Below are positions 1 through 64,000 of a DNA stretch of 64,000 nt, piece by piece; position 1 is the stretch's first letter, and each line of letters starts with the position of its first letter. Position numbers and translations under genes: made by a program. Source of the DNA: Anatilimnocola floriformis. GTDB lineage: Bacteria; Planctomycetota; Planctomycetia; Pirellulales; Pirellulaceae. The stretch spans positions 3,844,001 through 3,908,000 of the forward strand of contig NZ_JAMLFW010000001.1 of the NCBI RefSeq assembly GCF_024256385.1, written 5' to 3'. The notes under the pieces are model-generated. The model made no database searches. It was not told where the DNA came from and was given only the letters and a program-made list of their open reading frames with translations.

Positions 1-1424
1 TGACGTTCGCCTATGAGCAGGTTTTCAACAACGGACCTTGGGAAGTACCCGAGGGGTTCAACAAGTTCAACGGCGTGCTGAGCTATTCGATTGGGGATAA
101 CGATCATGGCGCTTCAGTGACCGCGATGGGTTACCGCAGCTATTGGACGGCAACCAACCAGATTCCAATCATGGCCATTCAGGCTGGCCAGGTCGGCCGC
201 TTCGGTTCTCTTGATCCCACAGACGGCGGCGAAACCGATCGAGTTACGCTGAATGGTCAGTATTGGCTGCGGACCGACGAGGGGGTGACGCGGGCCAACA
301 TTTACAGCAGCTACTACGATTTGAACCTGTTCTCGAATTTCACGTTCTTCCTGAACGACCAGGTCAACGGCGACCAGATTCAGCAGATCGACAACCGCGT
401 GTACAGCGGCGCCAACGTCTCTCATCAGTGGTTGAATGAGATCGGCTCCAACACAGTGGGTTTTCAGTTCCGCAACGACCACATTGCGAATGTGCAGATC
501 AACCACACCGACGGTCGGCAACTGATCGACGTCACCAGCAAGGACAAGGTCGATCAGCAGTCGTATTCCCTCTATGTGAATAACGAAACGCAGATCACAC
601 AGCAACTGCGCTCGGTGATTGGGCTGCGTGGCGATTGGTATTCGTTCACTGCGGAGGATCGCTTAACTCCAGCGGACTCAGGTTCAGTGCAAGCCGCCAT
701 CTTCAGTCCGAAAATCGGCCTGGCCTGGGCCGCGTTAGAGAACAGCGAACTCTTCATCAACTGGGGCCTCGGCTTCCATAGCAACGATGCCCGCGGCGTC
801 ACGACACAAGTCAATCCGGCTAACCCATTGGTGCGGTCAAACGGCTTTGAGGTGGGTGGACGGAGCTACGTGAACGAGCGGTGGCAAACCACGCTGACAG
901 GCTGGTACTTGGAGCTCGATTCTGAACTCGTCTTCGTAGGCGATGAAGGCACGACAGAGCCAGCCGGAGCCAGCCATCGCGGCGGCATTGAATGGACGAA
1001 TCTTTACAAGCTGAATGACTACATGGTGCTCGATTTCGATTATGCCTATGTTCGTCCGAGGCTGGAAGGCGGTCAGTTCATCCCTAATGCAGTCGAAAAC
1101 GTCCTGAGCACCGGCTTCACGATTCACGATCCCGAAGGTGGCGCGTTCCTGTCGCTTCGAGTACAGAGTTACGGTCCGGCAGCGCTCATTGAAGACAACA
1201 GCGCACGATCGAGCGTTACCACGGTCGTGAATCTGCAAACTGGTTACGTTTGGGAAGACTGGCGGCTCACCGTCGATATTTTCAACCTGCTGAATTCGAA
1301 GGCCAACGACATCACGTACTTCTATGAATCTCGCCGTCTGCCTGGTCTACCTGCCGTCGAGGATTACCACATTCATCCAGTAGCTCCCGCGATGGGACGG
1401 GTCACGTTGACTCGTTCGTTCTAA
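1..1424 (+). CDS. TonB-dependent receptor, C-terminal beta-barrel (5' end outside window)
   Basis: The frame is open from the first bases of the window (first full codon at position 3) with no stop before 1424, so the N-terminal signal peptide, TonB box and plug lie off the left edge. A GTG at 75 is probably an internal Val. What is visible is about 470 residues of alternating amphipathic beta-strand sequence rich in Tyr, Trp, Asn and Gly, ending in Arg-Ser-Phe; a terminal Phe is typical of outer-membrane barrels. Family role: TonB/ExbBD-driven uptake of siderophores, cobalamin or glycans. The substrate cannot be told from the barrel half. It is followed after 28 bp by a small gene with its own strong ribosome site. 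Confidence 0.85.
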   Translation, partial: TFAYEQVFNNGPWEVPEGFNKFNGVLSYSIGDNDHGASVTAMGYRSYWTATNQIPIMAIQAGQVGRFGSLDPTDGGETDRVTLNGQYWLRTDEGVTRANIYSSYYDLNLFSNFTFFLNDQVNGDQIQQIDNRVYSGANVSHQWLNEIGSNTVGFQFRNDHIANVQINHTDGRQLIDVTSKDKVDQQSYSLYVNNETQITQQLRSVIGLRGDWYSFTAEDRLTPADSGSVQAAIFSPKIGLAWAALENSELFINWGLGFHSNDARGVTTQVNPANPLVRSNGFEVGGRSYVNERWQTTLTGWYLELDSELVFVGDEGTTEPAGASHRGGIEWTNLYKLNDYMVLDFDYAYVRPRLEGGQFIPNAVENVLSTGFTIHDPEGGAFLSLRVQSYGPAALIEDNSARSSVTTVVNLQTGYVWEDWRLTVDIFNLLNSKANDITYFYESRRLPGLPAVEDYHIHPVAPAMGRVTLTRSF

Positions 1425-1452
1425 TCGCAGTGCTCGGCATCACGGAGGCACG

Positions 1453-1740
1453 ATGGTAAGCATCAAGTCACTGGATGGCGAAGATGAACTCTTCGAGTTC
1501 TGCATGCCTGAACTTACGGAGGCCGCCGATCTGCAGGATTACGTGCAACGCACAATCGCCTGGCACGGCCAAGCAAATTTCCGCCGGCTCTACGTTGAGG
1601 GTCAAGGTGGCGATCCAAGCCTGGGCGAAGAAGTCGTTTCACTGCGGACAAAATATCCGTTCTGGCAAGGCCGATGGGTCGTGTTTGACTTCGGCGGTCG
1701 TTACCTGCGACGCGAAATCGTACGCACGGAAGTCGGTTGA
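1453..1740 (+). CDS. hypothetical protein, 95 aa
   Basis: A GGAGG lies seven bases before the ATG at 1453, which fixes the start. The protein is acidic in its first half (many Glu/Asp) and carries a basic, aromatic C-terminus (FDFGGRYLRREIVR). No signal peptide, membrane segment or known motif is seen. It follows the TonB receptor gene closely on the same strand and may be co-transcribed with it. I do not recognise the family. Confidence 0.6.
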   Translation: MVSIKSLDGEDELFEFCMPELTEAADLQDYVQRTIAWHGQANFRRLYVEGQGGDPSLGEEVVSLRTKYPFWQGRWVVFDFGGRYLRREIVRTEVG

Positions 1741-1786
1741 CATATTGACCTTTGCTTGATCGAAAGTCCTTTCTGAAAGATTCCCG

Positions 1787-2347
1787 ATGGCGACTTACGA
1801 AGGGCGAAAACTGCATCCGAACTACTGGTTCAACAAGTCCTCGGACCTGCATGGTGCAGCTGCCGTCTTGTGGACAGCGATGAACAACGACGACACGACA
1901 CTACGCGCCGAGTGTGCCCTGGACCCCAGTTATCGGTTCAAGGTTGCACTTCCATTGCCGTTTCGAATGCTGTGCGGGATGTCGATCGAGCTTTTGCTCA
2001 AGGCAATCATTGTCGCGCACAGTCAAGAGCCAGGCATGACGCATGGGCTTTCATCGTTGGCAAGGGCAGCCGGCGTTAAGTTTGCGGATTCACAACTTCC
2101 TTTACTTGAAATCCTGTCCCAGACAATCGTTTGGGACGGCCGCTATCCAGTTCCAACGCCCAAGAACCAGCAGTCGTTCGAAAAACTGAGCACACTCAAA
2201 TCGAAGTATCTGCGTGACCGGAAAACCATCGGAAAAATGCAGTTCCTAGTCGCCAATGCAGCACTTGATTGGACCTCCTATAACCAGATCCGATCAGTTG
2301 CTTTGCAAAAGTTTTACTCAACTGCTCCGGTCGCCGAAGCGAGTTAG
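1787..2347 (+). CDS. HEPN-like hypothetical protein, 186 aa
   Basis: Cytosolic, mainly helical protein. A helix reading SIELLLKAIIV around residues 65-75, then HGLSSLA and a later WDGRYPVP motif, resemble small HEPN-like proteins seen in many bacteria. The canonical HEPN nuclease motif (R-x4-6-H) is not clear, so ribonuclease activity is not supported. The start at 1787 has only a weak GAAAGA upstream. It follows the previous small gene by 46 bp. No toxin or antitoxin partner is obvious. Confidence 0.55.
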   Translation: MATYEGRKLHPNYWFNKSSDLHGAAAVLWTAMNNDDTTLRAECALDPSYRFKVALPLPFRMLCGMSIELLLKAIIVAHSQEPGMTHGLSSLARAAGVKFADSQLPLLEILSQTIVWDGRYPVPTPKNQQSFEKLSTLKSKYLRDRKTIGKMQFLVANAALDWTSYNQIRSVALQKFYSTAPVAEAS

Positions 2348-2490
2348 CTTTAGCGCTGCTGAATTCATGTTGTCTAACCGAGTGGCAGAAGTGTGTTGAT
2401 GCGAACTTTAAGTCACTTGGGAAGTCAGCCGCACAGAAACGCGATAGGCATCGGAGTGTTGTTCGGCAGTCCCGTGAGTCTCGATCCTAA

Positions 2491-3411
2491 TTAGAAGGCC
2501 CCGCCCGGAATGATCTCGCCGCCACTCTCGGTCACGATCGAAGCGAAGATTTCTCGATCAAGTCCAATTGCCAGCATATGAACGGAGCCGTCTACGAAGA
2601 GCACGTTTGCTCCGCTCGGATGAAACGAATAAATACCCCAGGAGTTGTTGCAGTTAACTGTGCAGGCGCCGCCGTTCACCGTCAAACCGTCGGCGCTCCA
2701 GGTTCGATAGATCGACGACTGATACGATGCCCACGGTCCCCACCAGTTGGGCCACTGCAGTGCCGCATTGCTGTCGGCTCTGCGTCCCTTGATCCAATTG
2801 TCTGGTCGGCCTGCCATCTCGGCGACCAGCAACGTCGACGACGTGCCATCGGTGATTTCTGCCAAGCGCCGGCGAGCGTTATCAGCCAAGGCAGGACATT
2901 CAGCCGTGTCGGCAGCCGCTGCTTTTTGCGCAGCGGGCCACCACACAGCATCAACGCTGTTAGCAGCGAAGTAATCGCCCGCGGCACCGATCGCGCCCGT
3001 AGAGTTGTTCATTTGGTCGATGACAGTAATCTCGCGGTTCGTGGATGGCGCGCTGGTGCAGACAAAGACAGGCAATTTCACGCGAATCAGTGGAGCGTTG
3101 GCGGCGTCGTAAAAGTTCTTGTTCAGATCGTACATATTCGAGATGGAGGTCTGTTCCAAGTAAGGCAGGATGAAAGTGCCCCAGCCTTGAAAAGGAGTGA
3201 CCGTTTGTCGCCGCGGCGGTAAGCCGACGCGGGCATTCTCGAAGTTTAGCGTCGCAATCCCGACTTGCCTCAGATTGTTCTGACACTGGATGCGACGAGC
3301 CGATTCACGGGCAGCTTGAACCGCTGGTAATAGCAAACCGACGAGCAAGCCGATAATGGCGATAACGACCAGCAACTCCACCAACGTAAACGCCAGGCGG
3401 TTTGACTTCAT
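2491..3411 (-). CDS. DUF1559 prepilin-like protein with H-x9-DG C-terminus
   Basis: 306 aa, a family greatly expanded in planctomycetes. The N-terminus is a type IV prepilin/pseudopilin signal: short basic leader, then [20 protein letters not shown] at residues 8-27 (cleavage and N-methylation at Phe8). The DUF1559 body follows, and the C-terminus carries [18 protein letters not shown], the H-x9-DG pattern. AGGGGA lies 7-10 bp before the ATG. Likely located in the cytoplasmic membrane or envelope; the molecular function of the family is unknown. It stands head-to-head with a DUF1559 remnant starting at 3424. Confidence 0.9.
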
Positions 3412-3423
3412 GGCAATCCCCTA

Positions 3424-3642
3424 ATGTCCACAGGCCATGGACGTGGCGATGGCCGCGATTGCGCTGTGAATTGCAACAACTTCTACGGCATCTACGGCTT
3501 CCACGAGAAGGGTGCCAACGTGCTGATGTGCGACGGCTCCGTCCGTTTCATCGGTTTGAAACTGAACGGTCTCACGCTTGCCCGGTTAACGAATCGCGAT
3601 GACGGGCAACTGCTGGCTGATGATGACATTGCCGGCGAGTGA
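3424..3642 (+). pseudogene. C-terminal remnant of a second DUF1559 gene
   Basis: The 72-residue frame contains the terminal signature of the DUF1559 family: NCNNFYGIYGFHEKGANVLM, then CDGSVRFI, i.e. the same Cys-Asn-Asn, H-x9-DG arrangement as the intact neighbour at 2491-3411. There is no prepilin leader or body domain; a stop (3403-3405) closes the frame just upstream. It begins only 13 bp from the neighbour's start codon and in the opposite direction, so it looks like a gene truncated by rearrangement. An expressed short protein is possible but there is no ribosome site. Confidence 0.7.
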
Positions 3643-3679
3643 CGGACCGTTTGTGGAAACCTATACGCTTGGGATAGAC

Positions 3680-5158
3680 ATGATTACTGCCGTACTGTTG
3701 ATCCTCACTGTTGGCCAAGTCCACTCGGAAGCAGCGGCATCGTTTCTGCGAACTACGCAGCAGCCAAACGGCGGTTTCATTTCCGACCAGCTGAAGGCCG
3801 GCGAAACCGCCAAACCCAACCTTCGCACCACCCGTACCGCTGTGCGAGCATTTCGCTTGCTCGGTAAGGAAATACCCCATCGCGAGAAAGTCGGCGCCTT
3901 TCTGCTGGCCTGTTATGACGAAAAGTCGGGCGGTTTTGCCTCCGAACCGGGCGGCAAGCCGGATCCAATCAGCACCTCTGTTGGCCTGATGATCGCGCAA
4001 GAGTTGAAGCTTCCAACCGAGAAATACTTGCAGCGCGGGCTGAAGTTCATGGATGAGCAAACGCAAGGATTTGAACAGATTCGCATGGTCGCTTCGTCGT
4101 TGGAGGAGTTTCAGGTCACAGTTCCCAGCGCGACCAAATGGGTACGCGAGATGGAAGCCAAGAAACGCGCCAATGGCTCGTTTGGAGAAGGCCCGGCCGC
4201 GGCGCGACAAACCGCTCTATTCGGAGTCGCCATTCAGCGGCTGGGAGGCAATGTCGAGCGAGAAGCCACCTTGCGGATCCTACGTTCTGGTCAGCGCGCC
4301 GACGGCGGTTTCGGCAACGATTCGCCAGATCCTTCTGACCTGGAATCCTGTTATCGAATATTGCGGTTGTTCCATCGTTTGGAAGCACTGCCGGAACGCA
4401 TCCACGATCTGCGCGGTTTTATCGCACGCTGCAAAAAAAACGATGGTGGCTATGGACGGACGACGAGTGAACCTTCGTCCCTGCACGGCACTTATTACGC
4501 CACGATAATCACCTCGTGGCTCGATGAACTGGAACAAGCCGACGCAAATTCAACCCGCCGCCGCTGGCAATTTGAAGATGTACCACTTGGTGAGCTGCCG
4601 AAACATTGGACTTGCGCCAATTCGTTGCCGGCCCTGTCAGCCAGGTGGGAAGTATTTGAGCGCGAGGGCGTGACAGGCCTCGTGCAGAGCTCTAGTTCCG
4701 GAGCCTACAAGCAATTCCATGTATGCTTGTCCGATTATCGCTGCATCAATGTCGATGTCCGCGTTCGGCTCAAGTCGATTTCTGGCGAACTTGATCAAGG
4801 AGGCGGCGTCGTCTGGAGATATGCCGATCCAAAGAATTACTACATCGCCCGCTGGAACCCACTGGAAGACAATTTTCGAGTTTACAAAGTGGTCGACGGA
4901 GTCCGCTCGCAATTGGATTCCGCCAAAGTGCCCCATCGCGTGGACTGGCAGACCCTCCGCATCGTAACCTACGGCCGTAATATCCGCGGCTACCTGGATG
5001 ACAAGCTCTTGCTCGAAGCCGAAGATGATCAATTCGCTCAGGCTGGCTTGATCGGCTTGTGGACAAAATCAGATGCCGTCACCCAGTTTGACGACCTGCA
5101 GGTAGTCGCAGCATTCAAGGGAAACGTCGAAGAGTTGGCGACGCCGTCAACAAAGTGA
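3680..5158 (+). CDS. exported protein with prenyltransferase/squalene-cyclase-like repeats and C-terminal DUF1080-like domain
   Basis: I start at ATG 3680 (492 aa) because it yields a hydrophobic signal peptide (ITAVLLILTVG) with GGGA upstream; an upstream in-frame ATG at 3599 would bury it. Residues about 20-290 carry repeats of the type (N/D)GGF/(D)GGYG (QPNGGF, SGGFAS, DGGFGN, DGGYGR), the alpha/alpha barrel repeat of prenyltransferase and squalene-hopene cyclase folds. Residues about 300-480 form a beta-rich jelly-roll resembling DUF1080/LamG domains that bind or cleave sugars. No catalytic Asp-rich cyclase motif is seen, so an extracellular binding role is more likely than cyclisation. 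It follows the DUF1559 remnant. Confidence 0.7.
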   Translation: MITAVLLILTVGQVHSEAAASFLRTTQQPNGGFISDQLKAGETAKPNLRTTRTAVRAFRLLGKEIPHREKVGAFLLACYDEKSGGFASEPGGKPDPISTSVGLMIAQELKLPTEKYLQRGLKFMDEQTQGFEQIRMVASSLEEFQVTVPSATKWVREMEAKKRANGSFGEGPAAARQTALFGVAIQRLGGNVEREATLRILRSGQRADGGFGNDSPDPSDLESCYRILRLFHRLEALPERIHDLRGFIARCKKNDGGYGRTTSEPSSLHGTYYATIITSWLDELEQADANSTRRRWQFEDVPLGELPKHWTCANSLPALSARWEVFEREGVTGLVQSSSSGAYKQFHVCLSDYRCINVDVRVRLKSISGELDQGGGVVWRYADPKNYYIARWNPLEDNFRVYKVVDGVRSQLDSAKVPHRVDWQTLRIVTYGRNIRGYLDDKLLLEAEDDQFAQAGLIGLWTKSDAVTQFDDLQVVAAFKGNVEELATPSTK

Positions 5159-5230
5159 ACAGTTTCACAAAGAGCTTCGGTCCGACACGCCGAAGGCGTT
5201 TGTTTCCGGTTATTCGGCCAGGTTGCGCCG

Positions 5231-5524
5231 TTAAGCACGATGTCGATATTGGAAACGATCGACTAACAGGCCCTCGTTGCGAATTCGCTGCAACTCGTCG
5301 TGCGAGATAATCCATTCCTTTGCAGTTCCTCGGCCGCCACGTCGCTTCGCTGCATTGACTCGGCCAAGTCGGCACCATTCCCGGACTGTAAATTCTGCTT
5401 TCTGAAGTAGTTCCGCCACTTCCGCTGTCGTGTACCACTCCTTTGGAGCCTGGCGGAGAAGTAAGTTTAGCGCCTGCTCAATTCTGGCCAAACGCTCGAC
5501 TACTTCGTCATGGGTGCTATTCAT
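5231..5524 (-). CDS. helix-turn-helix excisionase-like protein
   Basis: 97 aa from ATG 5524, which has GGGGG about eight bases upstream; a GTG six bases earlier would be too close. The core reads YTTAEVAELLQKAEFTVREW, then CRLGRVNAAKR, the MerR/Xis-type HTH (HTH_17) in which a winged helix follows W-C-R-x-G. A short coiled segment (ERLARIEQALNLLL) precedes it and may dimerise. In mobile elements such proteins act as excisionases or as regulators; here it is the last gene at the left side of the element, on the same strand as the par/mob block. Confidence 0.75.
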   Translation of the reverse strand: MNSTHDEVVERLARIEQALNLLLRQAPKEWYTTAEVAELLQKAEFTVREWCRLGRVNAAKRRGGRGTAKEWIISHDELQRIRNEGLLVDRFQYRHRA

Positions 5525-5601
5525 GGTCACTTACCCCCGTCTGATCATTTGCGGGAAGTGCTGTTCGAGATGTTGTGTTCGTCGTGCCGTTTTCGGCTCT
5601 T

Positions 5602-5630
5602 GTGCGCAGCCAAGGCACTTGGCTGCGCAC
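5602..5630. repeat. 13-bp perfect inverted repeat, 3-nt loop
   Basis: GTGCGCAGCCAAG (5602-5614), GCA, then CTTGGCTGCGCAC (5618-5630). It lies in the 210-bp gap between the HTH gene (starts 5524) and the unknown gene ending at 5735, so it sits downstream of the minus-strand par/mob block and upstream of the HTH gene. Neither side has a T run, so a simple intrinsic terminator is unlikely; an operator, a ParB centromere or a transfer origin stem are possible. Confidence 0.7.
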
Positions 5631-5734
5631 TTCCGATTTGATTCTTCGACCACAGCGTGGTCAACGTGCGGAGTTTCGGTCGGAGAACCACTTCGCGTTG
5701 CAGCTACATACGAAATACCATCGCAGAGTGGTGT

Positions 5735-6115
5735 TCATGGCTGTGCGGTCGGCCGTGGCAGAGGCAACAACCGCAGTCCCACTGAAAGCTTATCCAGCCG
5801 GTTCAGGGACACTTCTTCGGCGAATAGCTCGCCACCGGTCGTGAATTCCGCGAATATTTGCAAGCGGGCGAAAGTCAAACGCAACATCATCAGCGTTGCG
5901 CCGTCGCCCCGGAATGCGATCCCGCTCGTTCCGAGCCAAGTGAGAATCCGCGAGGGCAGCGACTGGCAGGTAAACCTTGCCTCTAGAGTTAGCAGATCGA
6001 CCTGGTTACTCTTCGCGGAAGCACAGCGCTCCTTTACAAGGCGCTGCGTCAGCGTCGCGCGCAGCTCCTGCTCCTCTTCGGCGCTAATCGTTTTGTCAAT
6101 ATCTGCAGTCGACAT
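5735..6115 (-). CDS. hypothetical protein downstream of ParB-like gene
   Basis: 126 aa from ATG 6115, chosen because AAGGA lies seven bases upstream (a TTG six bases earlier is the alternative). The N-terminal third is charged and helical (AEEEQELRATLTQRLVKER); the rest is mixed, with no known motif. It starts ten bases after the stop of the ParB-family gene on the same strand and is probably co-transcribed. Unrecognised; a partition accessory role is only suggested by position. Confidence 0.5.
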   Translation of the reverse strand: MSTADIDKTISAEEEQELRATLTQRLVKERCASAKSNQVDLLTLEARFTCQSLPSRILTWLGTSGIAFRGDGATLMMLRLTFARLQIFAEFTTGGELFAEEVSLNRLDKLSVGLRLLPLPRPTAQP

Positions 6116-6125
6116 ATCCAATTCC

Positions 6126-6935
6126 TTACGAGTGTGAAGCGAGTGCAGCAGGCTTAGCGCTATCGCGCAGCACCCGCATTGCGGTTGAAATATCCCAGCC
6201 CTGCGACCGTGCCTTGCGGCATCTGCGAATTAGGTCATCGAGCGTGTCGATCAGAGACGACAAGTCGAGGCCCGATTCTGCCGAGACCGTCACGACGGCG
6301 TTCGGCAAGGCGCAATTCACCCGACGCAGTCCTGCGACTGACGAACCAGGCTTCTTGCGCTTTGCCTTCGCTTGGACCTCGTCGCGCGTGAGCTCCCCAT
6401 TCGCGACTTTTTGAAGGCAGGCGTCGCGTTCCGATTCGGGCAGGCGTGCTGCCGCGTACGCTGTTGATAACGGAATCTTTCCGGAGCGCACCAGCTCGCG
6501 TTGCTCGGGGCTCAGCTTGCCTAATGCCAAGATGCCCGTCACCTTTGCAGCTTGCACGCCGAGCGACGCAGCCAGTTCTGTCGGCGACATTCCGTCGGCA
6601 ACCAACTCGGAATAGCTCTGATAAAGATCAACGGCATTGACCTCTTGCCGCCTGCAATTGACGTTCAGCTGAGCGATCTTGAGCTGCCGTGGCGTCGGTT
6701 CGGCGTCCAATATGCAAACATGCATCCGCTCCCAGCCAAGTTGCTTGGCAGCTTCCAGACGACAATGGCCATCAATGACGATCAGCCATTCACCATGCCG
6801 GTAGCAGATAATCGCCACCTGCTGCCCGTGCTGCTTGAGTGAGGCAGCGAGTTCCGCGATCGCGAGCGCGGAGATGCTTTTTCTCACATTGCCTTTGGTC
6901 GTGATTACTTGCAATTGCGAGTGCTCGTACTTCAT
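6126..6935 (-). CDS. ParB/Spo0J-family nuclease-fold DNA-binding protein
   Basis: 269 aa. Residues about 15-95 form the ParB N-terminal domain: ALAIAELAASLKQHGQQVAI, then a VIDGHCRLEAAKQLGW box equivalent to the GERR(Y/W)RA region that binds CTP in ParB. Residues 115-190 contain the central HTH (MSPTELAASLGVQAAKVTGI). The C-terminus is short and lacks a clear dimerisation zipper. GGAGAG precedes the ATG. There is no ParA beside it; ParA is 18 kb away at 25457 with its own small partner, so this may be a KorB-like regulator of the mob block. Confidence 0.8.
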   Translation of the reverse strand: MKYEHSQLQVITTKGNVRKSISALAIAELAASLKQHGQQVAIICYRHGEWLIVIDGHCRLEAAKQLGWERMHVCILDAEPTPRQLKIAQLNVNCRRQEVNAVDLYQSYSELVADGMSPTELAASLGVQAAKVTGILALGKLSPEQRELVRSGKIPLSTAYAAARLPESERDACLQKVANGELTRDEVQAKAKRKKPGSSVAGLRRVNCALPNAVVTVSAESGLDLSSLIDTLDDLIRRCRKARSQGWDISTAMRVLRDSAKPAALASHS

Positions 6936-6975
6936 TCGGTCTCTCCAAATCTATTTGGGGGTGAGGGGTGGTGAG

Positions 6976-7266
6976 TTATCGTTCGATACCGCCTCGCTCC
7001 TGTTCGAGCGAGTGCTGGGGCTCCGAATGCTCCTGGTGCTGGCTCTGCTGCTGGTCGGGCGTGTATTGGCCAGGACCGTAAGGCACGAATGCTTGGCCAT
7101 TGAAAAGGACGTTGGCAATTTCCATCGAGCCCTGCGTCCCCAGCCGAGACACTTCCGCGCCGACATCGGCTCCCAAGTCTTTCAGACCTGGTGCAATCGC
7201 CAAGGCTGCCTCCTTAACTGCCCCAAGCCCCTTAAAAAGTTGCTTCGCCGTTTCCTGCATCGACAT
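6976..7266 (-). CDS. hypothetical protein, 96 aa, behind coupling-protein gene
   Basis: AAAGGAG sits eight bases before ATG 7266. The first half is alternating Ala/Gly-rich amphipathic helix (KQLFKGLGAVKEAALAIAPG), the C-terminal third is Gln/His/Glu-rich and probably disordered (PDQQQSQHQEHSEPQH). It begins four bases after the coupling protein's stop, so the two are one transcript and probably translated together. No known family; it could be a small accessory factor for the coupling protein. Confidence 0.5.
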   Translation of the reverse strand: MSMQETAKQLFKGLGAVKEAALAIAPGLKDLGADVGAEVSRLGTQGSMEIANVLFNGQAFVPYGPGQYTPDQQQSQHQEHSEPQHSLEQERGGIER

Positions 7267-7269
7267 GAT

Positions 7270-9117
7270 CTATCTCCTTTGCCAGGTTGGTTGAACTCCG
7301 CCGCCCGGACCTCCCGGCCAGCGTTGCACGGGTTGATGCTGAACCGGCACCTGTGCCGGTTGTTGCGATTGCTGTGAATTGGCCGCCTCGCAAAGCATGA
7401 GCGCCACGACTACCATCAGCGAAAGCCAGGCAGCGCTCGCAAATAAGGTCGTCGAAGCGTTCCACTTGGTCTGCAGCCAAGATGTGCGTTTGCCGAGCGA
7501 GGGCTCTTCGAAGTATCGAATGAGCGTTGAGATGATTGGCGGAACGCCGGGCGTGAAGGTAATGGCTGCACGTTGAGGCAGCGCCATAACCTCTTCCGGC
7601 TTTAGTAGCTTCCGAGCCGTTTGCGACCAGTTGTGGCTAGTATTTCGAGAACCACTACTGCTCTCTGAAGCCTGGGATCCCGAGGAAGACTGCCAAGATG
7701 TGCCGCTGCTCGTACCGCCGGATTCCACAATGATGGTTTGTTCGCCGAGGCGAGTGCTCACATATTCTGCTGTCTGATTGTCGTTGACTCCGAAGTAGAC
7801 TTGCGAACAGTTGCTCAACAGCGTCTGTGATTGGCCTGCTGGAAAGCACTTTTGCAGCTGCCCCATGCTCTGATAGAAGAGGTGCAGTCGAACGCCGTAG
7901 CCTCTCAATTTGTCGATGGCATCTTCGACGCATTCGAGGGCACCGAGTGAAGCGGCTTCGTCGAGGACAAAGTGAACCTTGCGATGCTCACCGAGACCAT
8001 CGCGAATAACCGCGCGGAACAATGAACTGATCCACATCCGCAAGAGCGCGGATTGAGCCCGCATATGGTCCGGCGGAAGGATCAGATACACGGTCGCCTT
8101 TCCGCGGCTCAACTCGCGCGGGTCGAAGGTGCTGGTGCCCGTGCTGACCGCTATTGTCTGCGTATCCAAAAACCGCAAATGCCGCGAGACGGTCGTCAGG
8201 GTCGACGATCTTTCTCGGGCTTCGAAGTGCGCAAGCTGACCGCCCATGCGCGCCAACATTCCGCTCCACACGTCTGACTCTCGCATTAGCTTCAGAGCGA
8301 GTTGCATCCGGTCCGGATCGCATAACATTTCGCGAACTGTCTGCAGAGATCGCGTCCGGTCACGGTCGCCAAAGTAGACTACGACCGCGATAAAGGCGGC
8401 GATCCACAATTCCGCGCTGTCGTTCCAGTGCGGTTCTTTCTCTTCGCCTGTCCGGACAACAAGCGCTTTCGCGAGCGCGTTGCACTCATCGAGTGCGTAA
8501 GGACTTTGCGGATCGATGAAGTCCAACTGATTGAATGTGTCGGATTCTTTGGTTGCCACCTGAAAGGGATCAAGCACCACAATCTTGTGGCCAAACTCGC
8601 GAGCTCGATGCGCGGCCGTCAGCAGTGCGTTTTCCCCTTTGAAGTCGATGACCACACAAGAGTCGGGCGACGTCATCAGGAATGGAACAACACAGCTAAC
8701 GCCTTTTCCGACACCGCTAGGCGCGAAATAAACGGTGTGTACTGCCCGCGGCAGACGCAAGATCGGAGCAGGTTTTCGTCGCAATGCGATCCAGAGATCG
8801 TCAAAAGCGGTTTCTGAATCGCAGTGTGCTGACAGAAAGCGATTGATGACACTCCCGAATGGCAGCGGGTCGACACGACCGAGCACTGGACCCGAGCTGG
8901 CCTTCAACATCCCGGCTGCTTCGAGGTGCTCCCGCGTTGCCCATTGCGCAGAGCCAAGTGTTGTGAGCCGCCCCCACTGGCTCTTTGCCAATATCAGCGC
9001 CACCGATGCTGCGACGAGGAGCAAAGCGCAGGGTCCCATCAGGATGCAAAGGACAGCCACGTTGAATGCCAACGTCGCCAAGCTCAAGACAAACAGCAAT
9101 CGAGCAAGCCGGTACAT
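7270..9117 (-). CDS. type IV secretion coupling protein (VirD4/TraG family)
   Basis: 615 aa from ATG 9117; a TTG at 9132 is possible. Two membrane helices at about residues 5-45 anchor it. Then the RecA/HerA-like ATPase: Walker A in FAPSGVGKGVS (about residue 135), the VIDFKGEN motif typical of VirD4/TraG, and Walker B in HFVLDEAASLG. It docks the relaxosome to a mating channel at the inner membrane. A Ser/Gly/Gln-rich insert (SSGSQASESSSGS) and a second hydrophobic stretch near the C-terminus followed by a Pro/Gln-rich tail are unusual. The relaxase is at 16589-19231. No VirB-type channel genes occur in the window. Confidence 0.9.
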   Translation of the reverse strand: MYRLARLLFVLSLATLAFNVAVLCILMGPCALLLVAASVALILAKSQWGRLTTLGSAQWATREHLEAAGMLKASSGPVLGRVDPLPFGSVINRFLSAHCDSETAFDDLWIALRRKPAPILRLPRAVHTVYFAPSGVGKGVSCVVPFLMTSPDSCVVIDFKGENALLTAAHRAREFGHKIVVLDPFQVATKESDTFNQLDFIDPQSPYALDECNALAKALVVRTGEEKEPHWNDSAELWIAAFIAVVVYFGDRDRTRSLQTVREMLCDPDRMQLALKLMRESDVWSGMLARMGGQLAHFEARERSSTLTTVSRHLRFLDTQTIAVSTGTSTFDPRELSRGKATVYLILPPDHMRAQSALLRMWISSLFRAVIRDGLGEHRKVHFVLDEAASLGALECVEDAIDKLRGYGVRLHLFYQSMGQLQKCFPAGQSQTLLSNCSQVYFGVNDNQTAEYVSTRLGEQTIIVESGGTSSGTSWQSSSGSQASESSSGSRNTSHNWSQTARKLLKPEEVMALPQRAAITFTPGVPPIISTLIRYFEEPSLGKRTSWLQTKWNASTTLFASAAWLSLMVVVALMLCEAANSQQSQQPAQVPVQHQPVQRWPGGPGGGVQPTWQRR

Positions 9118-9214
9118 GAGGGCATCTCGCAAAAAAATGTGATTCAGCAGTTCCAGCGAAGCCTGCCGCTACGTCGCGAGCAGGCTTCTACCGGACACGT
9201 TTCATCGCTCAGCC

Positions 9215-10012
9215 TTACTTGGTCCAGGAACTCCAGACGTCCGCGGCGAATCGCCACAACTGCCAGTGCCATACGGCCCATGCTCCGGCGGCAAACATTG
9301 CCGCTCCGACCAATCCAAAAACGGGCAGGAGAGAGGCGAGGCCGGTGACCAATACCGGCCCCATTGCCCGTGTTGTGACTGCCATCTCGGTGACCGTACG
9401 TTCGATGAGGGGTCTGGCGACGTCTTTGGTTGCCGATTTCACAATCGTGCTGGTGACCTCGCCACCTTGCGCGAGGAACGGATCGGGATTGGCTAAGAAC
9501 GCTACGGCCACCGTTCCAACCGCGAGCGATCCCTTGTTGCGCCAGATCCACTCGGCGGCAACATCGCCCTTCGCGGACAGGACTTTCATGAACTCCGCGC
9601 CCTTTCCAGTCGCCGCAAGCTCATCCGTCAGCATGGCCATCCGGCGAGCATTCCCTGGCGAGAGTTTGGCTAGAGCTTTCGCACCATCGTCTCCAAAGCT
9701 CCTAACTAACGGTGCCACCACCGCATCGGCATGCCGTGCCGCCGCACGCGCCGCGTCGTCGCCTAAGCTCCCAATAGACTTCTGTGCGATCGTTGTCGTG
9801 GACTCGGCAATTGATTTGCGAGCCAGGGACTGCAGGCTTCCCTTGGCGGCGGCTTCCGCAGACTCCTGCGCTGCTTCCGCAGCACCCTTGCGAAAGACTT
9901 GTTTGCCGGCGGCTTCAGCGCCCTCGCGCAGCACTTTTCCAAGCTGCGCGTGTGCCACGGTGCTGATCAACATCACCGCACCGGCGGCAAATAAAAGGAT
10001 AGGTCGATTCAT
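9215..10012 (-). CDS. exported Ala-rich protein with C-terminal membrane segment
   Basis: 265 aa. A typical signal peptide (PILLFAAGAVMLISTVAHA, cleavage after AHA near residue 22) is followed by long Ala/Lys/Glu-rich helices (KGAAEAAQESAEAAAKG) and a hydrophobic segment near the C-terminus (SLLPVFGLVGAAMFAAGAW). GAGGTGA precedes the ATG. Position between the coupling protein and another exported protein suggests an envelope part of the transfer module, but no VirB/Trb homologue is recognised. Confidence 0.6.
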   Translation of the reverse strand: MNRPILLFAAGAVMLISTVAHAQLGKVLREGAEAAGKQVFRKGAAEAAQESAEAAAKGSLQSLARKSIAESTTTIAQKSIGSLGDDAARAAARHADAVVAPLVRSFGDDGAKALAKLSPGNARRMAMLTDELAATGKGAEFMKVLSAKGDVAAEWIWRNKGSLAVGTVAVAFLANPDPFLAQGGEVTSTIVKSATKDVARPLIERTVTEMAVTTRAMGPVLVTGLASLLPVFGLVGAAMFAAGAWAVWHWQLWRFAADVWSSWTK

Positions 10013-10048
10013 AGTTCACCTCGAAATAAAAGGGGGAAGGGGAAATGC

Positions 10049-10978
10049 TTACTTACTGAAATGCGCACCGAGTACAGCGCGGCGACTAGCCGTCCGTTCA
10101 GCGGACAGCTGCCGCAATGCGCGAAACAGACCAGGCCTTTGAACAGTCCCGTCGAGAATTGCTGCTTCAGCGGCGGCCAGACGATCGGACAGCTGCGAGA
10201 CGATCTTGTCCGTCGGATTGGTGGCATGATCGAGCGCTGCGCCGATCACGAGATCCAGAACAAGGCCGATGGCTTGGCTTTCCAAAGAATTGTCGTCTTC
10301 GGGGACGACGCCGAATCCTTTGCCGACCTCTTTCGTAACACGAGTCAGGACATCGGAAAGCACCATGTTGGCGACGAATCGTCCGACGTCGGCTTGGGCC
10401 GCTTCGACGCTTGTGTTCACAGCCGCGGCCACTTCACGCCGAAAGCCGGCAACATCCAAGTTGCTCTTCGTAAATTCCTTCGCCGGAATCGAGCCGTCGA
10501 CTTTCAAGGCGACCAAGATTCCCGCGTCTTGATCCGCCAGGAACTTACTGAACGAGTCAGCAAATGACGACGCAATCTTGATGAATTGCTCGTCGTCGAG
10601 GATGCGTTCTCGCATGAGCGTGCGAATACGCTTTTGGCTTGCTTCGTTGTTCACCACATCCTTGCCGATGCGGAACTTCTCCATAATGTCGATCAGGTCA
10701 CTCACGAACGGCCGCAAGCGCTGTGCAGAGCGACGTTCCGCGAAAAACGCCCGGTAGCGTTTTTCGATCTCGTTGAGCACTTTTTGCGCATCCGCGTCGG
10801 CCTCGGCGACCATTCGCTCAACATGAGCCGGCAACTTCGCCTGGCGTGTGGCAGGAGGATTGCGTTCCTGCGCCAGCGACGGCGGTATCGCGACATTCCA
10901 CGCGACAGCAATCGCCACACACCAAGTGATCGCCCACTGAATCAATGTTTCCCGACGCACTTTCTTCACAGACTTCAT
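10049..10978 (-). CDS. exported hypothetical protein of the mob block
   Basis: 309 aa from ATG 10978, which has AGGAT eight bases upstream; an earlier in-frame Met at 11017 would put 13 extra residues before the signal. The N-terminus (KKVRRETL, then WAITWCVAIAVAWNVAIPP and SLAQE) is a long signal peptide. The mature part is helical and charged (VEADADAQKVLNEIEKRYRA). It probably resides in the periplasm or is membrane-attached. It starts the minus-strand block that continues through the neighbour at 9215. No family recognised. Confidence 0.55.
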   Translation of the reverse strand: MKSVKKVRRETLIQWAITWCVAIAVAWNVAIPPSLAQERNPPATRQAKLPAHVERMVAEADADAQKVLNEIEKRYRAFFAERRSAQRLRPFVSDLIDIMEKFRIGKDVVNNEASQKRIRTLMRERILDDEQFIKIASSFADSFSKFLADQDAGILVALKVDGSIPAKEFTKSNLDVAGFRREVAAAVNTSVEAAQADVGRFVANMVLSDVLTRVTKEVGKGFGVVPEDDNSLESQAIGLVLDLVIGAALDHATNPTDKIVSQLSDRLAAAEAAILDGTVQRPGLFRALRQLSAERTASRRAVLGAHFSK

Positions 10979-11363
10979 GACTAAGATCCTTTTGCAGAAA
11001 ACGAAAAACGAAAGCACACAAAAATCAGCAGCATGAAGCGCGTAGTTGCGCGCTTCGAATACGACGGCCGCGTTCGAGCTTGCTGCTCGGCGGCGGTTAC
11101 GCTTTGTCGCGAGTCACACCGGATTTCGGCGTTTGCGATCCCGCAGAATCAGGTCCAGGACCGTGACAATCAGCACGGCACTCTCAAGTCCACATCCCTT
11201 GCTTCCCATCTCAATGACTCCCAAAAAACAATTGCAGGCGAATCGTAAATGGCCGGCTCCGCCGCCTGCGTGCGAAAACGGTCAACTTGTTTGCGGCTTT
11301 CACGGTTTGTGCGCGCACCTTCGGCTCTACTCACTCGGTGATCATTAAGAAAACGGAGAATTG
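10979..11363. other. 385-bp intergenic region with an 8-bp dyad
   Basis: No convincing gene. GAAGCGCG (11035-11042), six bases, then CGCGCTTC (11049-11056) form a perfect dyad about 57 bases before the exported-protein gene that starts at 10978, in a position suited to an operator for the minus-strand block. An A-rich direct repeat (AAACGAAAAACGAAAG region, about 10998-11014) lies between the dyad and that start. Confidence 0.45.
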
Positions 11364-12086
11364 CTACCGGTCCGCTTCTTGCGGACCAGAGGACGCCGAT
11401 TCCTCTAAGTGAAAGCGCGAATTACAGCGCAGACACAACGCTTGGAATTCAGCGATCGCTACCCGCACATTGACGGGAGGAGAACAATCGCAGATCCATT
11501 TCTTCAGTTTCGAATTGCCTTTCGGGCGAACCTGAGTGCCTGTCGGCGCTCTCAACCCATCGCTGTAGACATCGATTCGGCCGGCGGTGGCCTGCCATTC
11601 CAAGGCGATCCCGCAACTCGTCACCAGTAGTGCGAACGGTCCGCCGCGCTGAACGCCAGTTGTTCCATTTTCCGCAACGACCAAGCCGATTTCGGCTGCC
11701 TTGGCGCGATATTCTTTGTTGTGCCAATCAGCCTTCTCGGGAGGTCGGCCGTGCTCATGTTGCCAGGCATGTAGTACAGCGTGAGCGAGCCAGGGAAGGA
11801 TGGCTCCCAACGGCAAGCGAGCTAGCTGCCGGGAATTGATCGTGATCTCTCCCCGCAAGCCGAACTCGTTGTGTCCAGGACGGAAGAGAGTCACGATATG
11901 AATTGGGAGGTTGCCGATTTTGAGCGCTACCTCGGTTAGCTGGAGTTTAAACTCCTGCCTCAGCCGTTTAGTCCATGCCAGTAGTACGGCCGCATGATTG
12001 CGACCTTCCCAGTCCTCGCTGCGCTGGTGTTGGGCCAAGCAATCGTAGATGCTCGGCGTCTGCGTCGAAGTACCTGTCTCATTCAC
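11364..12086 (-). CDS. SprT-like zinc-metalloprotease-fold protein with altered HExxH
   Basis: 240 aa, GTG start at 12086 with no strong ribosome site. Layout follows SprT: beta strand ITINSRQL, helix with the zinc motif, the HNKEYRAKAAEIGL helix, and a C-terminal zinc-ribbon-like part (CDC about residue 203 and CLRC about residue 224). The metal motif reads LAHAVLHAWQHEHG, i.e. H-A-x-x-H: both His are kept but the catalytic Glu is Ala (codon GCT). This predicts a metal-binding but protease-dead protein, unless the nearby Glu acts. SprT-like genes are common on plasmids; the role here is unknown. Confidence 0.7.
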   Translation of the reverse strand: MNETGTSTQTPSIYDCLAQHQRSEDWEGRNHAAVLLAWTKRLRQEFKLQLTEVALKIGNLPIHIVTLFRPGHNEFGLRGEITINSRQLARLPLGAILPWLAHAVLHAWQHEHGRPPEKADWHNKEYRAKAAEIGLVVAENGTTGVQRGGPFALLVTSCGIALEWQATAGRIDVYSDGLRAPTGTQVRPKGNSKLKKWICDCSPPVNVRVAIAEFQALCLRCNSRFHLEESASSGPQEADR

Positions 12087-12330
12087 GTTGGGGCTCGCTG
12101 CTGGATCTACTCAAACCTCGATCAAGGTCACAAGCAGTCGCGGTTCCAACCTTCGTTGCCACCGCTTTGCGTCGTGACATGTTCAACCCATGCGAGAAGT
12201 TTATGTCTGCGGCCGAACGCGCCAAGAACTGCGTTCACGGATGGCGCGCCGCTGCGCCACAGGCGCACACTGGCTTCAGAAAAGATCACAGTTCACACAG
12301 TGTCTGTGCTTCGCGACGGAGATGGTTCGC

Positions 12331-12789
12331 TTAGCGACCCTTCGCTTGCGAAAGCCGTGCTGCCTGCGATTCGAGATCGCGGACAAGTTCTTCTGCTTCG
12401 AGAATTCCGGACGAGAGCTTTAGCCGGACATACTTCTCTTTCAGCAGCTCGCGCATGTCGATGAATTCGCAGTCGGGTGGTGCAATTCCTTCGGCGCGCG
12501 CATAAGCCACGGCCACCGCGCAACGTTCCAAGAAGAGCAGATCGCCCAAGGTGTCCATTGACTGTCCGGACTTCAAGGGCTCAAGAAAGAACACCGGCTG
12601 GATATTATCCACGCCGTCAAAGCCATGGTCGAACGCGTAGGGCCGCAGTTTCCGCAGGTCGGCAATCGTTACTTTGTCACTCGGAAAGATAATCGAGGAC
12701 ATGTCTAGATCTGCAAGGCGTCGGTCCATTTCCACCATTCGAGTTCGCAGTTGCCCCGAGACCTTGCTGCGGACCTTAATACTTGTCAA
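12331..12789 (-). CDS. hypothetical protein, 152 aa
   Basis: The start is uncertain: TTG at 12789 overlaps the upstream gene by 14 bp and may be translationally coupled; ATG at 12738 is an alternative. The sequence is soluble and mixed alpha/beta, with a charged C-terminal helix (ILEAEELVRDLESQAARL). No known motif. It lies between the SprT-like gene and an unknown gene on the same strand, and belongs to the element's backbone by context. Confidence 0.5.
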   Translation of the reverse strand: MTSIKVRSKVSGQLRTRMVEMDRRLADLDMSSIIFPSDKVTIADLRKLRPYAFDHGFDGVDNIQPVFFLEPLKSGQSMDTLGDLLFLERCAVAVAYARAEGIAPPDCEFIDMRELLKEKYVRLKLSSGILEAEELVRDLESQAARLSQAKGR

Positions 12790-13327
12790 GAGGTTCGTGA
12801 ATCATTCCGGCCTTCAAGAGATAGTCGCGAACGAGTCGCCACGCGTTCCATCCATCCTCCGTTAAATCATGAAATCCATGCCCGATTCCCTCGGTCGCAA
12901 ACAAGTCGACTAAATCCAGCTTCGTTTCGAAGTATTCCTCGACTGCAATTCTCATTCGCCGAAGCGCCGAAATGCTGGCGTTCATGCCCCGCAGCTTGCC
13001 GGCAACGTCTAACGTTTCCAACGCCCGAGCGATCGAACGAAATGATTTCACGCCTGCTCGAAATTGACAGCCAACTTCATGGAAAAGTCGAAAATGTCTC
13101 AGCATCCCATTGGGGTCATCTCCATCCAGCCGAAGCTCAACTGCGCCCGGTGGCTTCAATGCGCCTGGCGTCGACTTCTTTCGATCGCCGGAGCCGTTTC
13201 GCGAGTTCGCTATTTCACCTGGCGAGTCACAACTAAGTCCGATTCCAACCAAGAACTGAAATTGAAACGGAGAATCTTGCGTCCGCTGACGTACTTTGCG
13301 TCGAGGTTTCTTCCGAGCCTTCTGCAT
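12776..13327 (-). CDS. hypothetical protein with basic N-terminus
   Basis: 183 aa from ATG 13327, chosen because AAGG lies nine bases upstream (another ATG nine bases earlier leaves no room for a ribosome site). The first 20 residues are strongly basic (KARKKPRRKVRQR), the middle is loosely structured, and the C-terminal half is helical. No recognised domain. It is divergent from the XRE regulator at 13444, so the 116 bp between them probably hold promoters for both. Confidence 0.5.
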   Translation of the reverse strand: MQKARKKPRRKVRQRTQDSPFQFQFLVGIGLSCDSPGEIANSRNGSGDRKKSTPGALKPPGAVELRLDGDDPNGMLRHFRLFHEVGCQFRAGVKSFRSIARALETLDVAGKLRGMNASISALRRMRIAVEEYFETKLDLVDLFATEGIGHGFHDLTEDGWNAWRLVRDYLLKAGMIHEPLDKY

Positions 13328-13443
13328 AGGGGTCATCCTTGCTAGGACACTTCACGTTGCAGTCAAGCCAATTCAACCAATGCATTTTCGCAACCTTGTT
13401 ACAATGCGAGGCGCACGAAAAGCGCACATTTCCAGGAGCAACC

Positions 13444-14325
13444 GTGACCGTTCTCAATGGCAAATTGATCCAGGCCCTACGCGACGCCGAAGGCATCAAG
13501 CAGAAAGAACTAGCGCAGCGCGCACAAATCAGCTTGCGCAGCCTTCAAAAGGCGGAAGCAGGCATGTCCGTGGGAGCCGACACGCACAATGCAATTGCCA
13601 CTGCCTTACGCGTCCGATCAGCGAGCGCATTGGCCGATCCCAAGCTGACGATCAATAATCTGCGTCGGCTCAGGAATGGCGGTTACGTCATGGCTGACGA
13701 CGCGGGCACGATTTCCCTCAAAGCGATCCCGCCGATGCCGGCCGCGGGGCCGGCACTCTTTGCGCAATTGCTTGCTGATGACGAGGACCTCGGACCCCAA
13801 TATGCCACGTTCCATACTCAAGCTTATCGTCAGTACCGTGTCTTTCAGCGAGGATCGAGCGGCCCCCAGGACTTGTTGGAGTTACTGAACCGCGCTGGAA
13901 TGCCGCTCAATGTGGCGCAAGGAACCGTAGAACTGATTGATTGGCCAACCGAACATGTATCCCAGCTGACTGCGCCACAAAAAACACTCTGGAAATTCGT
14001 CACGGGGATCTATCCCGCTCGAAAGCCTTACCTGGACGGACAGGTATGGGATTACAGCTCGATTAAGCCAGCAAAAGACGCCGAGGCGTTTCATTGGGCT
14101 CGGCGAAAGATTGCAAAGCATTGGGATAAATGGTTTCCCATCGTCGGCTGGAGTGTGATCGGTGAGCGATTCATGACGCACCGCGACGAAGTGCTATTGA
14201 TCACATGGCTAGAGCTAGCATTGGTCCAATGGACGCGCGAACCGGGAATGCACAAACAAGGACTCTTCACCTTGGCACAAGCGTACGCTGATACGCTGTC
14301 GCCGGTGCGCAAGAAAAAAAAATAG
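13444..14325 (+). CDS. XRE-family transcriptional regulator with large C-terminal domain
   Basis: 293 aa from GTG 13444, backed by AGGAGC seven bases upstream. Residues 5-60 are a Cro/C1-type HTH (LIQALRDAEGIKQKELAQRA, ISLRSLQKAEAG). The remaining 230 residues are unrecognised, rich in Trp and aromatic residues, with a short Lys-only tail. Such two-part proteins often sense a ligand and repress neighbouring genes. Being divergent from the unknown-gene block at 13327 and upstream of a membrane-protein gene, it may control one or both. Confidence 0.7.
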   Translation: MTVLNGKLIQALRDAEGIKQKELAQRAQISLRSLQKAEAGMSVGADTHNAIATALRVRSASALADPKLTINNLRRLRNGGYVMADDAGTISLKAIPPMPAAGPALFAQLLADDEDLGPQYATFHTQAYRQYRVFQRGSSGPQDLLELLNRAGMPLNVAQGTVELIDWPTEHVSQLTAPQKTLWKFVTGIYPARKPYLDGQVWDYSSIKPAKDAEAFHWARRKIAKHWDKWFPIVGWSVIGERFMTHRDEVLLITWLELALVQWTREPGMHKQGLFTLAQAYADTLSPVRKKKK

Positions 14326-14434
14326 TTGTCGCTGCGGGCATTCGGTCATGAATTGCTCGGCGATTGGTATTCTTCCAGATGGCAGCGGGGCGGTATCATC
14401 CCCCGGATTAGTCGAGCTGTCCTGGAGTCTTCCG

Positions 14435-15103
14435 ATGTCAGATCAACTAGGCAAGACCAAACTCAACTGGAGCAAGCTTTCGGAGTTTGCCAAGCAGATC
14501 GCTCCGTTTTTTGTGATTACGGCGACTTCGACAACAATTTACCACAACCTTCTCCAACCTGTTCTGGCTCGCACTACAGCGGCGACTGTCGTCTATGCGA
14601 TTAGCGCAGGAATTGCCTTCGCGCCCATTCCGATTTACATCGCCTTCATCCTGTTTCGGCGGTGGGACTTGATCGGCAGTCGGCACGTCATTCCGATCAT
14701 GCTCGGCCTGGCGATGTGCAACTACCATGTCGCCCAAGAAACCAATTCGATGATTGCCTTCCGGCGCAACGTTGCCGCCCTCGCTACTGCAATGCATGAG
14801 GTTGCGCCTACCGCACCAGAGACGGAGCATTTTGTAGCTGCCGTCCAACGGTCACTTCAAGGGCCCAATGCGCCCACTCCAGGACGCCAGGTGAATCTAT
14901 TGATACTCGCCAATATCTTCTTAGTGGGTTCCGGCTTTTGCGCCACACTCGCCGGATTGGCTTACGTCTGCGGTGATGAGCTTCGTGCGCTTTACGCACT
15001 GCGCCTTGTGGAAGCTTCGCCCCCTTCAGCGAATCCTGGACAAGCTACCGAGCACGCGGATGTCGTCCACAGCAATCCCGGCCTTGTCTCGCCAACGGTG
15101 TGA
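14435..15103 (+). CDS. membrane protein, 222 aa, three predicted helices
   Basis: ATG 14435 has GGAG at good spacing; an earlier in-frame ATG at 14348 gives an unlikely leader. Hydrophobic segments are at about residues 22-40, 48-74 and 155-185, with a hydrophilic region between the second and third. The C-terminus is polar. No known family. It follows the XRE gene by 109 bp on the same strand. Immunity or signalling roles are possible but unsupported. Confidence 0.55.
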   Translation: MSDQLGKTKLNWSKLSEFAKQIAPFFVITATSTTIYHNLLQPVLARTTAATVVYAISAGIAFAPIPIYIAFILFRRWDLIGSRHVIPIMLGLAMCNYHVAQETNSMIAFRRNVAALATAMHEVAPTAPETEHFVAAVQRSLQGPNAPTPGRQVNLLILANIFLVGSGFCATLAGLAYVCGDELRALYALRLVEASPPSANPGQATEHADVVHSNPGLVSPTV

Positions 15104-15138
15104 CCAAGTCGCAACACCATTGGCTGAACCGTCACTGC

Positions 15139-15162
15139 GTATCAAAATGTCCTTTTTGATAC
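15139..15162. promoter_or_regulatory. XerCD/dif-like palindromic site before recombinase gene
   Basis: GTATCAAAA (15139-15147), six-base spacer TGTCCT, TTTTGATAC (15154-15162): a perfect 9-bp inverted repeat around a 6-bp centre. This is the geometry of core sites used by XerC/XerD-type tyrosine recombinases (arms around a 6-8-bp crossover region), and a tyrosine recombinase gene starts 38 bp downstream. It could serve as a dimer-resolution site. An operator for the same gene is the alternative. Confidence 0.5.
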
Positions 15163-15178
15163 CGAGAACTGTGGCATA

Positions 15179-15205
15179 GTCATCCGGGTAACCAGATCGG
15201 ATGAC
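15179..15205. promoter_or_regulatory. dyad overlapping recombinase start codon
   Basis: GTCATCCG (15179-15186) and CGGATGAC (15198-15205) are perfect inverted repeats with an 11-base spacer; the right arm contains the ATG at 15201. A protein bound here, or an mRNA hairpin, would block translation initiation of the recombinase. Confidence 0.5.
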
Positions 15206-16172
15206 CGGCATGACCGAGTTATTGAATGTTAAGAACGGGAAACCTTCGGCGAACTTGGCGATTCCGCCGCTGATCGCGACCGCCGGCGACGCCGCGGCCA
15301 TTCGATTCCTGGAATTTTTCGCCGCCAGCATCCGCAATCGCGGCACGCGTAAGGTGTACGCCCAGGCCATCGGTCGTTTCTTCAGCTGGTGCGAGTCCCA
15401 GTCGATTTCTCTTACGTCGGTCAAGCCGCTCGTCGTGGCGACCTACATCGAGCAGCTTGCGTTTCACCTGCAGTCGCCGACGGTGAAGCTTCACCTAGCC
15501 GCCATTCGATCGCTTTTCGATTACCTCGTTACCGGACAAATCGTTCCTTTTAATCCGGCGGCTTCGGTCCGCGGTCCGAAGCACGTCGTACGCAAGGGAA
15601 AAACACCGGTACTGATTGCGGCCGATGCCCGCATCCTTCTCGATTCGATCGAAACTGACACCCTCATTGGCCTTCGCGACCGAGCTCTCATCGGGACGAT
15701 GGTTTATAGTTTTGCCAGAGTCTCGGCAACGGTCGGAATGGATGTGGAAGACTATTTTTCGCAGGGGCGGCGAATGTGGTTTCGCCTGCACGAGAAAGGT
15801 GGCAAGCATCACGAAGTTCCTGCGCATCACAAGGCCGAAGAATACTTGGACGCCTATCTCGCGGCAGCAATGCTAGAACCCAACTCGCCGCTCTTCCGCA
15901 CGGTCAGCAAATCGGGCGCGCTCACGTCTCGCCGGATGCATCGCACCGATTCCCTGCGAATGGTGAAGCGACGTGCATTGGCCGCCGGTTTGGCGTCCAA
16001 CACGTGCAATCACACGTTTCGAGCAACAGGTATCACTGCATATCTGACCAATGGCGGTTTGCTAGAGCATGCTCAGCAGATTGCCGCCCACGAATCGCCG
16101 CGATCCACCAAGCTCTACGATCGTACGAGCGACGCGATCAGCCTGGATGAGATCGAACGAATCATCCTTTGA
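15201..16172 (+). CDS. tyrosine recombinase (XerD-like)
   Basis: 323 aa. Residues about 30-130 are the SAM-like core-binding domain (SIRNRGTRKVYAQAIGRFFS). The catalytic domain shows the Arg in SFARVSATVGM, a Lys strand (LHEKGGKHHEVP), the H-x-x-R box in HTFRATGI, the late His in IAAHESPRST and the nucleophile Tyr in KLYDRT. ATG 15210 is an alternative start. It probably resolves multimers of the element or shuffles a cassette; unlike the integrase at 36022 it is far from the tRNA. The two dyads upstream are candidate substrate and operator. Confidence 0.9.
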   Translation: MTGMTELLNVKNGKPSANLAIPPLIATAGDAAAIRFLEFFAASIRNRGTRKVYAQAIGRFFSWCESQSISLTSVKPLVVATYIEQLAFHLQSPTVKLHLAAIRSLFDYLVTGQIVPFNPAASVRGPKHVVRKGKTPVLIAADARILLDSIETDTLIGLRDRALIGTMVYSFARVSATVGMDVEDYFSQGRRMWFRLHEKGGKHHEVPAHHKAEEYLDAYLAAAMLEPNSPLFRTVSKSGALTSRRMHRTDSLRMVKRRALAAGLASNTCNHTFRATGITAYLTNGGLLEHAQQIAAHESPRSTKLYDRTSDAISLDEIERIIL

Positions 16173-16599
16173 GCGGCGACGTGCGGGCCGGCAGTTCGAT
16201 CGATGTCACGATCGGGTAGAACTTCGCTGTCTCCAACGCTTGGGCTCGCGTCGCTTCGACAATCTCGGCAGCCCGGTGCCGGCAAACAGTCTCGAACAGA
16301 ATTGCCAAATTCTGTCCCCGAACGACGACCGTTTTGGCCGCCGAATAGGTCACGGTGAAGCCTTCGTTCGGATTGTCCGATTCAACGCTAAACAGATGCG
16401 TGTAACTGTAGGCGTGGGCCGCGCCGCTGGCCTTGCGAAAGACCAGGCTCAGCTGAGCACGATTACCAATCCGGCCGTTGGCCAAAGCCGCATATTCTTC
16501 AGGCTCCACGGCCTCAGCGTCGACGACTTCGGCTGAGTCTGACTTATTGGGTTTACGTTCCAGCAGATCCCGAATCGCAGTGGAAACGTTATCGACCAT
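16162..16599 (-). CDS. hypothetical protein coupled to relaxase
   Basis: 145 aa. The start at 16599 overlaps the end of the relaxase gene by 11 bp, so it is translated from the same mRNA. The middle contains a compact beta-rich section (LSLVFRKASGAAHAYSYTHL) with two Tyr/His clusters. The C-terminus overlaps the convergent recombinase gene by 11 bp. No known domain; it may be a relaxosome accessory factor by position only. Confidence 0.55.
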   Translation of the reverse strand: MVDNVSTAIRDLLERKPNKSDSAEVVDAEAVEPEEYAALANGRIGNRAQLSLVFRKASGAAHAYSYTHLFSVESDNPNEGFTVTYSAAKTVVVRGQNLAILFETVCRHRAAEIVEATRAQALETAKFYPIVTSIELPARTSPLKG

Positions 16600-19231
16600 A
16601 GACCATCTCCCATCGTCTTTCAGGTACGCGCGCCGCTGTCTCCTGACGGCGAATCAGCTCTTGTCGCGCCGCATGTAGCCGCCTCAATTCTCCGTTTTGA
16701 GTTCCACCTTCAAGTAAGCTGGAAGCGCTTACGCGGTCGCTGCTGCGATGCACTGCGACCTTGAACGCTTCTTTGTCGTCGACGTAGATACGCATACCTT
16801 TGCGGCCTCGCGACGCGGAAACGTAAAGTTGCTCCGCACTCGCCGCGCCAAAGGCCGCCGAAGGTTCTGCGATCAAGACGCGATCGACTGTCTTCCCCTG
16901 GCTACTATGACTCGTCGATACATAGCCAGGTGCCCACATCCCAAAGTCCCTGCTCACTGTCCATCCATTGTCCAACTTCACGTCGCCCTCAGCCGTGATA
17001 CCGGCCACTCGATAGTGCGACCCATTGTTGAGACGATGCCCGTCTTTAGTCGTGCCGTTCGCGGTGATCCGAAGCAATTCATGAGTTGCGACGGGCATTT
17101 CCGTCGCATGGTAAACCTGAAAATGGGAAGCCTGCCGAAGCAACGCTTCGCTTGGTTGCTCGGTCAACGTCAGGCGAGTTCCCTTCGGGTAACCGGTTGC
17201 GTTTTGATGGAAGACAATGACGTCGCCGGCTGAATAGGACGCTGAATCGCGGCGCTCGGCTTCCGTGAGATGCAGAGGGATGAGCCGCAAGAGCGATTCA
17301 TCCTTGCAGCCAAGCTGACCTTGCTCCTTCAACTCGGAGCGGATCGCGCGGCTGACTCGCTCTCCTTCGCTATGCGTTGGACAGACGACCAAGACCGATT
17401 CGCCACCCCGTACGGCCGCGACGTAGTCGTGAGCGATGACCATATTGCGGTGGCCATCATCAAGCTCCCTCACCCAGCCGAGTTGATCGGCCCGGTCGAT
17501 TGCAGGAGCAATCTGCCCTTCGGCGATCATGTCCACAATGGCCCGGTATTCGAGAGGCTCTTGTCGCAAATTTTGCCGGACCGACGCGGGCCGAAGGCCT
17601 GCCTCTTGTTCCAAAAGACGCAACGCAGCACCGCGTTCGACGCTGCCGTGCTGTGTCCAATCGCCGGACAGCACCACGCGGCAATCAAGTTGCTGCGCCA
17701 GGTCGAAAACTTTTTTCAGCGTGCGGGTTCCCAACAAGCCGGCTTCATCGATCCACACGACGTGGCCGGCCGAGTCCCGTTGGAGTTGTTGATTGACCAG
17801 CAATTCTGAAACCGTGGTTGCCCCCGCGAAGCCTTCTCGACTGAGAACGCCGCGGCTAGCTTCCGCAGACGGAGCGAATGTGAACACTCGATGGCCGCCC
17901 GCTTCAATGCCGGCAACCGCTTCCTGCATCAGACTGGTTTTGCCGGTGCCGGCGCGGCCCCGCACGATTTGAACGGCGTCGGTACTGGTAAGTACCCTTC
18001 GCACCGCATCTTGCTGATCCTGGTTCAGCCACTGCCGTTGGATCTTCCAATTGCCATTAAGCGCGGCGGCCGTGCCCCGGCCAGCCTTAGCATAGCGAAT
18101 GAGGGACTTTTCCTCTGACAAAACCTCTCGCGTGGTCGCCAGTTTGCGGCCGCGATAATCCCCTTCAATCAGGTCCCTAGCGGCCATGGCGCGTTTGACG
18201 CCATTTACATTCACCTGGCCGACGCCGCGGCGAAACGCTTCCTGCAAGAGGTCTTTCACGGCGACGACGGAATTTCGCTCAAAACAATGGGCGACTGCGT
18301 GGTCCGCCCATTGGCCATCGTTCGACTGGCCCTGGCTCCACGCTACCGCAGAGGGAACTGTCGCGATCGCTTTTTGCTCATCGGCCGAAAGCCGCTCCTT
18401 CCAAAGCTCGCGGAGTTCCGGCAGTGTGTGTTCTTCGGATTTGCTCTGGCGTGATTTCGCGCCGAGTTGACTCTTGGCAGCGGGGTTCGAGATTCCCTTC
18501 TCTTCCGCCATTTTTTCAATCAACTGCGTCCGCCGCGAGTAGCGCGCGGTGACTTCGGGCTTCACGTGGGACAGGTCCCAGTCCTTGCCACGGCGTTCTA
18601 CGCCGTAGCCGAGGTTTTGCAGACGTTCAGCGAAGCGCGCATGAAATGCCGCTTCAAAATATCGCGCGTCGCGCTTCAAATCGCGGAACTGGCCCGCTTT
18701 CCAACGCTCTTCGTCCGCATCAAAAGTAGCGTTGAACGTGAAGCAGTGAGCGTGCAAATGCGGATCGGGAACCCCGTCGACAGGTCGCGCGGTGAAGTGC
18801 ACGAACTCCGCCCAGCAAAGATTGCCCGTAGTGCGCTCTTCGTCGCGGCCTTTGCCCCTCACCCGTGTTTTCGCTTCCTCTTCTAACTCGCTCATCGTCT
18901 CTTCAATGCTCGTGCGGAACGCATCGAGAATTCGCTCATCGCGAGTGAGCGAGTAGGCTAACGATACGCCCTTGGGCGCGTTGAACACAAAGTCGTAACC
19001 AACCGTCCGATCGGTGTCCTGGCGAGCGGTCAGCCGACGCAAGGTGCCGGGATGCAAATTATCGCACAGGGCGTCGAATTCTCGCTTGCCCACTTCGCCC
19101 GACAAGCCGAGCGCAGCAGCCCCCTTCCCGCCCCATTGGCCGACCAGTTCTTGGCCTTCCGAATAGTAGTCGGCTTTCGAGTAGTAACTCTGGGCGCCGG
19201 CCGCGCTGCGATTTTGCACGATGCGAAGCAT
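16589..19231 (-). CDS. MobF-family conjugative relaxase-helicase (TrwC/TraI type)
   Basis: 880 aa from ATG 19231 (MobF proteins start with Met-Leu; a TTG at 19249 is less likely). The relaxase domain has tyrosine pairs at 16/17 and 22/23 and the metal-binding three-His motif PHLHAH at 157-162. The helicase half has Walker A GRAGTGKT and Walker B WIDEAGLLG, then RecD-like motifs to the C-terminus (HSSQGKTVDRV, YVSASRGRKG). It nicks oriT, stays bound to the 5' end and unwinds the transferred strand. Slightly shorter than TrwC (966 aa). Works with the coupling protein at 7270. Confidence 0.93.
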   Translation of the reverse strand: MLRIVQNRSAAGAQSYYSKADYYSEGQELVGQWGGKGAAALGLSGEVGKREFDALCDNLHPGTLRRLTARQDTDRTVGYDFVFNAPKGVSLAYSLTRDERILDAFRTSIEETMSELEEEAKTRVRGKGRDEERTTGNLCWAEFVHFTARPVDGVPDPHLHAHCFTFNATFDADEERWKAGQFRDLKRDARYFEAAFHARFAERLQNLGYGVERRGKDWDLSHVKPEVTARYSRRTQLIEKMAEEKGISNPAAKSQLGAKSRQSKSEEHTLPELRELWKERLSADEQKAIATVPSAVAWSQGQSNDGQWADHAVAHCFERNSVVAVKDLLQEAFRRGVGQVNVNGVKRAMAARDLIEGDYRGRKLATTREVLSEEKSLIRYAKAGRGTAAALNGNWKIQRQWLNQDQQDAVRRVLTSTDAVQIVRGRAGTGKTSLMQEAVAGIEAGGHRVFTFAPSAEASRGVLSREGFAGATTVSELLVNQQLQRDSAGHVVWIDEAGLLGTRTLKKVFDLAQQLDCRVVLSGDWTQHGSVERGAALRLLEQEAGLRPASVRQNLRQEPLEYRAIVDMIAEGQIAPAIDRADQLGWVRELDDGHRNMVIAHDYVAAVRGGESVLVVCPTHSEGERVSRAIRSELKEQGQLGCKDESLLRLIPLHLTEAERRDSASYSAGDVIVFHQNATGYPKGTRLTLTEQPSEALLRQASHFQVYHATEMPVATHELLRITANGTTKDGHRLNNGSHYRVAGITAEGDVKLDNGWTVSRDFGMWAPGYVSTSHSSQGKTVDRVLIAEPSAAFGAASAEQLYVSASRGRKGMRIYVDDKEAFKVAVHRSSDRVSASSLLEGGTQNGELRRLHAARQELIRRQETAARVPERRWEMVYGR

Positions 19232-19284
19232 GTGCAACCAATAGCGCAATCGCGAAATTCAGCAACTCAATTTACTGGCTGCCC

Positions 19285-19306
19285 GATGCAACACATGATT
19301 TGCATC
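19285..19306. repeat. 7-bp inverted repeat upstream of relaxase
   Basis: GATGCAA (19285-19291), eight-base spacer, TTGCATC (19300-19306), in the 144-bp gap between the relaxase start and the end of the Shedu gene. MobF origins of transfer usually lie beside the relaxase gene and carry a short inverted repeat next to the nic site, so this gap is a candidate oriT; autoregulation of the relaxase is the other reading. Confidence 0.35.
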
Positions 19307-19375
19307 GCCTTCACATGGCATTTGCACTGTTACCCGACGGGGTCCGTATTAGACACTTGGCGATAATCGGAGACT

Positions 19376-20251
19376 TCATTCGACGAACTCGTTTCCAGTA
19401 ACGCCGATCTTCCCGGCCTTGCACCAGTCGCACCAATAGCCGATGCGCTCGCGTAGGAACGCAGCCCGTTCCTGCGAAATGTTGGGATTAGCATCGATCG
19501 CTTCCTCCAGACCGGTATAGGACGACAGGTGCTTCGCGTTGGCCGGACGCAAGCCGAAGGTCTCCGGCACTGCAATGACCTTGAACTTTCCAGAACCGGT
19601 GGCCTTCACGGTCACCGCCAACTTTCGGCTTTCGTCAGGACACAAGCGATCAAACGACATCAGATCTTCATCATCGCCCAGCAAGTTGCTGCGAAGCTTA
19701 GTCAGCTCCTGATCAGTCTCGAATTCCGCTCGTCGGCCGTATACGAGCAAAAAATGGTAGCCCATTTGGTAGAAGCCGGCCGCCGACGGCGCGACGCCGT
19801 AATCCGCGACAAATTTCAATTGATTGGTGGGTTCCTTGAGCCAAGTCTTCCACTCTGCCAATTGATTCCTCGCCTGCGTGAAATCGGCGGTGGGCCGCTT
19901 CGCCGCTGTGAATAGCCGCTTCGCTGGTCGTTCAATCTCGACCATCGCGGGATACCAGTTATCGCTGTGCTTCGAGAGCCACATGAAATCCGGAATGTGA
20001 CCGTTGAAGCCATGCAACGGCGGCTGGGAAATGACCGCCATGTGAAGCGGCCAGTGTCCGGAGGTTCCGCAAGGCGTGCGCGACCCGGGAACCATTGAGG
20101 GATTCTGTTCGAGAAACTTCTGCAGTTCCGATTCCTGCGGGTCCTGGGCGAGCAAGGCGGCATATTCAGCCGAAATGCGGTCGGCGTAGTCCGAAAAGGA
20201 GGGAACTTCTGGACCACGTTTCTGTTGATAAGTTCTGGCGAGCGGCGACAT
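19376..20251 (-). CDS. Shedu-family (DUF4263) PD-(D/E)xK nuclease
   Basis: 291 aa from ATG 20251 (an in-frame Met at 20353 adds a poor leader). The segment ELQKFLEQNPSMVPG, then PDFMWL, VEIERPAKRLF and QARNQLAEWKTWL follows the SduA/DUF4263 pattern: acidic residue in PDF, E-x-E in the core strand, and the conserved Gln helix of a restriction-endonuclease fold. Shedu proteins are single-gene anti-phage systems that cut invading DNA. The gene lies between the relaxase and ardC, so it is carried by the element; it may protect the host against rivals of the plasmid. Confidence 0.75.
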   Translation of the reverse strand: MSPLARTYQQKRGPEVPSFSDYADRISAEYAALLAQDPQESELQKFLEQNPSMVPGSRTPCGTSGHWPLHMAVISQPPLHGFNGHIPDFMWLSKHSDNWYPAMVEIERPAKRLFTAAKRPTADFTQARNQLAEWKTWLKEPTNQLKFVADYGVAPSAAGFYQMGYHFLLVYGRRAEFETDQELTKLRSNLLGDDEDLMSFDRLCPDESRKLAVTVKATGSGKFKVIAVPETFGLRPANAKHLSSYTGLEEAIDANPNISQERAAFLRERIGYWCDWCKAGKIGVTGNEFVE

Positions 20252-20581
20252 GGTTCGATCCGTGGGGTGAGTCCCTGTGCAGGGCGCGTGACACGCAAAG
20301 TGATATCGTCTCGCGAAGGAAACATACGCAAGGCGAGGGAGCGTGTCGTCCACTCGTGGCGATCAGGCAAGCTGTATGAGCGGGGAGTGCGGTTCGTAAG
20401 GGAGTCGGCAAACGTAACTGCACCCGGCGTGTCCGCCGCCGCGTGCTACCGGACTCCGCGTTCGCTGCGGTCGCAGCAGCGACAGGCTATCGCCTTCCGT
20501 CCGCCCGCTGGTGCTTCCGGCGCTGCCGGTAATTGCCGCCGAAGGCGCAGTGAAACTTGAGTGGGGAGCATCCCCCAGGCC

Positions 20582-20698
20582 GTCAAGGACAAGACAAGCG
20601 GCCTGCACGGCACCTCCCCAATCTTCCGCACTCGCGAGTACGCGTGCTTCGCAACGTTTGTGCAGACCGGGTGCCCCTCCCCTCCGGCCGTCCTTGAC
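20582..20698. ncRNA. candidate structured RNA element upstream of ardC
   Basis: GTCAAGGAC (20582-20590) pairs perfectly with GTCCTTGAC (20690-20698), enclosing GCGGCC (20598-20603)/GGCC (20686-20689), GGCACC (20609-20614)/GGTGCC (20670-20675) and TGCAC (20604-20608)/GTGCA (20660-20664); the last two pairings cross, implying a pseudoknot or alternative folds. A perfect palindrome ACTCGCGAGT is in the loop. The 540 bp between the Shedu start and ardC hold no convincing gene. Strand is not known; on the plus strand it ends 32 bp before a terminator-like hairpin. Confidence 0.4.
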
Positions 20699-20729
20699 TG
20701 CCTGTCCCCTCGATTCGTGGTCTTTCGAC

Positions 20730-20766
20730 CCCCGCCGCTCAAGGAAAGAGCGCGGGGCTCTTTTCA
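20730..20766 (+). terminator. terminator-like hairpin before ardC
   Basis: CCCCGCCGCTC (20730-20740), seven-base loop, GAGCGCGGGG (20748-20757), one bulged base, then CTCTTTT. It ends 25 bp before the ardC start, so it either terminates an upstream RNA or acts as an attenuator in the ardC leader. Confidence 0.65.
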
Positions 20767-20791
20767 TTTCATTCAAAGGAGACAGAAGACC

Positions 20792-21697
20792 ATGAGCACT
20801 TCCACCACCACCAAGCGAGCCGACGTCTACACTCGCGTCACTGATCGAATTGTTGCCGAGCTTGAGGCGGGCGTCCGGCCCTGGCTCAAGCCTTGGAACG
20901 CCGAACATGCTGCCGGCAGAATCACCCGGCCGTTGCGGTTTAATGGACAACGCTATCAGGGAATCAACATTCTGATGCTATGGGCCGAGGCAGAAACCCG
21001 CGGTTATAGCTGCCCAATCTGGATGACCTATCAGCAGGCGACGGAATTTGGCGGGCACGTCCGCAAAGGCGAACGCGGAGCACCGGTCGTTTATGCTTCC
21101 AAATTCAGCAAGACGGAAGCGGGCGATAACGGCCAGGACGTTGAACGCGAAATTCCCTTCCTCAAGGAATACACCGTCTTCAATGTCGAGCAATGCGAGA
21201 ACCTGCCCGACTGGTATTACCAGCTCAAGGAACCGCCGAAGGAGCAGCTGCAGCGGATCGAGCGGGCAGACCAATTCTTCGCCAACACCAAGGCGGAGAT
21301 TCGCACGGGGGGCAATCAGGCTTATTACGCGATCGGCAGCGATCACATTCAGATGCCGCCTTTTCAAAGTTTTCGGGATGCTGAATCGCACGCGACGACG
21401 CTGGCTCACGAACTGACGCACTGGACGCGGCACGGCTCGCGGCTGAATCGCGAGTTTGGCCGCAAACGCTTTGGCGATGAGGGCTATGCGATGGAGGAAC
21501 TCGTCGCCGAGCTAGGAGCGGCGTTTCTGTCCGCTGATCTTCGTCTTACGCCGGAAGTGCGGGAGGATCACGCCGATTACGTTGCCAACTGGTTGAAGGT
21601 ACTGAAGGACGACAAGCGGGCGATCTTTACGGCCGCCTCGCACGCCAGCCGGGCGGCCGAGTATCTGCACTTCTTTCAGCCGCAGCCTGCTGCCTGA
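20792..21697 (+). CDS. ardC: ArdC-type antirestriction protein (ssDNA-binding + zincin)
   Basis: 301 aa from ATG 20792 with AAAGGAG upstream. Residues about 1-125 are the ArdC-like ssDNA-binding domain (LEAGVRPWLKPW; PLRFNGQRYQGIN; EFGGHVRKGERG). Residues about 180-300 are an MPTase-PolyVal zinc metallopeptidase with LAHELTHWTRH (HExxH). The family protects incoming single-stranded plasmid DNA from restriction after transfer. It is flanked by terminator hairpins on both sides, so it is likely a single-gene unit; its long leader with potential RNA structure is unusual. Confident by both domains. Confidence 0.9.
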   Translation: MSTSTTTKRADVYTRVTDRIVAELEAGVRPWLKPWNAEHAAGRITRPLRFNGQRYQGINILMLWAEAETRGYSCPIWMTYQQATEFGGHVRKGERGAPVVYASKFSKTEAGDNGQDVEREIPFLKEYTVFNVEQCENLPDWYYQLKEPPKEQLQRIERADQFFANTKAEIRTGGNQAYYAIGSDHIQMPPFQSFRDAESHATTLAHELTHWTRHGSRLNREFGRKRFGDEGYAMEELVAELGAAFLSADLRLTPEVREDHADYVANWLKVLKDDKRAIFTAASHASRAAEYLHFFQPQPAA

Positions 21698-21718
21698 TGG
21701 CAGCTTCAATCACTCGCC

Positions 21719-21745
21719 TGGCCGCATCGCGGCCGGGCTTTCTTT
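21719..21745 (+). terminator. intrinsic terminator of ardC
   Basis: GGCCGC, ATC, GCGGCC followed by GGGCTTTCTTTCT, starting about 22 bp after the ardC stop codon. Confidence 0.7.
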
Positions 21746-21774
21746 CTCCGACGCCATCATTTCAGGATACACGT

Positions 21775-22134
21775 ATGGACCCGACCCAAGCCTATCTCGA
21801 TTTATGTGATGCACTAAATGCCGGAGACCTGGTCGCAGCACGCGAACTTGCCCAAGTATTGAAAGAGTGGTTTGCCCGCGGCGGCTTCTATCCGACGCTG
21901 CATGAAAGGGCAGACATTGACGCAGCTGTTGCCAACGCACTGGCCCGGACGGACGAGCCGACGCCCAACACCGCGGCCTTCAGCCTGATATGCGAGCGCT
22001 GCGACGCCGGCATGGAGATCGGCAGCGAGGCTGAAGCACTGGGGCAAGGCTGGACAGGGATTGTGTACGCCCCTGACCTGCCATCGGCAAACTATGTCGG
22101 CATCTGCCCCGACTGCCAGGAGCAAGACGAATAG
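21775..22134 (+). CDS. small zinc-ribbon-like hypothetical protein
   Basis: 119 aa from ATG 21775 (CAGGATAC upstream). The first 55 residues are helical (DPTQAYLDLCDALNAGD); the last third has two Cys pairs, CERC and CPDC, spaced about 37 residues, consistent with one zinc ribbon. No known family. It lies alone between two terminators downstream of ardC, a typical small accessory gene of plasmids. Confidence 0.65.
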   Translation: MDPTQAYLDLCDALNAGDLVAARELAQVLKEWFARGGFYPTLHERADIDAAVANALARTDEPTPNTAAFSLICERCDAGMEIGSEAEALGQGWTGIVYAPDLPSANYVGICPDCQEQDE

Positions 22135-22162
22135 GCCAACCCTTCGCCTTCATTTGAAGCGA

Positions 22163-22193
22163 CGCCCCGGCTGACCGCCGGGGCGTTTTTGTT
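22163..22193 (+). terminator. strong intrinsic terminator
   Basis: CGCCCCGG(C) at 22163-22171 pairs with (G)CCGGGGCG ending at 22184, followed by TTTTTGTTT. It closes the zinc-ribbon gene. Confidence 0.85.
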
Positions 22194-22223
22194 TCCAAAC
22201 GCGAAGGCATCCTGCCCGTGTTT

Positions 22224-22250
22224 CGCCCGGCATCGTGCCGGGCGTTTCTG
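22224..22250 (+). terminator. second terminator-like hairpin
   Basis: CGCCCGGC (22224-22231), five-base loop, GCCGGGCG (22237-22244), TTTCTGT. It stands between the previous terminator and the ankyrin gene, isolating the latter. Confidence 0.65.
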
Positions 22251-22339
22251 TGCCGGTGTCATTGAATTGTCACATTTCTTTGGTTGCGCTTGGTCGGTGT
22301 GCAGCGAATAATTCTTACAAAGTTATCAGGAGAGGAGTT

Positions 22340-23026
22340 ATGGCACCGGATGATCAACTGCTACAGGCCGCCACGCACGGCGACATCCTTCGGGCCCAGG
22401 AGGCTATCAAGCGAGGCGCGAATGTAAATGCGAAGGATTCTTGCGGAAGTACTCCCCTACACACCGCCGCCGAATTTGGAAGTATCGACGTCGCCAAGCT
22501 CCTCATCGAGAAAGGAGCGAGTGTGAATTCGAAGGACTCGTTCGGGTTTACTCCCCTACACACCGCCGCCGAATCTGGAAGCGTCGATATCGCCACTCTG
22601 CTCGTTACAAAGGGCGCGGACATAAATGCGAAGGATAGGTTCGGATGCACGCCGCTTCACCTCGGAATCAGCAACAACCGTCCGGGATTACTTGCGCAAC
22701 TCCTCGTTTACGGCGCAGATGCCAATATGAATGATTCTTTCGGAAGTACTCCGCTTCATTGGGCCGCCTGTTATAAAAATCCTGGCATTGCCAGACTCCT
22801 CCTCGACAATGGAGCGGACATAAAGGCGAAGGACGGCACGGGACGGACTCCGCTAGCCCTGGCGGTGGAATATAACCGTCCAGAGGTTGCCGGTACCCTG
22901 CGCAAAGAGACTGACCACCAGCGCAAGCAAGGGGTAACTTTTGCATTGCAGGTTCCAAGACCCAAAGCTACCCACAGTGAAGATGCCGCGCATCGAAAAG
23001 CAAATGCCGGCCTGCCCGACCACTAA
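22340..23026 (+). CDS. ankyrin-repeat protein
   Basis: 228 aa from ATG 22340 with AGGAG before it. Six 33-residue ankyrin repeats run from about residue 5 to 195 (DSCGSTPLHTAAEFG, DSFGFTPLHTAAESG, DRFGCTPLHLGI, and so on). The tail is polar. No signal peptide, so a cytosolic protein-binding role. Repeats 2 and 3 are nearly identical in DNA (22450-22590), a sign of recent duplication. No partner enzyme is adjacent; host-factor or phage-protein capture is possible but unsupported. Confidence 0.85.
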   Translation: MAPDDQLLQAATHGDILRAQEAIKRGANVNAKDSCGSTPLHTAAEFGSIDVAKLLIEKGASVNSKDSFGFTPLHTAAESGSVDIATLLVTKGADINAKDRFGCTPLHLGISNNRPGLLAQLLVYGADANMNDSFGSTPLHWAACYKNPGIARLLLDNGADIKAKDGTGRTPLALAVEYNRPEVAGTLRKETDHQRKQGVTFALQVPRPKATHSEDAAHRKANAGLPDH

Positions 23027-23089
23027 CTCTCTCGGCGCGTTCGTCGCCAATCTTGCTCGTGCCGAATGGCTGCTCAGCAGCACCTCGAA

Positions 23090-23374
23090 TCACCGATCGA
23101 GAATGCCCTTTTGCGTCACTCGCGAAAGATTCGCCACGTTTACGCGAGCGGGCAATTCATCGTTCTGCCAATCAATTTCCGCAAGCATGATTGATCCGAG
23201 CGGCACGAGTGCCGTGACGATCCCGCGTGCGAAGGGAACGTCGCCAGTGTACTGGCCGGTGCTTTGCAGGAATCGCTGGCTGTAGCAAACCCGGTCGCCG
23301 ACCTGAATTTCGGCTTGCCGCTTAGCCCAGGGCTGCCCCTGCCCTGCAACTTCCTGTGAATTCTCGTCCGCCAT
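23090..23374 (-). CDS. small conserved mobile-element protein
   Basis: 94 aa from ATG 23374; a TTG at 23416 is an alternative and the ribosome site is weak. The core IQVGDRVCYSQRFLQSTGQY, then TGDVPFARGIVTAL and LAEIDW resembles a short SH3/KOW-like beta-barrel module that I recall from cargo regions of plasmids and islands. Function unknown. It is the only minus-strand gene between the ankyrin gene and RepA. Confidence 0.55.
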   Translation of the reverse strand: MADENSQEVAGQGQPWAKRQAEIQVGDRVCYSQRFLQSTGQYTGDVPFARGIVTALVPLGSIMLAEIDWQNDELPARVNVANLSRVTQKGILDR

Positions 23375-23416
23375 GCCCCGGCCACATTTGTTGTTGCTGC
23401 CCCTGCATGGGGCCAA

Positions 23417-23723
23417 TTCTCCTTAGAACAACCCATCCCAGGCGGTCAACATATTTCGACGCTTACGGTGCCTGCATGGCCGCGATGACGGCGATTCATC
23501 GCAATTTGACTTGGTTTTGCGGACACACCCCGGCCTTTATTTCCAGCACGCTAAAGCCGCCACCGGGCTTGGCAAGCAGAAAATCGGCTCCCCCTGAAGG
23601 TCGCCCCCAATTTTCAGCTTGCCCAGGTCACTCGCCAAGGCTCGCCCCGGCTCACAGCGGCTTTGGTCGTCGTGCTGTAAAGGCCGCGATGGGCGTGGCC
23701 CCAAACCAAGAAAGGAATTGCAA
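23417..23723. other. 307-bp gap, no supported gene
   Basis: Contains a GGCCGCGATGGGCGTGGCC imperfect hairpin at about 23683-23702, just before the small gene at 23724, and nothing else that reads as a gene. Confidence 0.4.
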
Positions 23724-23930
23724 ATGACTGAATCAACAGAAAACTCCGGCGGCAAGGCACCCTCCTTAATTGCCTACCAAGTGCGTGACCGCGAAGGCAA
23801 GAAAGGCTTCTTCACCAGAATCGGGGCGGCCTGGCCCCACGGCGATGGGCAGGGATTCAATATCCAACTGGACTCGATCCCGCTCGACGGCCGAATCACG
23901 CTTCGCAACGCGAGCGAAACGAAGGAATAG
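23724..23930 (+). CDS. small hypothetical protein, 68 aa
   Basis: AAAGGAA sits seven bases before ATG 23724. The sequence reads as a compact beta-sheet protein: VRDREGKKGFFTRIGAAWPH, then GQGFNIQLDSIPLDGRI. I recall proteins of this form in cargo segments of proteobacterial plasmids, where they are very common and uncharacterised. It is followed by a UUCG-tetraloop hairpin. Confidence 0.75.
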   Translation: MTESTENSGGKAPSLIAYQVRDREGKKGFFTRIGAAWPHGDGQGFNIQLDSIPLDGRITLRNASETKE

Positions 23931-23937
23931 ATCACCA

Positions 23938-23957
23938 GGGCGGGCTTCGGCCCGCCC
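23938..23957 (+). terminator. TTCG-tetraloop hairpin
   Basis: GGGCGGGC (23938-23945), TTCG, GCCCGCCC (23950-23957): perfect 8-bp stem with an extra-stable loop but no T run. It separates two small genes and may stabilise the upstream mRNA or slow polymerase. Confidence 0.6.
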
Positions 23958-23979
23958 CCAACACGAAAGGAGCTCACCA

Positions 23980-24243
23980 ATGCCTGCAATAGAAGAAGAC
24001 TGGCTACACGAACTCGATGAATTTGCGGTTCCGTTTGAACAACTTGGTTGCTTTGCTGCAATCTCGACTGACCGGACCACATTATTCTGGTGCCCGATGC
24101 TCCTCGACGGTACGCCCGAAGTCGACGACACCTCCAGTCATTCCAATTGGGGCGAAGTCACTGCACCTACGGCCCAGTTTCTCCGGGCGGCCAACAAGGC
24201 ATTCGGCACGAAGTTCAGGATGAGAGAATTCGCGGGACGCTAA
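23980..24243 (+). CDS. small acidic hypothetical protein, 87 aa
   Basis: ATG 23980 follows AAAGGAGC at good spacing, which fixes the start against longer frames. Acidic N-terminus (AIEEDWLHELDEF) and a basic C-terminus (FGTKFRMREFAGR). No recognised motif. Part of the run of small genes between the ankyrin protein and ParA. Confidence 0.65.
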   Translation: MPAIEEDWLHELDEFAVPFEQLGCFAAISTDRTTLFWCPMLLDGTPEVDDTSSHSNWGEVTAPTAQFLRAANKAFGTKFRMREFAGR

Positions 24244-24253
24244 CGCCCGCCGT

Positions 24254-24284
24254 AGCCGCAGACTTTTCTTTACAAGTCGCGGCT
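24254..24284 (+). terminator. hairpin after small gene
   Basis: AGCCGCAGACTT (24254-24265) pairs with AAGTCGCGGCT (24274-24284) with one bulged A; no T run follows. Possible weak terminator. Confidence 0.4.
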
Positions 24285-24321
24285 ATTGTGGCACGCTCAA
24301 AGATGACAGAGGTAGGCTGAT

Positions 24322-24591
24322 ATGATTCCCCCGAGCAATGAAAACGCAATCTGGTCCCGTGTGATCCATCCGGAACGCGGCGATGTTGTCCCTGAAGCTG
24401 CTCGTTACCTGCTCAACCTGCAATTCGAGCAAATCGACCTTGATCGTATGCAGGATCTGCTTGATCGCAATCAAGCAGCATCACTCACTCCGGCCGAAGC
24501 AGAGGAGCTACGGCACTTCCGGCACGTGGGAATGCAGCTCGACCTGCTGCATTCAAAAGCCCGCCTGGCCCTGCAGCAAACCCGTTCGTAG
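24322..24591 (+). CDS. hypothetical protein paired with HNH nuclease
   Basis: 89 aa, all helical and soluble (ARYLLNLQFEQIDLDRMQDL, then LTPAEAEELRHF). The stop at 24591 is five bases before the GTG of the HNH gene, so the two are co-translated. I recall this pairing of a small helical protein and an HNH nuclease from planctomycete and cyanobacterial genomes. Possibly an antitoxin or specificity partner; unproven. Confidence 0.65.
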   Translation: MIPPSNENAIWSRVIHPERGDVVPEAARYLLNLQFEQIDLDRMQDLLDRNQAASLTPAEAEELRHFRHVGMQLDLLHSKARLALQQTRS

Positions 24592-24596
24592 CGTTC

Positions 24597-25016
24597 GTGC
24601 GCAATCCTCTTGCTGACCTTGTCCGTGACCGAGCTGGGAACCATTGCGAGTACTGCCTTCTCGCTCAGATGCATTCAAGTATCCCCTTCCAGGTTGATCA
24701 CATCATCGCTTTGAAACATCATGGGGAAAATGGGCTCGAAAATCTCGCCCTCGCCTGCGTCTATTGCAATAGCTCCAAAGGCCCGAACATCGCGGGAATC
24801 GATCCGCTGACGCGCGCCATCGCTCCCCTCTTCCATCCCCGCCGTGACTCTTGGCAGTCACATTTTCAATGGAACGGGGCCGAACTCATCGGATTGACAC
24901 CGAGCGGTCGCGCCACGGTGGATGTGCTGGCCATCAACGATCCGAATCTCTTGACTCTTCGCCAAGCACTTTTGGCGGAAGGCGTTTTTCCGTCTCTGCC
25001 GCAGGTTTTCAGTTAG
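24597..25016 (+). CDS. HNH endonuclease
   Basis: 139 aa, GTG start at 24597. A classic HNH fold: CEYC (zinc pair one), FQVDHIIALKHHGENGLENL containing the catalytic Asp-His, Asn in the middle, and CVYCNSSKGP (zinc pair two plus the last His/Asn region). The remaining 70 residues are unclassified. HNH proteins of this size nick or cleave DNA. It sits in the plasmid cargo region just before the partition locus. Confidence 0.85.
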   Translation: MRNPLADLVRDRAGNHCEYCLLAQMHSSIPFQVDHIIALKHHGENGLENLALACVYCNSSKGPNIAGIDPLTRAIAPLFHPRRDSWQSHFQWNGAELIGLTPSGRATVDVLAINDPNLLTLRQALLAEGVFPSLPQVFS

Positions 25017-25141
25017 CAATCGCGTCGCTTCAAGCGTATAAAAACGATGCGCTTGAGCTCGCTCTTCCGCGGCCTCCTCATTCTGAGTCGACTAACTGAC
25101 TGAAAGGCCAGTCAAAATTTCTTTAAGCAACAGACGTCTTC

Positions 25142-25440
25142 CCTTAGCGTTGCTAAGGAGGAGTTTTACGGTAAAAGTGATTTCTGTCTGGCTGGAATGA
25201 AGGAATGAAAGCGTTCAAGAATGCCAGATTTCAAGATCGACAGATTGATGGCTTGCTTCGTTGCCAGCAAACTTGCCTGATTGAATGATGGAACGCTTGA
25301 TTTCTGGATCTCTGGCTTTCTGTCTGACTGCCTTGCTGGACTGCCAGCTCCCCAGCAATCTTGAAGAACATAAATCAAGAGAACCAGTCTGCCAGCAAAC
25401 TTGCCTGCCTGAAATATTGCTTGCCAGAGAGCAAGATTGC
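25142..25440. repeat. repeat-rich region upstream of parA, putative centromere
   Basis: About 440 bp between the HNH gene and parA hold no gene. At 25142-25158 CCTTAGC-GTT-GCTAAGG and at 25164-25176 TTTTAC-G-GTAAAA are perfect dyads. From 25190 to 25440 the DNA is built from degenerate units of TTGCTGG/CCAGCAA and CTTGCC: the 17-mer GCCAGCAAACTTGCCTG occurs at 25263-25279 and again at 25391-25407. The position directly before parA suits a partition site (parS) bound by the small protein encoded at 26132, and/or an autoregulation operator. Confidence 0.55.
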
Positions 25441-25456
25441 ATGTAGCGTCCGCCGC

Positions 25457-26119
25457 ATGATTATCGTCGTCGCGAATAGCAAAGGTGGAGTCGGCAAGTC
25501 GACGGTTGCCGTTCACTTAGCGGCCTGGCTTAGCGATCAGGGCTTCCGGGTGATCCTGGCCGACTGTGATATGCAGCATTCCTCGGCGCAATGGGTCAAA
25601 GAGGCAGCTCCTGAAGTAAAGGCTGTTTGCTTCGATGATCCGAATGCCATTCTCAATGAACTGCCAGGACTCGATGCCGAATGCGATTTTGTTGTGGCAG
25701 ACGGACCCGGTAGCCAATCGGAAACGAGCCGCGCACTATTACTGCGTGCCCATCGGGCAATCGTTCCCTGCAAAGCGAGCATTTTAGAGGTGAGGGCGCT
25801 CGCCAAGGCCACCGAAGCGCTCCGGCAAGCCCAGGACATACGAGCTGGCAAGCCCGACGCGATGATCGTGCTCAGCATGGTCGGCAAAAACTATCGCCTG
25901 ACCCAGGACATGAAAGCCGCCGCAAAGTCGCTCGGCCTGCCGATGGCTCACACGGCACTGATTTTGCGTCAGATCTACGCCGACGCGCCGGGGCAGGGCG
26001 CTGTCGTCGCAAAGCTCGGGTCGCGCGCGAGGGAAGCAGCTGATGAGATCGAAGCTTTATTCCGCGAGTTAGTTCCCGAAGCCCGCGATACAGCTGGCTG
26101 CAAACTCAAAATTGGTTAA
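25457..26119 (+). CDS. parA: ParA partition ATPase
   Basis: 220 aa from ATG 25457, the normal start for short (type Ib) ParA; no good ribosome site is seen. Deviant Walker A is SKGGVGKSTV at residues 9-18; the A' region is ILADCDMQHSSAQW and Walker B is DFVVADGPG. Small ParA proteins without an HTH domain position plasmids on the nucleoid together with a small centromere binder. The next gene, 12 bp downstream, fits that role. Very typical plasmid partition unit, next to RepA. Confidence 0.93.
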   Translation: MIIVVANSKGGVGKSTVAVHLAAWLSDQGFRVILADCDMQHSSAQWVKEAAPEVKAVCFDDPNAILNELPGLDAECDFVVADGPGSQSETSRALLLRAHRAIVPCKASILEVRALAKATEALRQAQDIRAGKPDAMIVLSMVGKNYRLTQDMKAAAKSLGLPMAHTALILRQIYADAPGQGAVVAKLGSRAREAADEIEALFRELVPEARDTAGCKLKIG

Positions 26120-26131
26120 GGGGGAGGGGCC

Positions 26132-26440
26132 ATGGTTACGCGCCGGAACTTGATCGATGGGCTCAAAGACACTCCCGCAATCGATCCAAACATTGAGAAG
26201 CAATTCGTTTACAGCCAGCCGACCAGACCCGCGGTCGAAAAGGAAACTGCCCCCAAGTTGGCATCGGGGACGACAATCTCACGCCAGGCGATCAGCACCA
26301 GAATGCGCACCGACCTTGCCGAGGCACTGAAACGCGCCTCGCTGCAGCGACAACTCGAAAAAGTGTCGCCGAATACATTGACGGAGATTCTCGAAGCAGC
26401 GATCGAACCATGGCTCAAGGAGCATGGGTACTTGGACTAA
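26132..26440 (+). CDS. putative centromere-binding partner of ParA
   Basis: 102 aa; GGGGGAGG lies before ATG 26132. The N-terminal half is polar and probably flexible; the C-terminal half (ISTRMRTDLAEALKRASLQR, then TLTEILEAAIEPWL) looks like a ribbon-helix-helix: a short beta strand followed by two helices. Type Ib partition loci have exactly this order, parA then a small RHH protein, with the centromere upstream, as here. Family assignment rests on pattern and context. Confidence 0.65.
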   Translation: MVTRRNLIDGLKDTPAIDPNIEKQFVYSQPTRPAVEKETAPKLASGTTISRQAISTRMRTDLAEALKRASLQRQLEKVSPNTLTEILEAAIEPWLKEHGYLD

Positions 26441-26456
26441 GCCACGAGGACGAATG

Positions 26457-27575
26457 TTACTTGGGGGGCCCGCGTCGCTCGTACCACTTCTTACAAAAAC
26501 CCAGAAAGGCGGCATCCGCATTTCGCGGCGCTTCCGTGATCCAATCAAGCCATTCGCCTTCGAGATAGTACACATCCCAACCTGGTGCGAGCACGCGAGC
26601 GTCCAGATAGGTTTCGGCGTTGAGGCTCATCCGCAGCCTTGGCGTTTCGAGACTCTTTACCATGAGTGCGCCTCGATTGCGGAACAGGACCATATCTGAA
26701 TCGTCAAGCGTCACCGAATAGTCGGGGATATGGCCGTGTTTGGCGTCTTGCTCAACGATTTCGTGGACCATGCGACGGAACTCCTTGAGCGTCGAAGTGG
26801 AGCCGCACTTCTTTTGCATCAGTTCAAGCGAGATCTTCCATTCGCTCTGCCGGCCGCAATGTTTGCGCCCCAGCTCGTACATTCGCCGCTCCAGCGGGCG
26901 ACGCAAGCGAAAGTAGTCGCGATGAAGCGTTAGGACTTCGCTTCGCTCAATCGCGTTGAAAACCCAGTCCGACAGCTTGACTTCCACTTCCTGCATCCGG
27001 CCGTCGCGCGTTTCGCGGACGATCCGGGCGGACTCGATCAAGCCAAATGTTTCAAAGACCTCCTTGCCACCGGTGACGATGTTTGTGCTGATTCGCGTAC
27101 CTGCGAGACGCTCCATCGCAGCCTTCAGGGCATCGTAGCCCTGGCCATTCGTCATACGATTTGTCGCGGTCAGGAGCTCATGCGCCTTAAACCGGACAAT
27201 CTGCGAAGCGGGACGCTGTTCCTTGAGGCCCGCCATGAGCTGGCTGATGCAAAAAATCAGCACGTCGCGGTCATGAACTGTTGCCAAGCCATCGGAGGAA
27301 GGCTTGATTTTGACGAAGATATCGCCGTGCTCGTAAACACGGACGTTGTGATCCGGCTTTGTCGAAAGGCTGAAAATCGGATGTTCTAGAGAGGCAATAT
27401 CCGACTTGATGGCAGCGTCGAAAATATCGCAGACGAAGAAGTCACGCTTGGGACGCCGGTCCGGCAGCAGAGGAGACCGAGTAGCTACTGTGGGCGTCGC
27501 AGGAACCCGTTCGGCATCCGCTGACGGCTCTAATGGGCTTGGCTGATAGGTGATGAGAGGAAGAAGCTCATTCAT
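26457..27575 (-). CDS. repA: plasmid replication initiator (RepA/RPA family)
   Basis: 372 aa from ATG 27575 (further in-frame starts to 27611 exist). Features of the replication initiator protein A family: DFFVCDIFDAAIKSD, SLSTKPDHNVRVYEHGD, the paired winged-helix region with YDALKAAMERLAGTRI, and the RRPLERRMYELGRKHCG segment. Such proteins bind iterons as monomers and repress themselves as dimers. Five iterons lie 42-172 bp upstream of its start. Convergent with the ParA partner, ending 16 bp after it. Confidence 0.9.
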   Translation of the reverse strand: MNELLPLITYQPSPLEPSADAERVPATPTVATRSPLLPDRRPKRDFFVCDIFDAAIKSDIASLEHPIFSLSTKPDHNVRVYEHGDIFVKIKPSSDGLATVHDRDVLIFCISQLMAGLKEQRPASQIVRFKAHELLTATNRMTNGQGYDALKAAMERLAGTRISTNIVTGGKEVFETFGLIESARIVRETRDGRMQEVEVKLSDWVFNAIERSEVLTLHRDYFRLRRPLERRMYELGRKHCGRQSEWKISLELMQKKCGSTSTLKEFRRMVHEIVEQDAKHGHIPDYSVTLDDSDMVLFRNRGALMVKSLETPRLRMSLNAETYLDARVLAPGWDVYYLEGEWLDWITEAPRNADAAFLGFCKKWYERRGPPK

Positions 27576-27616
27576 GAGCCCGACCATTCGACATTTCGCC
27601 CACCAAGTCAAGCGAA

Positions 27617-27747
27617 TTTCGATAGTTCACCCACCTGAGCCCTGTGGGTAAGTGGTTTTCGATACTTCACCCACCGAAACGACGTTTCGATGGTTCACCC
27701 ACCGTACTTCGATGGTTTACACACGCTTCTTCGATACTTCACCCACC
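27617..27747. repeat. five iterons of a plasmid origin (oriV)
   Basis: Consensus YTTCGATRSTTCACCCACC (19 bp) at 27617-27635, 27657-27675, 27685-27703, 27707-27725 (degenerate) and 27729-27747. Start-to-start spacings are 40, 28, 22 and 22 bp; the last pair is about two helical turns. All point the same way. They lie upstream of repA, as in iteron-controlled plasmids. A partial copy (TTTCGCCCACC) is near 27594. Confidence 0.85.
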
Positions 27748-27789
27748 GCGTGTTCCAAATCTGGCGGTTGATTCAGCATGTTGCGACCG

Positions 27790-27892
27790 CAATCCACAGC
27801 GTAACTCTCTTTTAACAGAATTATTTAACACTCAGTCTTGAAATGCCCTGTTTATAAACATTTGTTTTGATATATTTCATTCATTAGTTACT
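27790..27892. other. DnaA-like box and A+T-rich unwinding region
   Basis: CAATCCACA (27790-27798) matches the DnaA box TTATCCACA at 7 of 9 positions. Two TTTAACA copies 13 bp apart (27811 and 27824), then TTTATAAACA and TGATATATTT, form an A+T-rich stretch from about 27807 to 27890, in contrast with the surrounding DNA. With the iterons this completes a standard replication-origin layout. The remaining 110 bp up to 28018 show no gene. Confidence 0.6.
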
Positions 27893-28018
27893 CGGCAAGT
27901 CGCGAGCGCGTGCATCGCAGGCGGCACGAGCTGAATTGCAATGTTCGAATGGCAAATCTCCCTACTAGCCAGCTAGCAGCGACATCGCGATACTAAAGCG
28001 TTTTGGATACGACCAGGG

Positions 28019-28078
28019 GATTCAGCACTGAATCTCAGGCGCGACCGTAGTTTCCCTCATTAATCGCACTGCGATTAA
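28019..28078. promoter_or_regulatory. two dyads upstream of the methyltransferase operon
   Basis: GATTCAG-CA-CTGAATC (28019-28034) and TTAATCGC-ACT-GCGATTAA (28060-28078) are perfect inverted repeats whose centres are about 42 bp (four helical turns) apart. The second ends 26 bp before the methyltransferase ATG. No separate regulator gene is adjacent; the methyltransferase has an HTH-like segment and could bind its own promoter. Confidence 0.6.
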
Positions 28079-28103
28079 CCTTGGCTATCCAGGTAACGCG
28101 AAA

Positions 28104-29294
28104 ATGGCCGTCCGAAGTCCCACGTTTTTAAGTTTGTTTTGTGGTTGCGGGGGCTTCGATCAGGGGTTTCACAACGCCGGGTTTCGTTCGCTCGGCGCAT
28201 TCGATATCGACGAAGCAGCACTCGCGGTTTACCGAAAAAATCTTCCTTACGAAGCGACCGCCTGCGACCTCGCAACGGTCACTTTCAGCCGCATTTCCGG
28301 TTGCGATGTCGTCGTCGCCGGTCCTCCGTGCCAAGGCTTCTCGACAATCGGAAAGCGGCGAGTGAAAGATCCTCGCAACAATCTCCTAGTGACCGCGGCC
28401 GAGCAAGCTGTGCGAATCTCTCCTAGAGCTATTATTCTCGAAAACGTCGCCGGAGCAATCGCGGGGACGCATGCTCGATACTGGAGAAAAGCAAGTTTGA
28501 TCTTGCGCTCTGGCGGCTATCAAGTTCAGGAATTGCTTTGCCGCGCCGATGAGATGGGCTTGGCACAGATCCGAAAACGCGTATTACTCGTCGCATGGAA
28601 GACGCGATTCCGCGGCGACATTGAGCTCCCCCAATGCAAGGGAGGGACCCTTCGCGACGCAATTTTTCCCCTCACTGCTTCACTCCCGAACCACTTTCCA
28701 AAGTACCTAGATGCTGCGACACATTCGGGACGAATCGCAAAGCGGATTCAACCGGGGCAAAAGCTTTCAAACGTACGAGTCTCGGAACGAAGTGTCCACA
28801 CGTGGGAAATACCAGAAGTTTTCGGAACGACAAATGCCGAAGAACGGCGAGTACTGACGGCACTCATTCACCGTCGCAGGCAGAAACGCGTTCGCGATTT
28901 CGGCGACGGTGATCCAGTCAGCGCTCGCTCCCTGGCATATTATCTAGGTCGCCCAGTGGCCCGCGTGTTGAAGGCGCTTGTCCTCAAAGGTTATTTACGT
29001 TGCGACGAACGCGGATACGAACTCACACACACTTTCAACGGTAAATACCGACGTTTGACATGGGATGCTCCAGCGCCGACAGTCGATACAAAGTATGGGG
29101 ACCCACGGTACTTTCTTCATCCTGATGAAGACAGAGCCTTTTCTGTTCGCGAAGCAGCCCGCATCCAAGGGTTTTCCGATGCGTTTGAATTCTCTGGAAA
29201 TGAAAAACATCAGTATCTAATGATTGCCAACGCGGTTCCCCCGCCGCTAGCTGATACAATCGCGTCCTACCTCTCAAGGACCATCCTGCAATGA
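28104..29294 (+). CDS. DNA (cytosine-5) methyltransferase with HTH-like insert
   Basis: 396 aa. Motif I FCGCGGFDQGFHNAGF, motif IV GPPCQGFSTIGKRR with catalytic Cys76, motif VI ILENVAG (ENV at 113-115), motif VIII QIRKRVLLVAWK, motifs IX/X RIQGFSDAF and IANAVPPPLA. It transfers methyl groups from SAM to C5 of cytosine in DNA. Residues about 245-310, in the target-recognition region, read as a winged helix (SARSLAYYLGRPVARVLKAL). No restriction endonuclease is adjacent; instead the ATGA stop/start overlap ties it to the PRTase gene. In this operon it may mark self DNA or regulate the locus. Confidence 0.93.
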   Translation: MAVRSPTFLSLFCGCGGFDQGFHNAGFRSLGAFDIDEAALAVYRKNLPYEATACDLATVTFSRISGCDVVVAGPPCQGFSTIGKRRVKDPRNNLLVTAAEQAVRISPRAIILENVAGAIAGTHARYWRKASLILRSGGYQVQELLCRADEMGLAQIRKRVLLVAWKTRFRGDIELPQCKGGTLRDAIFPLTASLPNHFPKYLDAATHSGRIAKRIQPGQKLSNVRVSERSVHTWEIPEVFGTTNAEERRVLTALIHRRRQKRVRDFGDGDPVSARSLAYYLGRPVARVLKALVLKGYLRCDERGYELTHTFNGKYRRLTWDAPAPTVDTKYGDPRYFLHPDEDRAFSVREAARIQGFSDAFEFSGNEKHQYLMIANAVPPPLADTIASYLSRTILQ

Positions 29295-30331
29295 TCTCGC
29301 CTTCGATTGCCGATCGCGTTCAAAAATGGGATCTTTCCCCGACTGCTCCGCTGACGCCGTTGACGACTTTTGGAGAGATCCACAAGCGAATTGTCTTCTA
29401 TTACTCAACCCACTATTTTCAATACTTGCCGACGCTTAGCGTTCTGTATCCAGATTTTGAAACACGTTTAGCAAATTGGCTCTCCAATGTCCCGGATGAC
29501 CAAAACCAACGGCTGCTTTTCGAGCTACTTCCTCGACTAGCGTTCTTCTCGCGCGAGGATTTTGAGAAACTGCACCAAGCCGCCTTCGACGGCCCCGTCG
29601 CTCGATGGATCTTTGAGAGTTCGCGTTTAAGCGTAAGCGACCCTGAGCTGGACAAGAAACTAAGTGAGCAGGCTCACCGACACACTTGGTATTGCCCACT
29701 TTCAGATAGCTTGCGCATCAACGACTTTCACAACGTCAATGGGATCGGTGGGGTTGACTATCGCCCTGACTGGCGATCGCTGGCAAGGTTTGGCAGTGAA
29801 GCAGCGATCCTCGACTTCATGAAAAACCATCAAGACATTCAAGGGCCAGCGCCATTGACACGTTTGGTAATTCTTGAAGACTTTATTGGTTCGGGCTCGC
29901 AATCGAGCGATACAGTGCGGTTTATCCAGCGGATTTCCAAGAAAATCCCCACCTTGATAGTCCCACTAATCGTTTGCCCAACAGGCGCGCAGGTTTGGAG
30001 GGCAATCGAGTCATTTCCTGAGCTTACATTCAGCCCTGTTATTGAACTGAAAGAGAGTGACATGATCACTGCAGGAACCGCTCGCGACGGTTCGTTTGCA
30101 GGGCGAATCGCCGATCTGGCCGAGTCGACCTATGCGGCAGTTGAAGGTGATCGTGCGGCATCGCCTCGGCCCTACAGTGCCTTCGGATTTCCTGGCCATG
30201 TAAACATTTCACTCGGCACGGGATCGCTTGTAACTCTCTATTCGAACACTCCTGCTAACACACTCCCCCTCGTTCAGCACAGCTCCAACTCGTGGAACGC
30301 TATCTTCCCTCGATCAGCGAGGATTCGATGA
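29291..30331 (+). CDS. phosphoribosyltransferase-like conflict protein (PRTase-CE type)
   Basis: 346 aa, start overlaps the methyltransferase stop by 4 bp (ATGA). A helical N-terminal half (1-150) precedes an alpha/beta core with LVILEDFIGSGSQSSD at 192-207: an acidic pair followed by GSGSQ, the PRPP-binding loop of type I PRTases. The C-terminal SNTPANTLPLVQHSSNSW and IFPR form a signature I associate with PRTases found beside ORC/CDC6-type ATPases. Known PRTases join PRPP to bases or reverse that; the substrate here is unknown. Nucleotide depletion or signal synthesis are possible. Confidence 0.7.
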   Translation: MISPSIADRVQKWDLSPTAPLTPLTTFGEIHKRIVFYYSTHYFQYLPTLSVLYPDFETRLANWLSNVPDDQNQRLLFELLPRLAFFSREDFEKLHQAAFDGPVARWIFESSRLSVSDPELDKKLSEQAHRHTWYCPLSDSLRINDFHNVNGIGGVDYRPDWRSLARFGSEAAILDFMKNHQDIQGPAPLTRLVILEDFIGSGSQSSDTVRFIQRISKKIPTLIVPLIVCPTGAQVWRAIESFPELTFSPVIELKESDMITAGTARDGSFAGRIADLAESTYAAVEGDRAASPRPYSAFGFPGHVNISLGTGSLVTLYSNTPANTLPLVQHSSNSWNAIFPRSARIR

Positions 30332-32340
30332 ATCCATACGAGATCAATCCGTTTCAAGTCTTGTACGTTACGGACAGCCCGGATCCCCGCGCGTTCGTGG
30401 AGCTTTTCAGCGACATTCCGGTAATACATGCTTCTGCATTGTTCGAGCCAGGTAATGTCGTACTGAAGGGAACTCAAGGCTCCGGCAAAAGCATGTTGCT
30501 CAACTTGCTGCATCCAGCAATTCGCCTGGAATATGCCAAAGCCTCGCTAAAATTCCCAGCGCCCGAGTCCGTGCCGCAATTCGTTGGCGCTGGAATTAAT
30601 TTAACGCTCAGCGGCGCGCTGAACATCGGCCAGCGCCCCATTCACTCTACAGAAAATGAAGACGAATTATTCCCGTTGTATTTCGCAGATTTCCTGAACT
30701 GCTACATCGCTGCTGATTTATTGCAGTCTCTGGAATTGATGGGAGCAAACCCAGGATTTTTTGATCGGTGCGTGGATTCTTCGCGACTGAATGGCTTTGC
30801 CGCAGCGGTCAGCCGTGACAGTTGTTGGTTTGGATATCTCGACGGTGTCGATTCGTTTGAGAAACTCGCTTCTCGCATGCTTCATCGATTAACGGCGTAT
30901 CGAAAGTTCCACCAATATAATGGCGAACTTCCGGATGACATTTCAGGAACAAAGACCGGCATTGGCGAACCACTTTCGCGTATCGTTGACATCCTTCGCG
31001 CCACTGGAGTGATCGCCGAAACAACTCCAGTGTTCGTGCGAATTGATCAAATTGAACGACTTTACCGAAGCGATATGCTCCGCCCGCAACTTGGGCAGGA
31101 ATATCGTCGGGTTATCAATAAAGCGATTAGCGGCCGAGATACGAGGGTTTCCTATCGCGTTGGTGCCAGAACCTACGCATGGGATGACGACCTGACTATT
31201 TTCCGCACCGGTGACCAATTAGAGGCACTGCGAGATTATCGTCAAATTGATCTCGACGAGGTACTTCGCAGAAAGGAGGCAAGAAGCACTTGGCTGTTCC
31301 CGTCCTTTGCGGCCGACGCGTTCGCGAGGCGAATGCGGTTGGCAGGGTGCAGCGATGAAGATTTAGAAGCAAAAAAGCCCAAGCAATCGAAGGTTGATTT
31401 GCTGGGTAAAGTATTCGGTTCGACGCCCGCAGCAAAGGCAGTTGCCAGCGAAATATGCCAGAACACGACAGCTGAAAGAGCACTCCGGCTAACAAAGGAG
31501 TTTTCCATTGAGTGGAAAGAGTTTCTTACCAGCCTGTTCGAATCGGATCCGCTTGACGCCGTTCTCGCAGCTGCCTGGGCCAGGCAGCGGGGGCAAAGCG
31601 GCCCTTCTGGAGTTCGACTAAAAAAGCCTCCGCCTGCAACCAGCCGTCCATGGGAGAAGGCTACTTGGCGAGATGAACGTATCCGAATTGCTATGCTGCA
31701 GCTTGCCGCGCGGTGTGCACAACGCTTGAAGTGGTCTGGAAAGGACGCGATCATCGCATTGAGTTCAGGAAATATTAGTATCTTTCTAAATCTGTGCTAC
31801 GAAATCTGGGATTCATTCCTTCGCGCCGAGCGACTTAAGCCCACACCGTCGCGCATTGATCCTCTCAAAGACGGCATCCCTGGTGGCGTACAGGCGGTCG
31901 GAATTCAGACAGCAAGCACCCATTGGTATAACAAAATCACAGAACGCCCAAAGGGTAGCGATCGACAGCGTTTTATTGATATAATCGGGCGTCGTTTTCG
32001 CGATTGGCTTGCAGATGATGACGCAATGTCCTATCCCGGCCAGAATGGATTTTCACTGACACTCGACGAGCTGGAACGGGATCCATTTGTAAAGTGCTTC
32101 TTGAATGAGGCTGTTGACTATGGCGATCTGTTTGATGCCATCCATACGACTAAGGAGCAAGGCCGCAAGTCTAGAAGAAAATGGTATGTCGCTCCGATTC
32201 TGTCTGTGTTTTTTCAAATTCCCGAGGCTCACAAAAAGGAGCCACATTATGCGACGCTTTCGGAAGTGCGCGAATGGCTTTCGGAAGCCGGCGTTGTCTC
32301 GACACAGCAGCTAATGTTTGATTTTGTCCCGACTAAGTGA
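30328..32340 (+). CDS. ORC/CDC6-like AAA+ ATPase of conflict operon
   Basis: 670 aa from ATG 30328, which overlaps the PRTase stop by 4 bp and has GAGG upstream. It opens NPYEINPF, common in this group, with Walker A GTQGSGKS (48-55), Walker B VFVRIDQIE (235-243) and an Arg-rich sensor region (YRVGARTYAW). The C-terminal 350 residues are helical and unassigned. ATPases of this group accompany nucleases, methylases or PRTases in defence loci, as NTP-dependent sensors that release the effector. The protein is much larger than a single AAA module. Confidence 0.75.
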   Translation: MNPYEINPFQVLYVTDSPDPRAFVELFSDIPVIHASALFEPGNVVLKGTQGSGKSMLLNLLHPAIRLEYAKASLKFPAPESVPQFVGAGINLTLSGALNIGQRPIHSTENEDELFPLYFADFLNCYIAADLLQSLELMGANPGFFDRCVDSSRLNGFAAAVSRDSCWFGYLDGVDSFEKLASRMLHRLTAYRKFHQYNGELPDDISGTKTGIGEPLSRIVDILRATGVIAETTPVFVRIDQIERLYRSDMLRPQLGQEYRRVINKAISGRDTRVSYRVGARTYAWDDDLTIFRTGDQLEALRDYRQIDLDEVLRRKEARSTWLFPSFAADAFARRMRLAGCSDEDLEAKKPKQSKVDLLGKVFGSTPAAKAVASEICQNTTAERALRLTKEFSIEWKEFLTSLFESDPLDAVLAAAWARQRGQSGPSGVRLKKPPPATSRPWEKATWRDERIRIAMLQLAARCAQRLKWSGKDAIIALSSGNISIFLNLCYEIWDSFLRAERLKPTPSRIDPLKDGIPGGVQAVGIQTASTHWYNKITERPKGSDRQRFIDIIGRRFRDWLADDDAMSYPGQNGFSLTLDELERDPFVKCFLNEAVDYGDLFDAIHTTKEQGRKSRRKWYVAPILSVFFQIPEAHKKEPHYATLSEVREWLSEAGVVSTQQLMFDFVPTK

Positions 32341-32353
32341 CGGAGAGCTGCGA

Positions 32354-33364
32354 ATGAAGCGGTTTCGCCCGTGGGGGAGTCTTAGATGGCTTATGCCCCA
32401 GTTTCCTAGCGTTAGCCACTGGAGTCTGCTCGGTTGCCTCGGAACGGAGGAACGGTCACTTGCCACGTGGCAGGAACTAGTACGACTAAAGCAGCTCGGG
32501 AAATACGCTTTGCTGAAAATCGCCGATAAGGCGTCTCGCTTCACGGCGGACTGCGTTAAGCGGCTAGATGAACGAAACAAGGTATTTCAGGCAGAGGGCG
32601 GTGCGGATACTTCGATATCGGAGTTTGCATTAACAGCAGAGCATTCCAAGATCGTTGGCGCGGTCGACTCATTTAAAGCAATCGCATCCGACAGTATTAT
32701 TATTGATATATCCTCCTTGCCTAAGCGTTTTTTCTTCCCAATTATTCGGCAGTTACTCAAGGAGCCCAGCTCAGTTTTCAAAAATATCGTCGCAACCTAT
32801 ACTATTCCCGATAGATATACAGACCAGAAACTAGCTGAGAACTTCGGCGACTGGGCGCAACTACCGCTGTTTGCAGGAGCAATTGCCAAAGAGAAGCCAA
32901 CGCAACTAATTATTGGCGTTGGCTTCGAGGCACTGGGACTGCTCGAGAGAGTCGAAACGTCTGAGTCTGGAAGAAAGATCTCGTTTTTGCTGCCATTTCC
33001 AGCACCGATCAAGGCGTTTCAGCGAAGTTGGGAGTTGTTGCGAAGGCTACAAGAGCATCAGCCTCCGCAGTCGTTCGGCATTTTCCGAGTGGACGTTCGA
33101 GATCCGTCAGATGCATTTGATAGATTATTCTCGATAACGAACGGGGGAAGAATCGCAGCCGACCTTGCTCCGTTTGGACCGAAGCCGATGTCATTGGCAA
33201 TGTGTCTATTCGCGTCGTTAGTCGATTACCCCGTGTTTTATACCCAGCCTACCGTCTACCATCCGGATTACTCTCTCGGCGTATCGATAAAAGGTGGAAC
33301 GCCGGAAATCTACGCATATTCGATAAGAATTGACGGCAAAGACCTCTATGCGATAAGTCCATGA
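32354..33364 (+). CDS. Rossmann/CARF-like protein, third component of conflict operon
   Basis: 336 aa from ATG 32354 (GGAG seven bases upstream). N-terminal segment LGCLGTEERSLATWQ, a middle strand-turn SIIIDISSLPKRFFFPI (114-130), strand LIIGVGFEALGLLERV (185-200) and a late LAPFGPKPMSLAMCLFAS (271-288), resembling the Gly-Pro/Thr-Lys loop of CARF-like sensor folds. No nuclease motif is seen, so a sensing or scaffold role is likelier. Starts 13 bp after the ATPase stop and ends 5 bp from the convergent thyX. No established family name is offered. Confidence 0.6.
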   Translation: MKRFRPWGSLRWLMPQFPSVSHWSLLGCLGTEERSLATWQELVRLKQLGKYALLKIADKASRFTADCVKRLDERNKVFQAEGGADTSISEFALTAEHSKIVGAVDSFKAIASDSIIIDISSLPKRFFFPIIRQLLKEPSSVFKNIVATYTIPDRYTDQKLAENFGDWAQLPLFAGAIAKEKPTQLIIGVGFEALGLLERVETSESGRKISFLLPFPAPIKAFQRSWELLRRLQEHQPPQSFGIFRVDVRDPSDAFDRLFSITNGGRIAADLAPFGPKPMSLAMCLFASLVDYPVFYTQPTVYHPDYSLGVSIKGGTPEIYAYSIRIDGKDLYAISP

Positions 33365-33368
33365 ACAG

Positions 33369-34271
33369 TCAGGAATCGACCTGTCCTAGTTGCGTCTTTT
33401 TTGCCGCCCACTCGCTCAATTCCCGTTGATTCTTAGTCGCTAACGGCTGACCTGTTCGAAGCGCGTCGATTTCAAGGCGAGACAATCGCATCGAATGCAG
33501 GTTGTAGTCTAGGAACGCTTCGGCGGCGATCGGCACAATCGGTTGAATCAGGGCGAACATAGCGTTCGCGTAGTCGCGAATCTCCTTCTGGGCATGCGGA
33601 TCCATTCGGAGCGACAGAAAATGAAGCAGATTGTGCAGATCGATCTTCCAGTACCATTCCGTGTAGACATTGAGCGGTAGCCCTATTCGAGCTAGTTCAC
33701 GTGCTACGCCCTTATTTAGGAGCGCCTCGTAATCCTTGTAATGGGCCTCGACGGAATCGAGATATCTGTAAAACTCTTCTGTGGTCAATGAATCGAGTTG
33801 CTGATCGCCCCCCTGACGATTCGTGGTGCTTTGCTGTCTCAGCGAGTCTTCGGATGGTCTAAAGAATCGGTCTTTGACCACTGAGTACCTAGCCGAATAT
33901 TCATTCACATTTGCGGTACGATGCCGAATCCATTGGCGCGCAACGAAGATTGGCATGATGTGATGAAACTTGAATTCCACCATCTCAAATGGCGTTGTAT
34001 GTCGATGGCGTGCGAGGTAACGGATTAGCCCACGGTCTTCCTCAACACGTTTCGTGCCATCACCGTAAGAGACGCGTGCCGCCTGTACAATTGCAAAATC
34101 GGCCGTCATGCCGATAGGCACCAGTCGTGGCATGACGTCAACCAACGCAACCATCCCGTGCTCATGCACTTTGATGTCCCACCGGCTGCTGCCGCCCATC
34201 ACATCGAAAGTTTCGAATTCGCGGCTAACCTTTTCGATCTGAAAATCCGCCGCCTGCTCTTGCTTGTTCAT
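33369..34271 (-). CDS. thyX: flavin-dependent thymidylate synthase
   Basis: 300 aa from ATG 34271 (GGAAG upstream). The ThyX signature RHRTANVNEYSARYS is at 116-130, after FEMVEFKFHHIMPIFVARQW. The enzyme methylates dUMP to dTMP using methylenetetrahydrofolate and FAD. It lies inside the element, convergent with the conflict operon, and might be either the host's only thymidylate synthase caught in the insertion or cargo. Length is at the upper end of the family (210-300) because of an N-terminal extension. Confidence 0.95.
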   Translation of the reverse strand: MNKQEQAADFQIEKVSREFETFDVMGGSSRWDIKVHEHGMVALVDVMPRLVPIGMTADFAIVQAARVSYGDGTKRVEEDRGLIRYLARHRHTTPFEMVEFKFHHIMPIFVARQWIRHRTANVNEYSARYSVVKDRFFRPSEDSLRQQSTTNRQGGDQQLDSLTTEEFYRYLDSVEAHYKDYEALLNKGVARELARIGLPLNVYTEWYWKIDLHNLLHFLSLRMDPHAQKEIRDYANAMFALIQPIVPIAAEAFLDYNLHSMRLSRLEIDALRTGQPLATKNQRELSEWAAKKTQLGQVDS

Positions 34272-34424
34272 TCGTCATTCTTCCGATAGCGGGGGTGAAA
34301 CTGAGATCGCGTGCGGCTATGATTGTACCAGTGTTCGCGGCGCGTGGCCCCTCAGCTCGCACTACTGCAGCTACTTCACCAAGATCCAGCTGCGTTGATT
34401 CGTTGTGGCGGACGTTAGATCGGT

Positions 34425-35960
34425 ATGAAATTTGACTACGGATGGTTGCCGGGGAATCTAGTCACCGAAGCAATTTGCAACGAATTGTCGGTGTTATTTT
34501 CCGCGCAGTATGGCGTTTGGAGCATGTCGGATCCAGGGGGGCGAGGGGGCGAGCCGATACGATTCTCGCCCAGCCGTATCCGCAATCTTCTCAGGTCAAC
34601 TGATAGCAAGGTGGCGATGGCACGACTGCAGGGGCAGCTCGTCGGTTACGCAATTGCAGTGCAGACGAATGTCAAGGACTACGGCGTAGTCTCGTGGGTA
34701 ACTCAGCTCGTAGTGCACTCTGAACATCGCCACGCAGGCATCGGAAAAACTTTGCTCTTCTGCATTTGGGGATTCTCGGACCACTACGCCTGGGGGCTCA
34801 CTAGTGCGAATCCTTATGCAGTCCGTGCGCTTGAACGGGCGACGCGAAGGCGCTGCCTCCCTGTTCGTATTCGGAAAAATGTCAGGAAGCTACTGAGCGT
34901 TGGAGCTCAACATGTGCCGTACATCAAACCCGAGACTGAAAAACGCGTGACCCGGAATGAATCCAGCATCGACACCGACTTTTTTGTTGATCGAACAAAC
35001 TTACCGGCGATGGTAGAAAACGCGAGCAAAACTGACCGATGGGAACTAGGTACGCTTCAGGAGGGATGGGAATGGCTGGCATTTACCTTCCACGATCAAA
35101 AACAGATAAGCCTTACTCCAAACGAGATTCGCACGATGCTCGATGCAAGCGATGACATTACTCGCCAGGCGTACAGCCGGATGACGAATACGGGAAGCCA
35201 GCTCTGGGCTCGACATACTAACGCAGAAGTCGATTTTATTGTAGAAGCGTGCAAACTACAGCAGGGCGAAACCGTGCTCGATTTGGGCTGCGGTCGAGGA
35301 CGTCACGTGCACGCGTTGTCCAGCAAAGGATATGTGGTAACTGGTGTCGACTACGTTGACACATTCGTCGAAGAGGCCAGAGCGGCTGTTACCGAGGATT
35401 GCAAAGGGAGGTCGGAATTTGTTATTGGTGAGTGCCGTGATATCCGCCTGGAAAGACGTTTTGACGCCGTTGTCTGCTTATATGATGTCATCGGGACGTA
35501 TGTTGACGACTTTGACAACGCGAAGATCCTGGCAACCATCGTTTCGCACCTCAAGCCGGGCGGAATCGCTCTGCTGTCGGTGATGAATCTTGGGCTCACG
35601 AAGCGGCGTGCACAGAACCATTTTTCGCTAGAGTCACAGCCCGACCGGTTACTAAGTCTGCAACCGAGCAAAGTTATGGAAGCCACGGGCGATGTGTTCG
35701 ATCCGCGGTTTTTCATGATTGATACGGACACTGGCGTAGTCTATCGAAAAGAGCAGTTCGCTCAAGGCAGCGAGCTCCCTGTAGAACTAATCGTCCGCGA
35801 TCGCAGGTTCGAACAGGAGGAAATCGAGAAACTTTGCACGGACGCTGGTCTAGAAGTAATCTGGTCTCGTTTTGTCCGAGCAGGCGCGTGGCAATTTGGA
35901 TTGGATCGATCAGACGATCACGCGAAGGAAATTCTCGTACTTTGTCGACGGCCGGCGTAG
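34425..35960 (+). CDS. GNAT acetyltransferase-SAM methyltransferase fusion
   Basis: 511 aa. Residues about 55-160 are a GNAT fold (LVVHSEHRHAGIGKTLLFCI with the acetyl-CoA loop R-x-x-G-x-G/A). A linker of about 110 residues follows. Residues 280-400 are a class I methyltransferase with VLDLGCGRGRHV (motif I), GVDYVDTF (motif II) and FDAVVCLYDVIGTY. The tail is mixed beta. Substrate unknown; the two activities on one chain suggest modification of the same small molecule, peptide or nucleoside. It faces away from thyX with 153 bp between their starts and ends 61 bp from the integrase. Confidence 0.8.
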   Translation: MKFDYGWLPGNLVTEAICNELSVLFSAQYGVWSMSDPGGRGGEPIRFSPSRIRNLLRSTDSKVAMARLQGQLVGYAIAVQTNVKDYGVVSWVTQLVVHSEHRHAGIGKTLLFCIWGFSDHYAWGLTSANPYAVRALERATRRRCLPVRIRKNVRKLLSVGAQHVPYIKPETEKRVTRNESSIDTDFFVDRTNLPAMVENASKTDRWELGTLQEGWEWLAFTFHDQKQISLTPNEIRTMLDASDDITRQAYSRMTNTGSQLWARHTNAEVDFIVEACKLQQGETVLDLGCGRGRHVHALSSKGYVVTGVDYVDTFVEEARAAVTEDCKGRSEFVIGECRDIRLERRFDAVVCLYDVIGTYVDDFDNAKILATIVSHLKPGGIALLSVMNLGLTKRRAQNHFSLESQPDRLLSLQPSKVMEATGDVFDPRFFMIDTDTGVVYRKEQFAQGSELPVELIVRDRRFEQEEIEKLCTDAGLEVIWSRFVRAGAWQFGLDRSDDHAKEILVLCRRPA

Positions 35961-36021
35961 TATTGGCGCTACTCGAAGATTGTGGATTCCGCTCGAATCT
36001 AAAGCACAATTGAGAACACAT

Positions 36022-37335
36022 TCAGCCGAAGACTGAAGCGATCGCCTGCTGCGTTACGCTTGGATACAGATGCCTATAGCGTCTTCTCTGCTGCTCCGTT
36101 TGGTGTCCTGAAAACTCGTCGATTATTCGTTGATCAACTCCCTTGCAAGCCAAAGCCGAAATAAAGCTGTGCCGAAGGGCATGAGCGCCCTTCAGTTTCT
36201 CCCACTTTGTTCCGGCGAGAGCGGCCTTGAAATGGTCGTGGAACTCGTCTTTGGTCAAAGGTCCAACCGCTGGCATCACTCGCTCGCGTACGGTCGCCAG
36301 GCGCGCGGCGGCCGTCTTGGGCCGAATCTTCGATACATGTCCGGTTGTCCTGCTCCGCTTCTTGCTTCGAGTGACTTCGGATTGATGGCAGAACAGGGCA
36401 TCGCCTCCTGGATGCTTGCTGAGCCATTCAGCTAGGACTGACTTGAGAGACGCCGAAATTGGCAGCCGGCGCGTCGTCTTCCGGTCATGGGCCTTTTTTC
36501 TCTCGTGGATCGTTATCCAGCCATTCTTCAGGTCAACATCCGCTTTCCGGGCACGAACGATCTCCGATCGCCTGGCACCAGTGTGCGCGGCAAAGCAGAT
36601 CATCGGATACACGAACGGCGTAGGGTGGTTCTTGACGTGCTTCAGCAGAGACTCAATCTCCTCGACGGGAAGATAAACGGCCTCCCAATACTTGTCTGCT
36701 TCCGGTCCTTTCATCTCCTCGGTCAATGCTTCGACTTCTGCGAAGGACATGAAGCACGGCTTGTCTTCAGCCTTCGGATATTTCAGGCCGCGGCTAGGGA
36801 AGGGGCCGTCAACAATCTTGGCTGCGAGCCCCCAGTTCCAGACTGTCCGAAGGGTGACGATCTCCTTTTTGATCGTTGCGGGACTGAGGTTGCCATTCTT
36901 ACCTTTTGCGGTTGCGCGTTTCGTGACGTAACCCTGCAGATGCTCTAGCGACGTTGTCTTCAGGAGGAAGGACGAACGAAGGATCTTCTCCAGGTGCTTC
37001 CGATGGATTTTCATCCCGCTGATCGTCGACTCCTCCATGCTACCCGGCGTGATGGCGTTGAAGTACGCGTCGAAGAGCCCCTTCAGCGTCGCCTGAGCAG
37101 AAACGGCGAGCGGTTCGGAGACTCGGCCATCCGAAAGCAGAAACGTGACCAGATCGGCGTTTTCGGGAACCACGAGCCGGCCACGTTCGATGTCCTGAAT
37201 GTTCTCTTCCAGGCGCGCAGTGAGGCTATCCGCAGTCTTCTGATTGTCGGTTTTGAGCGACCGCTTGAATCGCTGCTGGCCAACACGAAATGAGACGAAG
37301 TAAATCCCCGATGGAGCGCGTTCGTTCCAAGCCAT
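36022..37335 (-). CDS. tyrosine integrase adjacent to tRNA-Leu
   Basis: 437 aa from ATG 37335 (CGGAG upstream). Basic N-terminal arm-binding part (SFRVGQQRFKRSLKT), core-binding domain from about 90 to 190, catalytic part with TGARRSEI (Arg), a Lys strand, HALRHSF (H-x-x-R), GHQ and the nucleophile Tyr near 420 (RRRYRHL). Position beside the 3' end of tRNA-Leu(CAA) is the usual arrangement for tRNA-integrating elements. The nearest excisionase-like gene is at the other end (5231). Confidence 0.9.
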   Translation of the reverse strand: MAWNERAPSGIYFVSFRVGQQRFKRSLKTDNQKTADSLTARLEENIQDIERGRLVVPENADLVTFLLSDGRVSEPLAVSAQATLKGLFDAYFNAITPGSMEESTISGMKIHRKHLEKILRSSFLLKTTSLEHLQGYVTKRATAKGKNGNLSPATIKKEIVTLRTVWNWGLAAKIVDGPFPSRGLKYPKAEDKPCFMSFAEVEALTEEMKGPEADKYWEAVYLPVEEIESLLKHVKNHPTPFVYPMICFAAHTGARRSEIVRARKADVDLKNGWITIHERKKAHDRKTTRRLPISASLKSVLAEWLSKHPGGDALFCHQSEVTRSKKRSRTTGHVSKIRPKTAAARLATVRERVMPAVGPLTKDEFHDHFKAALAGTKWEKLKGAHALRHSFISALACKGVDQRIIDEFSGHQTEQQRRRYRHLYPSVTQQAIASVFG

Positions 37336-37414
37336 GACTGAATCTCCGTAGGAAAAAATCTACGGACGAAACAGCCGAATTTTTAGCGACGCAAACTAAG
37401 TGCAAAATCAGTGT

Positions 37415-37436
37415 TGCCCCCGATTTGCCCCCGATT
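37415..37436. repeat. tandem 11-bp repeat between integrase and tRNA
   Basis: TGCCCCCGATT at 37415-37425 and again at 37426-37436, back-to-back. Placement between the integrase start and the tRNA fits arm-type sites bound by the integrase N-terminus. Confidence 0.6.
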
Positions 37437-37498
37437 CACCGAGCGTGGCACACGGGGCCAAAAGCTCGGCAGGCGAGAAAATGCCTGAAAATAAGAAG

Positions 37499-37581
37499 TA
37501 CCAGAGGCCGGACTTGAACCGGCACGCCCTTGCGGGCACAGGATTTTGAATCCAGCGTGTCTGCCATTCCACCACTCTGGC
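37499..37581 (-). tRNA. tRNA-Leu, anticodon CAA
   Basis: 83 nt, class II tRNA with a long variable arm. Acceptor stem GCCAGAG pairs with CTCTGGT (one G-T pair), the T arm contains GGTTCAAGTCC, and the anticodon loop TTCAAAA puts CAA at positions 34-36, reading UUG. CCA is not encoded. The 3' end faces the integrase, so it is the probable attachment target. Confidence 0.95.
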
Positions 37582-37849
37582 TCAGCGGGCGAACGCCCGG
37601 CTGAAGCTTGCGCTGATTTGGCTTGTTGGCCAAGTTGTAGCGCGAAGGGGCAAGTTTAATCGAAGCGGGCGACGGTTGCCAGACTAGTGATCGTTTTCGT
37701 GTTGATTCATTTTGTTTTGAGCGGCCAACAGGCGGCGGACTGTTGACGCTTTAGCGCGGGGAATTCTAAAATCGGCGGCAAGCGTCGATCTGCGCGTCGA
37801 CTCCTCCTTCCTACCTACCTCAGCCGCTGCCCGTCGAGATTTTTACATC

Positions 37850-39550
37850 ATGTTTCATTTGTCGGCGAACAATGGACCGGCGGCCGGCAAGAAATATGAT
37901 CTGCGCGTCGAGCGGACCGTGATGGGCCGTCATCCCGAATGCCAGATCGTGATCGACGTCGGCGCCGTCAGCCGGCAGCATGCCGTGGTGGTTCGCGAGG
38001 GGAATGACTATTACCTCGAGGATCTGAAAAGCCGCAACGGCACGTTTATCAACGAAGAGCAGAACAAGGTCGAAGGCCGACGGCTGCTCAAGCCGGGCGA
38101 TGTCGTGCGCGTGTGCGAAGTGTCGTTCACTTTTCACGACGACAAACCGCCACCGCCGATGCCGTTCACGCCCGGGGGCAAGCTGAAGTCGCCCACCGAG
38201 GGTCAGGGCCTCGGCACGATGATGGTCGACGACGAAGGGGGGCAGTCGAACTCGACGATCATGTCGAAGCTCGACGTCAGCACTTCCAGCCGCGGCTCGA
38301 TGCACATCGCCGCGAGTGCCGAAGTGAAGTTGGCGGCGTTCGTTGAAATTTCGCAGAGCCTGGGCAAAGCGCTCGCGCTCGACGACGTGTTACCGCAGCT
38401 GCTCAAGAGCTTGTTCAAGATTTTCGTGCAAGCCGATCGCGGGTTCATCGTGCTCGAGCAGGGTGGCCAGCTCATTCCACGCTGGGTGCGATTGCGGCGT
38501 GAGGAAGCCAACGATTCGCTGCGCATCAGTCGCACGATCGTGCGGCATGTGATGGAATCGAAGCAAGCCATTCTGTCGGCCGATGCGGCTTCGGATGAGC
38601 GGTTTGAGCTCAGCCAGAGCATCGCCGATTTTCGCATTCGCAGCATGATGTGTGCGCCGCTCGTCGATAGCGACGGCAAGGCCTTTGGCGTGCTGCAGAT
38701 CGATACGCTCGATCAGCGGCAGCGATTTCAAGCTGAAGATCTCGAGTTGCTGGCGAGCATTACTTCGCAAGCAGCCGTGGCGATCAATAACGCTCAGTTG
38801 CACGAACGAGCGCTGGTACAGATTGAGCTCGAGCGCGATATGAAAGTCGCGCGCGATGTGCAACTCGCGTTTTTGCCGGAGAAAAAGCCGGATTTGCCGG
38901 GTTATTCGTTCTTCGATTATTACAACGCGATGGAGCAGATCGGCGGCGACTACTTCGACTACATCAAGCTGCAGGACGGCCGAGTCGCCATCGTGGTGGC
39001 CGATGTCGTCGGGCACGGCGTGGCTGCGGCGCTGCTGATGGCGAAGCTTTCGGCGGAAACCAATTCCAGCCTGCTCACGGAGAGCGATCCCGCGGCAGCG
39101 ATGGGTCGGCTAAACAACCGCCTGAGCTCGCTGAATATTCAACGCTTCGTGACGATGGTGATGATCGTCATCGATCCCAAGACCAACAAAGTGGTGATGG
39201 TCAGTGCCGGCCACATGTGGCCCATCTATCGCCGCGCCGATGGCAGTGTGTACGAACCGGCGACGGAAATGGGTGGGTTGGCCCTCGGCATCATCGACGA
39301 CGTCGAATACCAGAAAGCCGAAATCACGCTCGGGCCGGGCGAGTCGCTGACACTCTATACCGACGGCATCAACGAGAGCCAGGATATCGACGGCAAGCTC
39401 TACTCGATCGAGCGGATCCGCGAACTCGTCACGGCGAACAAGCCGACCATTCCTGAGCTGGGCCAAACCATCATCGACGACGTCCGCCGCTTTGTCGGCC
39501 GGGCGAAGCAGATTGATGATATGTGTTTGGTTTGCTTGGGCCGGGTGTAG
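37850..39550 (+). CDS. FHA-GAF-SpoIIE (PP2C-type) phosphatase
   Basis: 566 aa. FHA domain about 5-95 (VMGRHPECQIVIDVGAVSRQ, then KSRNGTFINE), GAF domain about 160-325 (ADRGFIVLEQGG; MCAPLVDSDGKAFGVLQID), PP2C/SpoIIE domain 335-566 (QIGGDYFDYIKL; VADVVGHGVAAALLMA; LYTDGINE) with the metal-binding Asp residues present. Phosphothreonine-guided, ligand-tuned protein phosphatase in the cytosol, typical of planctomycete signalling or partner-switching. It is the first gene on the chromosomal side of the tRNA. 268 bp of intergenic DNA precede it. Confidence 0.93.
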   Translation: MFHLSANNGPAAGKKYDLRVERTVMGRHPECQIVIDVGAVSRQHAVVVREGNDYYLEDLKSRNGTFINEEQNKVEGRRLLKPGDVVRVCEVSFTFHDDKPPPPMPFTPGGKLKSPTEGQGLGTMMVDDEGGQSNSTIMSKLDVSTSSRGSMHIAASAEVKLAAFVEISQSLGKALALDDVLPQLLKSLFKIFVQADRGFIVLEQGGQLIPRWVRLRREEANDSLRISRTIVRHVMESKQAILSADAASDERFELSQSIADFRIRSMMCAPLVDSDGKAFGVLQIDTLDQRQRFQAEDLELLASITSQAAVAINNAQLHERALVQIELERDMKVARDVQLAFLPEKKPDLPGYSFFDYYNAMEQIGGDYFDYIKLQDGRVAIVVADVVGHGVAAALLMAKLSAETNSSLLTESDPAAAMGRLNNRLSSLNIQRFVTMVMIVIDPKTNKVVMVSAGHMWPIYRRADGSVYEPATEMGGLALGIIDDVEYQKAEITLGPGESLTLYTDGINESQDIDGKLYSIERIRELVTANKPTIPELGQTIIDDVRRFVGRAKQIDDMCLVCLGRV

Positions 39551-39558
39551 TCGATCGA

Positions 39559-40167
39559 TTAGTTGGGTGGCAGTTGCCAAAACATGAGTTTGCGAATGCG
39601 TCCGGCGAATTTCGGAAAGTATTCGTCCACAAAATTGTCTTTCCTCAGTGAATTAAAATCGCTGATTGAAATTTCGCTCGGATCCGGACACGGCCACGAT
39701 TTCAGAATCACGAGTTCGTCGGCATCCAGCACTTCCACTAGTCGCGCTGCAATCGAATCGGTTCTTACCTCCCAAGTATGCGGCAGCGATTCCGGCGGCA
39801 GTTGGGGCTCGACTTCGCGCAGGAACTGCTGCACATCGAACACAAACACGGCCGGCGAAACTGCGGCGGCAGCTCGTTCGCGCAGTTCGTGAAAACTCCG
39901 CACGAGCGAGAACTCCGGCAAGATTTGCTGTAGCACTTGTGCGGAGATGCTCAGCGTTTCAATGCAGAGCCAGTGGCAGGTTGATTCGCCGAGCTGAAAT
40001 CGGCTGTCCCAATTGAGAATCGCGTCTGCCAGTTCACCACTTCCCGACAGCAGGATGTGGACCGCCGGATGCTGCGACGCGAGCCAGGCTCGCAGTTGTT
40101 CGGGCAGTTTTGGGCGTTCAAGCAGGCTGGCGCCGATCTTGACGACGCGGATTGGCAACCGGCTCAT
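39559..40167 (-). CDS. amino-acid-kinase-family protein (MfnE-like)
   Basis: 202 aa. I start at ATG 40167, whose A-T-G-A overlaps the stop of the upstream gene; a much longer in-frame extension runs wholly inside that gene and is a shadow. RVVKIGASLLE opens with the K-x-G-(A/G)-S-L nucleotide-binding strand of aspartate/uridylate kinases, and LLSGSGELADAI is the second glycine loop. In methanofuran synthesis the matching enzyme phosphorylates an aminomethyl-furan phosphate. Third gene of an operon with the ATP-grasp and hydantoinase-like genes. Confidence 0.75.
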   Translation of the reverse strand: MSRLPIRVVKIGASLLERPKLPEQLRAWLASQHPAVHILLSGSGELADAILNWDSRFQLGESTCHWLCIETLSISAQVLQQILPEFSLVRSFHELRERAAAAVSPAVFVFDVQQFLREVEPQLPPESLPHTWEVRTDSIAARLVEVLDADELVILKSWPCPDPSEISISDFNSLRKDNFVDEYFPKFAGRIRKLMFWQLPPN

Positions 40168-41186
40168 TGGGCGGCGGATTCGCGGGCGAGCACGGCGAGA
40201 GCATAAGCCGGCGCGCAGCGGGAATTGAGCGGGCCGATTTCTTTGGTGAGGGAAACGCTCGGCAACGATTCGAGTGAGGTCCCCTCGAGCGCTGCGGCGA
40301 TCAGAAATTCGCCGTGACCGGAGAGAATCAACTTCGTGGGCTTTTCGGCCATTTGCAGCACGACGCGTTCGATGTTCGAACGCAACAGTTTCGCTTGTGC
40401 GGCCGCGGCTTCGGTGGCGAGGGCCACGGCGTCGCGGTGGTTGAATTCTTCTTGATCGGCGGCGATCATCCGCGCGAGTCGCAAGCGAGCATGCGGCTTG
40501 GTCGCGGGTCGACGATCGGCTGTGTCGTTGCTTGATGGATCTTCGGGAAGCTTTTCCTGAATCAGATAGGCATCGCGCATCGTGGCGAAGAACTCTTGCA
40601 CGATCTGGCAAGGCTTGCCGCGGAAACTAGTCGATTGCAGAACCGCGCAAACCGGACTGCGCTCGACTCCGGTGTAAACGAGTTCGCCGGCGAGGAGCCG
40701 TTCGGTGTCGGTCTTGCCGAACGCGGCTGGCTTGCCGCCGATGAGGGGAATCACATCGGTCGTCGTCGAGCCAACGTCAATGAGGAGCGCTGGCGACTGA
40801 CCGGCGAAGCGGGCAGCGAAACTCGCGAGAGCGTGCCAGTTGGCCGCGGCGACCAGCAGCGGCGCGTTGGCGGCGACGACGGGCGTGACCTGTTTGCCGT
40901 CGACGCGATAGACGCGGGTGTGACGATTGTCGGAGCCGATGGCCACAGCCTTTAAGATGAACTTGACCCCTTCCGCCTTCGTGGCAAAGCAATCGGCGAG
41001 TTCACCGGTCATGGTAACGACGAGGTGATCGCAGGTCGGCGAGTCGCTGATGATCGAGCGAATCTGCTGCGCGAGGGCGTGCGGCTCTCTCCAGAGTTGA
41101 AACGGATACGACTCGGCGTAGTCGCTGCCGTTGGCGGCTTTGATGTTCGCGCCGCCGATGTCGAGGGCCAGATAATTTGCGGGCAT
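40164..41186 (-). CDS. hydantoinase/oxoprolinase-like H4MPT-linked C1-pathway protein (MfnF-like)
   Basis: 340 aa. ASKHA-type fold: LALDIGGANIKAA (phosphate 1 loop, residues 6-18), LLIDVGSTTTDVIPL (phosphate 2, about 134-148), and a late LILSGHGEFLIAA. The family is found in organisms that make tetrahydromethanopterin or methanofuran; in methanogens MfnF joins the furan unit to glutamyl-tyramine. Overlaps the kinase-like gene by 4 bp and follows the ATP-grasp gene by 7 bp. Confidence 0.85.
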   Translation of the reverse strand: MPANYLALDIGGANIKAANGSDYAESYPFQLWREPHALAQQIRSIISDSPTCDHLVVTMTGELADCFATKAEGVKFILKAVAIGSDNRHTRVYRVDGKQVTPVVAANAPLLVAAANWHALASFAARFAGQSPALLIDVGSTTTDVIPLIGGKPAAFGKTDTERLLAGELVYTGVERSPVCAVLQSTSFRGKPCQIVQEFFATMRDAYLIQEKLPEDPSSNDTADRRPATKPHARLRLARMIAADQEEFNHRDAVALATEAAAAQAKLLRSNIERVVLQMAEKPTKLILSGHGEFLIAAALEGTSLESLPSVSLTKEIGPLNSRCAPAYALAVLARESAAQ

Positions 41187-41193
41187 GTTCGGT

Positions 41194-42228
41194 TTAAGTA
41201 CTGGGGACGAGATATTCGAATCGTTGCGGCCGCCACGTGAGCGTGACCGGTTCGCCCAGGGCCCACTGCAGCATCGCCTCCGCCAGGTTTTGCTCGCAAG
41301 CCTGCCGCAACACCAGATACGATGTAGTCAGTCGCGGATTTATTTCGATGACCACATCCTGGCTCCCATCTTCGGCTGAACCAAGGACCATGTCGATGCC
41401 TAAATAGCCGCGACAGGGAAGAAGCGTTTCGGCGGCTGCTTGGGCGAGTTTTTTGGCGCGCTCGGCGAGTTGTTCGGGAATCGGCGTAGCGCCGCCGAGA
41501 TAAGTAAAGCGACCGTCATCGCTCAAGCGTTGCGTGCAAGGTTGTAATGGCAAGACGCCGAGCGGGCCGGTGAGGACGGAGGTGCTGACGTGGGTGCCGG
41601 GGTGGTATTTTTCCAGTCGCCATGTTGTTGCGGAACTGAGATCTACGGCGGCGAGTTCTTCTAGCGATTCGATCATTTGCACTCCCTGCGAACCGCAGCC
41701 GTCGTTAGGCTTCAGCACGGCGGGCAAAAGGCTGGCATCAAGTTCATTCGGCCGAGCTTCGCTCAACCAAGAAGTCCCATTCGGTACACAAAAACCATGC
41801 GCTTCCAAATGGTCGCAAGAACGCTGTTTATCGCCGCAAGACTCAATAACGTGTTGTTCCGGCGAGAGCAGTAGACCACGGAAGCACTGATAGAGTCCGG
41901 CGATTGTGTGCAGGTTTTCATCAAACTCAGGCGCGATCAAAACGGCAGGGAGATTCTCGCAGGCTAAACGGACAAACGCGTTGAGTTTTTCCGCGCCGTC
42001 GTTGATCAAGTGCAATTGCTGTTTCGGAATCTGCGGCGGCGGCAAGCGAATATCGTGAAACAGATGAACGCAATCGACGCTGGAAATCGCTGCGATATCG
42101 GCCGCGAGCGCGTCGCGCATCGCTTTCCCTTCTGCCAGCAGCGATCCGCTTGGCGGGTCGCTGCTTACAAACCAACTACCACCGCCGGTGAGAAATTCGT
42201 AAAGAAAGATGTTACGCAACAGTTGCAT
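41194..42228 (-). CDS. ATP-grasp ligase (MfnD-like tyramine-glutamate ligase)
   Basis: 344 aa from ATG 42228, just inside a palindromic repeat; a longer frame to 42357 consists of the repeat itself. YEFLTGGG at the N-terminus, LPAVLKPNDGCGSQGVQMIE (ATP-binding lid), and YLGIDMVL...VIEINPRLTTSYLVL (metal-binding Glu/Asn) mark an ATP-grasp carboxylate-amine ligase. In methanogens MfnD joins glutamate to tyramine for methanofuran. First gene of the operon. Confidence 0.85.
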   Translation of the reverse strand: MQLLRNIFLYEFLTGGGSWFVSSDPPSGSLLAEGKAMRDALAADIAAISSVDCVHLFHDIRLPPPQIPKQQLHLINDGAEKLNAFVRLACENLPAVLIAPEFDENLHTIAGLYQCFRGLLLSPEQHVIESCGDKQRSCDHLEAHGFCVPNGTSWLSEARPNELDASLLPAVLKPNDGCGSQGVQMIESLEELAAVDLSSATTWRLEKYHPGTHVSTSVLTGPLGVLPLQPCTQRLSDDGRFTYLGGATPIPEQLAERAKKLAQAAAETLLPCRGYLGIDMVLGSAEDGSQDVVIEINPRLTTSYLVLRQACEQNLAEAMLQWALGEPVTLTWRPQRFEYLVPST

Positions 42229-42644
42229 TTCACCGCAACGCGGTGAGACTCCACAGCCCAGGGTCGCTGCTTTAGCAGCGCACCCTGGGGCTAAGTGAAC
42301 TTGCAAGCCTGCACCCTGAAAGGGTGCAACAACGTTGATTAGCGGGTATTGTTGCACCCTTACAGGGTGCGAGTTAATTCGATGTCGGTTCCCAGGGTGC
42401 GCCGCTGAAGCGGCGACCCTGGGCTGTAGAGTTTCACCGCGTTGCGGTGGAAGCGATTGGTACGTCGACTGTGCAATCCAAGTATGGTTTCAATGTCGGC
42501 CGGCTGTTGCGGTTTGCAATCAAACGCAATGCCTCTTTTCGCTGGCGCGACATCGGTTGCTAAAGCAACCGATGCTATCCAAGTGATGGGGGTGAATCCG
42601 CGATCACTTTTGTTGGTCGCTCGAACGAACCTAGGGGTTCGTTC
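42229..42644. repeat. cluster of palindromic repeats
   Basis: A 61-bp unit at 42229-42289 and a 62-bp near-copy in inverse orientation at 42391-42452 share CACCGCAACGCGGTG and an inner hairpin CCCAGGGT...ACCCTGGG; loops differ by matched changes (CTGC/GCAG against CCGC/GCGG). Between them lie two 17-bp hairpins GCACCCT-nnn-AGGGTGC (42311-42327, 42354-42370). Two more palindromes follow: CATCGGTTGC/GCAACCGATG (42551-42574) and GAACGAACC/GGTTCGTTC (42623-42644). REP/MITE-like; no gene in the 440 bp. Confidence 0.85.
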
Positions 42645-42668
42645 TACGCGACCTATTTTTTGGCCGAA

Positions 42669-43703
42669 TTAGTTCGTCCAGTAGTCGAAGACGAGGACCT
42701 TTTCGATGCGGGGGCCGACGAGTTTGCCGAACTCTTTGTGGGCTGGATGCGGCAGGTAAATCTCGCGGCCTTTTTCGCTGGCGAAGGTCACCACAAAGCC
42801 GTGGGTGAAACCGTCGGCGCGATTTTCCACACCGACATCGGTGCCGGCTTCGTAGCCCTTGATCTGCTTGATCTTGTTCTTCAAGTTGCCGAAGGCGTCG
42901 ACCACTTCTTGGATCTGTTCCTTCGAAACGTCCGACTTGAACTTGAACAGAACGATGTGCCGCAGTTGGCCGCGGTCGGGACCGAGTTGTTCCACGCCGA
43001 GGGCGGCGAGCATTTGGTTCGCCACAAAGCGGTTGCCGGCGTTGTTCAAGTGAACGCGGTCGCCAGTGAGGATGCCGGCTTCCTTGTTGTCCTTGTTGTT
43101 TTCCTTGAGGTGATCGCGAAATGCTTTGCGGAGGTCGAGCAGTTGCACCTTGGTATCTTTGGCAACGCTGCGGCTGATTTCGCAATATTCGTCGAGCATC
43201 TTATCGAGCTTGTTGCTGCCATCATTCTTTTCGCCGATGACCGACGCGGTGCAGAGAATCACTTTGCCGCCCACGCCTTCGATCTTGCCGATGATTTCCT
43301 TCAAGCCCTTTTCGTAGTCGTCCTTCGACGTTCCCTTGCCGCTCTCGCTGTGCCAGACGTCGTTGATGCCGATGTAGATGAAGACGATCGACGGCTTCTT
43401 GCTGAGCACGTCGCGCTCGAGGCGGTTTTGCAGGTCAGGAACCTTGTTGCCGCTGATGCCGGCGCCGATCACTTCGACGGGCGGATCGAGCGGCAGATTT
43501 TCGAGTTGTTGCTTGATCAGCGTGACGTAGCCGTTCGGGCTCACGCCACCTTGGGTGATCGAGTCACCGAGGAAGACGACCCGATCGCCGGCTTTCAGTT
43601 CCGTCTTGGGACCATCGGCAGCCGCTGCCGATTGCCAACCAGTCACCGCCAGAGCTCCGAGCAACAAAGCACAACCGAGCGAACCAAAACCAAACGAGCG
43701 CAT
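42669..43703 (-). CDS. exported SGNH/GDSL hydrolase fused to a Dabb domain
   Basis: 344 aa from ATG 43703, which gives a proper signal peptide (GSLGCALLLGALAVTGW, cleavage near AAAA). A longer frame has no ribosome site. Blocks of the SGNH fold: GDSITQGG, GISGNKV, YIGINDVW and GDRVHLN (catalytic Ser, Gly, Asn and Asp-x-x-His). From about residue 245 to the end a stress-responsive A/B-barrel (Dabb) domain: LRHIVLFKFK, then HGFVVTFAS and HPAHKEF. Periplasmic esterase or acetylhydrolase; the fusion is seldom seen outside planctomycetes to my knowledge. Confidence 0.85.
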   Translation of the reverse strand: MRSFGFGSLGCALLLGALAVTGWQSAAAADGPKTELKAGDRVVFLGDSITQGGVSPNGYVTLIKQQLENLPLDPPVEVIGAGISGNKVPDLQNRLERDVLSKKPSIVFIYIGINDVWHSESGKGTSKDDYEKGLKEIIGKIEGVGGKVILCTASVIGEKNDGSNKLDKMLDEYCEISRSVAKDTKVQLLDLRKAFRDHLKENNKDNKEAGILTGDRVHLNNAGNRFVANQMLAALGVEQLGPDRGQLRHIVLFKFKSDVSKEQIQEVVDAFGNLKNKIKQIKGYEAGTDVGVENRADGFTHGFVVTFASEKGREIYLPHPAHKEFGKLVGPRIEKVLVFDYWTN

Positions 43704-44392
43704 GAGAACCTCGACACAATAGGGACGAACAAGTAGCTGGCGAGAAGTGTAGTGGGTCGCTGGGCGGTTCTCAATCGGCGGGAAACGGCTCGGCCACCCA
43801 GTTCGCTGCCTCGCTCTCCGCGTGAGGGTTCGCGAGGAAAATACAAGCACCCGATCCCCAAGAACCAAAATCAGGTGGACGAAATTTGGCACCGAAATTA
43901 TTCGACGCCGATCGCCAACGTGGCGCTTACCTAGGCTGATTTGCGCCAGACCTGAGTTCGCCAAGTCGGAGTCTCCAAGCCAAATGAGTGCAACTCCGCC
44001 CCGCAATACACCACCCGATATAGTTACAATAAGCTGCGATATTCGGTGGGCATTATTGCCTCCATTTTTTACCACAAGATGTTTCCCATAAACAACTTAG
44101 CACTGAAAAATCGAATTTGATTGCATGTGATATTCGCGGGGTACGAAAGAGGGGGTGGCTAATTAGCCGTCGCCTGAGGCTGTCCGCCGGTTCCGCCGTC
44201 AGATCAAAGCTGGCTTCCCCTGTGTGGCGCCTCTCAGTACACTTCGCGCGGATTATTCCGCCAAGGCGCCGCCAAAACGGTTGTTCCGGAAAGAACGGCA
44301 AATCAACGTAAGTCAAAAGCTTGAAACAGAATTTAGGGCTTTTAGAATAGGTAGATCGGCCCTGTCTACCGCAGCTTGCAAAGGAAGCAGCA
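43704..44392. other. 689-bp intergenic region
   Basis: No supported gene on either strand. GGCTAATTAGCC at 44157-44168 is a perfect 12-bp palindrome; the rest shows no clear terminator or promoter. Divergent promoters for the SGNH gene and the small exported gene at 44393 probably lie here. Confidence 0.5.
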
Positions 44393-44728
44393 ATGCGTGG
44401 TGCGTGGATGGGGTTCGGGCTTGTCGGTTTGGTGCTTTTGATCGGTGCGGCAGTTTATCCGGAGGCTCAGGCTCAGCGACCCGTAACGGGCGCCGAGCGT
44501 GGTCAGCCGGGCGAGTTGCTGGCGTTGTCGATGGATGTTGAGGGGCGGCAGCAAGTTACCGTGGTGGATCCACGGCGACAGGTGATTGCCGTTTATCACA
44601 TCGACAGGAATACTGGCGGCATCAACCTGCGAAGTGTACGTAACGTGCAGTGGGACTTGGTCATGGAGGACTTTAATAGCGGCAGCCCCACGCCGCGCGA
44701 AATTCGATCGATCGCAGATCAGCGCTGA
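44393..44728 (+). CDS. small exported hypothetical protein
   Basis: 111 aa; AAAGGAAG precedes the ATG. Signal peptide MGFGLVGLVLLIGAAVYPEA, cleavage near AQAQ. Mature part: QQVTVVDPRRQVIAVYHID, with a run reading as an extracytoplasmic beta protein. No known family. Followed by the HTH/membrane gene at 44795. Confidence 0.65.
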   Translation: MRGAWMGFGLVGLVLLIGAAVYPEAQAQRPVTGAERGQPGELLALSMDVEGRQQVTVVDPRRQVIAVYHIDRNTGGINLRSVRNVQWDLVMEDFNSGSPTPREIRSIADQR

Positions 44729-44794
44729 CCGGCCGCCACGCCGGTCCCGAATTGGCTTGGCGACTCTTACAGAGTTGCCTGGAGAATGAACGAA

Positions 44795-46138
44795 ATGGCC
44801 GGCAAGATTTTGAACAGTTCCGAAGCCGCTGCAATGTTGGGCATCAGCGAGGATCAACTCGTCGAGATGCGGCAGCGGAACGAAATCTTCGGCCGGCGTG
44901 ATGGCGCGAACTGGACTTACAAGACCGAAGAAGTGGAACGAGTGATCGCCGAACGCGGCGGTTCGGGTGTGCTCGGCGACGAAGCCTTCGATGGCTTGCT
45001 CGCGGGATTGTCTTCGCCCACGCAAGCTGGCGGCCCGATTCTGGTCAGCGAAGAAGAGCTCGGCCGTTCGCCCGAAGGAACCAGCAGCACGATCATCGGC
45101 AAAAAAGACAGCGTCAAATCGGCTGGCGACAGCGATCTGCAACTCGCCCCCGAAGGTGACATCGGCTTGTCGGGCATCGGCGGCAAACAAGCCTCAGGCA
45201 TTCTCGGTGGATCCGATCTGAAGCTCGGCGGCAGCGGCACGGGCACGGGTTCAGGCCTCAAGGGTGGCAGCGATGTCGACCTCGGCGGCGGCTTGGAACT
45301 GGGCGACGACGAATTGAGCTTGGCCGCGGAATCGAACAAATTTACGTCCCCGCCCAAGCCGGCTGACGACGATGACTCGGACGAGATCGATCTCGATTCC
45401 GATAGCGTCGGGATGGCCAGCGGCAGCGTGATTGGCAGCGGCATCGGCAGCGACATTACGCTGCGTGGCGGCGACTCAGGCATCAATCTCAAGCCCACCG
45501 ACAGCGGTCTGTCGCTCGAAGAAGAGCCCCTCGATCTCGGCGGCTCGGCGGTCGATTCGCTCGAACTGCCCGAAGACGACGATGTGATTTCGCTCGACGA
45601 AGACGCCGGCGATCCCGACATGGCGACGCAGTTGAAGCAGGACGATCAGTTCCTGCTGTCGCCATCGGATGCGCTGAGCGATGACGAATCGGACAGCGGT
45701 TCGCAAGTGATCGCGCTTGAAGACAGCGAATCGTTCGACGCCGACGCGGCCACGATGTTGCGTTCGGGCTCGACACCGCTCAGCGAAGATGCGTTTGGCG
45801 CTGCTCCGATGGATGCCTTCGGTGCGGCACCGATGGACGCTTTTGGCGCGGCCCCGATGGATGCCTTCGGCGGAGTTTCGCCGATGGGTTCGGCGGCGCC
45901 AATCACGGCGATGGCCGGTGCGCCGGCTGCTCAAGCGGTGTATATCCAAGTGCCGGTTGTCGAAGCACCGTACTCGGTGTGGAACGTGCTCGGCTTGTTC
46001 TTTGTCGCGGTCATGATGCTGTGCTGCGGCATGCTGACGGTCGACATTCTGCTCAACATGTGGGTCTTTGATGGCCAGTCGTCGATGTCGATGGCCCTCA
46101 TGGATCTGGCGATCGATACTTTCCAACTCAACAAATAA
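44795..46138 (+). CDS. HTH-domain protein with low-complexity linker and C-terminal membrane anchor
   Basis: 447 aa from ATG 44795 (GGAGA at better spacing than for the Met nine bases earlier). Residues 5-55 are a MerR/Xis-like HTH (SSEAAAMLGISEDQLVEM). About 300 residues are Asp/Ser/Gly-rich and acidic, probably disordered. MDAFGAAP is repeated from about residue 330. The C-terminus has two hydrophobic helices (VLGLFFVAVMMLCCGMLTV and a partner). DNA-binding domain on a membrane-attached tether; a planctomycete-type gene whose role is unknown. Confidence 0.75.
   Translation: MAGKILNSSEAAAMLGISEDQLVEMRQRNEIFGRRDGANWTYKTEEVERVIAERGGSGVLGDEAFDGLLAGLSSPTQAGGPILVSEEELGRSPEGTSSTIIGKKDSVKSAGDSDLQLAPEGDIGLSGIGGKQASGILGGSDLKLGGSGTGTGSGLKGGSDVDLGGGLELGDDELSLAAESNKFTSPPKPADDDDSDEIDLDSDSVGMASGSVIGSGIGSDITLRGGDSGINLKPTDSGLSLEEEPLDLGGSAVDSLELPEDDDVISLDEDAGDPDMATQLKQDDQFLLSPSDALSDDESDSGSQVIALEDSESFDADAATMLRSGSTPLSEDAFGAAPMDAFGAAPMDAFGAAPMDAFGGVSPMGSAAPITAMAGAPAAQAVYIQVPVVEAPYSVWNVLGLFFVAVMMLCCGMLTVDILLNMWVFDGQSSMSMALMDLAIDTFQLNK
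45788..45880 (+). repeat. 24-bp coding tandem repeat
   Basis: Three full copies (45788-45811, 45812-45835, 45836-45859) and a partial fourth of a 24-bp unit encoding DAFGAAPM, with synonymous drift between copies. Possible length-variable site. Confidence 0.8.
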
Positions 46139-46178
46139 TTGGCGCGCGACTGTCGCTTGATTCGAAGGGAGTCGAATC

Positions 46179-47003
46179 ATGAAAAACCTCATCATCTGTG
46201 TTGCTCTGCTGACTGCCGTTCTGGGCTGCGCTAGCCCGAATGCGCAGGTGCGCCGCGTCGAAGACGAAAAAGAGCAACTCAAAGCCACCATCCGCATGCA
46301 GCGCGATCAGAATCGGACGCTGCAAACTCAGGTTGCGGGTCTCGAAACTCGCCTCGACGAAGCCGAGACCCAACTGGCCGGCGGCAAACGGCGAACCTTG
46401 ACGCAAGATTCGGCCTCTGGAACGGTGACGTCGCCACTCGCTGGGAATACTCGTGCGCGGCCGAAGCCGCAACCTGCCGAAGAATCGTTGTCGTGGCGGC
46501 CGCATCGCGGCGCAACGTCGGCAAACACGGTGCTCCCAGCCGTAGCTCAACTCGCTCGGCAGGACGAGCGGATTGCGGTCGATCCCGAAACCGGCGCCGG
46601 CGTGTGGTCGCCCGGCGTGACGTTTGAACCGAACAAGGCCGCACTCACACCCCAAGGCCGTCAGCAATTGCAGGAGCTGGCGCGTGTGCTGCAAAAGCAA
46701 CCGGCGAACAAATTTCGCGTGCTGGTGGCCACGTCGGCCGAGCGCACTGGCTCGCGCAGCCGCGATGCTGCCGCAACGAGTGGTCGCAAACTGGCTGCAT
46801 CGCGAGCCCAGAGCGTGGCCGACTATCTCGACGGCCACGGCATCGCCGAAGACCGCCTGGCGATCGCCAGCACCGGCGTCCGCAAGAACACTCGCGAGCA
46901 GCACGGCTTGCCCGCCGACGGCGTGGAAGATGTGCGGATTTATCTGGTCGATCCAGAACAACCGGTTCTCGGTTGGCTGCAAAACGACACCGTTCGCCGG
47001 TAG
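46179..47003 (+). CDS. OmpA-family lipoprotein
   Basis: 274 aa. Lipoprotein signal VALLTAVLGCAS (lipobox Leu-Gly-Cys, Cys17). Coiled coil 22-65 (QLKATIRMQRDQNRTLQTQV). Linker rich in Pro/Arg. OmpA C-terminal domain about 145-265: FEPNKAALTPQGRQQLQELA, then ASRAQSVADYLDGHGI and RLAIASTG, the peptidoglycan-binding fold. Anchors the envelope to the cell wall. Follows the HTH/membrane gene by 40 bp, likely co-expressed. Confidence 0.88.
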   Translation: MKNLIICVALLTAVLGCASPNAQVRRVEDEKEQLKATIRMQRDQNRTLQTQVAGLETRLDEAETQLAGGKRRTLTQDSASGTVTSPLAGNTRARPKPQPAEESLSWRPHRGATSANTVLPAVAQLARQDERIAVDPETGAGVWSPGVTFEPNKAALTPQGRQQLQELARVLQKQPANKFRVLVATSAERTGSRSRDAAATSGRKLAASRAQSVADYLDGHGIAEDRLAIASTGVRKNTREQHGLPADGVEDVRIYLVDPEQPVLGWLQNDTVRR

Positions 47004-47364
47004 TGATTTTCGCTGGAGTTTCGCCATTCGCCGGCGCTGCAAATCAGCCAGCGAAAGTCGGAGTTGCAACCGCGCGGATGTTCAAAATCTCAAGCACCAA
47101 ACATGTAAAGATGTACGGATTGCGAAACACTTTTCGGCTGCAAAATCTTTAGCGCCATCGACTTGCATGCTCATAACGATCTTGCCGAGAACCTTGTGAA
47201 ATATTCGTGAGTTGGCTTGCTTTTTTTCGCAAGTTTGCGTTGGAGACCGCTCGCACTCTGGCTAAAGTCGAAAGCACTCCCGTTCTCCACTGCACTCCCC
47301 TTATGCAGTTCGCCGCGAACCAGCGGCGTGAAAACGGGTCCCCTGATTGCGAGGATTACGCATC
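47004..47364. other. 361-bp intergenic region
   Basis: No gene supported. A TTGC...GCAA hairpin with a seven-T run around 47214-47240 may terminate the OmpA-like transcript. Confidence 0.4.
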
Positions 47365-47937
47365 ATGTCTCCCCAAAGCCGCATGGAAGAAGTCGACCTA
47401 TTGATCCTCAACGCCCGGCTCCGCGACGAGCTCGAGCCGTTCCTGGATGAATCGGTCGACGTACTTTCCTGCAAACAGCTCCCCACCTCTGACGAGAACG
47501 ACTTTCTGGCCTCGATGCTGGCTTGGGAACGAGCCCCCGCGCTGCCGATCAGCCAGTGGTTCGATCCGCCGCTGCAGTTGCCCCCGCCAGAACGGCTGAA
47601 CGATGCCGAACTGCACGCCGTACTTGGTGCTGCGGTCGAACAACTCGCCAGCCGCCGGATTTATCTGGAACTGACCGATCACTTATCGGACCGTCAGCTG
47701 TATTGCCTGATCGCCCGCGATATCCTGCCGTCGCATGAGAAGAAGCTCGATCTGCCAGGCAACTATCTCAACTGGCGTTGCCTCGACGTCGAACTCGATC
47801 CCGAAACCTGGCTCGCCTATTACGCGACCGACGACGAACGGGACGCCTGGACGCAAGAAACGTCGCAGCCGTTGCCGGACATGCTGCCGCCGCCGCATGC
47901 TCGCGATTTGCCGCGGCGCAAAGATCTGCCGCGCTAG
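47365..47937 (+). CDS. hypothetical protein, 190 aa
   Basis: Start at ATG 47365 (GCGAGGATT upstream). Soluble acidic helical protein with LDESVDVLSC, LPPPERLNDAELHAVLGAAV and a basic Pro-rich C-terminus (PPPHARDLPRRKDLPR). No motif recognised, no export signal. Ends 18 bp before a long palindrome. Confidence 0.65.
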   Translation: MSPQSRMEEVDLLILNARLRDELEPFLDESVDVLSCKQLPTSDENDFLASMLAWERAPALPISQWFDPPLQLPPPERLNDAELHAVLGAAVEQLASRRIYLELTDHLSDRQLYCLIARDILPSHEKKLDLPGNYLNWRCLDVELDPETWLAYYATDDERDAWTQETSQPLPDMLPPPHARDLPRRKDLPR

Positions 47938-47955
47938 TTTTTCTGAGGGCTTCCT

Positions 47956-48024
47956 GATAGCCCGTAGCGTTGGTGAGGAAGTTCCGCGGGGCAGTGGACG
48001 ACTTCGCTAACGCTACGGGCTATC
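47956..48024. repeat. 69-bp long-stem palindrome
   Basis: GATAGCCCGTAGCGTT (47956-47971) pairs perfectly over 16 bp with AACGCTACGGGCTATC (48009-48024); pairing continues inward imperfectly (GTGAGGAAGT with ACTTCGC). It lies between two convergent-free plus-strand genes and could double as a terminator. Dispersed-repeat type, different from the 42-kb cluster. Confidence 0.8.
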
Positions 48025-48132
48025 TCGCTGCTAGCACGCAGAAAACTTCATCTAGGAGGTTTTCTCCATCCCCGGTAAAATCCCGGATGCGGCAAAGGAA
48101 GGCCGTTCAAATTCCAGCAAAGGATGGCTGAC

Positions 48133-48759
48133 ATGCAGTGGGTTCCTTCTCCAAGTTTGCGATCGCTGGTTATCATCGCCTTCCTCATTGGCTTGCCGAT
48201 CCTGGCCTTGCCTTGGGTCTCGAAGCAGATCGATGTCGCTCTCTACGGCGGCTCGAAAAGCAACGTGCCCGATCTGGTGATCAGCACCGATCAAAACACC
48301 GCGCCGCAGCGAGCTCATCAGCCGTTGCAGATTGACGGCGTCTCGCCCGCGCGGTTTGATGAATCGCTGGTCGAACGCGAACCGCAACGGCCCCGCGAAG
48401 GAGCCGGCCTCGATGCAGTCGCCTCGGCCCCGCCGCTGAGCATGCCGCCGTCGTTCGCCAGTCGGATGCCGGCTCAGCAAAACAACCTCGCTCGCGATCC
48501 GCAGCTGGAACCCTTTGCCTATGTGCAGCAAGTGCGGCAAAAGCTCGAACAGCTCGGCGCGCAATATGTCGTGCTCGAGGAACTCGACGCCGGTCAGCGC
48601 TATCGCTTCTCGGTGCAGATGCAAGTCTCGCCCCGCATGCCACAGGTCCGGCCGTTCGAAGCCGTCGCGGCAGATCCGGCCGCGGCTGCTCGCACCGTGC
48701 TCTCCGATGTCGAAACCTGGCGCACGGCAGCTCTCCCCGCAGCAACGTTGCAACGGTGA
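48133..48759 (+). CDS. membrane-anchored hypothetical protein
   Basis: 208 aa from ATG 48133, because AAAGGATG ends seven bases upstream; ATG 48124 is the alternative. One N-terminal membrane helix (LVIIAFLIGLPILALPW, about 12-28) then a soluble domain facing the periplasm or other compartment. Pro-rich, Gln-rich linkers; a predicted beta segment near YVVLEELDAGQRYRFSVQM. Unrecognised. The next gene starts three bases after its stop, so they are probably co-translated. Confidence 0.65.
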   Translation: MQWVPSPSLRSLVIIAFLIGLPILALPWVSKQIDVALYGGSKSNVPDLVISTDQNTAPQRAHQPLQIDGVSPARFDESLVEREPQRPREGAGLDAVASAPPLSMPPSFASRMPAQQNNLARDPQLEPFAYVQQVRQKLEQLGAQYVVLEELDAGQRYRFSVQMQVSPRMPQVRPFEAVAADPAAAARTVLSDVETWRTAALPAATLQR

Positions 48760-48762
48760 GGC

Positions 48763-49473
48763 ATGAAGCGAATTCGACGGCGTCTGCTCCTTGTCGTCTT
48801 CGCGGCGCTCGCCTTGCTCGCAGCCGCAGTCGGTTTCTTTTCTTACCAGGTGCGGCAAGTTCCTGAGTTTTACCAACAGGCCATCGCAGCGCCCGTCGTC
48901 GAACAGCAGCAGGCCGCTGAGCAGTTCGAACACTCGGCTTTGGAACTGCAGAACTCGATTCGCCGCGATGAAGACTGGCAGGTGGAAATCGCCGCCGATG
49001 AAGTAAACGGTTGGCTGGCAACCGCACTGCCGCAGAAATTCCCCGGCGTGTTGCCTCCGGAAGTAAGCGAACCGCGCGTGGCCATCGCGCCCGATCGGTT
49101 GCATATCGCCACGAAGTACCACACCAGCGGCATTACCACCGTGGTGTCGATCCAGCTCTCGGCGTTTCTCACGCCCGAACCCAATGTCGTCGCAGTTCGC
49201 ATTCACCGCGTCGCTGCCGGCAACATTCCGCTCCCCCTCGGCAAGTACCTGGAACAGATCACCGCCGAAGCCGCCCGGCACGGCATATACATTCGCTGGC
49301 AAGAAATCGAAGGGGACCCGCAAGCGATCGTCACGCTCCCCATCGCCGAGCCGGGTGATAAACGGGCGATCGTGATCCGCTCGCTACAACTCCTGGCCGG
49401 CAAATTAGTAGCCGCGGGCACGGCGACTCCTGTCGAACCGGCCCCCAAGCAGCCCGCTCGCCTGACCGAGTAA
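48763..49473 (+). CDS. membrane-anchored hypothetical protein with a periplasmic beta-rich domain
   Basis: 236 aa. Basic leader and one helix (LLLVVFAALALLAAAVGFFSY) anchor the protein. Beyond a short helical coil (QQQAAEQFEHSALELQNSI) lies a beta-rich domain with EIAADEVNGWLATALPQKFP and IHRVAAGNIPLPLGKYLEQI, a pattern like DUF2140/lipid-binding barrels. GGTGAGG lies just before the ATG. Likely works with the preceding anchored protein. Confidence 0.65.
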   Translation: MKRIRRRLLLVVFAALALLAAAVGFFSYQVRQVPEFYQQAIAAPVVEQQQAAEQFEHSALELQNSIRRDEDWQVEIAADEVNGWLATALPQKFPGVLPPEVSEPRVAIAPDRLHIATKYHTSGITTVVSIQLSAFLTPEPNVVAVRIHRVAAGNIPLPLGKYLEQITAEAARHGIYIRWQEIEGDPQAIVTLPIAEPGDKRAIVIRSLQLLAGKLVAAGTATPVEPAPKQPARLTE

Positions 49474-49664
49474 CCATTTTCGGCGAGCTTGCTCATTGTC
49501 GCCGAAACGCTCCGCGTTCGGTGAATGGAGCAGGCCTTGCCGCGTGCCTCGGGAAAATAGGGGCGGTTTTCGCCTGCGTGTGTCATAATGCGGTTGCTGA
49601 TTGCTGCCTCTCTGCCATGCCATTCCCACCTCTCCCAGCCCGCCTGCTGATCGCGGAATCTGTC

Positions 49665-52196
49665 ATGCCTTACTCATTCACTTTGTCAGGTTGGTTGCTG
49701 CTCGCGCTGCCGCTGGCCGTTGCGGCAGAACCGCTGCAATTCAACCGCGACATCCGGCCGATCCTCGCCGACAAGTGCTTTTACTGCCACGGCCAGGATG
49801 CCAACCAGCGGCAAGGTGATTTGCGACTGGACGATCGTGACGCGGCCATCAAAGCCAAGGCTTTCGTCCCGCGCGATCTGAAGGCGAGCACACTGATCGA
49901 GCGAATCAACTCGACCGATGCCGAAACGCTCATGCCGCCGCCGAAGTCGAACCGCACGCTGACCGCCGATCAGAAAAAACTATTGGAGCGTTGGATCGCC
50001 GAAGGGGCCGAGTACGAAACGCATTGGGCCTATGTCGCGCCGCAGCGTCCTGCTCCGCCGACAGTTGCCAACGACAATTGGACGAAGAATCCCATCGATC
50101 GCTTTGTGCTGCAAAAGTTGCAAGCTGCCGGAATGCAGCCCTCGCCCGAGGCTGAAAAAAGCACACTCATCAAACGCCTGTCGATCGATCTCATCGGTCT
50201 GCCGCCCACACCTGAAGAAGTCGCCGCGTTCGTCGCCGACAACGATCCGCGGTCTTACGAACGGCTCGTCGATCGCCTGCTCGCCAGTCGCCACTACGGC
50301 GAACGAATGGCCCTGCCGTGGCTCGATGCTGCTCGCTACGCCGACAGTAACGGCTTTCAGCAGGATGGCGACACTTGGCAATGGATCTGGCGCGATTGGT
50401 TAGTACAGGCGCTCAACGACGATCTGCCATTTGACCAGTTCACCATCTGGCAACTCGCCGGCGACCTGCTGCCGAAGGCGACGACCGAGCAAAAGATCGC
50501 CAGCGGTTTCAATCGCAATCACCTCCTGAACGGCGAAGGTGGCGCGATCGCCGAGGAGCAAAGATTCGTCAATCTCTTCGACCGCATCGACACCACGGCA
50601 ACCACTTGGCTCGGCCTGACGATGGCCTGCGCGCAATGTCACGACCACAAGTACGATCCGATCACGCGTCGCGATTACTACAGCCTGATGGATGCATTCA
50701 ACCGCGTCCCTGAGACCGGCACGCCGCAGCGGCAGTCGTCGCGCATCCGCGTTGCTGCTCCGTTCCTCGAACTGCCGAGCGAAGAAAACAAAGCCAAGCT
50801 CGCGGAACTCGAAGCCGCGATGAAAGGCCTGGAAAACGAAGCCAAACCGGTGATCGACGCCACGTTCCTCGCCTGGCGAACGGGCCTCTTTGCCGATGGT
50901 GAACCGGCCGATGGCAAGGACCTGCCGCGCAATCTCACGCCGCTGCTGCGCAAGCCCGTGGCCGAACGAACTGCCGAGGACAACAAGTCGATCGAGTCGC
51001 AACTTCGTAGCTTCTTCGACAACAGTGTCAAAGCCGGTGTTGTTGCCAAGCTGCCCCAAGTCGTAAAGTACGAAGCGGCCCGTAAAGCTTTTGATGAATA
51101 CAAAGGAGACAAAATCCCGCGAGTGATGGTGATGAGTGACGAACGCCAGCGCGAAACCAGCATTCTCGACCGTGGCGAATATCTCAGGCCGCTGGAAAAG
51201 GTCTCCTTCACCACGCCGCAGTTTCTGCCGCCGCTGGCAAAGGACTCGCCGACAAATCGACTGGGCCTCGCCCAATGGCTTGTAGCGCCCGAGCATCCCC
51301 TCACCGCTCGCGTGCAAGTCAACCGCATGTGGCAGCACTTCTTCGGTGTCGGCTTGCTGAAAACCGCCGAAGACTTCGGCGTGCAGAGCGAATTTCCGCT
51401 CCATAAAGATCTGCTCGATTGGCTGGCCGTTGAGTTCCGCGAAAACGGCTGGAGCCCAAAGAAAATGCATCGCCTGATCGTTACGAGCGCGACCTATCGC
51501 CAGGCCAGTCGCGTGACGGAACAACATCGTCAGCAAGATGCTGATAACCGCCTTCTCGCGCGGGCCAGTCGCTTTCGCATGCCTTCGCTGCTGCTGCGTG
51601 ATTGGGCTCTCGCCACCTCCGGCTTGATCGAAACCCGCCTCGGCGGTGCGCCCGTTTATCCCTATCAGCCCGATGCAGTCTGGGAAGCGCTCGCGATCAC
51701 CAAAGAACGCGACTTTACTTATCCGACCTCCAGCGGCAAGGATTTGTACCGCCGCAGCCTTTACACGTTTTGGCGACGAACGGTCGGCCCCGCCAATATG
51801 TTCGACGCCTCGAACCGTCAGACCTGCCGCGTACGCGCTTCGGCGACGAGCACACCGCTGCACGCACTTACGACGCTCAACGATCCCACTTGGGTCGAAG
51901 CCGCGCGAGTCCTGGCAGCTCGCACGCTGAAAGATGGTGGCGAGCTCGATGCGCAACTGGCTGGCGTCTTCCGGCGAGTGCTCTGCCGCGAGGCGAAGTC
52001 GAGCGAAATCAATCGGCTGAAAGCAGCCTACGAAAAACAACTCGTGATTTACCGGGCCGATGCTGAAGCTGCCAAATCGCTGCTCTCCGTGGGTGCGGCG
52101 CCGCGTGAAGAGACGCTGGATGCTGCCCAGCACGCGGCAATGACGGCTGTTTGCCTCGGAATTCTGAACTTGGACGAAGCGCTGACGCGCGAGTAG
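49665..52196 (+). CDS. PSCyt1/DUF1549/DUF1553 planctomycete cytochrome-like protein
   Basis: 843 aa from ATG 49665, which gives a clean signal peptide (LSGWLLLALPLAVAAEP). A longer frame upstream lacks a ribosome site. PSCyt1 domain at 25-95 with heme-type motif CFYCH; DUF1549 about 130-350 (LIKRLSIDLIGLPPTPEEV, NRNHLLNGEGG, CAQCHDHKYDP with a second CxxCH); DUF1553 about 520-800 (RLGLAQWLVAPEHPLTARVQ, VNRMWQHFFG). Large exported redox-like protein typical of planctomycetes, always next to a DUF1501 gene, as here. Substrate unknown; linked in the literature to polysaccharide catabolism. Confidence 0.92.
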   Translation: MPYSFTLSGWLLLALPLAVAAEPLQFNRDIRPILADKCFYCHGQDANQRQGDLRLDDRDAAIKAKAFVPRDLKASTLIERINSTDAETLMPPPKSNRTLTADQKKLLERWIAEGAEYETHWAYVAPQRPAPPTVANDNWTKNPIDRFVLQKLQAAGMQPSPEAEKSTLIKRLSIDLIGLPPTPEEVAAFVADNDPRSYERLVDRLLASRHYGERMALPWLDAARYADSNGFQQDGDTWQWIWRDWLVQALNDDLPFDQFTIWQLAGDLLPKATTEQKIASGFNRNHLLNGEGGAIAEEQRFVNLFDRIDTTATTWLGLTMACAQCHDHKYDPITRRDYYSLMDAFNRVPETGTPQRQSSRIRVAAPFLELPSEENKAKLAELEAAMKGLENEAKPVIDATFLAWRTGLFADGEPADGKDLPRNLTPLLRKPVAERTAEDNKSIESQLRSFFDNSVKAGVVAKLPQVVKYEAARKAFDEYKGDKIPRVMVMSDERQRETSILDRGEYLRPLEKVSFTTPQFLPPLAKDSPTNRLGLAQWLVAPEHPLTARVQVNRMWQHFFGVGLLKTAEDFGVQSEFPLHKDLLDWLAVEFRENGWSPKKMHRLIVTSATYRQASRVTEQHRQQDADNRLLARASRFRMPSLLLRDWALATSGLIETRLGGAPVYPYQPDAVWEALAITKERDFTYPTSSGKDLYRRSLYTFWRRTVGPANMFDASNRQTCRVRASATSTPLHALTTLNDPTWVEAARVLAARTLKDGGELDAQLAGVFRRVLCREAKSSEINRLKAAYEKQLVIYRADAEAAKSLLSVGAAPREETLDAAQHAAMTAVCLGILNLDEALTRE

Positions 52197-52205
52197 GGAT
52201 CAATC

Positions 52206-53669
52206 ATGTTTCACGAATTGCAGCGAGAAAACATCGCCCGCGTCACACGACGGCAATTCTTCGGCTCCGCTGCCAGCGGCATCGGCGTGGCCGCGCTCGC
52301 TTCGCTGCTCCAGAAAAATAGCAGCGGTACAGAAACAAAAGCCAAAGGTACGCCGGCTCTACCAGGCTTACCGCATCACGTGGCTAAGGCCAAACGCGTC
52401 GTCGTCTTCTGGCAAGGTGGCGGGCCATCGCATGTCGACTTGTTCGACGACAAGCCAATGCTCCGCGAGCGCGCCGGCCAGGACATTCCCGATTCGGTTC
52501 GCGGCACCACTAGGCTTTCGACCATGTCGGCGGGCTACGGCAAATGGCCCTGTGTGCCTGCGATCAAACCGCACAAATCATATGGCAACTGCGGCACGAA
52601 ACTCAGCGAGATGCTGCCGAACATTGGTGCGCTCGCCGACGACATTTGCGTTGTCCGCAGCCTCCACACCGAAGCCGTCAATCACGCGCCGGGCGTGACG
52701 CTCTTCATGACCGGCGCGCAAGTCCCCGGCCGGCCGAGCATGGGTGCCTGGCTGAGCTACGGCCTCGGGAGCGAGACCGACAACCTGCCGACGTTCGTCG
52801 TGCTCACGTCGAGCGATAAGGGAAAGACCTGCGGCCAGCTGTTCTTCGACTACTACTGGGGCAACGGTTTTCTGCCGAGTCGTTTTCAGGGCGTGCGGTT
52901 TCGCAACACCGGCGACCTCGTTCCGTATCTGGCCAATCCGCCGGGCGTGAGTGCGGCCGGTCGCCGCGCGCTGCTTGATGATCTCTCCGCCCTCAACGCC
53001 GAGCATCTGGCCGATTATGGCGATCCCGAAATCGATACGCGTATCTCGCAATACGAGATGGCGTATCGCATGCAAACCAGCGTGCCCGACCTCGTGGATT
53101 TTTCGAACGAAACCGAAGCGACCATCAAGCGCTACGGCCCCGATGCACTCAACAAGGGAACGTACGCCAACAACTGCCTGATCGCGCGACGGCTGCTCGA
53201 GCGCGACGTGCGGTTTGTGCAGTTGATGCACTCGGGCTGGGATCAACACGGCAACCTGTTTACGCAACTCGAGCAGCAATGCACCGACACCGACGCGCCG
53301 TCGGCCGCACTCGTGCAGGATCTGAAAGAGCGCGGCCTGCTCGAAGACACGCTCGTCGTCTGGGGCGGCGAATTCGGCCGCACGCCGTTCGGCCAGGGGG
53401 ATCCGGCCAATCCCAAGGGGCGCGACCACTTCGGCAAAGCGTACAGCTGGTGGATGGCCGGCGGCGGCGTGAAACCTGGTATCGTTCACGGCGCGACCGA
53501 CGACTTCGGCTGGAACATCACCGAGAAGCCCGTCCATGTGCACGATATGCAAGCCACGATGCTGCATCTCTGCGGCATCGATCACACCCGGCTGACGTTT
53601 CGCTATCAGGGTCGCGAGTATCGGCTGACCGATGTGCACGGCAACGTCGTGAAGGACATTTTGGTCTAA
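52206..53669 (+). CDS. DUF1501 protein with Tat signal
   Basis: 487 aa. TRRQFFGSAASGIGVAALAS near the N-terminus is a Tat-type leader (R-R-x-F-F). The body has the alkaline-phosphatase/sulfatase-like fold of DUF1501: FWQGGGPSHVDLFDDKP, LPNIGALADDICVVRSLH, VVWGGEFGRTPFGQ. Exported folded, probably to the periplasm, together with the preceding PSCyt1 protein, which it follows by 9 bp. The family function is unproven. Confidence 0.92.
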   Translation: MFHELQRENIARVTRRQFFGSAASGIGVAALASLLQKNSSGTETKAKGTPALPGLPHHVAKAKRVVVFWQGGGPSHVDLFDDKPMLRERAGQDIPDSVRGTTRLSTMSAGYGKWPCVPAIKPHKSYGNCGTKLSEMLPNIGALADDICVVRSLHTEAVNHAPGVTLFMTGAQVPGRPSMGAWLSYGLGSETDNLPTFVVLTSSDKGKTCGQLFFDYYWGNGFLPSRFQGVRFRNTGDLVPYLANPPGVSAAGRRALLDDLSALNAEHLADYGDPEIDTRISQYEMAYRMQTSVPDLVDFSNETEATIKRYGPDALNKGTYANNCLIARRLLERDVRFVQLMHSGWDQHGNLFTQLEQQCTDTDAPSAALVQDLKERGLLEDTLVVWGGEFGRTPFGQGDPANPKGRDHFGKAYSWWMAGGGVKPGIVHGATDDFGWNITEKPVHVHDMQATMLHLCGIDHTRLTFRYQGREYRLTDVHGNVVKDILV

Positions 53670-53678
53670 GGAAACGTA

Positions 53679-55517
53679 ATGGTCCGCAGCCTGCCGCCAA
53701 CTTTTTTCTGGGCTCTCGCCCGAGTGCGCCGCCGTTGGCTGCAAGCGCTGTTGTTTGTGTTTGCGTTCGCGATCCTGCGTTTTACGATCTTCACGCCGCT
53801 CGCAGCCGGCGCGCTACGACTTTGTCTCTCACGATGGGGGCGAGCGTCGATCGGCAATTTCGAAATCGCTTCGTTTCTGATGAATCCTAGCGGCATCGTC
53901 GCCTTGCTCGCCGTGGGAACGCTGCTGCTAACGACGCACTACTTCGAGCTCTCCGGGCTGATTCGCATTCTGGCCAGCGACCGTCTTCATTGGTGGTCGT
54001 CGCTGCGCAGCTCGAGCGGCTTGTTGCCGCGACTTCTGGAGGTGGGATTGCGGCAACTGGTTGTCTATTTGTTGCTGGCGCTCCCCTTCGTCGCCGCGAT
54101 TGGATTGACCTGGTGGTGCCTGTGGAGCACTAGCGATATCAACGGTCTGGTGATTCTGCGGCCGCCGCGGTTCTGGTGGGGAGCGGGCATCGCGGCTGCT
54201 CTCTTGATTCTCTATTTTCTGTTCGCCGCGCAGTGGTTTCTGCGCTGGTTGCTCGCTGTGCCGATCTTGTGCGTCGAGCCAGGCCGCAGAAGCTTGGAGT
54301 CGCTCCAGGAAAGCCATCAACGTTCGCGCGGCCGCCTGATTCGCTTTGCTTTCGCAGTCGGAGTGTGGGGGGCAGTCCAGTTCACACTGAGCCTGCTCGT
54401 GCTCGGTTTTCTTCACTGGCTGTTTCAAATCACGCTCGATCGCGAAGTCCGTTCCCTGCAAACCGCTTCGCTTGTCGGTGGCGCGGTGGTTCTCATCAAC
54501 GCAGCGGTCACGGGACTGCTCGGCGCGATCAGCAGTTTGATGCTGGCTGCCGTGGTTCTATCGCTATATCACGATGTCACACCCATTGATGCCGGCGAAG
54601 CCGATCGCGTCGATGCCGATGCCGGCGAACAACCCGATCCTTGGTGGCTCGCGCGGAGCGCGGTTTGGACTGTTGCCTTCGGCCTGCTGACGGTGCTCTC
54701 TATACTTTCTGCGCGTTCACTTGTGGCCGATGTGCGATTGAGCGAAAAAGTCGAAATTACGGCCCATCGCGCCGGCGGCTCGCGCGGGCCGGAGAACACC
54801 ATCGCCGCCCTCAAGCAAGCGATCAGCGACCTGGCCGATTGGTGCGAGATCGATGTGCAGTTGACTGCCGATAACGCGATCGTGGTGATGCACGACACCG
54901 ACCTGGCCCGAGTCGGTGGCGGTCGCAAACAAGTGGGACAGACAACTCTCGCCGAAATTCAAAAGCTCGACGTCGGTAGTTCGTTCGCGCCGCGCTACAA
55001 GGGCGAAAAGATTCCCACGCTGCCGCAGTTTCTCGCCGTGGCGCGCAACAGGATGAAGCTCAATATCGAACTGAAACCCCACAACAAGAGCGACGACGAA
55101 CAACTCACGCGGCGAGTCATCGAAGCGATCCAGGCCGCAAACATGACCGATCAATGCCGCATCTGTTCGCAATCCTATGCGGCGATTCAGCACGCTCGCA
55201 AACTGGAACCGATGGTCCCGATCGGCTTCATCGTGGCAACCGCCATCGGCGATCCCACTAGGCTCAACGTCGACTTTCTGATGGTCAAGCAAAACCTGGC
55301 CACGCGCGATTTCGTCGACAAAGCCCACGCTCGCGGCATTCAGATTCACGCCTGGACGGTGAACAATCCAGCCGACGTCGCGCCGCTCCTCGATTCCGGC
55401 GCCGACAATCTGATCACCGACGATCCGGTCATGATCTGGGAAAAAATCGAAGAGCTACGAAAACTCGATTCGGTAGAACGCGTGCTGCTGCGAGTGAGGC
55501 ACGCGGTGGGACAATAG
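53679..55517 (+). CDS. membrane glycerophosphodiester phosphodiesterase
   Basis: 612 aa; AAGGAAACG precedes the ATG. About 350 N-terminal residues contain six to seven membrane helices (GDPD membrane domain, like GdpP-unrelated YqiK/GlpQ-membrane proteins). The catalytic TIM barrel begins with ITAHRAGGSRGPENTIAAL (His-Arg, Glu-Asn-Thr), then CEIDVQLTADNAIVVMHD (Glu-x-Asp and His), and ends IQIHAWTVNN. Cleaves glycerophosphodiesters to glycerol-3-phosphate outside the cytosol. Not functionally linked to the DUF1501 gene as far as can be seen. Confidence 0.88.
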   Translation: MVRSLPPTFFWALARVRRRWLQALLFVFAFAILRFTIFTPLAAGALRLCLSRWGRASIGNFEIASFLMNPSGIVALLAVGTLLLTTHYFELSGLIRILASDRLHWWSSLRSSSGLLPRLLEVGLRQLVVYLLLALPFVAAIGLTWWCLWSTSDINGLVILRPPRFWWGAGIAAALLILYFLFAAQWFLRWLLAVPILCVEPGRRSLESLQESHQRSRGRLIRFAFAVGVWGAVQFTLSLLVLGFLHWLFQITLDREVRSLQTASLVGGAVVLINAAVTGLLGAISSLMLAAVVLSLYHDVTPIDAGEADRVDADAGEQPDPWWLARSAVWTVAFGLLTVLSILSARSLVADVRLSEKVEITAHRAGGSRGPENTIAALKQAISDLADWCEIDVQLTADNAIVVMHDTDLARVGGGRKQVGQTTLAEIQKLDVGSSFAPRYKGEKIPTLPQFLAVARNRMKLNIELKPHNKSDDEQLTRRVIEAIQAANMTDQCRICSQSYAAIQHARKLEPMVPIGFIVATAIGDPTRLNVDFLMVKQNLATRDFVDKAHARGIQIHAWTVNNPADVAPLLDSGADNLITDDPVMIWEKIEELRKLDSVERVLLRVRHAVGQ

Positions 55518-55541
55518 GATCAAGCTAGGCGGCAGGCAGGC

Positions 55542-58500
55542 TTACGCCGCGTCTTCTTCCGCCTGAACCTCTTCAATCTCCAGCTCTTCACCCGCTGCTT
55601 CCGCTTCGATCGCCGCACGGGCGGCGCGCTCTTGGGCGGCAGATCGTTCGATGGCTTCGCGGCGGATTTCGCCGTCTTCGCTGACGTCTTCGAAGCGAAC
55701 CGAGACTCGTTTTGATACGCCCGATTCTTGCATCGTCACACCGTAGAGTGTGTTGCCGGCGGTCATCGTCTTTTTGCTGTGCGTGACGACGACGAATCGC
55801 GTCCAGCCAAGGAAATCCTTGAGCACGTCGATAAAGCGGCCGATGTTTGCTTCATCGAAGGGCGCGTCGACTTCGTCGAGAATGCAGAACGGGCTGGGGC
55901 GGAACTGGAAGATCGCGAGCAGGAGCGAAACGGCGGTGAGAGCCTTTTCGCCACCAGAAAGAAGGCTGTTGTTGAACGATGGTTTGCCGGGGGGCGTGGC
56001 GATGATCTCGACACCACACTCCAGCACGTCGACACCTTCCTCAAGAATGATGTCGGCCTTGCCGCCGCCGAAAGCTTTGCGATACAAGGCTTGGAAATTG
56101 ACGCGGATCGCTTCGAGCGTATCGAGAAACAACCGCCGGCTGTCGGCATTGATCTTTACGATGATCCGCTCGAGAGCCTGCTTGGCGTCGGTCAGATCTT
56201 TGTGCTGACCGCTGAGCGTAGTGAACCGCGAATCGAGATCATCGAGTTCATCCAGTGCATCGAGATTGACCGCGCCGATCTGATTGATCTTCCGCCGAAG
56301 CGACTCGATCTCGGATTCGACTTCGACGCGAGCTAGTTCCTCTTCCGCTGTAGCCGCCGCTTGCTCAGCGGCGGCGAGATCGATGCTGTAATCCTCGCGC
56401 ATCCGGTCGGCGAGCGTGGTTCGCTCTTGACCCACGGTGGTTGCCGAGAGCTCTGCCTGGTGCAGTTGTTCCTCGGCTTTGCGGATTTCACGGCGGAGCG
56501 ACTGCAGTGTCTCGGCCTGCTGCTGACGAGTTTGATTGGCTGCGTCTTGCACAGCGCGAAGTTCCGACGCGGCTTCGTCAAGAAAGTGCTTTTGTGCGAA
56601 GAGCTCCGCAACGGAATCGGTAACGCTGGCGACCGTGTGCTCAGCACTCTGCTTACGATCCACGCACGACTGTAGTTGCTGCTGAACTTGCGCGACCGCC
56701 CGATCGCGCTCGGCCTGATCGTCGGCGAACTGTGTCAACCGATGGCGGAGCGACTCGAGCCGTTGTTCGCTGCGAGCAAGAGCGACACGCGCTGCCGTGG
56801 CTTGTCGGGCTGCTTCCTGGCGATCGTGTTCCAGGCGTTGCAGCTCTTTTTGTTGTGCCTCGCCCGAGTGCTGATAGTCGTCGATGGCCGCACGATGTTC
56901 GGCGAGTTGCTCTTCAAACGCGGCGATGTCGGCTTGCAACTCCGTTTGCCGCTGTTGCAAATTGGCCTGTTGTTTTTCACCAGCCGTTTGAGCGCGGGCG
57001 TTTTGATCGAGTCGTTCCTGCAGCTGGCCTTGTTTCTGCCGTTGCTCGGCGAGGCCTTCGTTGGCTTGCGAACGGGCGAGCACGAGTTTGCGAACGTCTT
57101 CGTCCTGCAACTCAACGAGGTTGCGAAAGTGATCGGTCTCGCGCTGAGCGTTGGTGATTTGTTCGTGAATCACTTCCAAATCGTCGCGAAGTTCGCGCAG
57201 CTGACTCTTGCGAGAAACCAGGCTCGCCGCGGCGTGCCGAGCGCCGGCGATGACTTCGCCGCTGGCTGTCGCAATTTCGCCATCGGCGGTGACAAACCGG
57301 CAATCGGGCTGCGCGAGCCCGGTCAGTCGCTGCGCATCGGCGAGCGATTTCACCAGCCAGGTGCGGCCCAGCAATCGCAGCGACAATTGTTTCGCAACGG
57401 CTGGACAAGAGACGAGCCGATCAAGACGAGCGACGATAGCCGGGTCGCTTTCCCATGGCTGCGTGGGAAGTGATGCGAACTTTTGTTCTGCGCTCACGAA
57501 TTGCAGCGTAACTCGGCTGGATGCGTGTTGCGTTTTTCTGATGATGGCCGCGGCGTCGGCGAACGAGCCTTCAATGACGACATGCTGCGAAGCTTCTGCG
57601 AGGGCGGCATCAATCGCAGTCGCATGTTGCAGTTCGGTCTGCAGTAGATCAGCGACGATCCCTTTGACGAGCGACCACGGCGGCGATGTCGCGTCGCTGG
57701 CTGCGTCGAGAATCTCGCGCACGCCGGCGCCGAAACCTTCGAAGTTGCGTTCGAGTTCCTCGAGCACGGCAATGCGATCTTCCGTCGCATGATGCCGGCC
57801 GACGAGTTGGGCCACGTCGTGCGTGCGCGAAGTATGCAGTCGGCGATTATCGGCGAGTTCGAGCTGCGCTGTTTCGAGCTGTTTATGCTGTGCGTCGAGC
57901 TCTTCCTGAAATTGTGCTTCGCGAGTACGAACCTGTTCAAGTTCCACTTCTAACAACTGCGCCGCCGACTGATATTCTTCGGCTTGCCTGGCGAGCGTTT
58001 CGAGCTGGGCAACCGCTTGTTGCCAGGCGGTTTGCCGGCCGCTTAATTCGGTTTGCACCGAAGCAGCCGATTGCACATGTGCCAGGTAAGCCCGCCGAGC
58101 GGCTTCGGTTTGTTCCTGCAATTCGCGATGAGCGGCCGTTAGCGTGGCCGCGTTTGTTTCGTGCGTGGTCACCTGCTCGCTGACCACCGCATGGCTGAGG
58201 TCTGCGGCCGCAAGTTCGGCTTCGGTTTGTTGCAGCTTGCCCAGCAAATCGCCATGGCGTTCCTGCATCGCCTGCAAATTGCGCTGGTGCTGTTCGGCTT
58301 CCTCGGCAAGTTCCGCGGCCCGTTGTCGTTGATCGCGGATGGTCGCTTCTTGCAGCGAGATTTGCTCGCGATTGGCGGCCAAACGTTGGTCCGCGGCGCG
58401 CAGATCTTCCGTGCGAGTGAGCACGGCCGTTTCTGCTTCCAGAATGTCCGCTTCCAGCTTTTCAGCCGTCGCACTGGCAGTCTGGACTTGGTCGCGACGG

Positions 58501-59255
58501 TCGAAAATCTCTTGTTCGATCGCGCGGAGCTTTTCGGTCAGTCGTCGCCAGTCGGTCAGGGCGACTTGCGTTCGCAGTTCTTGCAGCCGCTGCGTGTGCT
58601 CGCGATAGCGCCGCGCTTTCACCGCTTGATTGCGAACGGTCTTCAGCCGGTTTTCGACTTCATCGACAATGTCGGTCAGCCGCAGCAGATTTTGATCGAC
58701 TCGTTCGAGACGCCGCTGCGCTTCGAGCTTCTTTGCTTTGAAGCGGCTGATGCCGGCGGCTTCTTCGAAAATCGCGCGGCGGTCTTTGGATGAGGCGTTG
58801 AGGAGTTTATCGACGCGGCCTTGCTCGATAATGCTGTAAGCATCGGCGCCAACGCCGGTGCCGCGGAACATGTCTTTAATGTCTTTCAGCCGCGCGGGTT
58901 GACGGTTGATAAGATACTCACCTTCGCCGCCGCGAAAGACCCGCCGCGTGATGTGAACTTCCGGTGCATCGATTGGCAATCGGCGCTCGGAATTGTCGAA
59001 GATGAGGGTCGCTTCGGCGGTGTTCAGCGGCCGCCGTCCCGTCGCGCCGCCCGAGCCCTTGAAGATCACGTCGGCCATGTCTTTGCCGCGCAGGCTCTTC
59101 GCCGATTGCTCGCCGAGGACCCATTTTACCGCGTCAACGACGTTGCTCTTGCCCGAGCCGTTCGGCCCGACGACGACCGTGATGCCCTGGGGGAACTCAA
59201 AGCGCGTACGATCGGCGAAACTTTTAAAGCCGAAAACTTCCAGCGCTTTGAGCAT
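55542..59255 (-). CDS. smc: chromosome segregation protein SMC
   Basis: 1237 aa. N-terminal Walker A VGPNGSGKSNVVDAVKWVLG (residues 29-48), two long coiled-coil arms (about 170-520 and 680-1020), a hinge around 520-680 with a Gly-rich core, and a C-terminal head with LLSGGEKALTAVSLLLAIFQ (signature) and FCILDEVDAPFD (Walker B). Condensin core that organises the chromosome with ScpA/ScpB, not found in this window. C-terminal 40 residues are Glu/Ala-rich, an extension. Confidence 0.97.
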   Translation of the reverse strand: MLKALEVFGFKSFADRTRFEFPQGITVVVGPNGSGKSNVVDAVKWVLGEQSAKSLRGKDMADVIFKGSGGATGRRPLNTAEATLIFDNSERRLPIDAPEVHITRRVFRGGEGEYLINRQPARLKDIKDMFRGTGVGADAYSIIEQGRVDKLLNASSKDRRAIFEEAAGISRFKAKKLEAQRRLERVDQNLLRLTDIVDEVENRLKTVRNQAVKARRYREHTQRLQELRTQVALTDWRRLTEKLRAIEQEIFDRRDQVQTASATAEKLEADILEAETAVLTRTEDLRAADQRLAANREQISLQEATIRDQRQRAAELAEEAEQHQRNLQAMQERHGDLLGKLQQTEAELAAADLSHAVVSEQVTTHETNAATLTAAHRELQEQTEAARRAYLAHVQSAASVQTELSGRQTAWQQAVAQLETLARQAEEYQSAAQLLEVELEQVRTREAQFQEELDAQHKQLETAQLELADNRRLHTSRTHDVAQLVGRHHATEDRIAVLEELERNFEGFGAGVREILDAASDATSPPWSLVKGIVADLLQTELQHATAIDAALAEASQHVVIEGSFADAAAIIRKTQHASSRVTLQFVSAEQKFASLPTQPWESDPAIVARLDRLVSCPAVAKQLSLRLLGRTWLVKSLADAQRLTGLAQPDCRFVTADGEIATASGEVIAGARHAAASLVSRKSQLRELRDDLEVIHEQITNAQRETDHFRNLVELQDEDVRKLVLARSQANEGLAEQRQKQGQLQERLDQNARAQTAGEKQQANLQQRQTELQADIAAFEEQLAEHRAAIDDYQHSGEAQQKELQRLEHDRQEAARQATAARVALARSEQRLESLRHRLTQFADDQAERDRAVAQVQQQLQSCVDRKQSAEHTVASVTDSVAELFAQKHFLDEAASELRAVQDAANQTRQQQAETLQSLRREIRKAEEQLHQAELSATTVGQERTTLADRMREDYSIDLAAAEQAAATAEEELARVEVESEIESLRRKINQIGAVNLDALDELDDLDSRFTTLSGQHKDLTDAKQALERIIVKINADSRRLFLDTLEAIRVNFQALYRKAFGGGKADIILEEGVDVLECGVEIIATPPGKPSFNNSLLSGGEKALTAVSLLLAIFQFRPSPFCILDEVDAPFDEANIGRFIDVLKDFLGWTRFVVVTHSKKTMTAGNTLYGVTMQESGVSKRVSVRFEDVSEDGEIRREAIERSAAQERAARAAIEAEAAGEELEIEEVQAEEDAA

Positions 59256-59291
59256 GGGTGGAACAACACGATATTTGCAAACAACGGCCGG

Positions 59292-61178
59292 TTACTTGTC
59301 AGGCGACTCAGACGTCTTCTTTTCGGACCAGGGGTTCAGTTTACCTAAAATCCCCCTGTCTTTCTTGAGATATTCAGGGTCGATGTAGGATTCCGTCTCT
59401 TTCTCTTCGTCTTCTTCGCGAGCCTGATCGAGGCGGTCGATGAAGAGTTCCGAGTCCGGCGTCGCTGCCGACATGTGCGACTGCGGCAGACCACCGGCAT
59501 CGACCACGTCCGCTGGCTGTTGGTCGCCACCTTCACCGCTGCGATCGTACTTGCGGCCTGGCCGCGGCAGAGCATCGATCACAAACTTGGCGTTGAGCAA
59601 GCCCTGTTTTTGGGCGTTGGTCAGCATCGCGATGACGTCGGAGTAGCTGCCACCCAAACGCACGACGGTGCGAATGACTTGATCGAGCGACGTCGAGCAA
59701 TACTCAGCGGCATCTTCTTCTTGCGGCTTGAAACGCGAGACTTTGATTTGGCCATCGGGCTGCGCAGTCAGCAGCAGATACTTGCCAGCGTAAAGAAACG
59801 ACGGCGGCTTGATCGTTTGCTCGTGGCCAAACAGCACAATCTCGGGCTGCCGACTGCGAGCGACGTGAACGAGAGGTTCGGCGTTGGTAGGAATCGTATG
59901 GTAGAAGAACTTTCCGGCCAGCGTCTCACCCTTGGTGATCGGGTCGGCTGGATTGTGCTGCCGCAGAGCACGGAACGCACCGTAACGAGTTTCGGCGCTC
60001 ACCACGTGCAATAGATTACTCAGCGCGGAATAGGCTGAGGTGTGGTTCATTGAGGCCAGCGCGGTCAACGCGTGCCAACGAAATGCCGACGAATCGCGGG
60101 CGGCTGTTTCGAGTACCGGCGCCGCTTCGGCCGTATCCATATAGGCCAGCGCTTCGGCCGCATAAAAACGAACCTCGGCATCTTTGTTGGACAGGCCCGC
60201 TTTGAGTGACTCCACACCGTCGCGGCCGATGCCTTCGAGCTGCAGGGCAGCCAGCGGAGCAGCCGATGGTTCTTGAAGTTTGCGCGCCAGGACCTGCAGT
60301 CGCTCGACGCGAGCCTGCGGCGTTTCTTGAATCGTCATGTTGCGAACGACGCGCAAGTACCGGCCAAGATTCCACTGATATCGCGACGACACGGCCAATT
60401 CCAAAAAGTTGTCGCGCATCGGCTTGGCGACACCGCGCTTCTCGCCTTTTTCCAGCGTGTGAAAACGAGTGTTGATCGCCTTGCCGATCAGGTTGCTGAT
60501 GCGGACGGATGCGTCTTCGCGTCGCAACATCAGGCCCAGTTTGCGTTCTTCGATTACTCGGCCGCCGCTCAAAATTCGGCCGCGAACCTGGCTCGTTTTG
60601 TCACTACTGCTATCGAGGATGGCGTTGATAACGAGATCGCCCTTGCCGGTGGCATCGACATCGCCGCTGCGAATCATGCCGCCCAACACCACGCGCTGCC
60701 GCAAGCGAGTCGGCATCAAAATGCCGCCAGACAGACTCGATGTTTCGCTATTTTTCGGAACCTGCACCATCAGGTCGAAGCGTTCATCCTTCTGCGCAGC
60801 GGGCCGCAAGTAGCCCGTGACCAGCACCATCGAATACTTGCCCGTGGCCAGCACTTTCGACGGCTGATGCACGCCGTGTGTCTGCATTTCGGCGATCAAC
60901 AGTTGTCGCTGCTCGCCAGGCGGTGGATCGCTGCCCGTGTTTTCCAGGCCACTGACCAGGGCGATCGATTCCACTTTTACCCAGTTCAAACCCGAGGGTC
61001 TGGTGTAATCGCCGATCAGCGTCCGTTCCTTTTCCTCTTCGACCGGAATCGCATCGGGCGTCTGGCCGCGGAAGAGTGGATTGGCGCAGCCGCCGAGCGC
61101 GCCCAGTCCGAGCGAACCGAGCCCGGCCAGAAACGTGCGGCGAGTTAACGATATTTCGCGGGCAGTGTGCGGCGTCAT
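59292..61178 (-). CDS. FlgI-like domain and HEAT-repeat lipoprotein
   Basis: 628 aa from ATG 61178 (GGAGAGG upstream; the longer frame to 61244 lacks one). N-terminus LTRRTFLAGLGSLGLGALGG with Cys next: twin-Arg plus lipobox. Residues about 50-260 match the flagellar P-ring FlgI pattern (VESIALVSGLENTGSDP, VLVTGYLRPAA, SLSGGILMPTRLRQ). Then HEAT repeats about 290-420 (AEVRFYAAEALAYMDTAEAA). C-terminus acidic and charged. No other flagellar genes are near. Role unknown, probably an envelope structural protein; common in planctomycetes. Confidence 0.8.
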   Translation of the reverse strand: MTPHTAREISLTRRTFLAGLGSLGLGALGGCANPLFRGQTPDAIPVEEEKERTLIGDYTRPSGLNWVKVESIALVSGLENTGSDPPPGEQRQLLIAEMQTHGVHQPSKVLATGKYSMVLVTGYLRPAAQKDERFDLMVQVPKNSETSSLSGGILMPTRLRQRVVLGGMIRSGDVDATGKGDLVINAILDSSSDKTSQVRGRILSGGRVIEERKLGLMLRREDASVRISNLIGKAINTRFHTLEKGEKRGVAKPMRDNFLELAVSSRYQWNLGRYLRVVRNMTIQETPQARVERLQVLARKLQEPSAAPLAALQLEGIGRDGVESLKAGLSNKDAEVRFYAAEALAYMDTAEAAPVLETAARDSSAFRWHALTALASMNHTSAYSALSNLLHVVSAETRYGAFRALRQHNPADPITKGETLAGKFFYHTIPTNAEPLVHVARSRQPEIVLFGHEQTIKPPSFLYAGKYLLLTAQPDGQIKVSRFKPQEEDAAEYCSTSLDQVIRTVVRLGGSYSDVIAMLTNAQKQGLLNAKFVIDALPRPGRKYDRSGEGGDQQPADVVDAGGLPQSHMSAATPDSELFIDRLDQAREEDEEKETESYIDPEYLKKDRGILGKLNPWSEKKTSESPDK

Positions 61179-61491
61179 GCCGACCCTCTCCAGCTGTTGA
61201 GTATGCAGCGCTTCGTGCGCGCAGATTGAACGAGGTTTCCCCATTGGGGCGGCGGAGAGTACCGCGGTGCAAATCAGCCGTCAAGAGCGACTGCATTGAT
61301 AGAGCGTAGGACGGAACAAGTGTACTCAGCGCAGTTCCGGCAGGAAGGCAGAATCAAGTTGAACTACAGCTCCAACTGCAGCCTGTTCCGCCCCTGCCTT
61401 CCCAAGAACACGAATGACATTTGGCCAAATCCCCAGTTCTGCTAGATTGCCACCGCAGCATCCGCTCCCGTCGTTACGCTAGCAGTTTCCG

Positions 61492-62676
61492 ATGAACATC
61501 ATCAGCCGATCCATCTTGCTCGACCTGATGAAGCTCTTCAGCTTCTGGCTGATCATTATGTCGATGATCATGATGCTCATCACCATCGGCCAGGAAGCGG
61601 TGCGGATGAACCTGGGCGTGGGCCCCACGCTCAAGCTGATTCCGTTTGCCCTGCCGGCCGCGCTCTCGTTCGCGGTGCCGGCCACCATCTTGTTTGCCAC
61701 CTGCTTTGTCTACGGCCGCATGTCGGCCGAGAACGAAGTCGTGGCGGTCAAATCGCTCGGCATTTCTCCGCTGGTGCTACTAGCTCCGGTGCTGGCACTA
61801 TCCTTTCTGCTTAGCCTGGTGGGTGTCTGGCTCTTTGACGTGTCGTATTCCTGGGGCCATGCCGGCACGCAGCGAGTCGTCATTCAGTCGATCGAAGAAA
61901 TCGTCTACGGCATGCTCCGTACGCAGCGTTCGTTTGCGAACCCGCGGTTCTCGATCATTGTCAAATCCGTCGATGGTCGCCGACTCATTCGGCCGATCAT
62001 CAATTTTCAACCCAACAACGACATGCCGGCCTTCACGCTCACCGCGGCCGAAGCCGAGTTGCAATCGAACCTCGACGAAAACACTCTCAGCCTCATCCTG
62101 ATCGATTGCAAGATGGATACCGACGAGGGGCTGACGTTCGATTGGCCGGGGCGGACGGTGCAAGATATCCCGCTCACGTTTGCCGCTGCCAAGGACGTGG
62201 GAGAAAGCAACCCCGCGCATCTACCGCTGCGCAAAATGACTGCCGCGATCGAAACGCAGAAACTCACAATTGCCGAGCTTGAACAATCGGTCGCAGCTGA
62301 AACCGGCTTGGCCTTGATGACCGGCGACTTCGATTTGCTGTCGCAAGCCGCCTGGCAGAAGCGTCAGAACAGTGTCGAAACGGCGCGGCTGCGGCTGTAT
62401 CGCTTGCAAAGCGAACCCTGGCGTCGTTGGGCCAGCGGCTTTTGCGCGATGGCCTTCGTGCTCATCGGCGCGCCGCTCGCCATCATGTGGCGAAACTCCG
62501 ATTACCTCACCACGTTCATGGTCGCGTTCTTGCCGGTAATTCCCTACTGGATCTTTCTCAGCCAGTGCCTGAGCCTGGTGAAATCGGGCGACGCACCGCC
62601 TGCCATCGTCTGGACAGCCAACATCGTCTATATGGGCGCCGGCGTCATCATGATCCGGCGCATGTTACGCAACTAA
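61492..62676 (+). CDS. LptF/LptG (YjgP/YjgQ) family permease
   Basis: 394 aa. Five to six membrane helices: about 12-34, 55-78, 100-120, and three near the C-terminus (MAFVLIGAPLAIMW; FMVAFLPVIPYWIFL; IVWTANIVYMGAGVIMI); the middle 200 residues form the beta-jellyroll periplasmic domain. The family pulls LPS from the inner membrane toward the LptA bridge; LptB/LptC partners are not in the window. The 313 bp upstream (61179-61491) hold divergent promoters with the FlgI-like gene. Confidence 0.88.
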   Translation: MNIISRSILLDLMKLFSFWLIIMSMIMMLITIGQEAVRMNLGVGPTLKLIPFALPAALSFAVPATILFATCFVYGRMSAENEVVAVKSLGISPLVLLAPVLALSFLLSLVGVWLFDVSYSWGHAGTQRVVIQSIEEIVYGMLRTQRSFANPRFSIIVKSVDGRRLIRPIINFQPNNDMPAFTLTAAEAELQSNLDENTLSLILIDCKMDTDEGLTFDWPGRTVQDIPLTFAAAKDVGESNPAHLPLRKMTAAIETQKLTIAELEQSVAAETGLALMTGDFDLLSQAAWQKRQNSVETARLRLYRLQSEPWRRWASGFCAMAFVLIGAPLAIMWRNSDYLTTFMVAFLPVIPYWIFLSQCLSLVKSGDAPPAIVWTANIVYMGAGVIMIRRMLRN

Positions 62677-62679
62677 CAC

Positions 62680-64000
62680 TTACGTATTCGGCGGGATTCG
62701 TTGATCTGCTCCCATGCCCACCGCATTGAAGTCGGTCGGGGCGAGGCCTGAGTCGACGACGTCGGCGGCTTCCCAGCAGAAGTCGTCGTCGCCGAGGCCG
62801 CCGAAGAGATCGTCGTTGGCGCCGTCGTGGGTGATCGGCGCCAGGCCGGTGCTGTTGCTGCCCGTGCTGCCCCACAGGGCCAGCAGTGTGAGCAACGCAT
62901 CGTCGTTGTCGCTGCCGTTGGTGTAGGTCGCGGGGCTGAATGTCGTCGTGTTCGCGACGCTCGTCCAAGTGCTGGACTCGTTCAGCACGCTGCCGCTGAT
63001 CAGCAGGTCGTTGCCCACGCCGCCATCGAGCAGATCGGCTCCCGTGCCGCCAAAGATCACATCGTTGCCGGCTTCGCCGTAGAGTCTGTCGTTGCCAGTG
63101 CCGCCGCTGAGCAAGTCGTTGCCGCCAGCGCCGCTCAGCGTGTCATTGCCATCGCCGCCGTACAGACGATCGTCGCCGTCGCTACCGTCGAGAATGTCAT
63201 TTCCCGCGCCGCCGTTGGCGTAATCATTGCCGCCGCCAGCCGAGATCTGGTCGTTGCCGCCGCCGCCATAGAAGACATCGTTGCCACCGAGACCGCTGAG
63301 AATGTCGTCGCCGCCGGTCGCGCTATTTTGCGGCGTGGGATCGCCGCTGGTCGGGCTGTTGTCGCCCCAGATCACGTTGTCGCCGCCGCTGCCGTTGATG
63401 CGGTCGTTGCCGTCGCCGCCCACCAGCCAGTCGTTGTTCATCGCGCCGCTGAGCACATCATCGCCACCCTCGCCGTAGAACTCGGCGGGGATCGTGAGAT
63501 TGCTTTGCGTGATATTATCATTCTGCGCGCCACCATAAATAATAGTCTTATTACTGGCGCTATAATTGCCGCTTCCCGCCGTGATCCGCAACCGAACCTG
63601 GTTCGGATTGAGAGTCGTGGAGTTCTTCGTCAACTGCACGATGTCGGAACCGGGAGTTGTGCGGGCAAACAGGTCACCCATCTGCACGTTGGTCAGCTTC
63701 CCTTGGTCGACGACATTGATATCTTCAATCTGCGTCCATGTCAAAGGTTGAATGCCAGTCGCTACTACGGTTCCAGGTGAGAAGGTTGAGACAATCACCG
63801 AGTTGGAATTCGGCAGCGCGCTGATATCAATATTATTACGATCGCCCGTCTCATCGCCGAGCGGCGCGGCGAGTCCTGTCGGCTGACCACCGTCGATGGC
63901 AATCGCTGTGCTGGTGCTCGGACGAATCGAACGCACGGTGCTCGCCACGGCGAGGCCGACGTTCGTCGCGCCAGTGCCGCTGATGCCCGGCGGTTGTTCG
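62680..64000 (-). CDS. RTX-type repeat (hemolysin-type calcium-binding) protein, partial
   Basis: The frame is open to the right edge, so the start lies outside; about 440 C-terminal residues are seen. Between about 63100 and 63500 the protein has a run of Gly-Gly-x-Gly-x-Asp nonapeptides ([30 protein letters not shown]), which bind calcium and form a beta-roll after secretion. The C-terminal 80 residues are non-repetitive. A long antisense frame here is an artefact of the repeat composition. Probably secreted or surface-bound. It ends 4 bp from the permease stop, convergently. Confidence 0.9.

Follow-up and report, generated by a model that had tools for sequence, protein, structure and literature searches.

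A structured, apparently undescribed element that folds on the strand antisense to ardC and other probable establishment genes in mobile DNA of Planctomycetes and Proteobacteria

The locus and its structured region

The window analysed here, a 64,000-nt stretch of a planctomycete chromosome (G000:C1:3844001-3908000), carries a plasmid-like mobile element that includes an integrase gene (15201-16172), ParA and RepA genes and, on the minus strand, genes for the MOBF relaxase TrwC (16589-19249) and for a Shedu-like defence protein with an SduA C-terminal domain (19376-20353). On the plus strand, ardC (20792-21697) encodes a protein with the Pfam ArdcN and MPTase-PolyVal domains. A structured element lies between ardC and the Shedu-like gene, which separates it from the relaxase gene. 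Its conserved core, comprising helices P1, P2 and P3 and delimited by the covariance model R1 and by covariation, spans 20581-20699 and is read on the minus strand, which is the template for ardC; the gene starts 93 nt from the core. R1, which was built from 25 sequences with the window copy among them, matches the core over its full length at 88 bits.

The outermost helix, P1, is formed by arms that read GTCAAGGAC (20582-20590) and GTCCTTGAC (20690-20698) on the plus strand and that show compensatory changes in the family. As a sequence-only reading of this DNA had stated, the pairing is perfect over 9 bp and encloses 117 nt; the family consensus has 8 bp, and the ninth pair, 20590-20690, is possible in the window copy. 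P2, assigned to the minus strand from alignments (CGGCC, 20599-20603; GGCCG, 20686-20690), is weak in the window copy, which has about 5 of the 12 family pairs in a row. P3, assigned from the strand comparison of wobbles described below, has arms reading CCCAATCT (20617-20624) and AGACCGGG (20664-20671) on the plus strand; on the minus strand, AGATTGGG pairs with CCCGGTCT with two G-T wobbles, which would be A-C mismatches were the plus strand to fold.

Further hairpins flank the core. On the left, a G-tract/C-tract hairpin, P0 (GGGG AGCAT CCCC, 20563-20576, minus strand), is present in most homologues, and on the ardC side the form of a small minus-strand hairpin, P5 (GGTC-TTTC-GACC, or GGTC-GAAA-GACC on the minus strand, 20719-20730), is likewise kept in most of them. 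The sequence-only reading had also placed a terminator-like hairpin between the segment and ardC, and one is found there: a GC-rich plus-strand hairpin (20730-20757) with a short T tract; the hairpin and the CTCTTTTC that follows it span 20730-20765. One terminator-like site (20743-20765) was scored, compared with 0.4 expected in shuffled sequences, and T tracts occur at the same place in several homologues. Judged by the E. coli consensus only, no sigma-70-like promoter was found above shuffled frequency on the plus strand upstream of ardC.

Two other roles for the region were considered and rejected. Protein coding on the minus strand was discarded by inspection, as differences in length do not keep the frame and the two arms of P2 covary. 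A leader of the relaxase mRNA was discarded because TrwC genes have apparent -10-like boxes by their start codons and because the genes to the left frequently lie on the opposite strand.

Elsewhere in the window, a second type of structured element lies at 23521-23700 on the minus strand. It reads GGCCACGCCCATCGCGGCC ... AAAGCCGC ... GCGGCTTT and contains an inner hairpin formed by GAAAATTGG and CCGATTTTC; the small gene downstream of it, on the plus strand (23724-23930), had no Pfam match. Relatives of this second type occur between TrwC and a small gene in loci L020, L086, L091, L092 and L111. In addition, a weak motif, CCAAGTGTC[C/T], recurs in a number of loci at about 200 nt before TrwC (CCAAGTGTCTAATA in the window, in the TrwC sense) and might be a nic site.

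A conserved fold on the strand antisense to ardC

Folded alone, the sequence is ordinary. Comparison with shuffled sequence, suggested by the sequence-only reading, lent no support: the whole 176 nt gave z = -0.08, a stability equalled or bettered by 81 of 200 shuffles. For the 117-nt segment, single-sequence folding gave z = -0.92 on the plus strand and z = -2.52 on the minus strand, and over 53 homologues the minimum free energy z-scores were about equal on both strands, near -2.2, so that energy picks no strand.

Comparison among homologues nevertheless places the element in a strongly conserved structured family. In 55 planctomycete copies the covariation score is 0.329, compared with 0.096 in shuffled alignments, and none of 500 shuffles reached 0.329; both sides changed in 19 of 28 pairs and 93.2% of cells pair. 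Covariation and conservation are thus present upstream of other ardC genes, where the sequence-only reading had proposed to look for them. Although the R1 alignment is biased toward its own structure, a MAFFT alignment of 25 copies gave the same covariation picture, and RNAalifold, run unguided, arrived at P1, P3 and the greater part of P2. Another set, of 20 distinct and almost exclusively proteobacterial sequences, scored 0.472 versus 0.130 shuffled. In our judgement it is nearly certain that a conserved folded cis element exists.

In the family architecture on the minus strand, P1 has 8-9 bp and leads through a bulge of about 11 nt into P2, which reaches up to 12 bp and is the strongest covarying helix of the family; beyond it come a G-rich internal loop with AGGGGCA opposite GAGG, P3 (consensus CCCGGUCU/AGAUYGGG) and a variable tip. 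Flanking hairpins recur on either side of the core in homologues. Of the closing pair and the nested and crossing helices that had been described from the sequence alone, the outer pair corresponds to P1, but the conserved P2 and P3 differ from the plus-strand folds and form best on the minus strand.

Since a G-U pair on one strand is an A-C mismatch on the other, wobbles reveal which strand folds. In Planctomycetes, G-U versus A-C counts favoured the strand antisense to ardC by 54:11 and then by 100:19; in Proteobacteria, the count was 41:2, again in favour of the gene's antisense strand. For P3 by itself the count was 63:0, in which many cells share ancestry. These comparisons show that the folded strand is antisense to ardC, that is, the template strand of the downstream gene, and this polarity relative to the gene is constant in every copy with an assignable gene.

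How do these counts bear on what the element might be? The sequence-only reading had favoured a structured leader, possibly an attenuator, in the ardC mRNA, and a location ahead of the gene, separated from it by a terminator-like hairpin, would suit such a role. A conserved structured element does lie there, but its fold is on the antisense strand, with G-U pairs tolerated on that strand and rarely on the mRNA strand (as the P3 and proteobacterial counts illustrate), and the element is found in front of unrelated genes as well and is retained in places without ardC. We therefore disfavour an attenuator in the ardC mRNA and regard it as very improbable.

The same reading had offered a small RNA as its other possibility. 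A small RNA antisense to ardC, with its 5′ end near ardC and running away from the gene, would account for the RNA-like covariation and the many G-U pairs on the antisense strand, as well as for copies that have no neighbouring gene. However, sigma-70-like promoters are not enriched upstream on that strand (4%, versus 7% of shuffles, at a threshold of 9 of 12 matches), homologues have no consistent terminator, and the near-constant spacing to unrelated start codons would go unexplained. On balance we consider an antisense RNA unlikely.

Copies, neighbouring genes and the transferred strand

The same genome contains a second copy, 85% identical, upstream of another ardC. A sequence pattern search of GTDB contigs returned 26 stretches, about 18 of which were clearly the element by inspection, mostly planctomycete or unplaced. 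R1 detected the element in 18 of the 396 genomes from the order and in five more from the phylum sample; some positive genomes carry two to six copies. Such patchy spread fits mobile DNA. Plasmid carriers include Thiothrix, Defluviicoccus and Paludisphaera. Distant blastn searches of PLSDB matched 74, 87 and 72 records with Thiothrix, Defluviicoccus and Tardibacter queries, respectively (overlapping sets), mainly from Alphaproteobacteria and also from Thiothrix, Sedimenticola, Nitrosospira and Desulfovibrio; single plasmids matched at as many as six places. Same-strand copies number four in the Tardibacter plasmid, three each in those of P. aestuarii and Thiothrix and two in that of Sedimenticola, and copies within one plasmid can be near-identical despite unrelated downstream genes. 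The element is therefore common to Planctomycetes and Proteobacteria. Phage records gave no match, and IMG/VR gave one match to the planctomycete pattern and none to the proteobacterial pattern. No Rfam 15 family matched over the element at gathering score, with nothing credible at E values up to 5, and the open-access literature searched, with subscription journals outside its scope, held no prior description. The element thus appears to represent a widespread and undescribed family of structured cis-elements.

In 41 of the 55 planctomycete copies, an ardC gene on the opposite strand has its start at a distance of 89-181 nt. Two copies have ardC remnants downstream and one (L118) a different small gene; other copies lie in plasmid-like regions without a close gene. 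In plasmid records, where the carriers are conjugative or mobilisable plasmids, the downstream genes encode ArdC, DUF3768, DUF2958, DUF4942 operons, an N6-methylase and TraC primase, all with the same polarity and with start codons usually about 70-190 nt away; in Desulfovibrio pDFE, the nearest annotated downstream gene encodes SSB and lies at a distance of about 300 nt. The element is therefore not specific to ardC.

Two of these loci have further features. The L118 copy (1533-1617), upstream of its non-ardC gene, combines a type-II-like scaffold with a type-I core, as if modules had been swapped. In a Thiothrix plasmid, a gene of the ProQ/FinO family of RNA chaperones (L120, 6430-6945) lies beyond the far side of one copy.

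In F and R388, the transferred strand (T-strand) is the strand antisense to the relaxase gene. Following this rule, and with tallies assembled by hand from match tables in which many plasmids are related, we assigned the T-strand of each carrier. The fold is on the inferred T-strand in Desulfovibrio, Sedimenticola, Tardibacter, P. aestuarii, S. yanoikuyae and Marinibacterium, in the leading-region copies of two Caulobacter plasmids and in at least seven further sphingomonad records. Most MOBP plasmids examined agree, with exceptions in three Proteobacteria lineages: the mobC-side copy in both Caulobacter plasmids (which in C. henricii adjoins a MerR-type gene), one locus common to four sphingomonad plasmids, and Lichenicola. 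In Planctomycetes, TrwC lies within 10 kb in 24 loci; in 22 of them it runs against ardC, or against the ardC-side direction, so that, if the geometry is like that of F and R388, the fold is predicted to lie on the non-transferred strand. T-strand polarity, as judged from these gene orientations, thus appears to be only a tendency. A search for oriT and nic sites showed that the position of the element relative to the relaxase varies and fixed no nic site, leaving the idea that the element is itself an oriT unsupported.

Comparison with known elements and possible function

Searches of F, R388 and pLS20 revealed no sequence homologue. Several plasmid elements resemble the new one in other respects. 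The single-strand promoters Frpo1 and Frpo2 of F and those of ColIb-P9 are non-coding, repeated and upstream of leading-region genes, and Frpo folds on the template strand of these genes with a proposed action at entry (PMC9849209; PMC11541004). The new element is likewise non-coding, repeated within plasmids, upstream of establishment genes and folded on their template strand. However, the Frpo stem reconstitutes -10 and -35 boxes, and we found none here: by the E. coli consensus only, no sigma-70-like pair occurs in the fold above shuffled frequency. Without such boxes the element cannot be classed as Frpo. The R1 search of the F leading region gave nothing convincing.

The closest analogue in layout is EGeRS1 of the Bacillus plasmid pLS20, which is GC-rich, contains multiple hairpins and lies just upstream of the ribosome binding sites of establishment genes, ardC among them; a plasmid carries several copies, which have no promoter and block read-through (PMC8708921). 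The terminator-like hairpin in front of ardC in the window could block read-through in a similar way. EGeRS1 differs in its length (400-600 bp), its sequence and its transferred strand, which is the non-template strand. Over positions 1-50000 of pLS20, R1 found no match better than E 0.76, and the strand test did not discriminate between the two strands of EGeRS1, whose copies are too alike.

Two further repeats show similarities. CUP elements of the IncN plasmid pKM101 are repeated upstream sequences that coordinate leading-region genes (PMC6289460, citing Delver and Belogurov, 1997); they contain ArdK binding sites, and one of them overlaps the ardK promoter region, whereas no promoter was found for the element reported here. 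In the R388 leading region (L135), a structured sequence is repeated at 19862-19951 and 23868-23957, with one copy upstream of ardC and identical R1 scores at the two places (14 bits, E 0.3). Its outer helix resembles P1, but the conserved core loops are absent, and it is probably a separate element.

What might the element do? Our leading explanation, which we hold with slightly less than even confidence, is that it represents a new family of establishment-gene control elements working like the Frpo/ssi single-strand promoters of F. The plasmid would enter the recipient as one DNA strand and its template strand would fold at the element, providing an entry point for RNA polymerase, or for a primase making a first RNA, so that ardC and similar genes could be read before second-strand synthesis. 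In double-stranded DNA the element would be silent, and the gene-proximal hairpin would block read-through. The placement before leading-region-type genes with the fold on their template strand is that expected of a Frpo/ssi single-strand promoter, and the near-constant distance to unrelated establishment genes, together with the template-strand fold, matches what such a promoter requires. The link to plasmid entry as single-stranded DNA, already drawn in the sequence-only reading, is plausible, although action as an attenuator is unsupported.

More specifically, and somewhat more tentatively, the copies could form a cross-phylum class of single-strand elements that lack boxes, start establishment-gene expression on the entering strand and are recognised through conserved G-rich and tip sequences. 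The sequences conserved on the folded strand are GGAGGGG, CTGCACAAG and GCGGAAG; their readers might be RNA polymerase, primase or an unknown factor. Against the proposed single-strand mechanism stand the box-less fold, the T-strand exceptions, the planctomycete relaxase orientation and the copies without genes.

Might the element instead act on double-stranded DNA or on transcripts, as an EGeRS1-like block to read-through that an entry signal relieves to permit expression, with no single-strand promoter? The shared layout (GC-rich, multi-hairpin, multi-copy, promoterless and before establishment genes; PMC8708921) and the terminator-like hairpin between core and gene speak for this, and the T-strand exceptions fit it better than they fit a single-strand promoter. 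Yet it explains neither why selection acts on an antisense-strand fold nor why, on MOBP plasmids, that fold tends to be on the T-strand, and we think it possible but rather doubtful.

It is also conceivable that the element is a site of single-strand initiation or primosome assembly that primes second-strand synthesis and has no direct role in expression. Rows of hairpins with invariant loops recall ssi and sso sites, and the homologues carry several such consecutive hairpins on one strand; copies without a nearby gene would also fit. The near-constant spacing to start codons argues against a priming site, as does a gene-relative polarity that is fixed even where T-strand polarity is reversed, which makes this role quite improbable.

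If the element does work as a single-strand control element, its folding may represent a type of switch not described before, one that controls genes read out before the incoming plasmid has become double-stranded; the plasmid probably requires these genes when it enters a new cell. The finding bears on early expression of establishment genes, those for anti-restriction included, by plasmids that do not belong to the enterobacterial F group: how such genes are expressed before host defences act becomes a testable question. The element also provides a searchable marker for establishment genes in plasmids of several phyla, by which the unnamed genes adjoining ardC can be grouped as candidate establishment factors.
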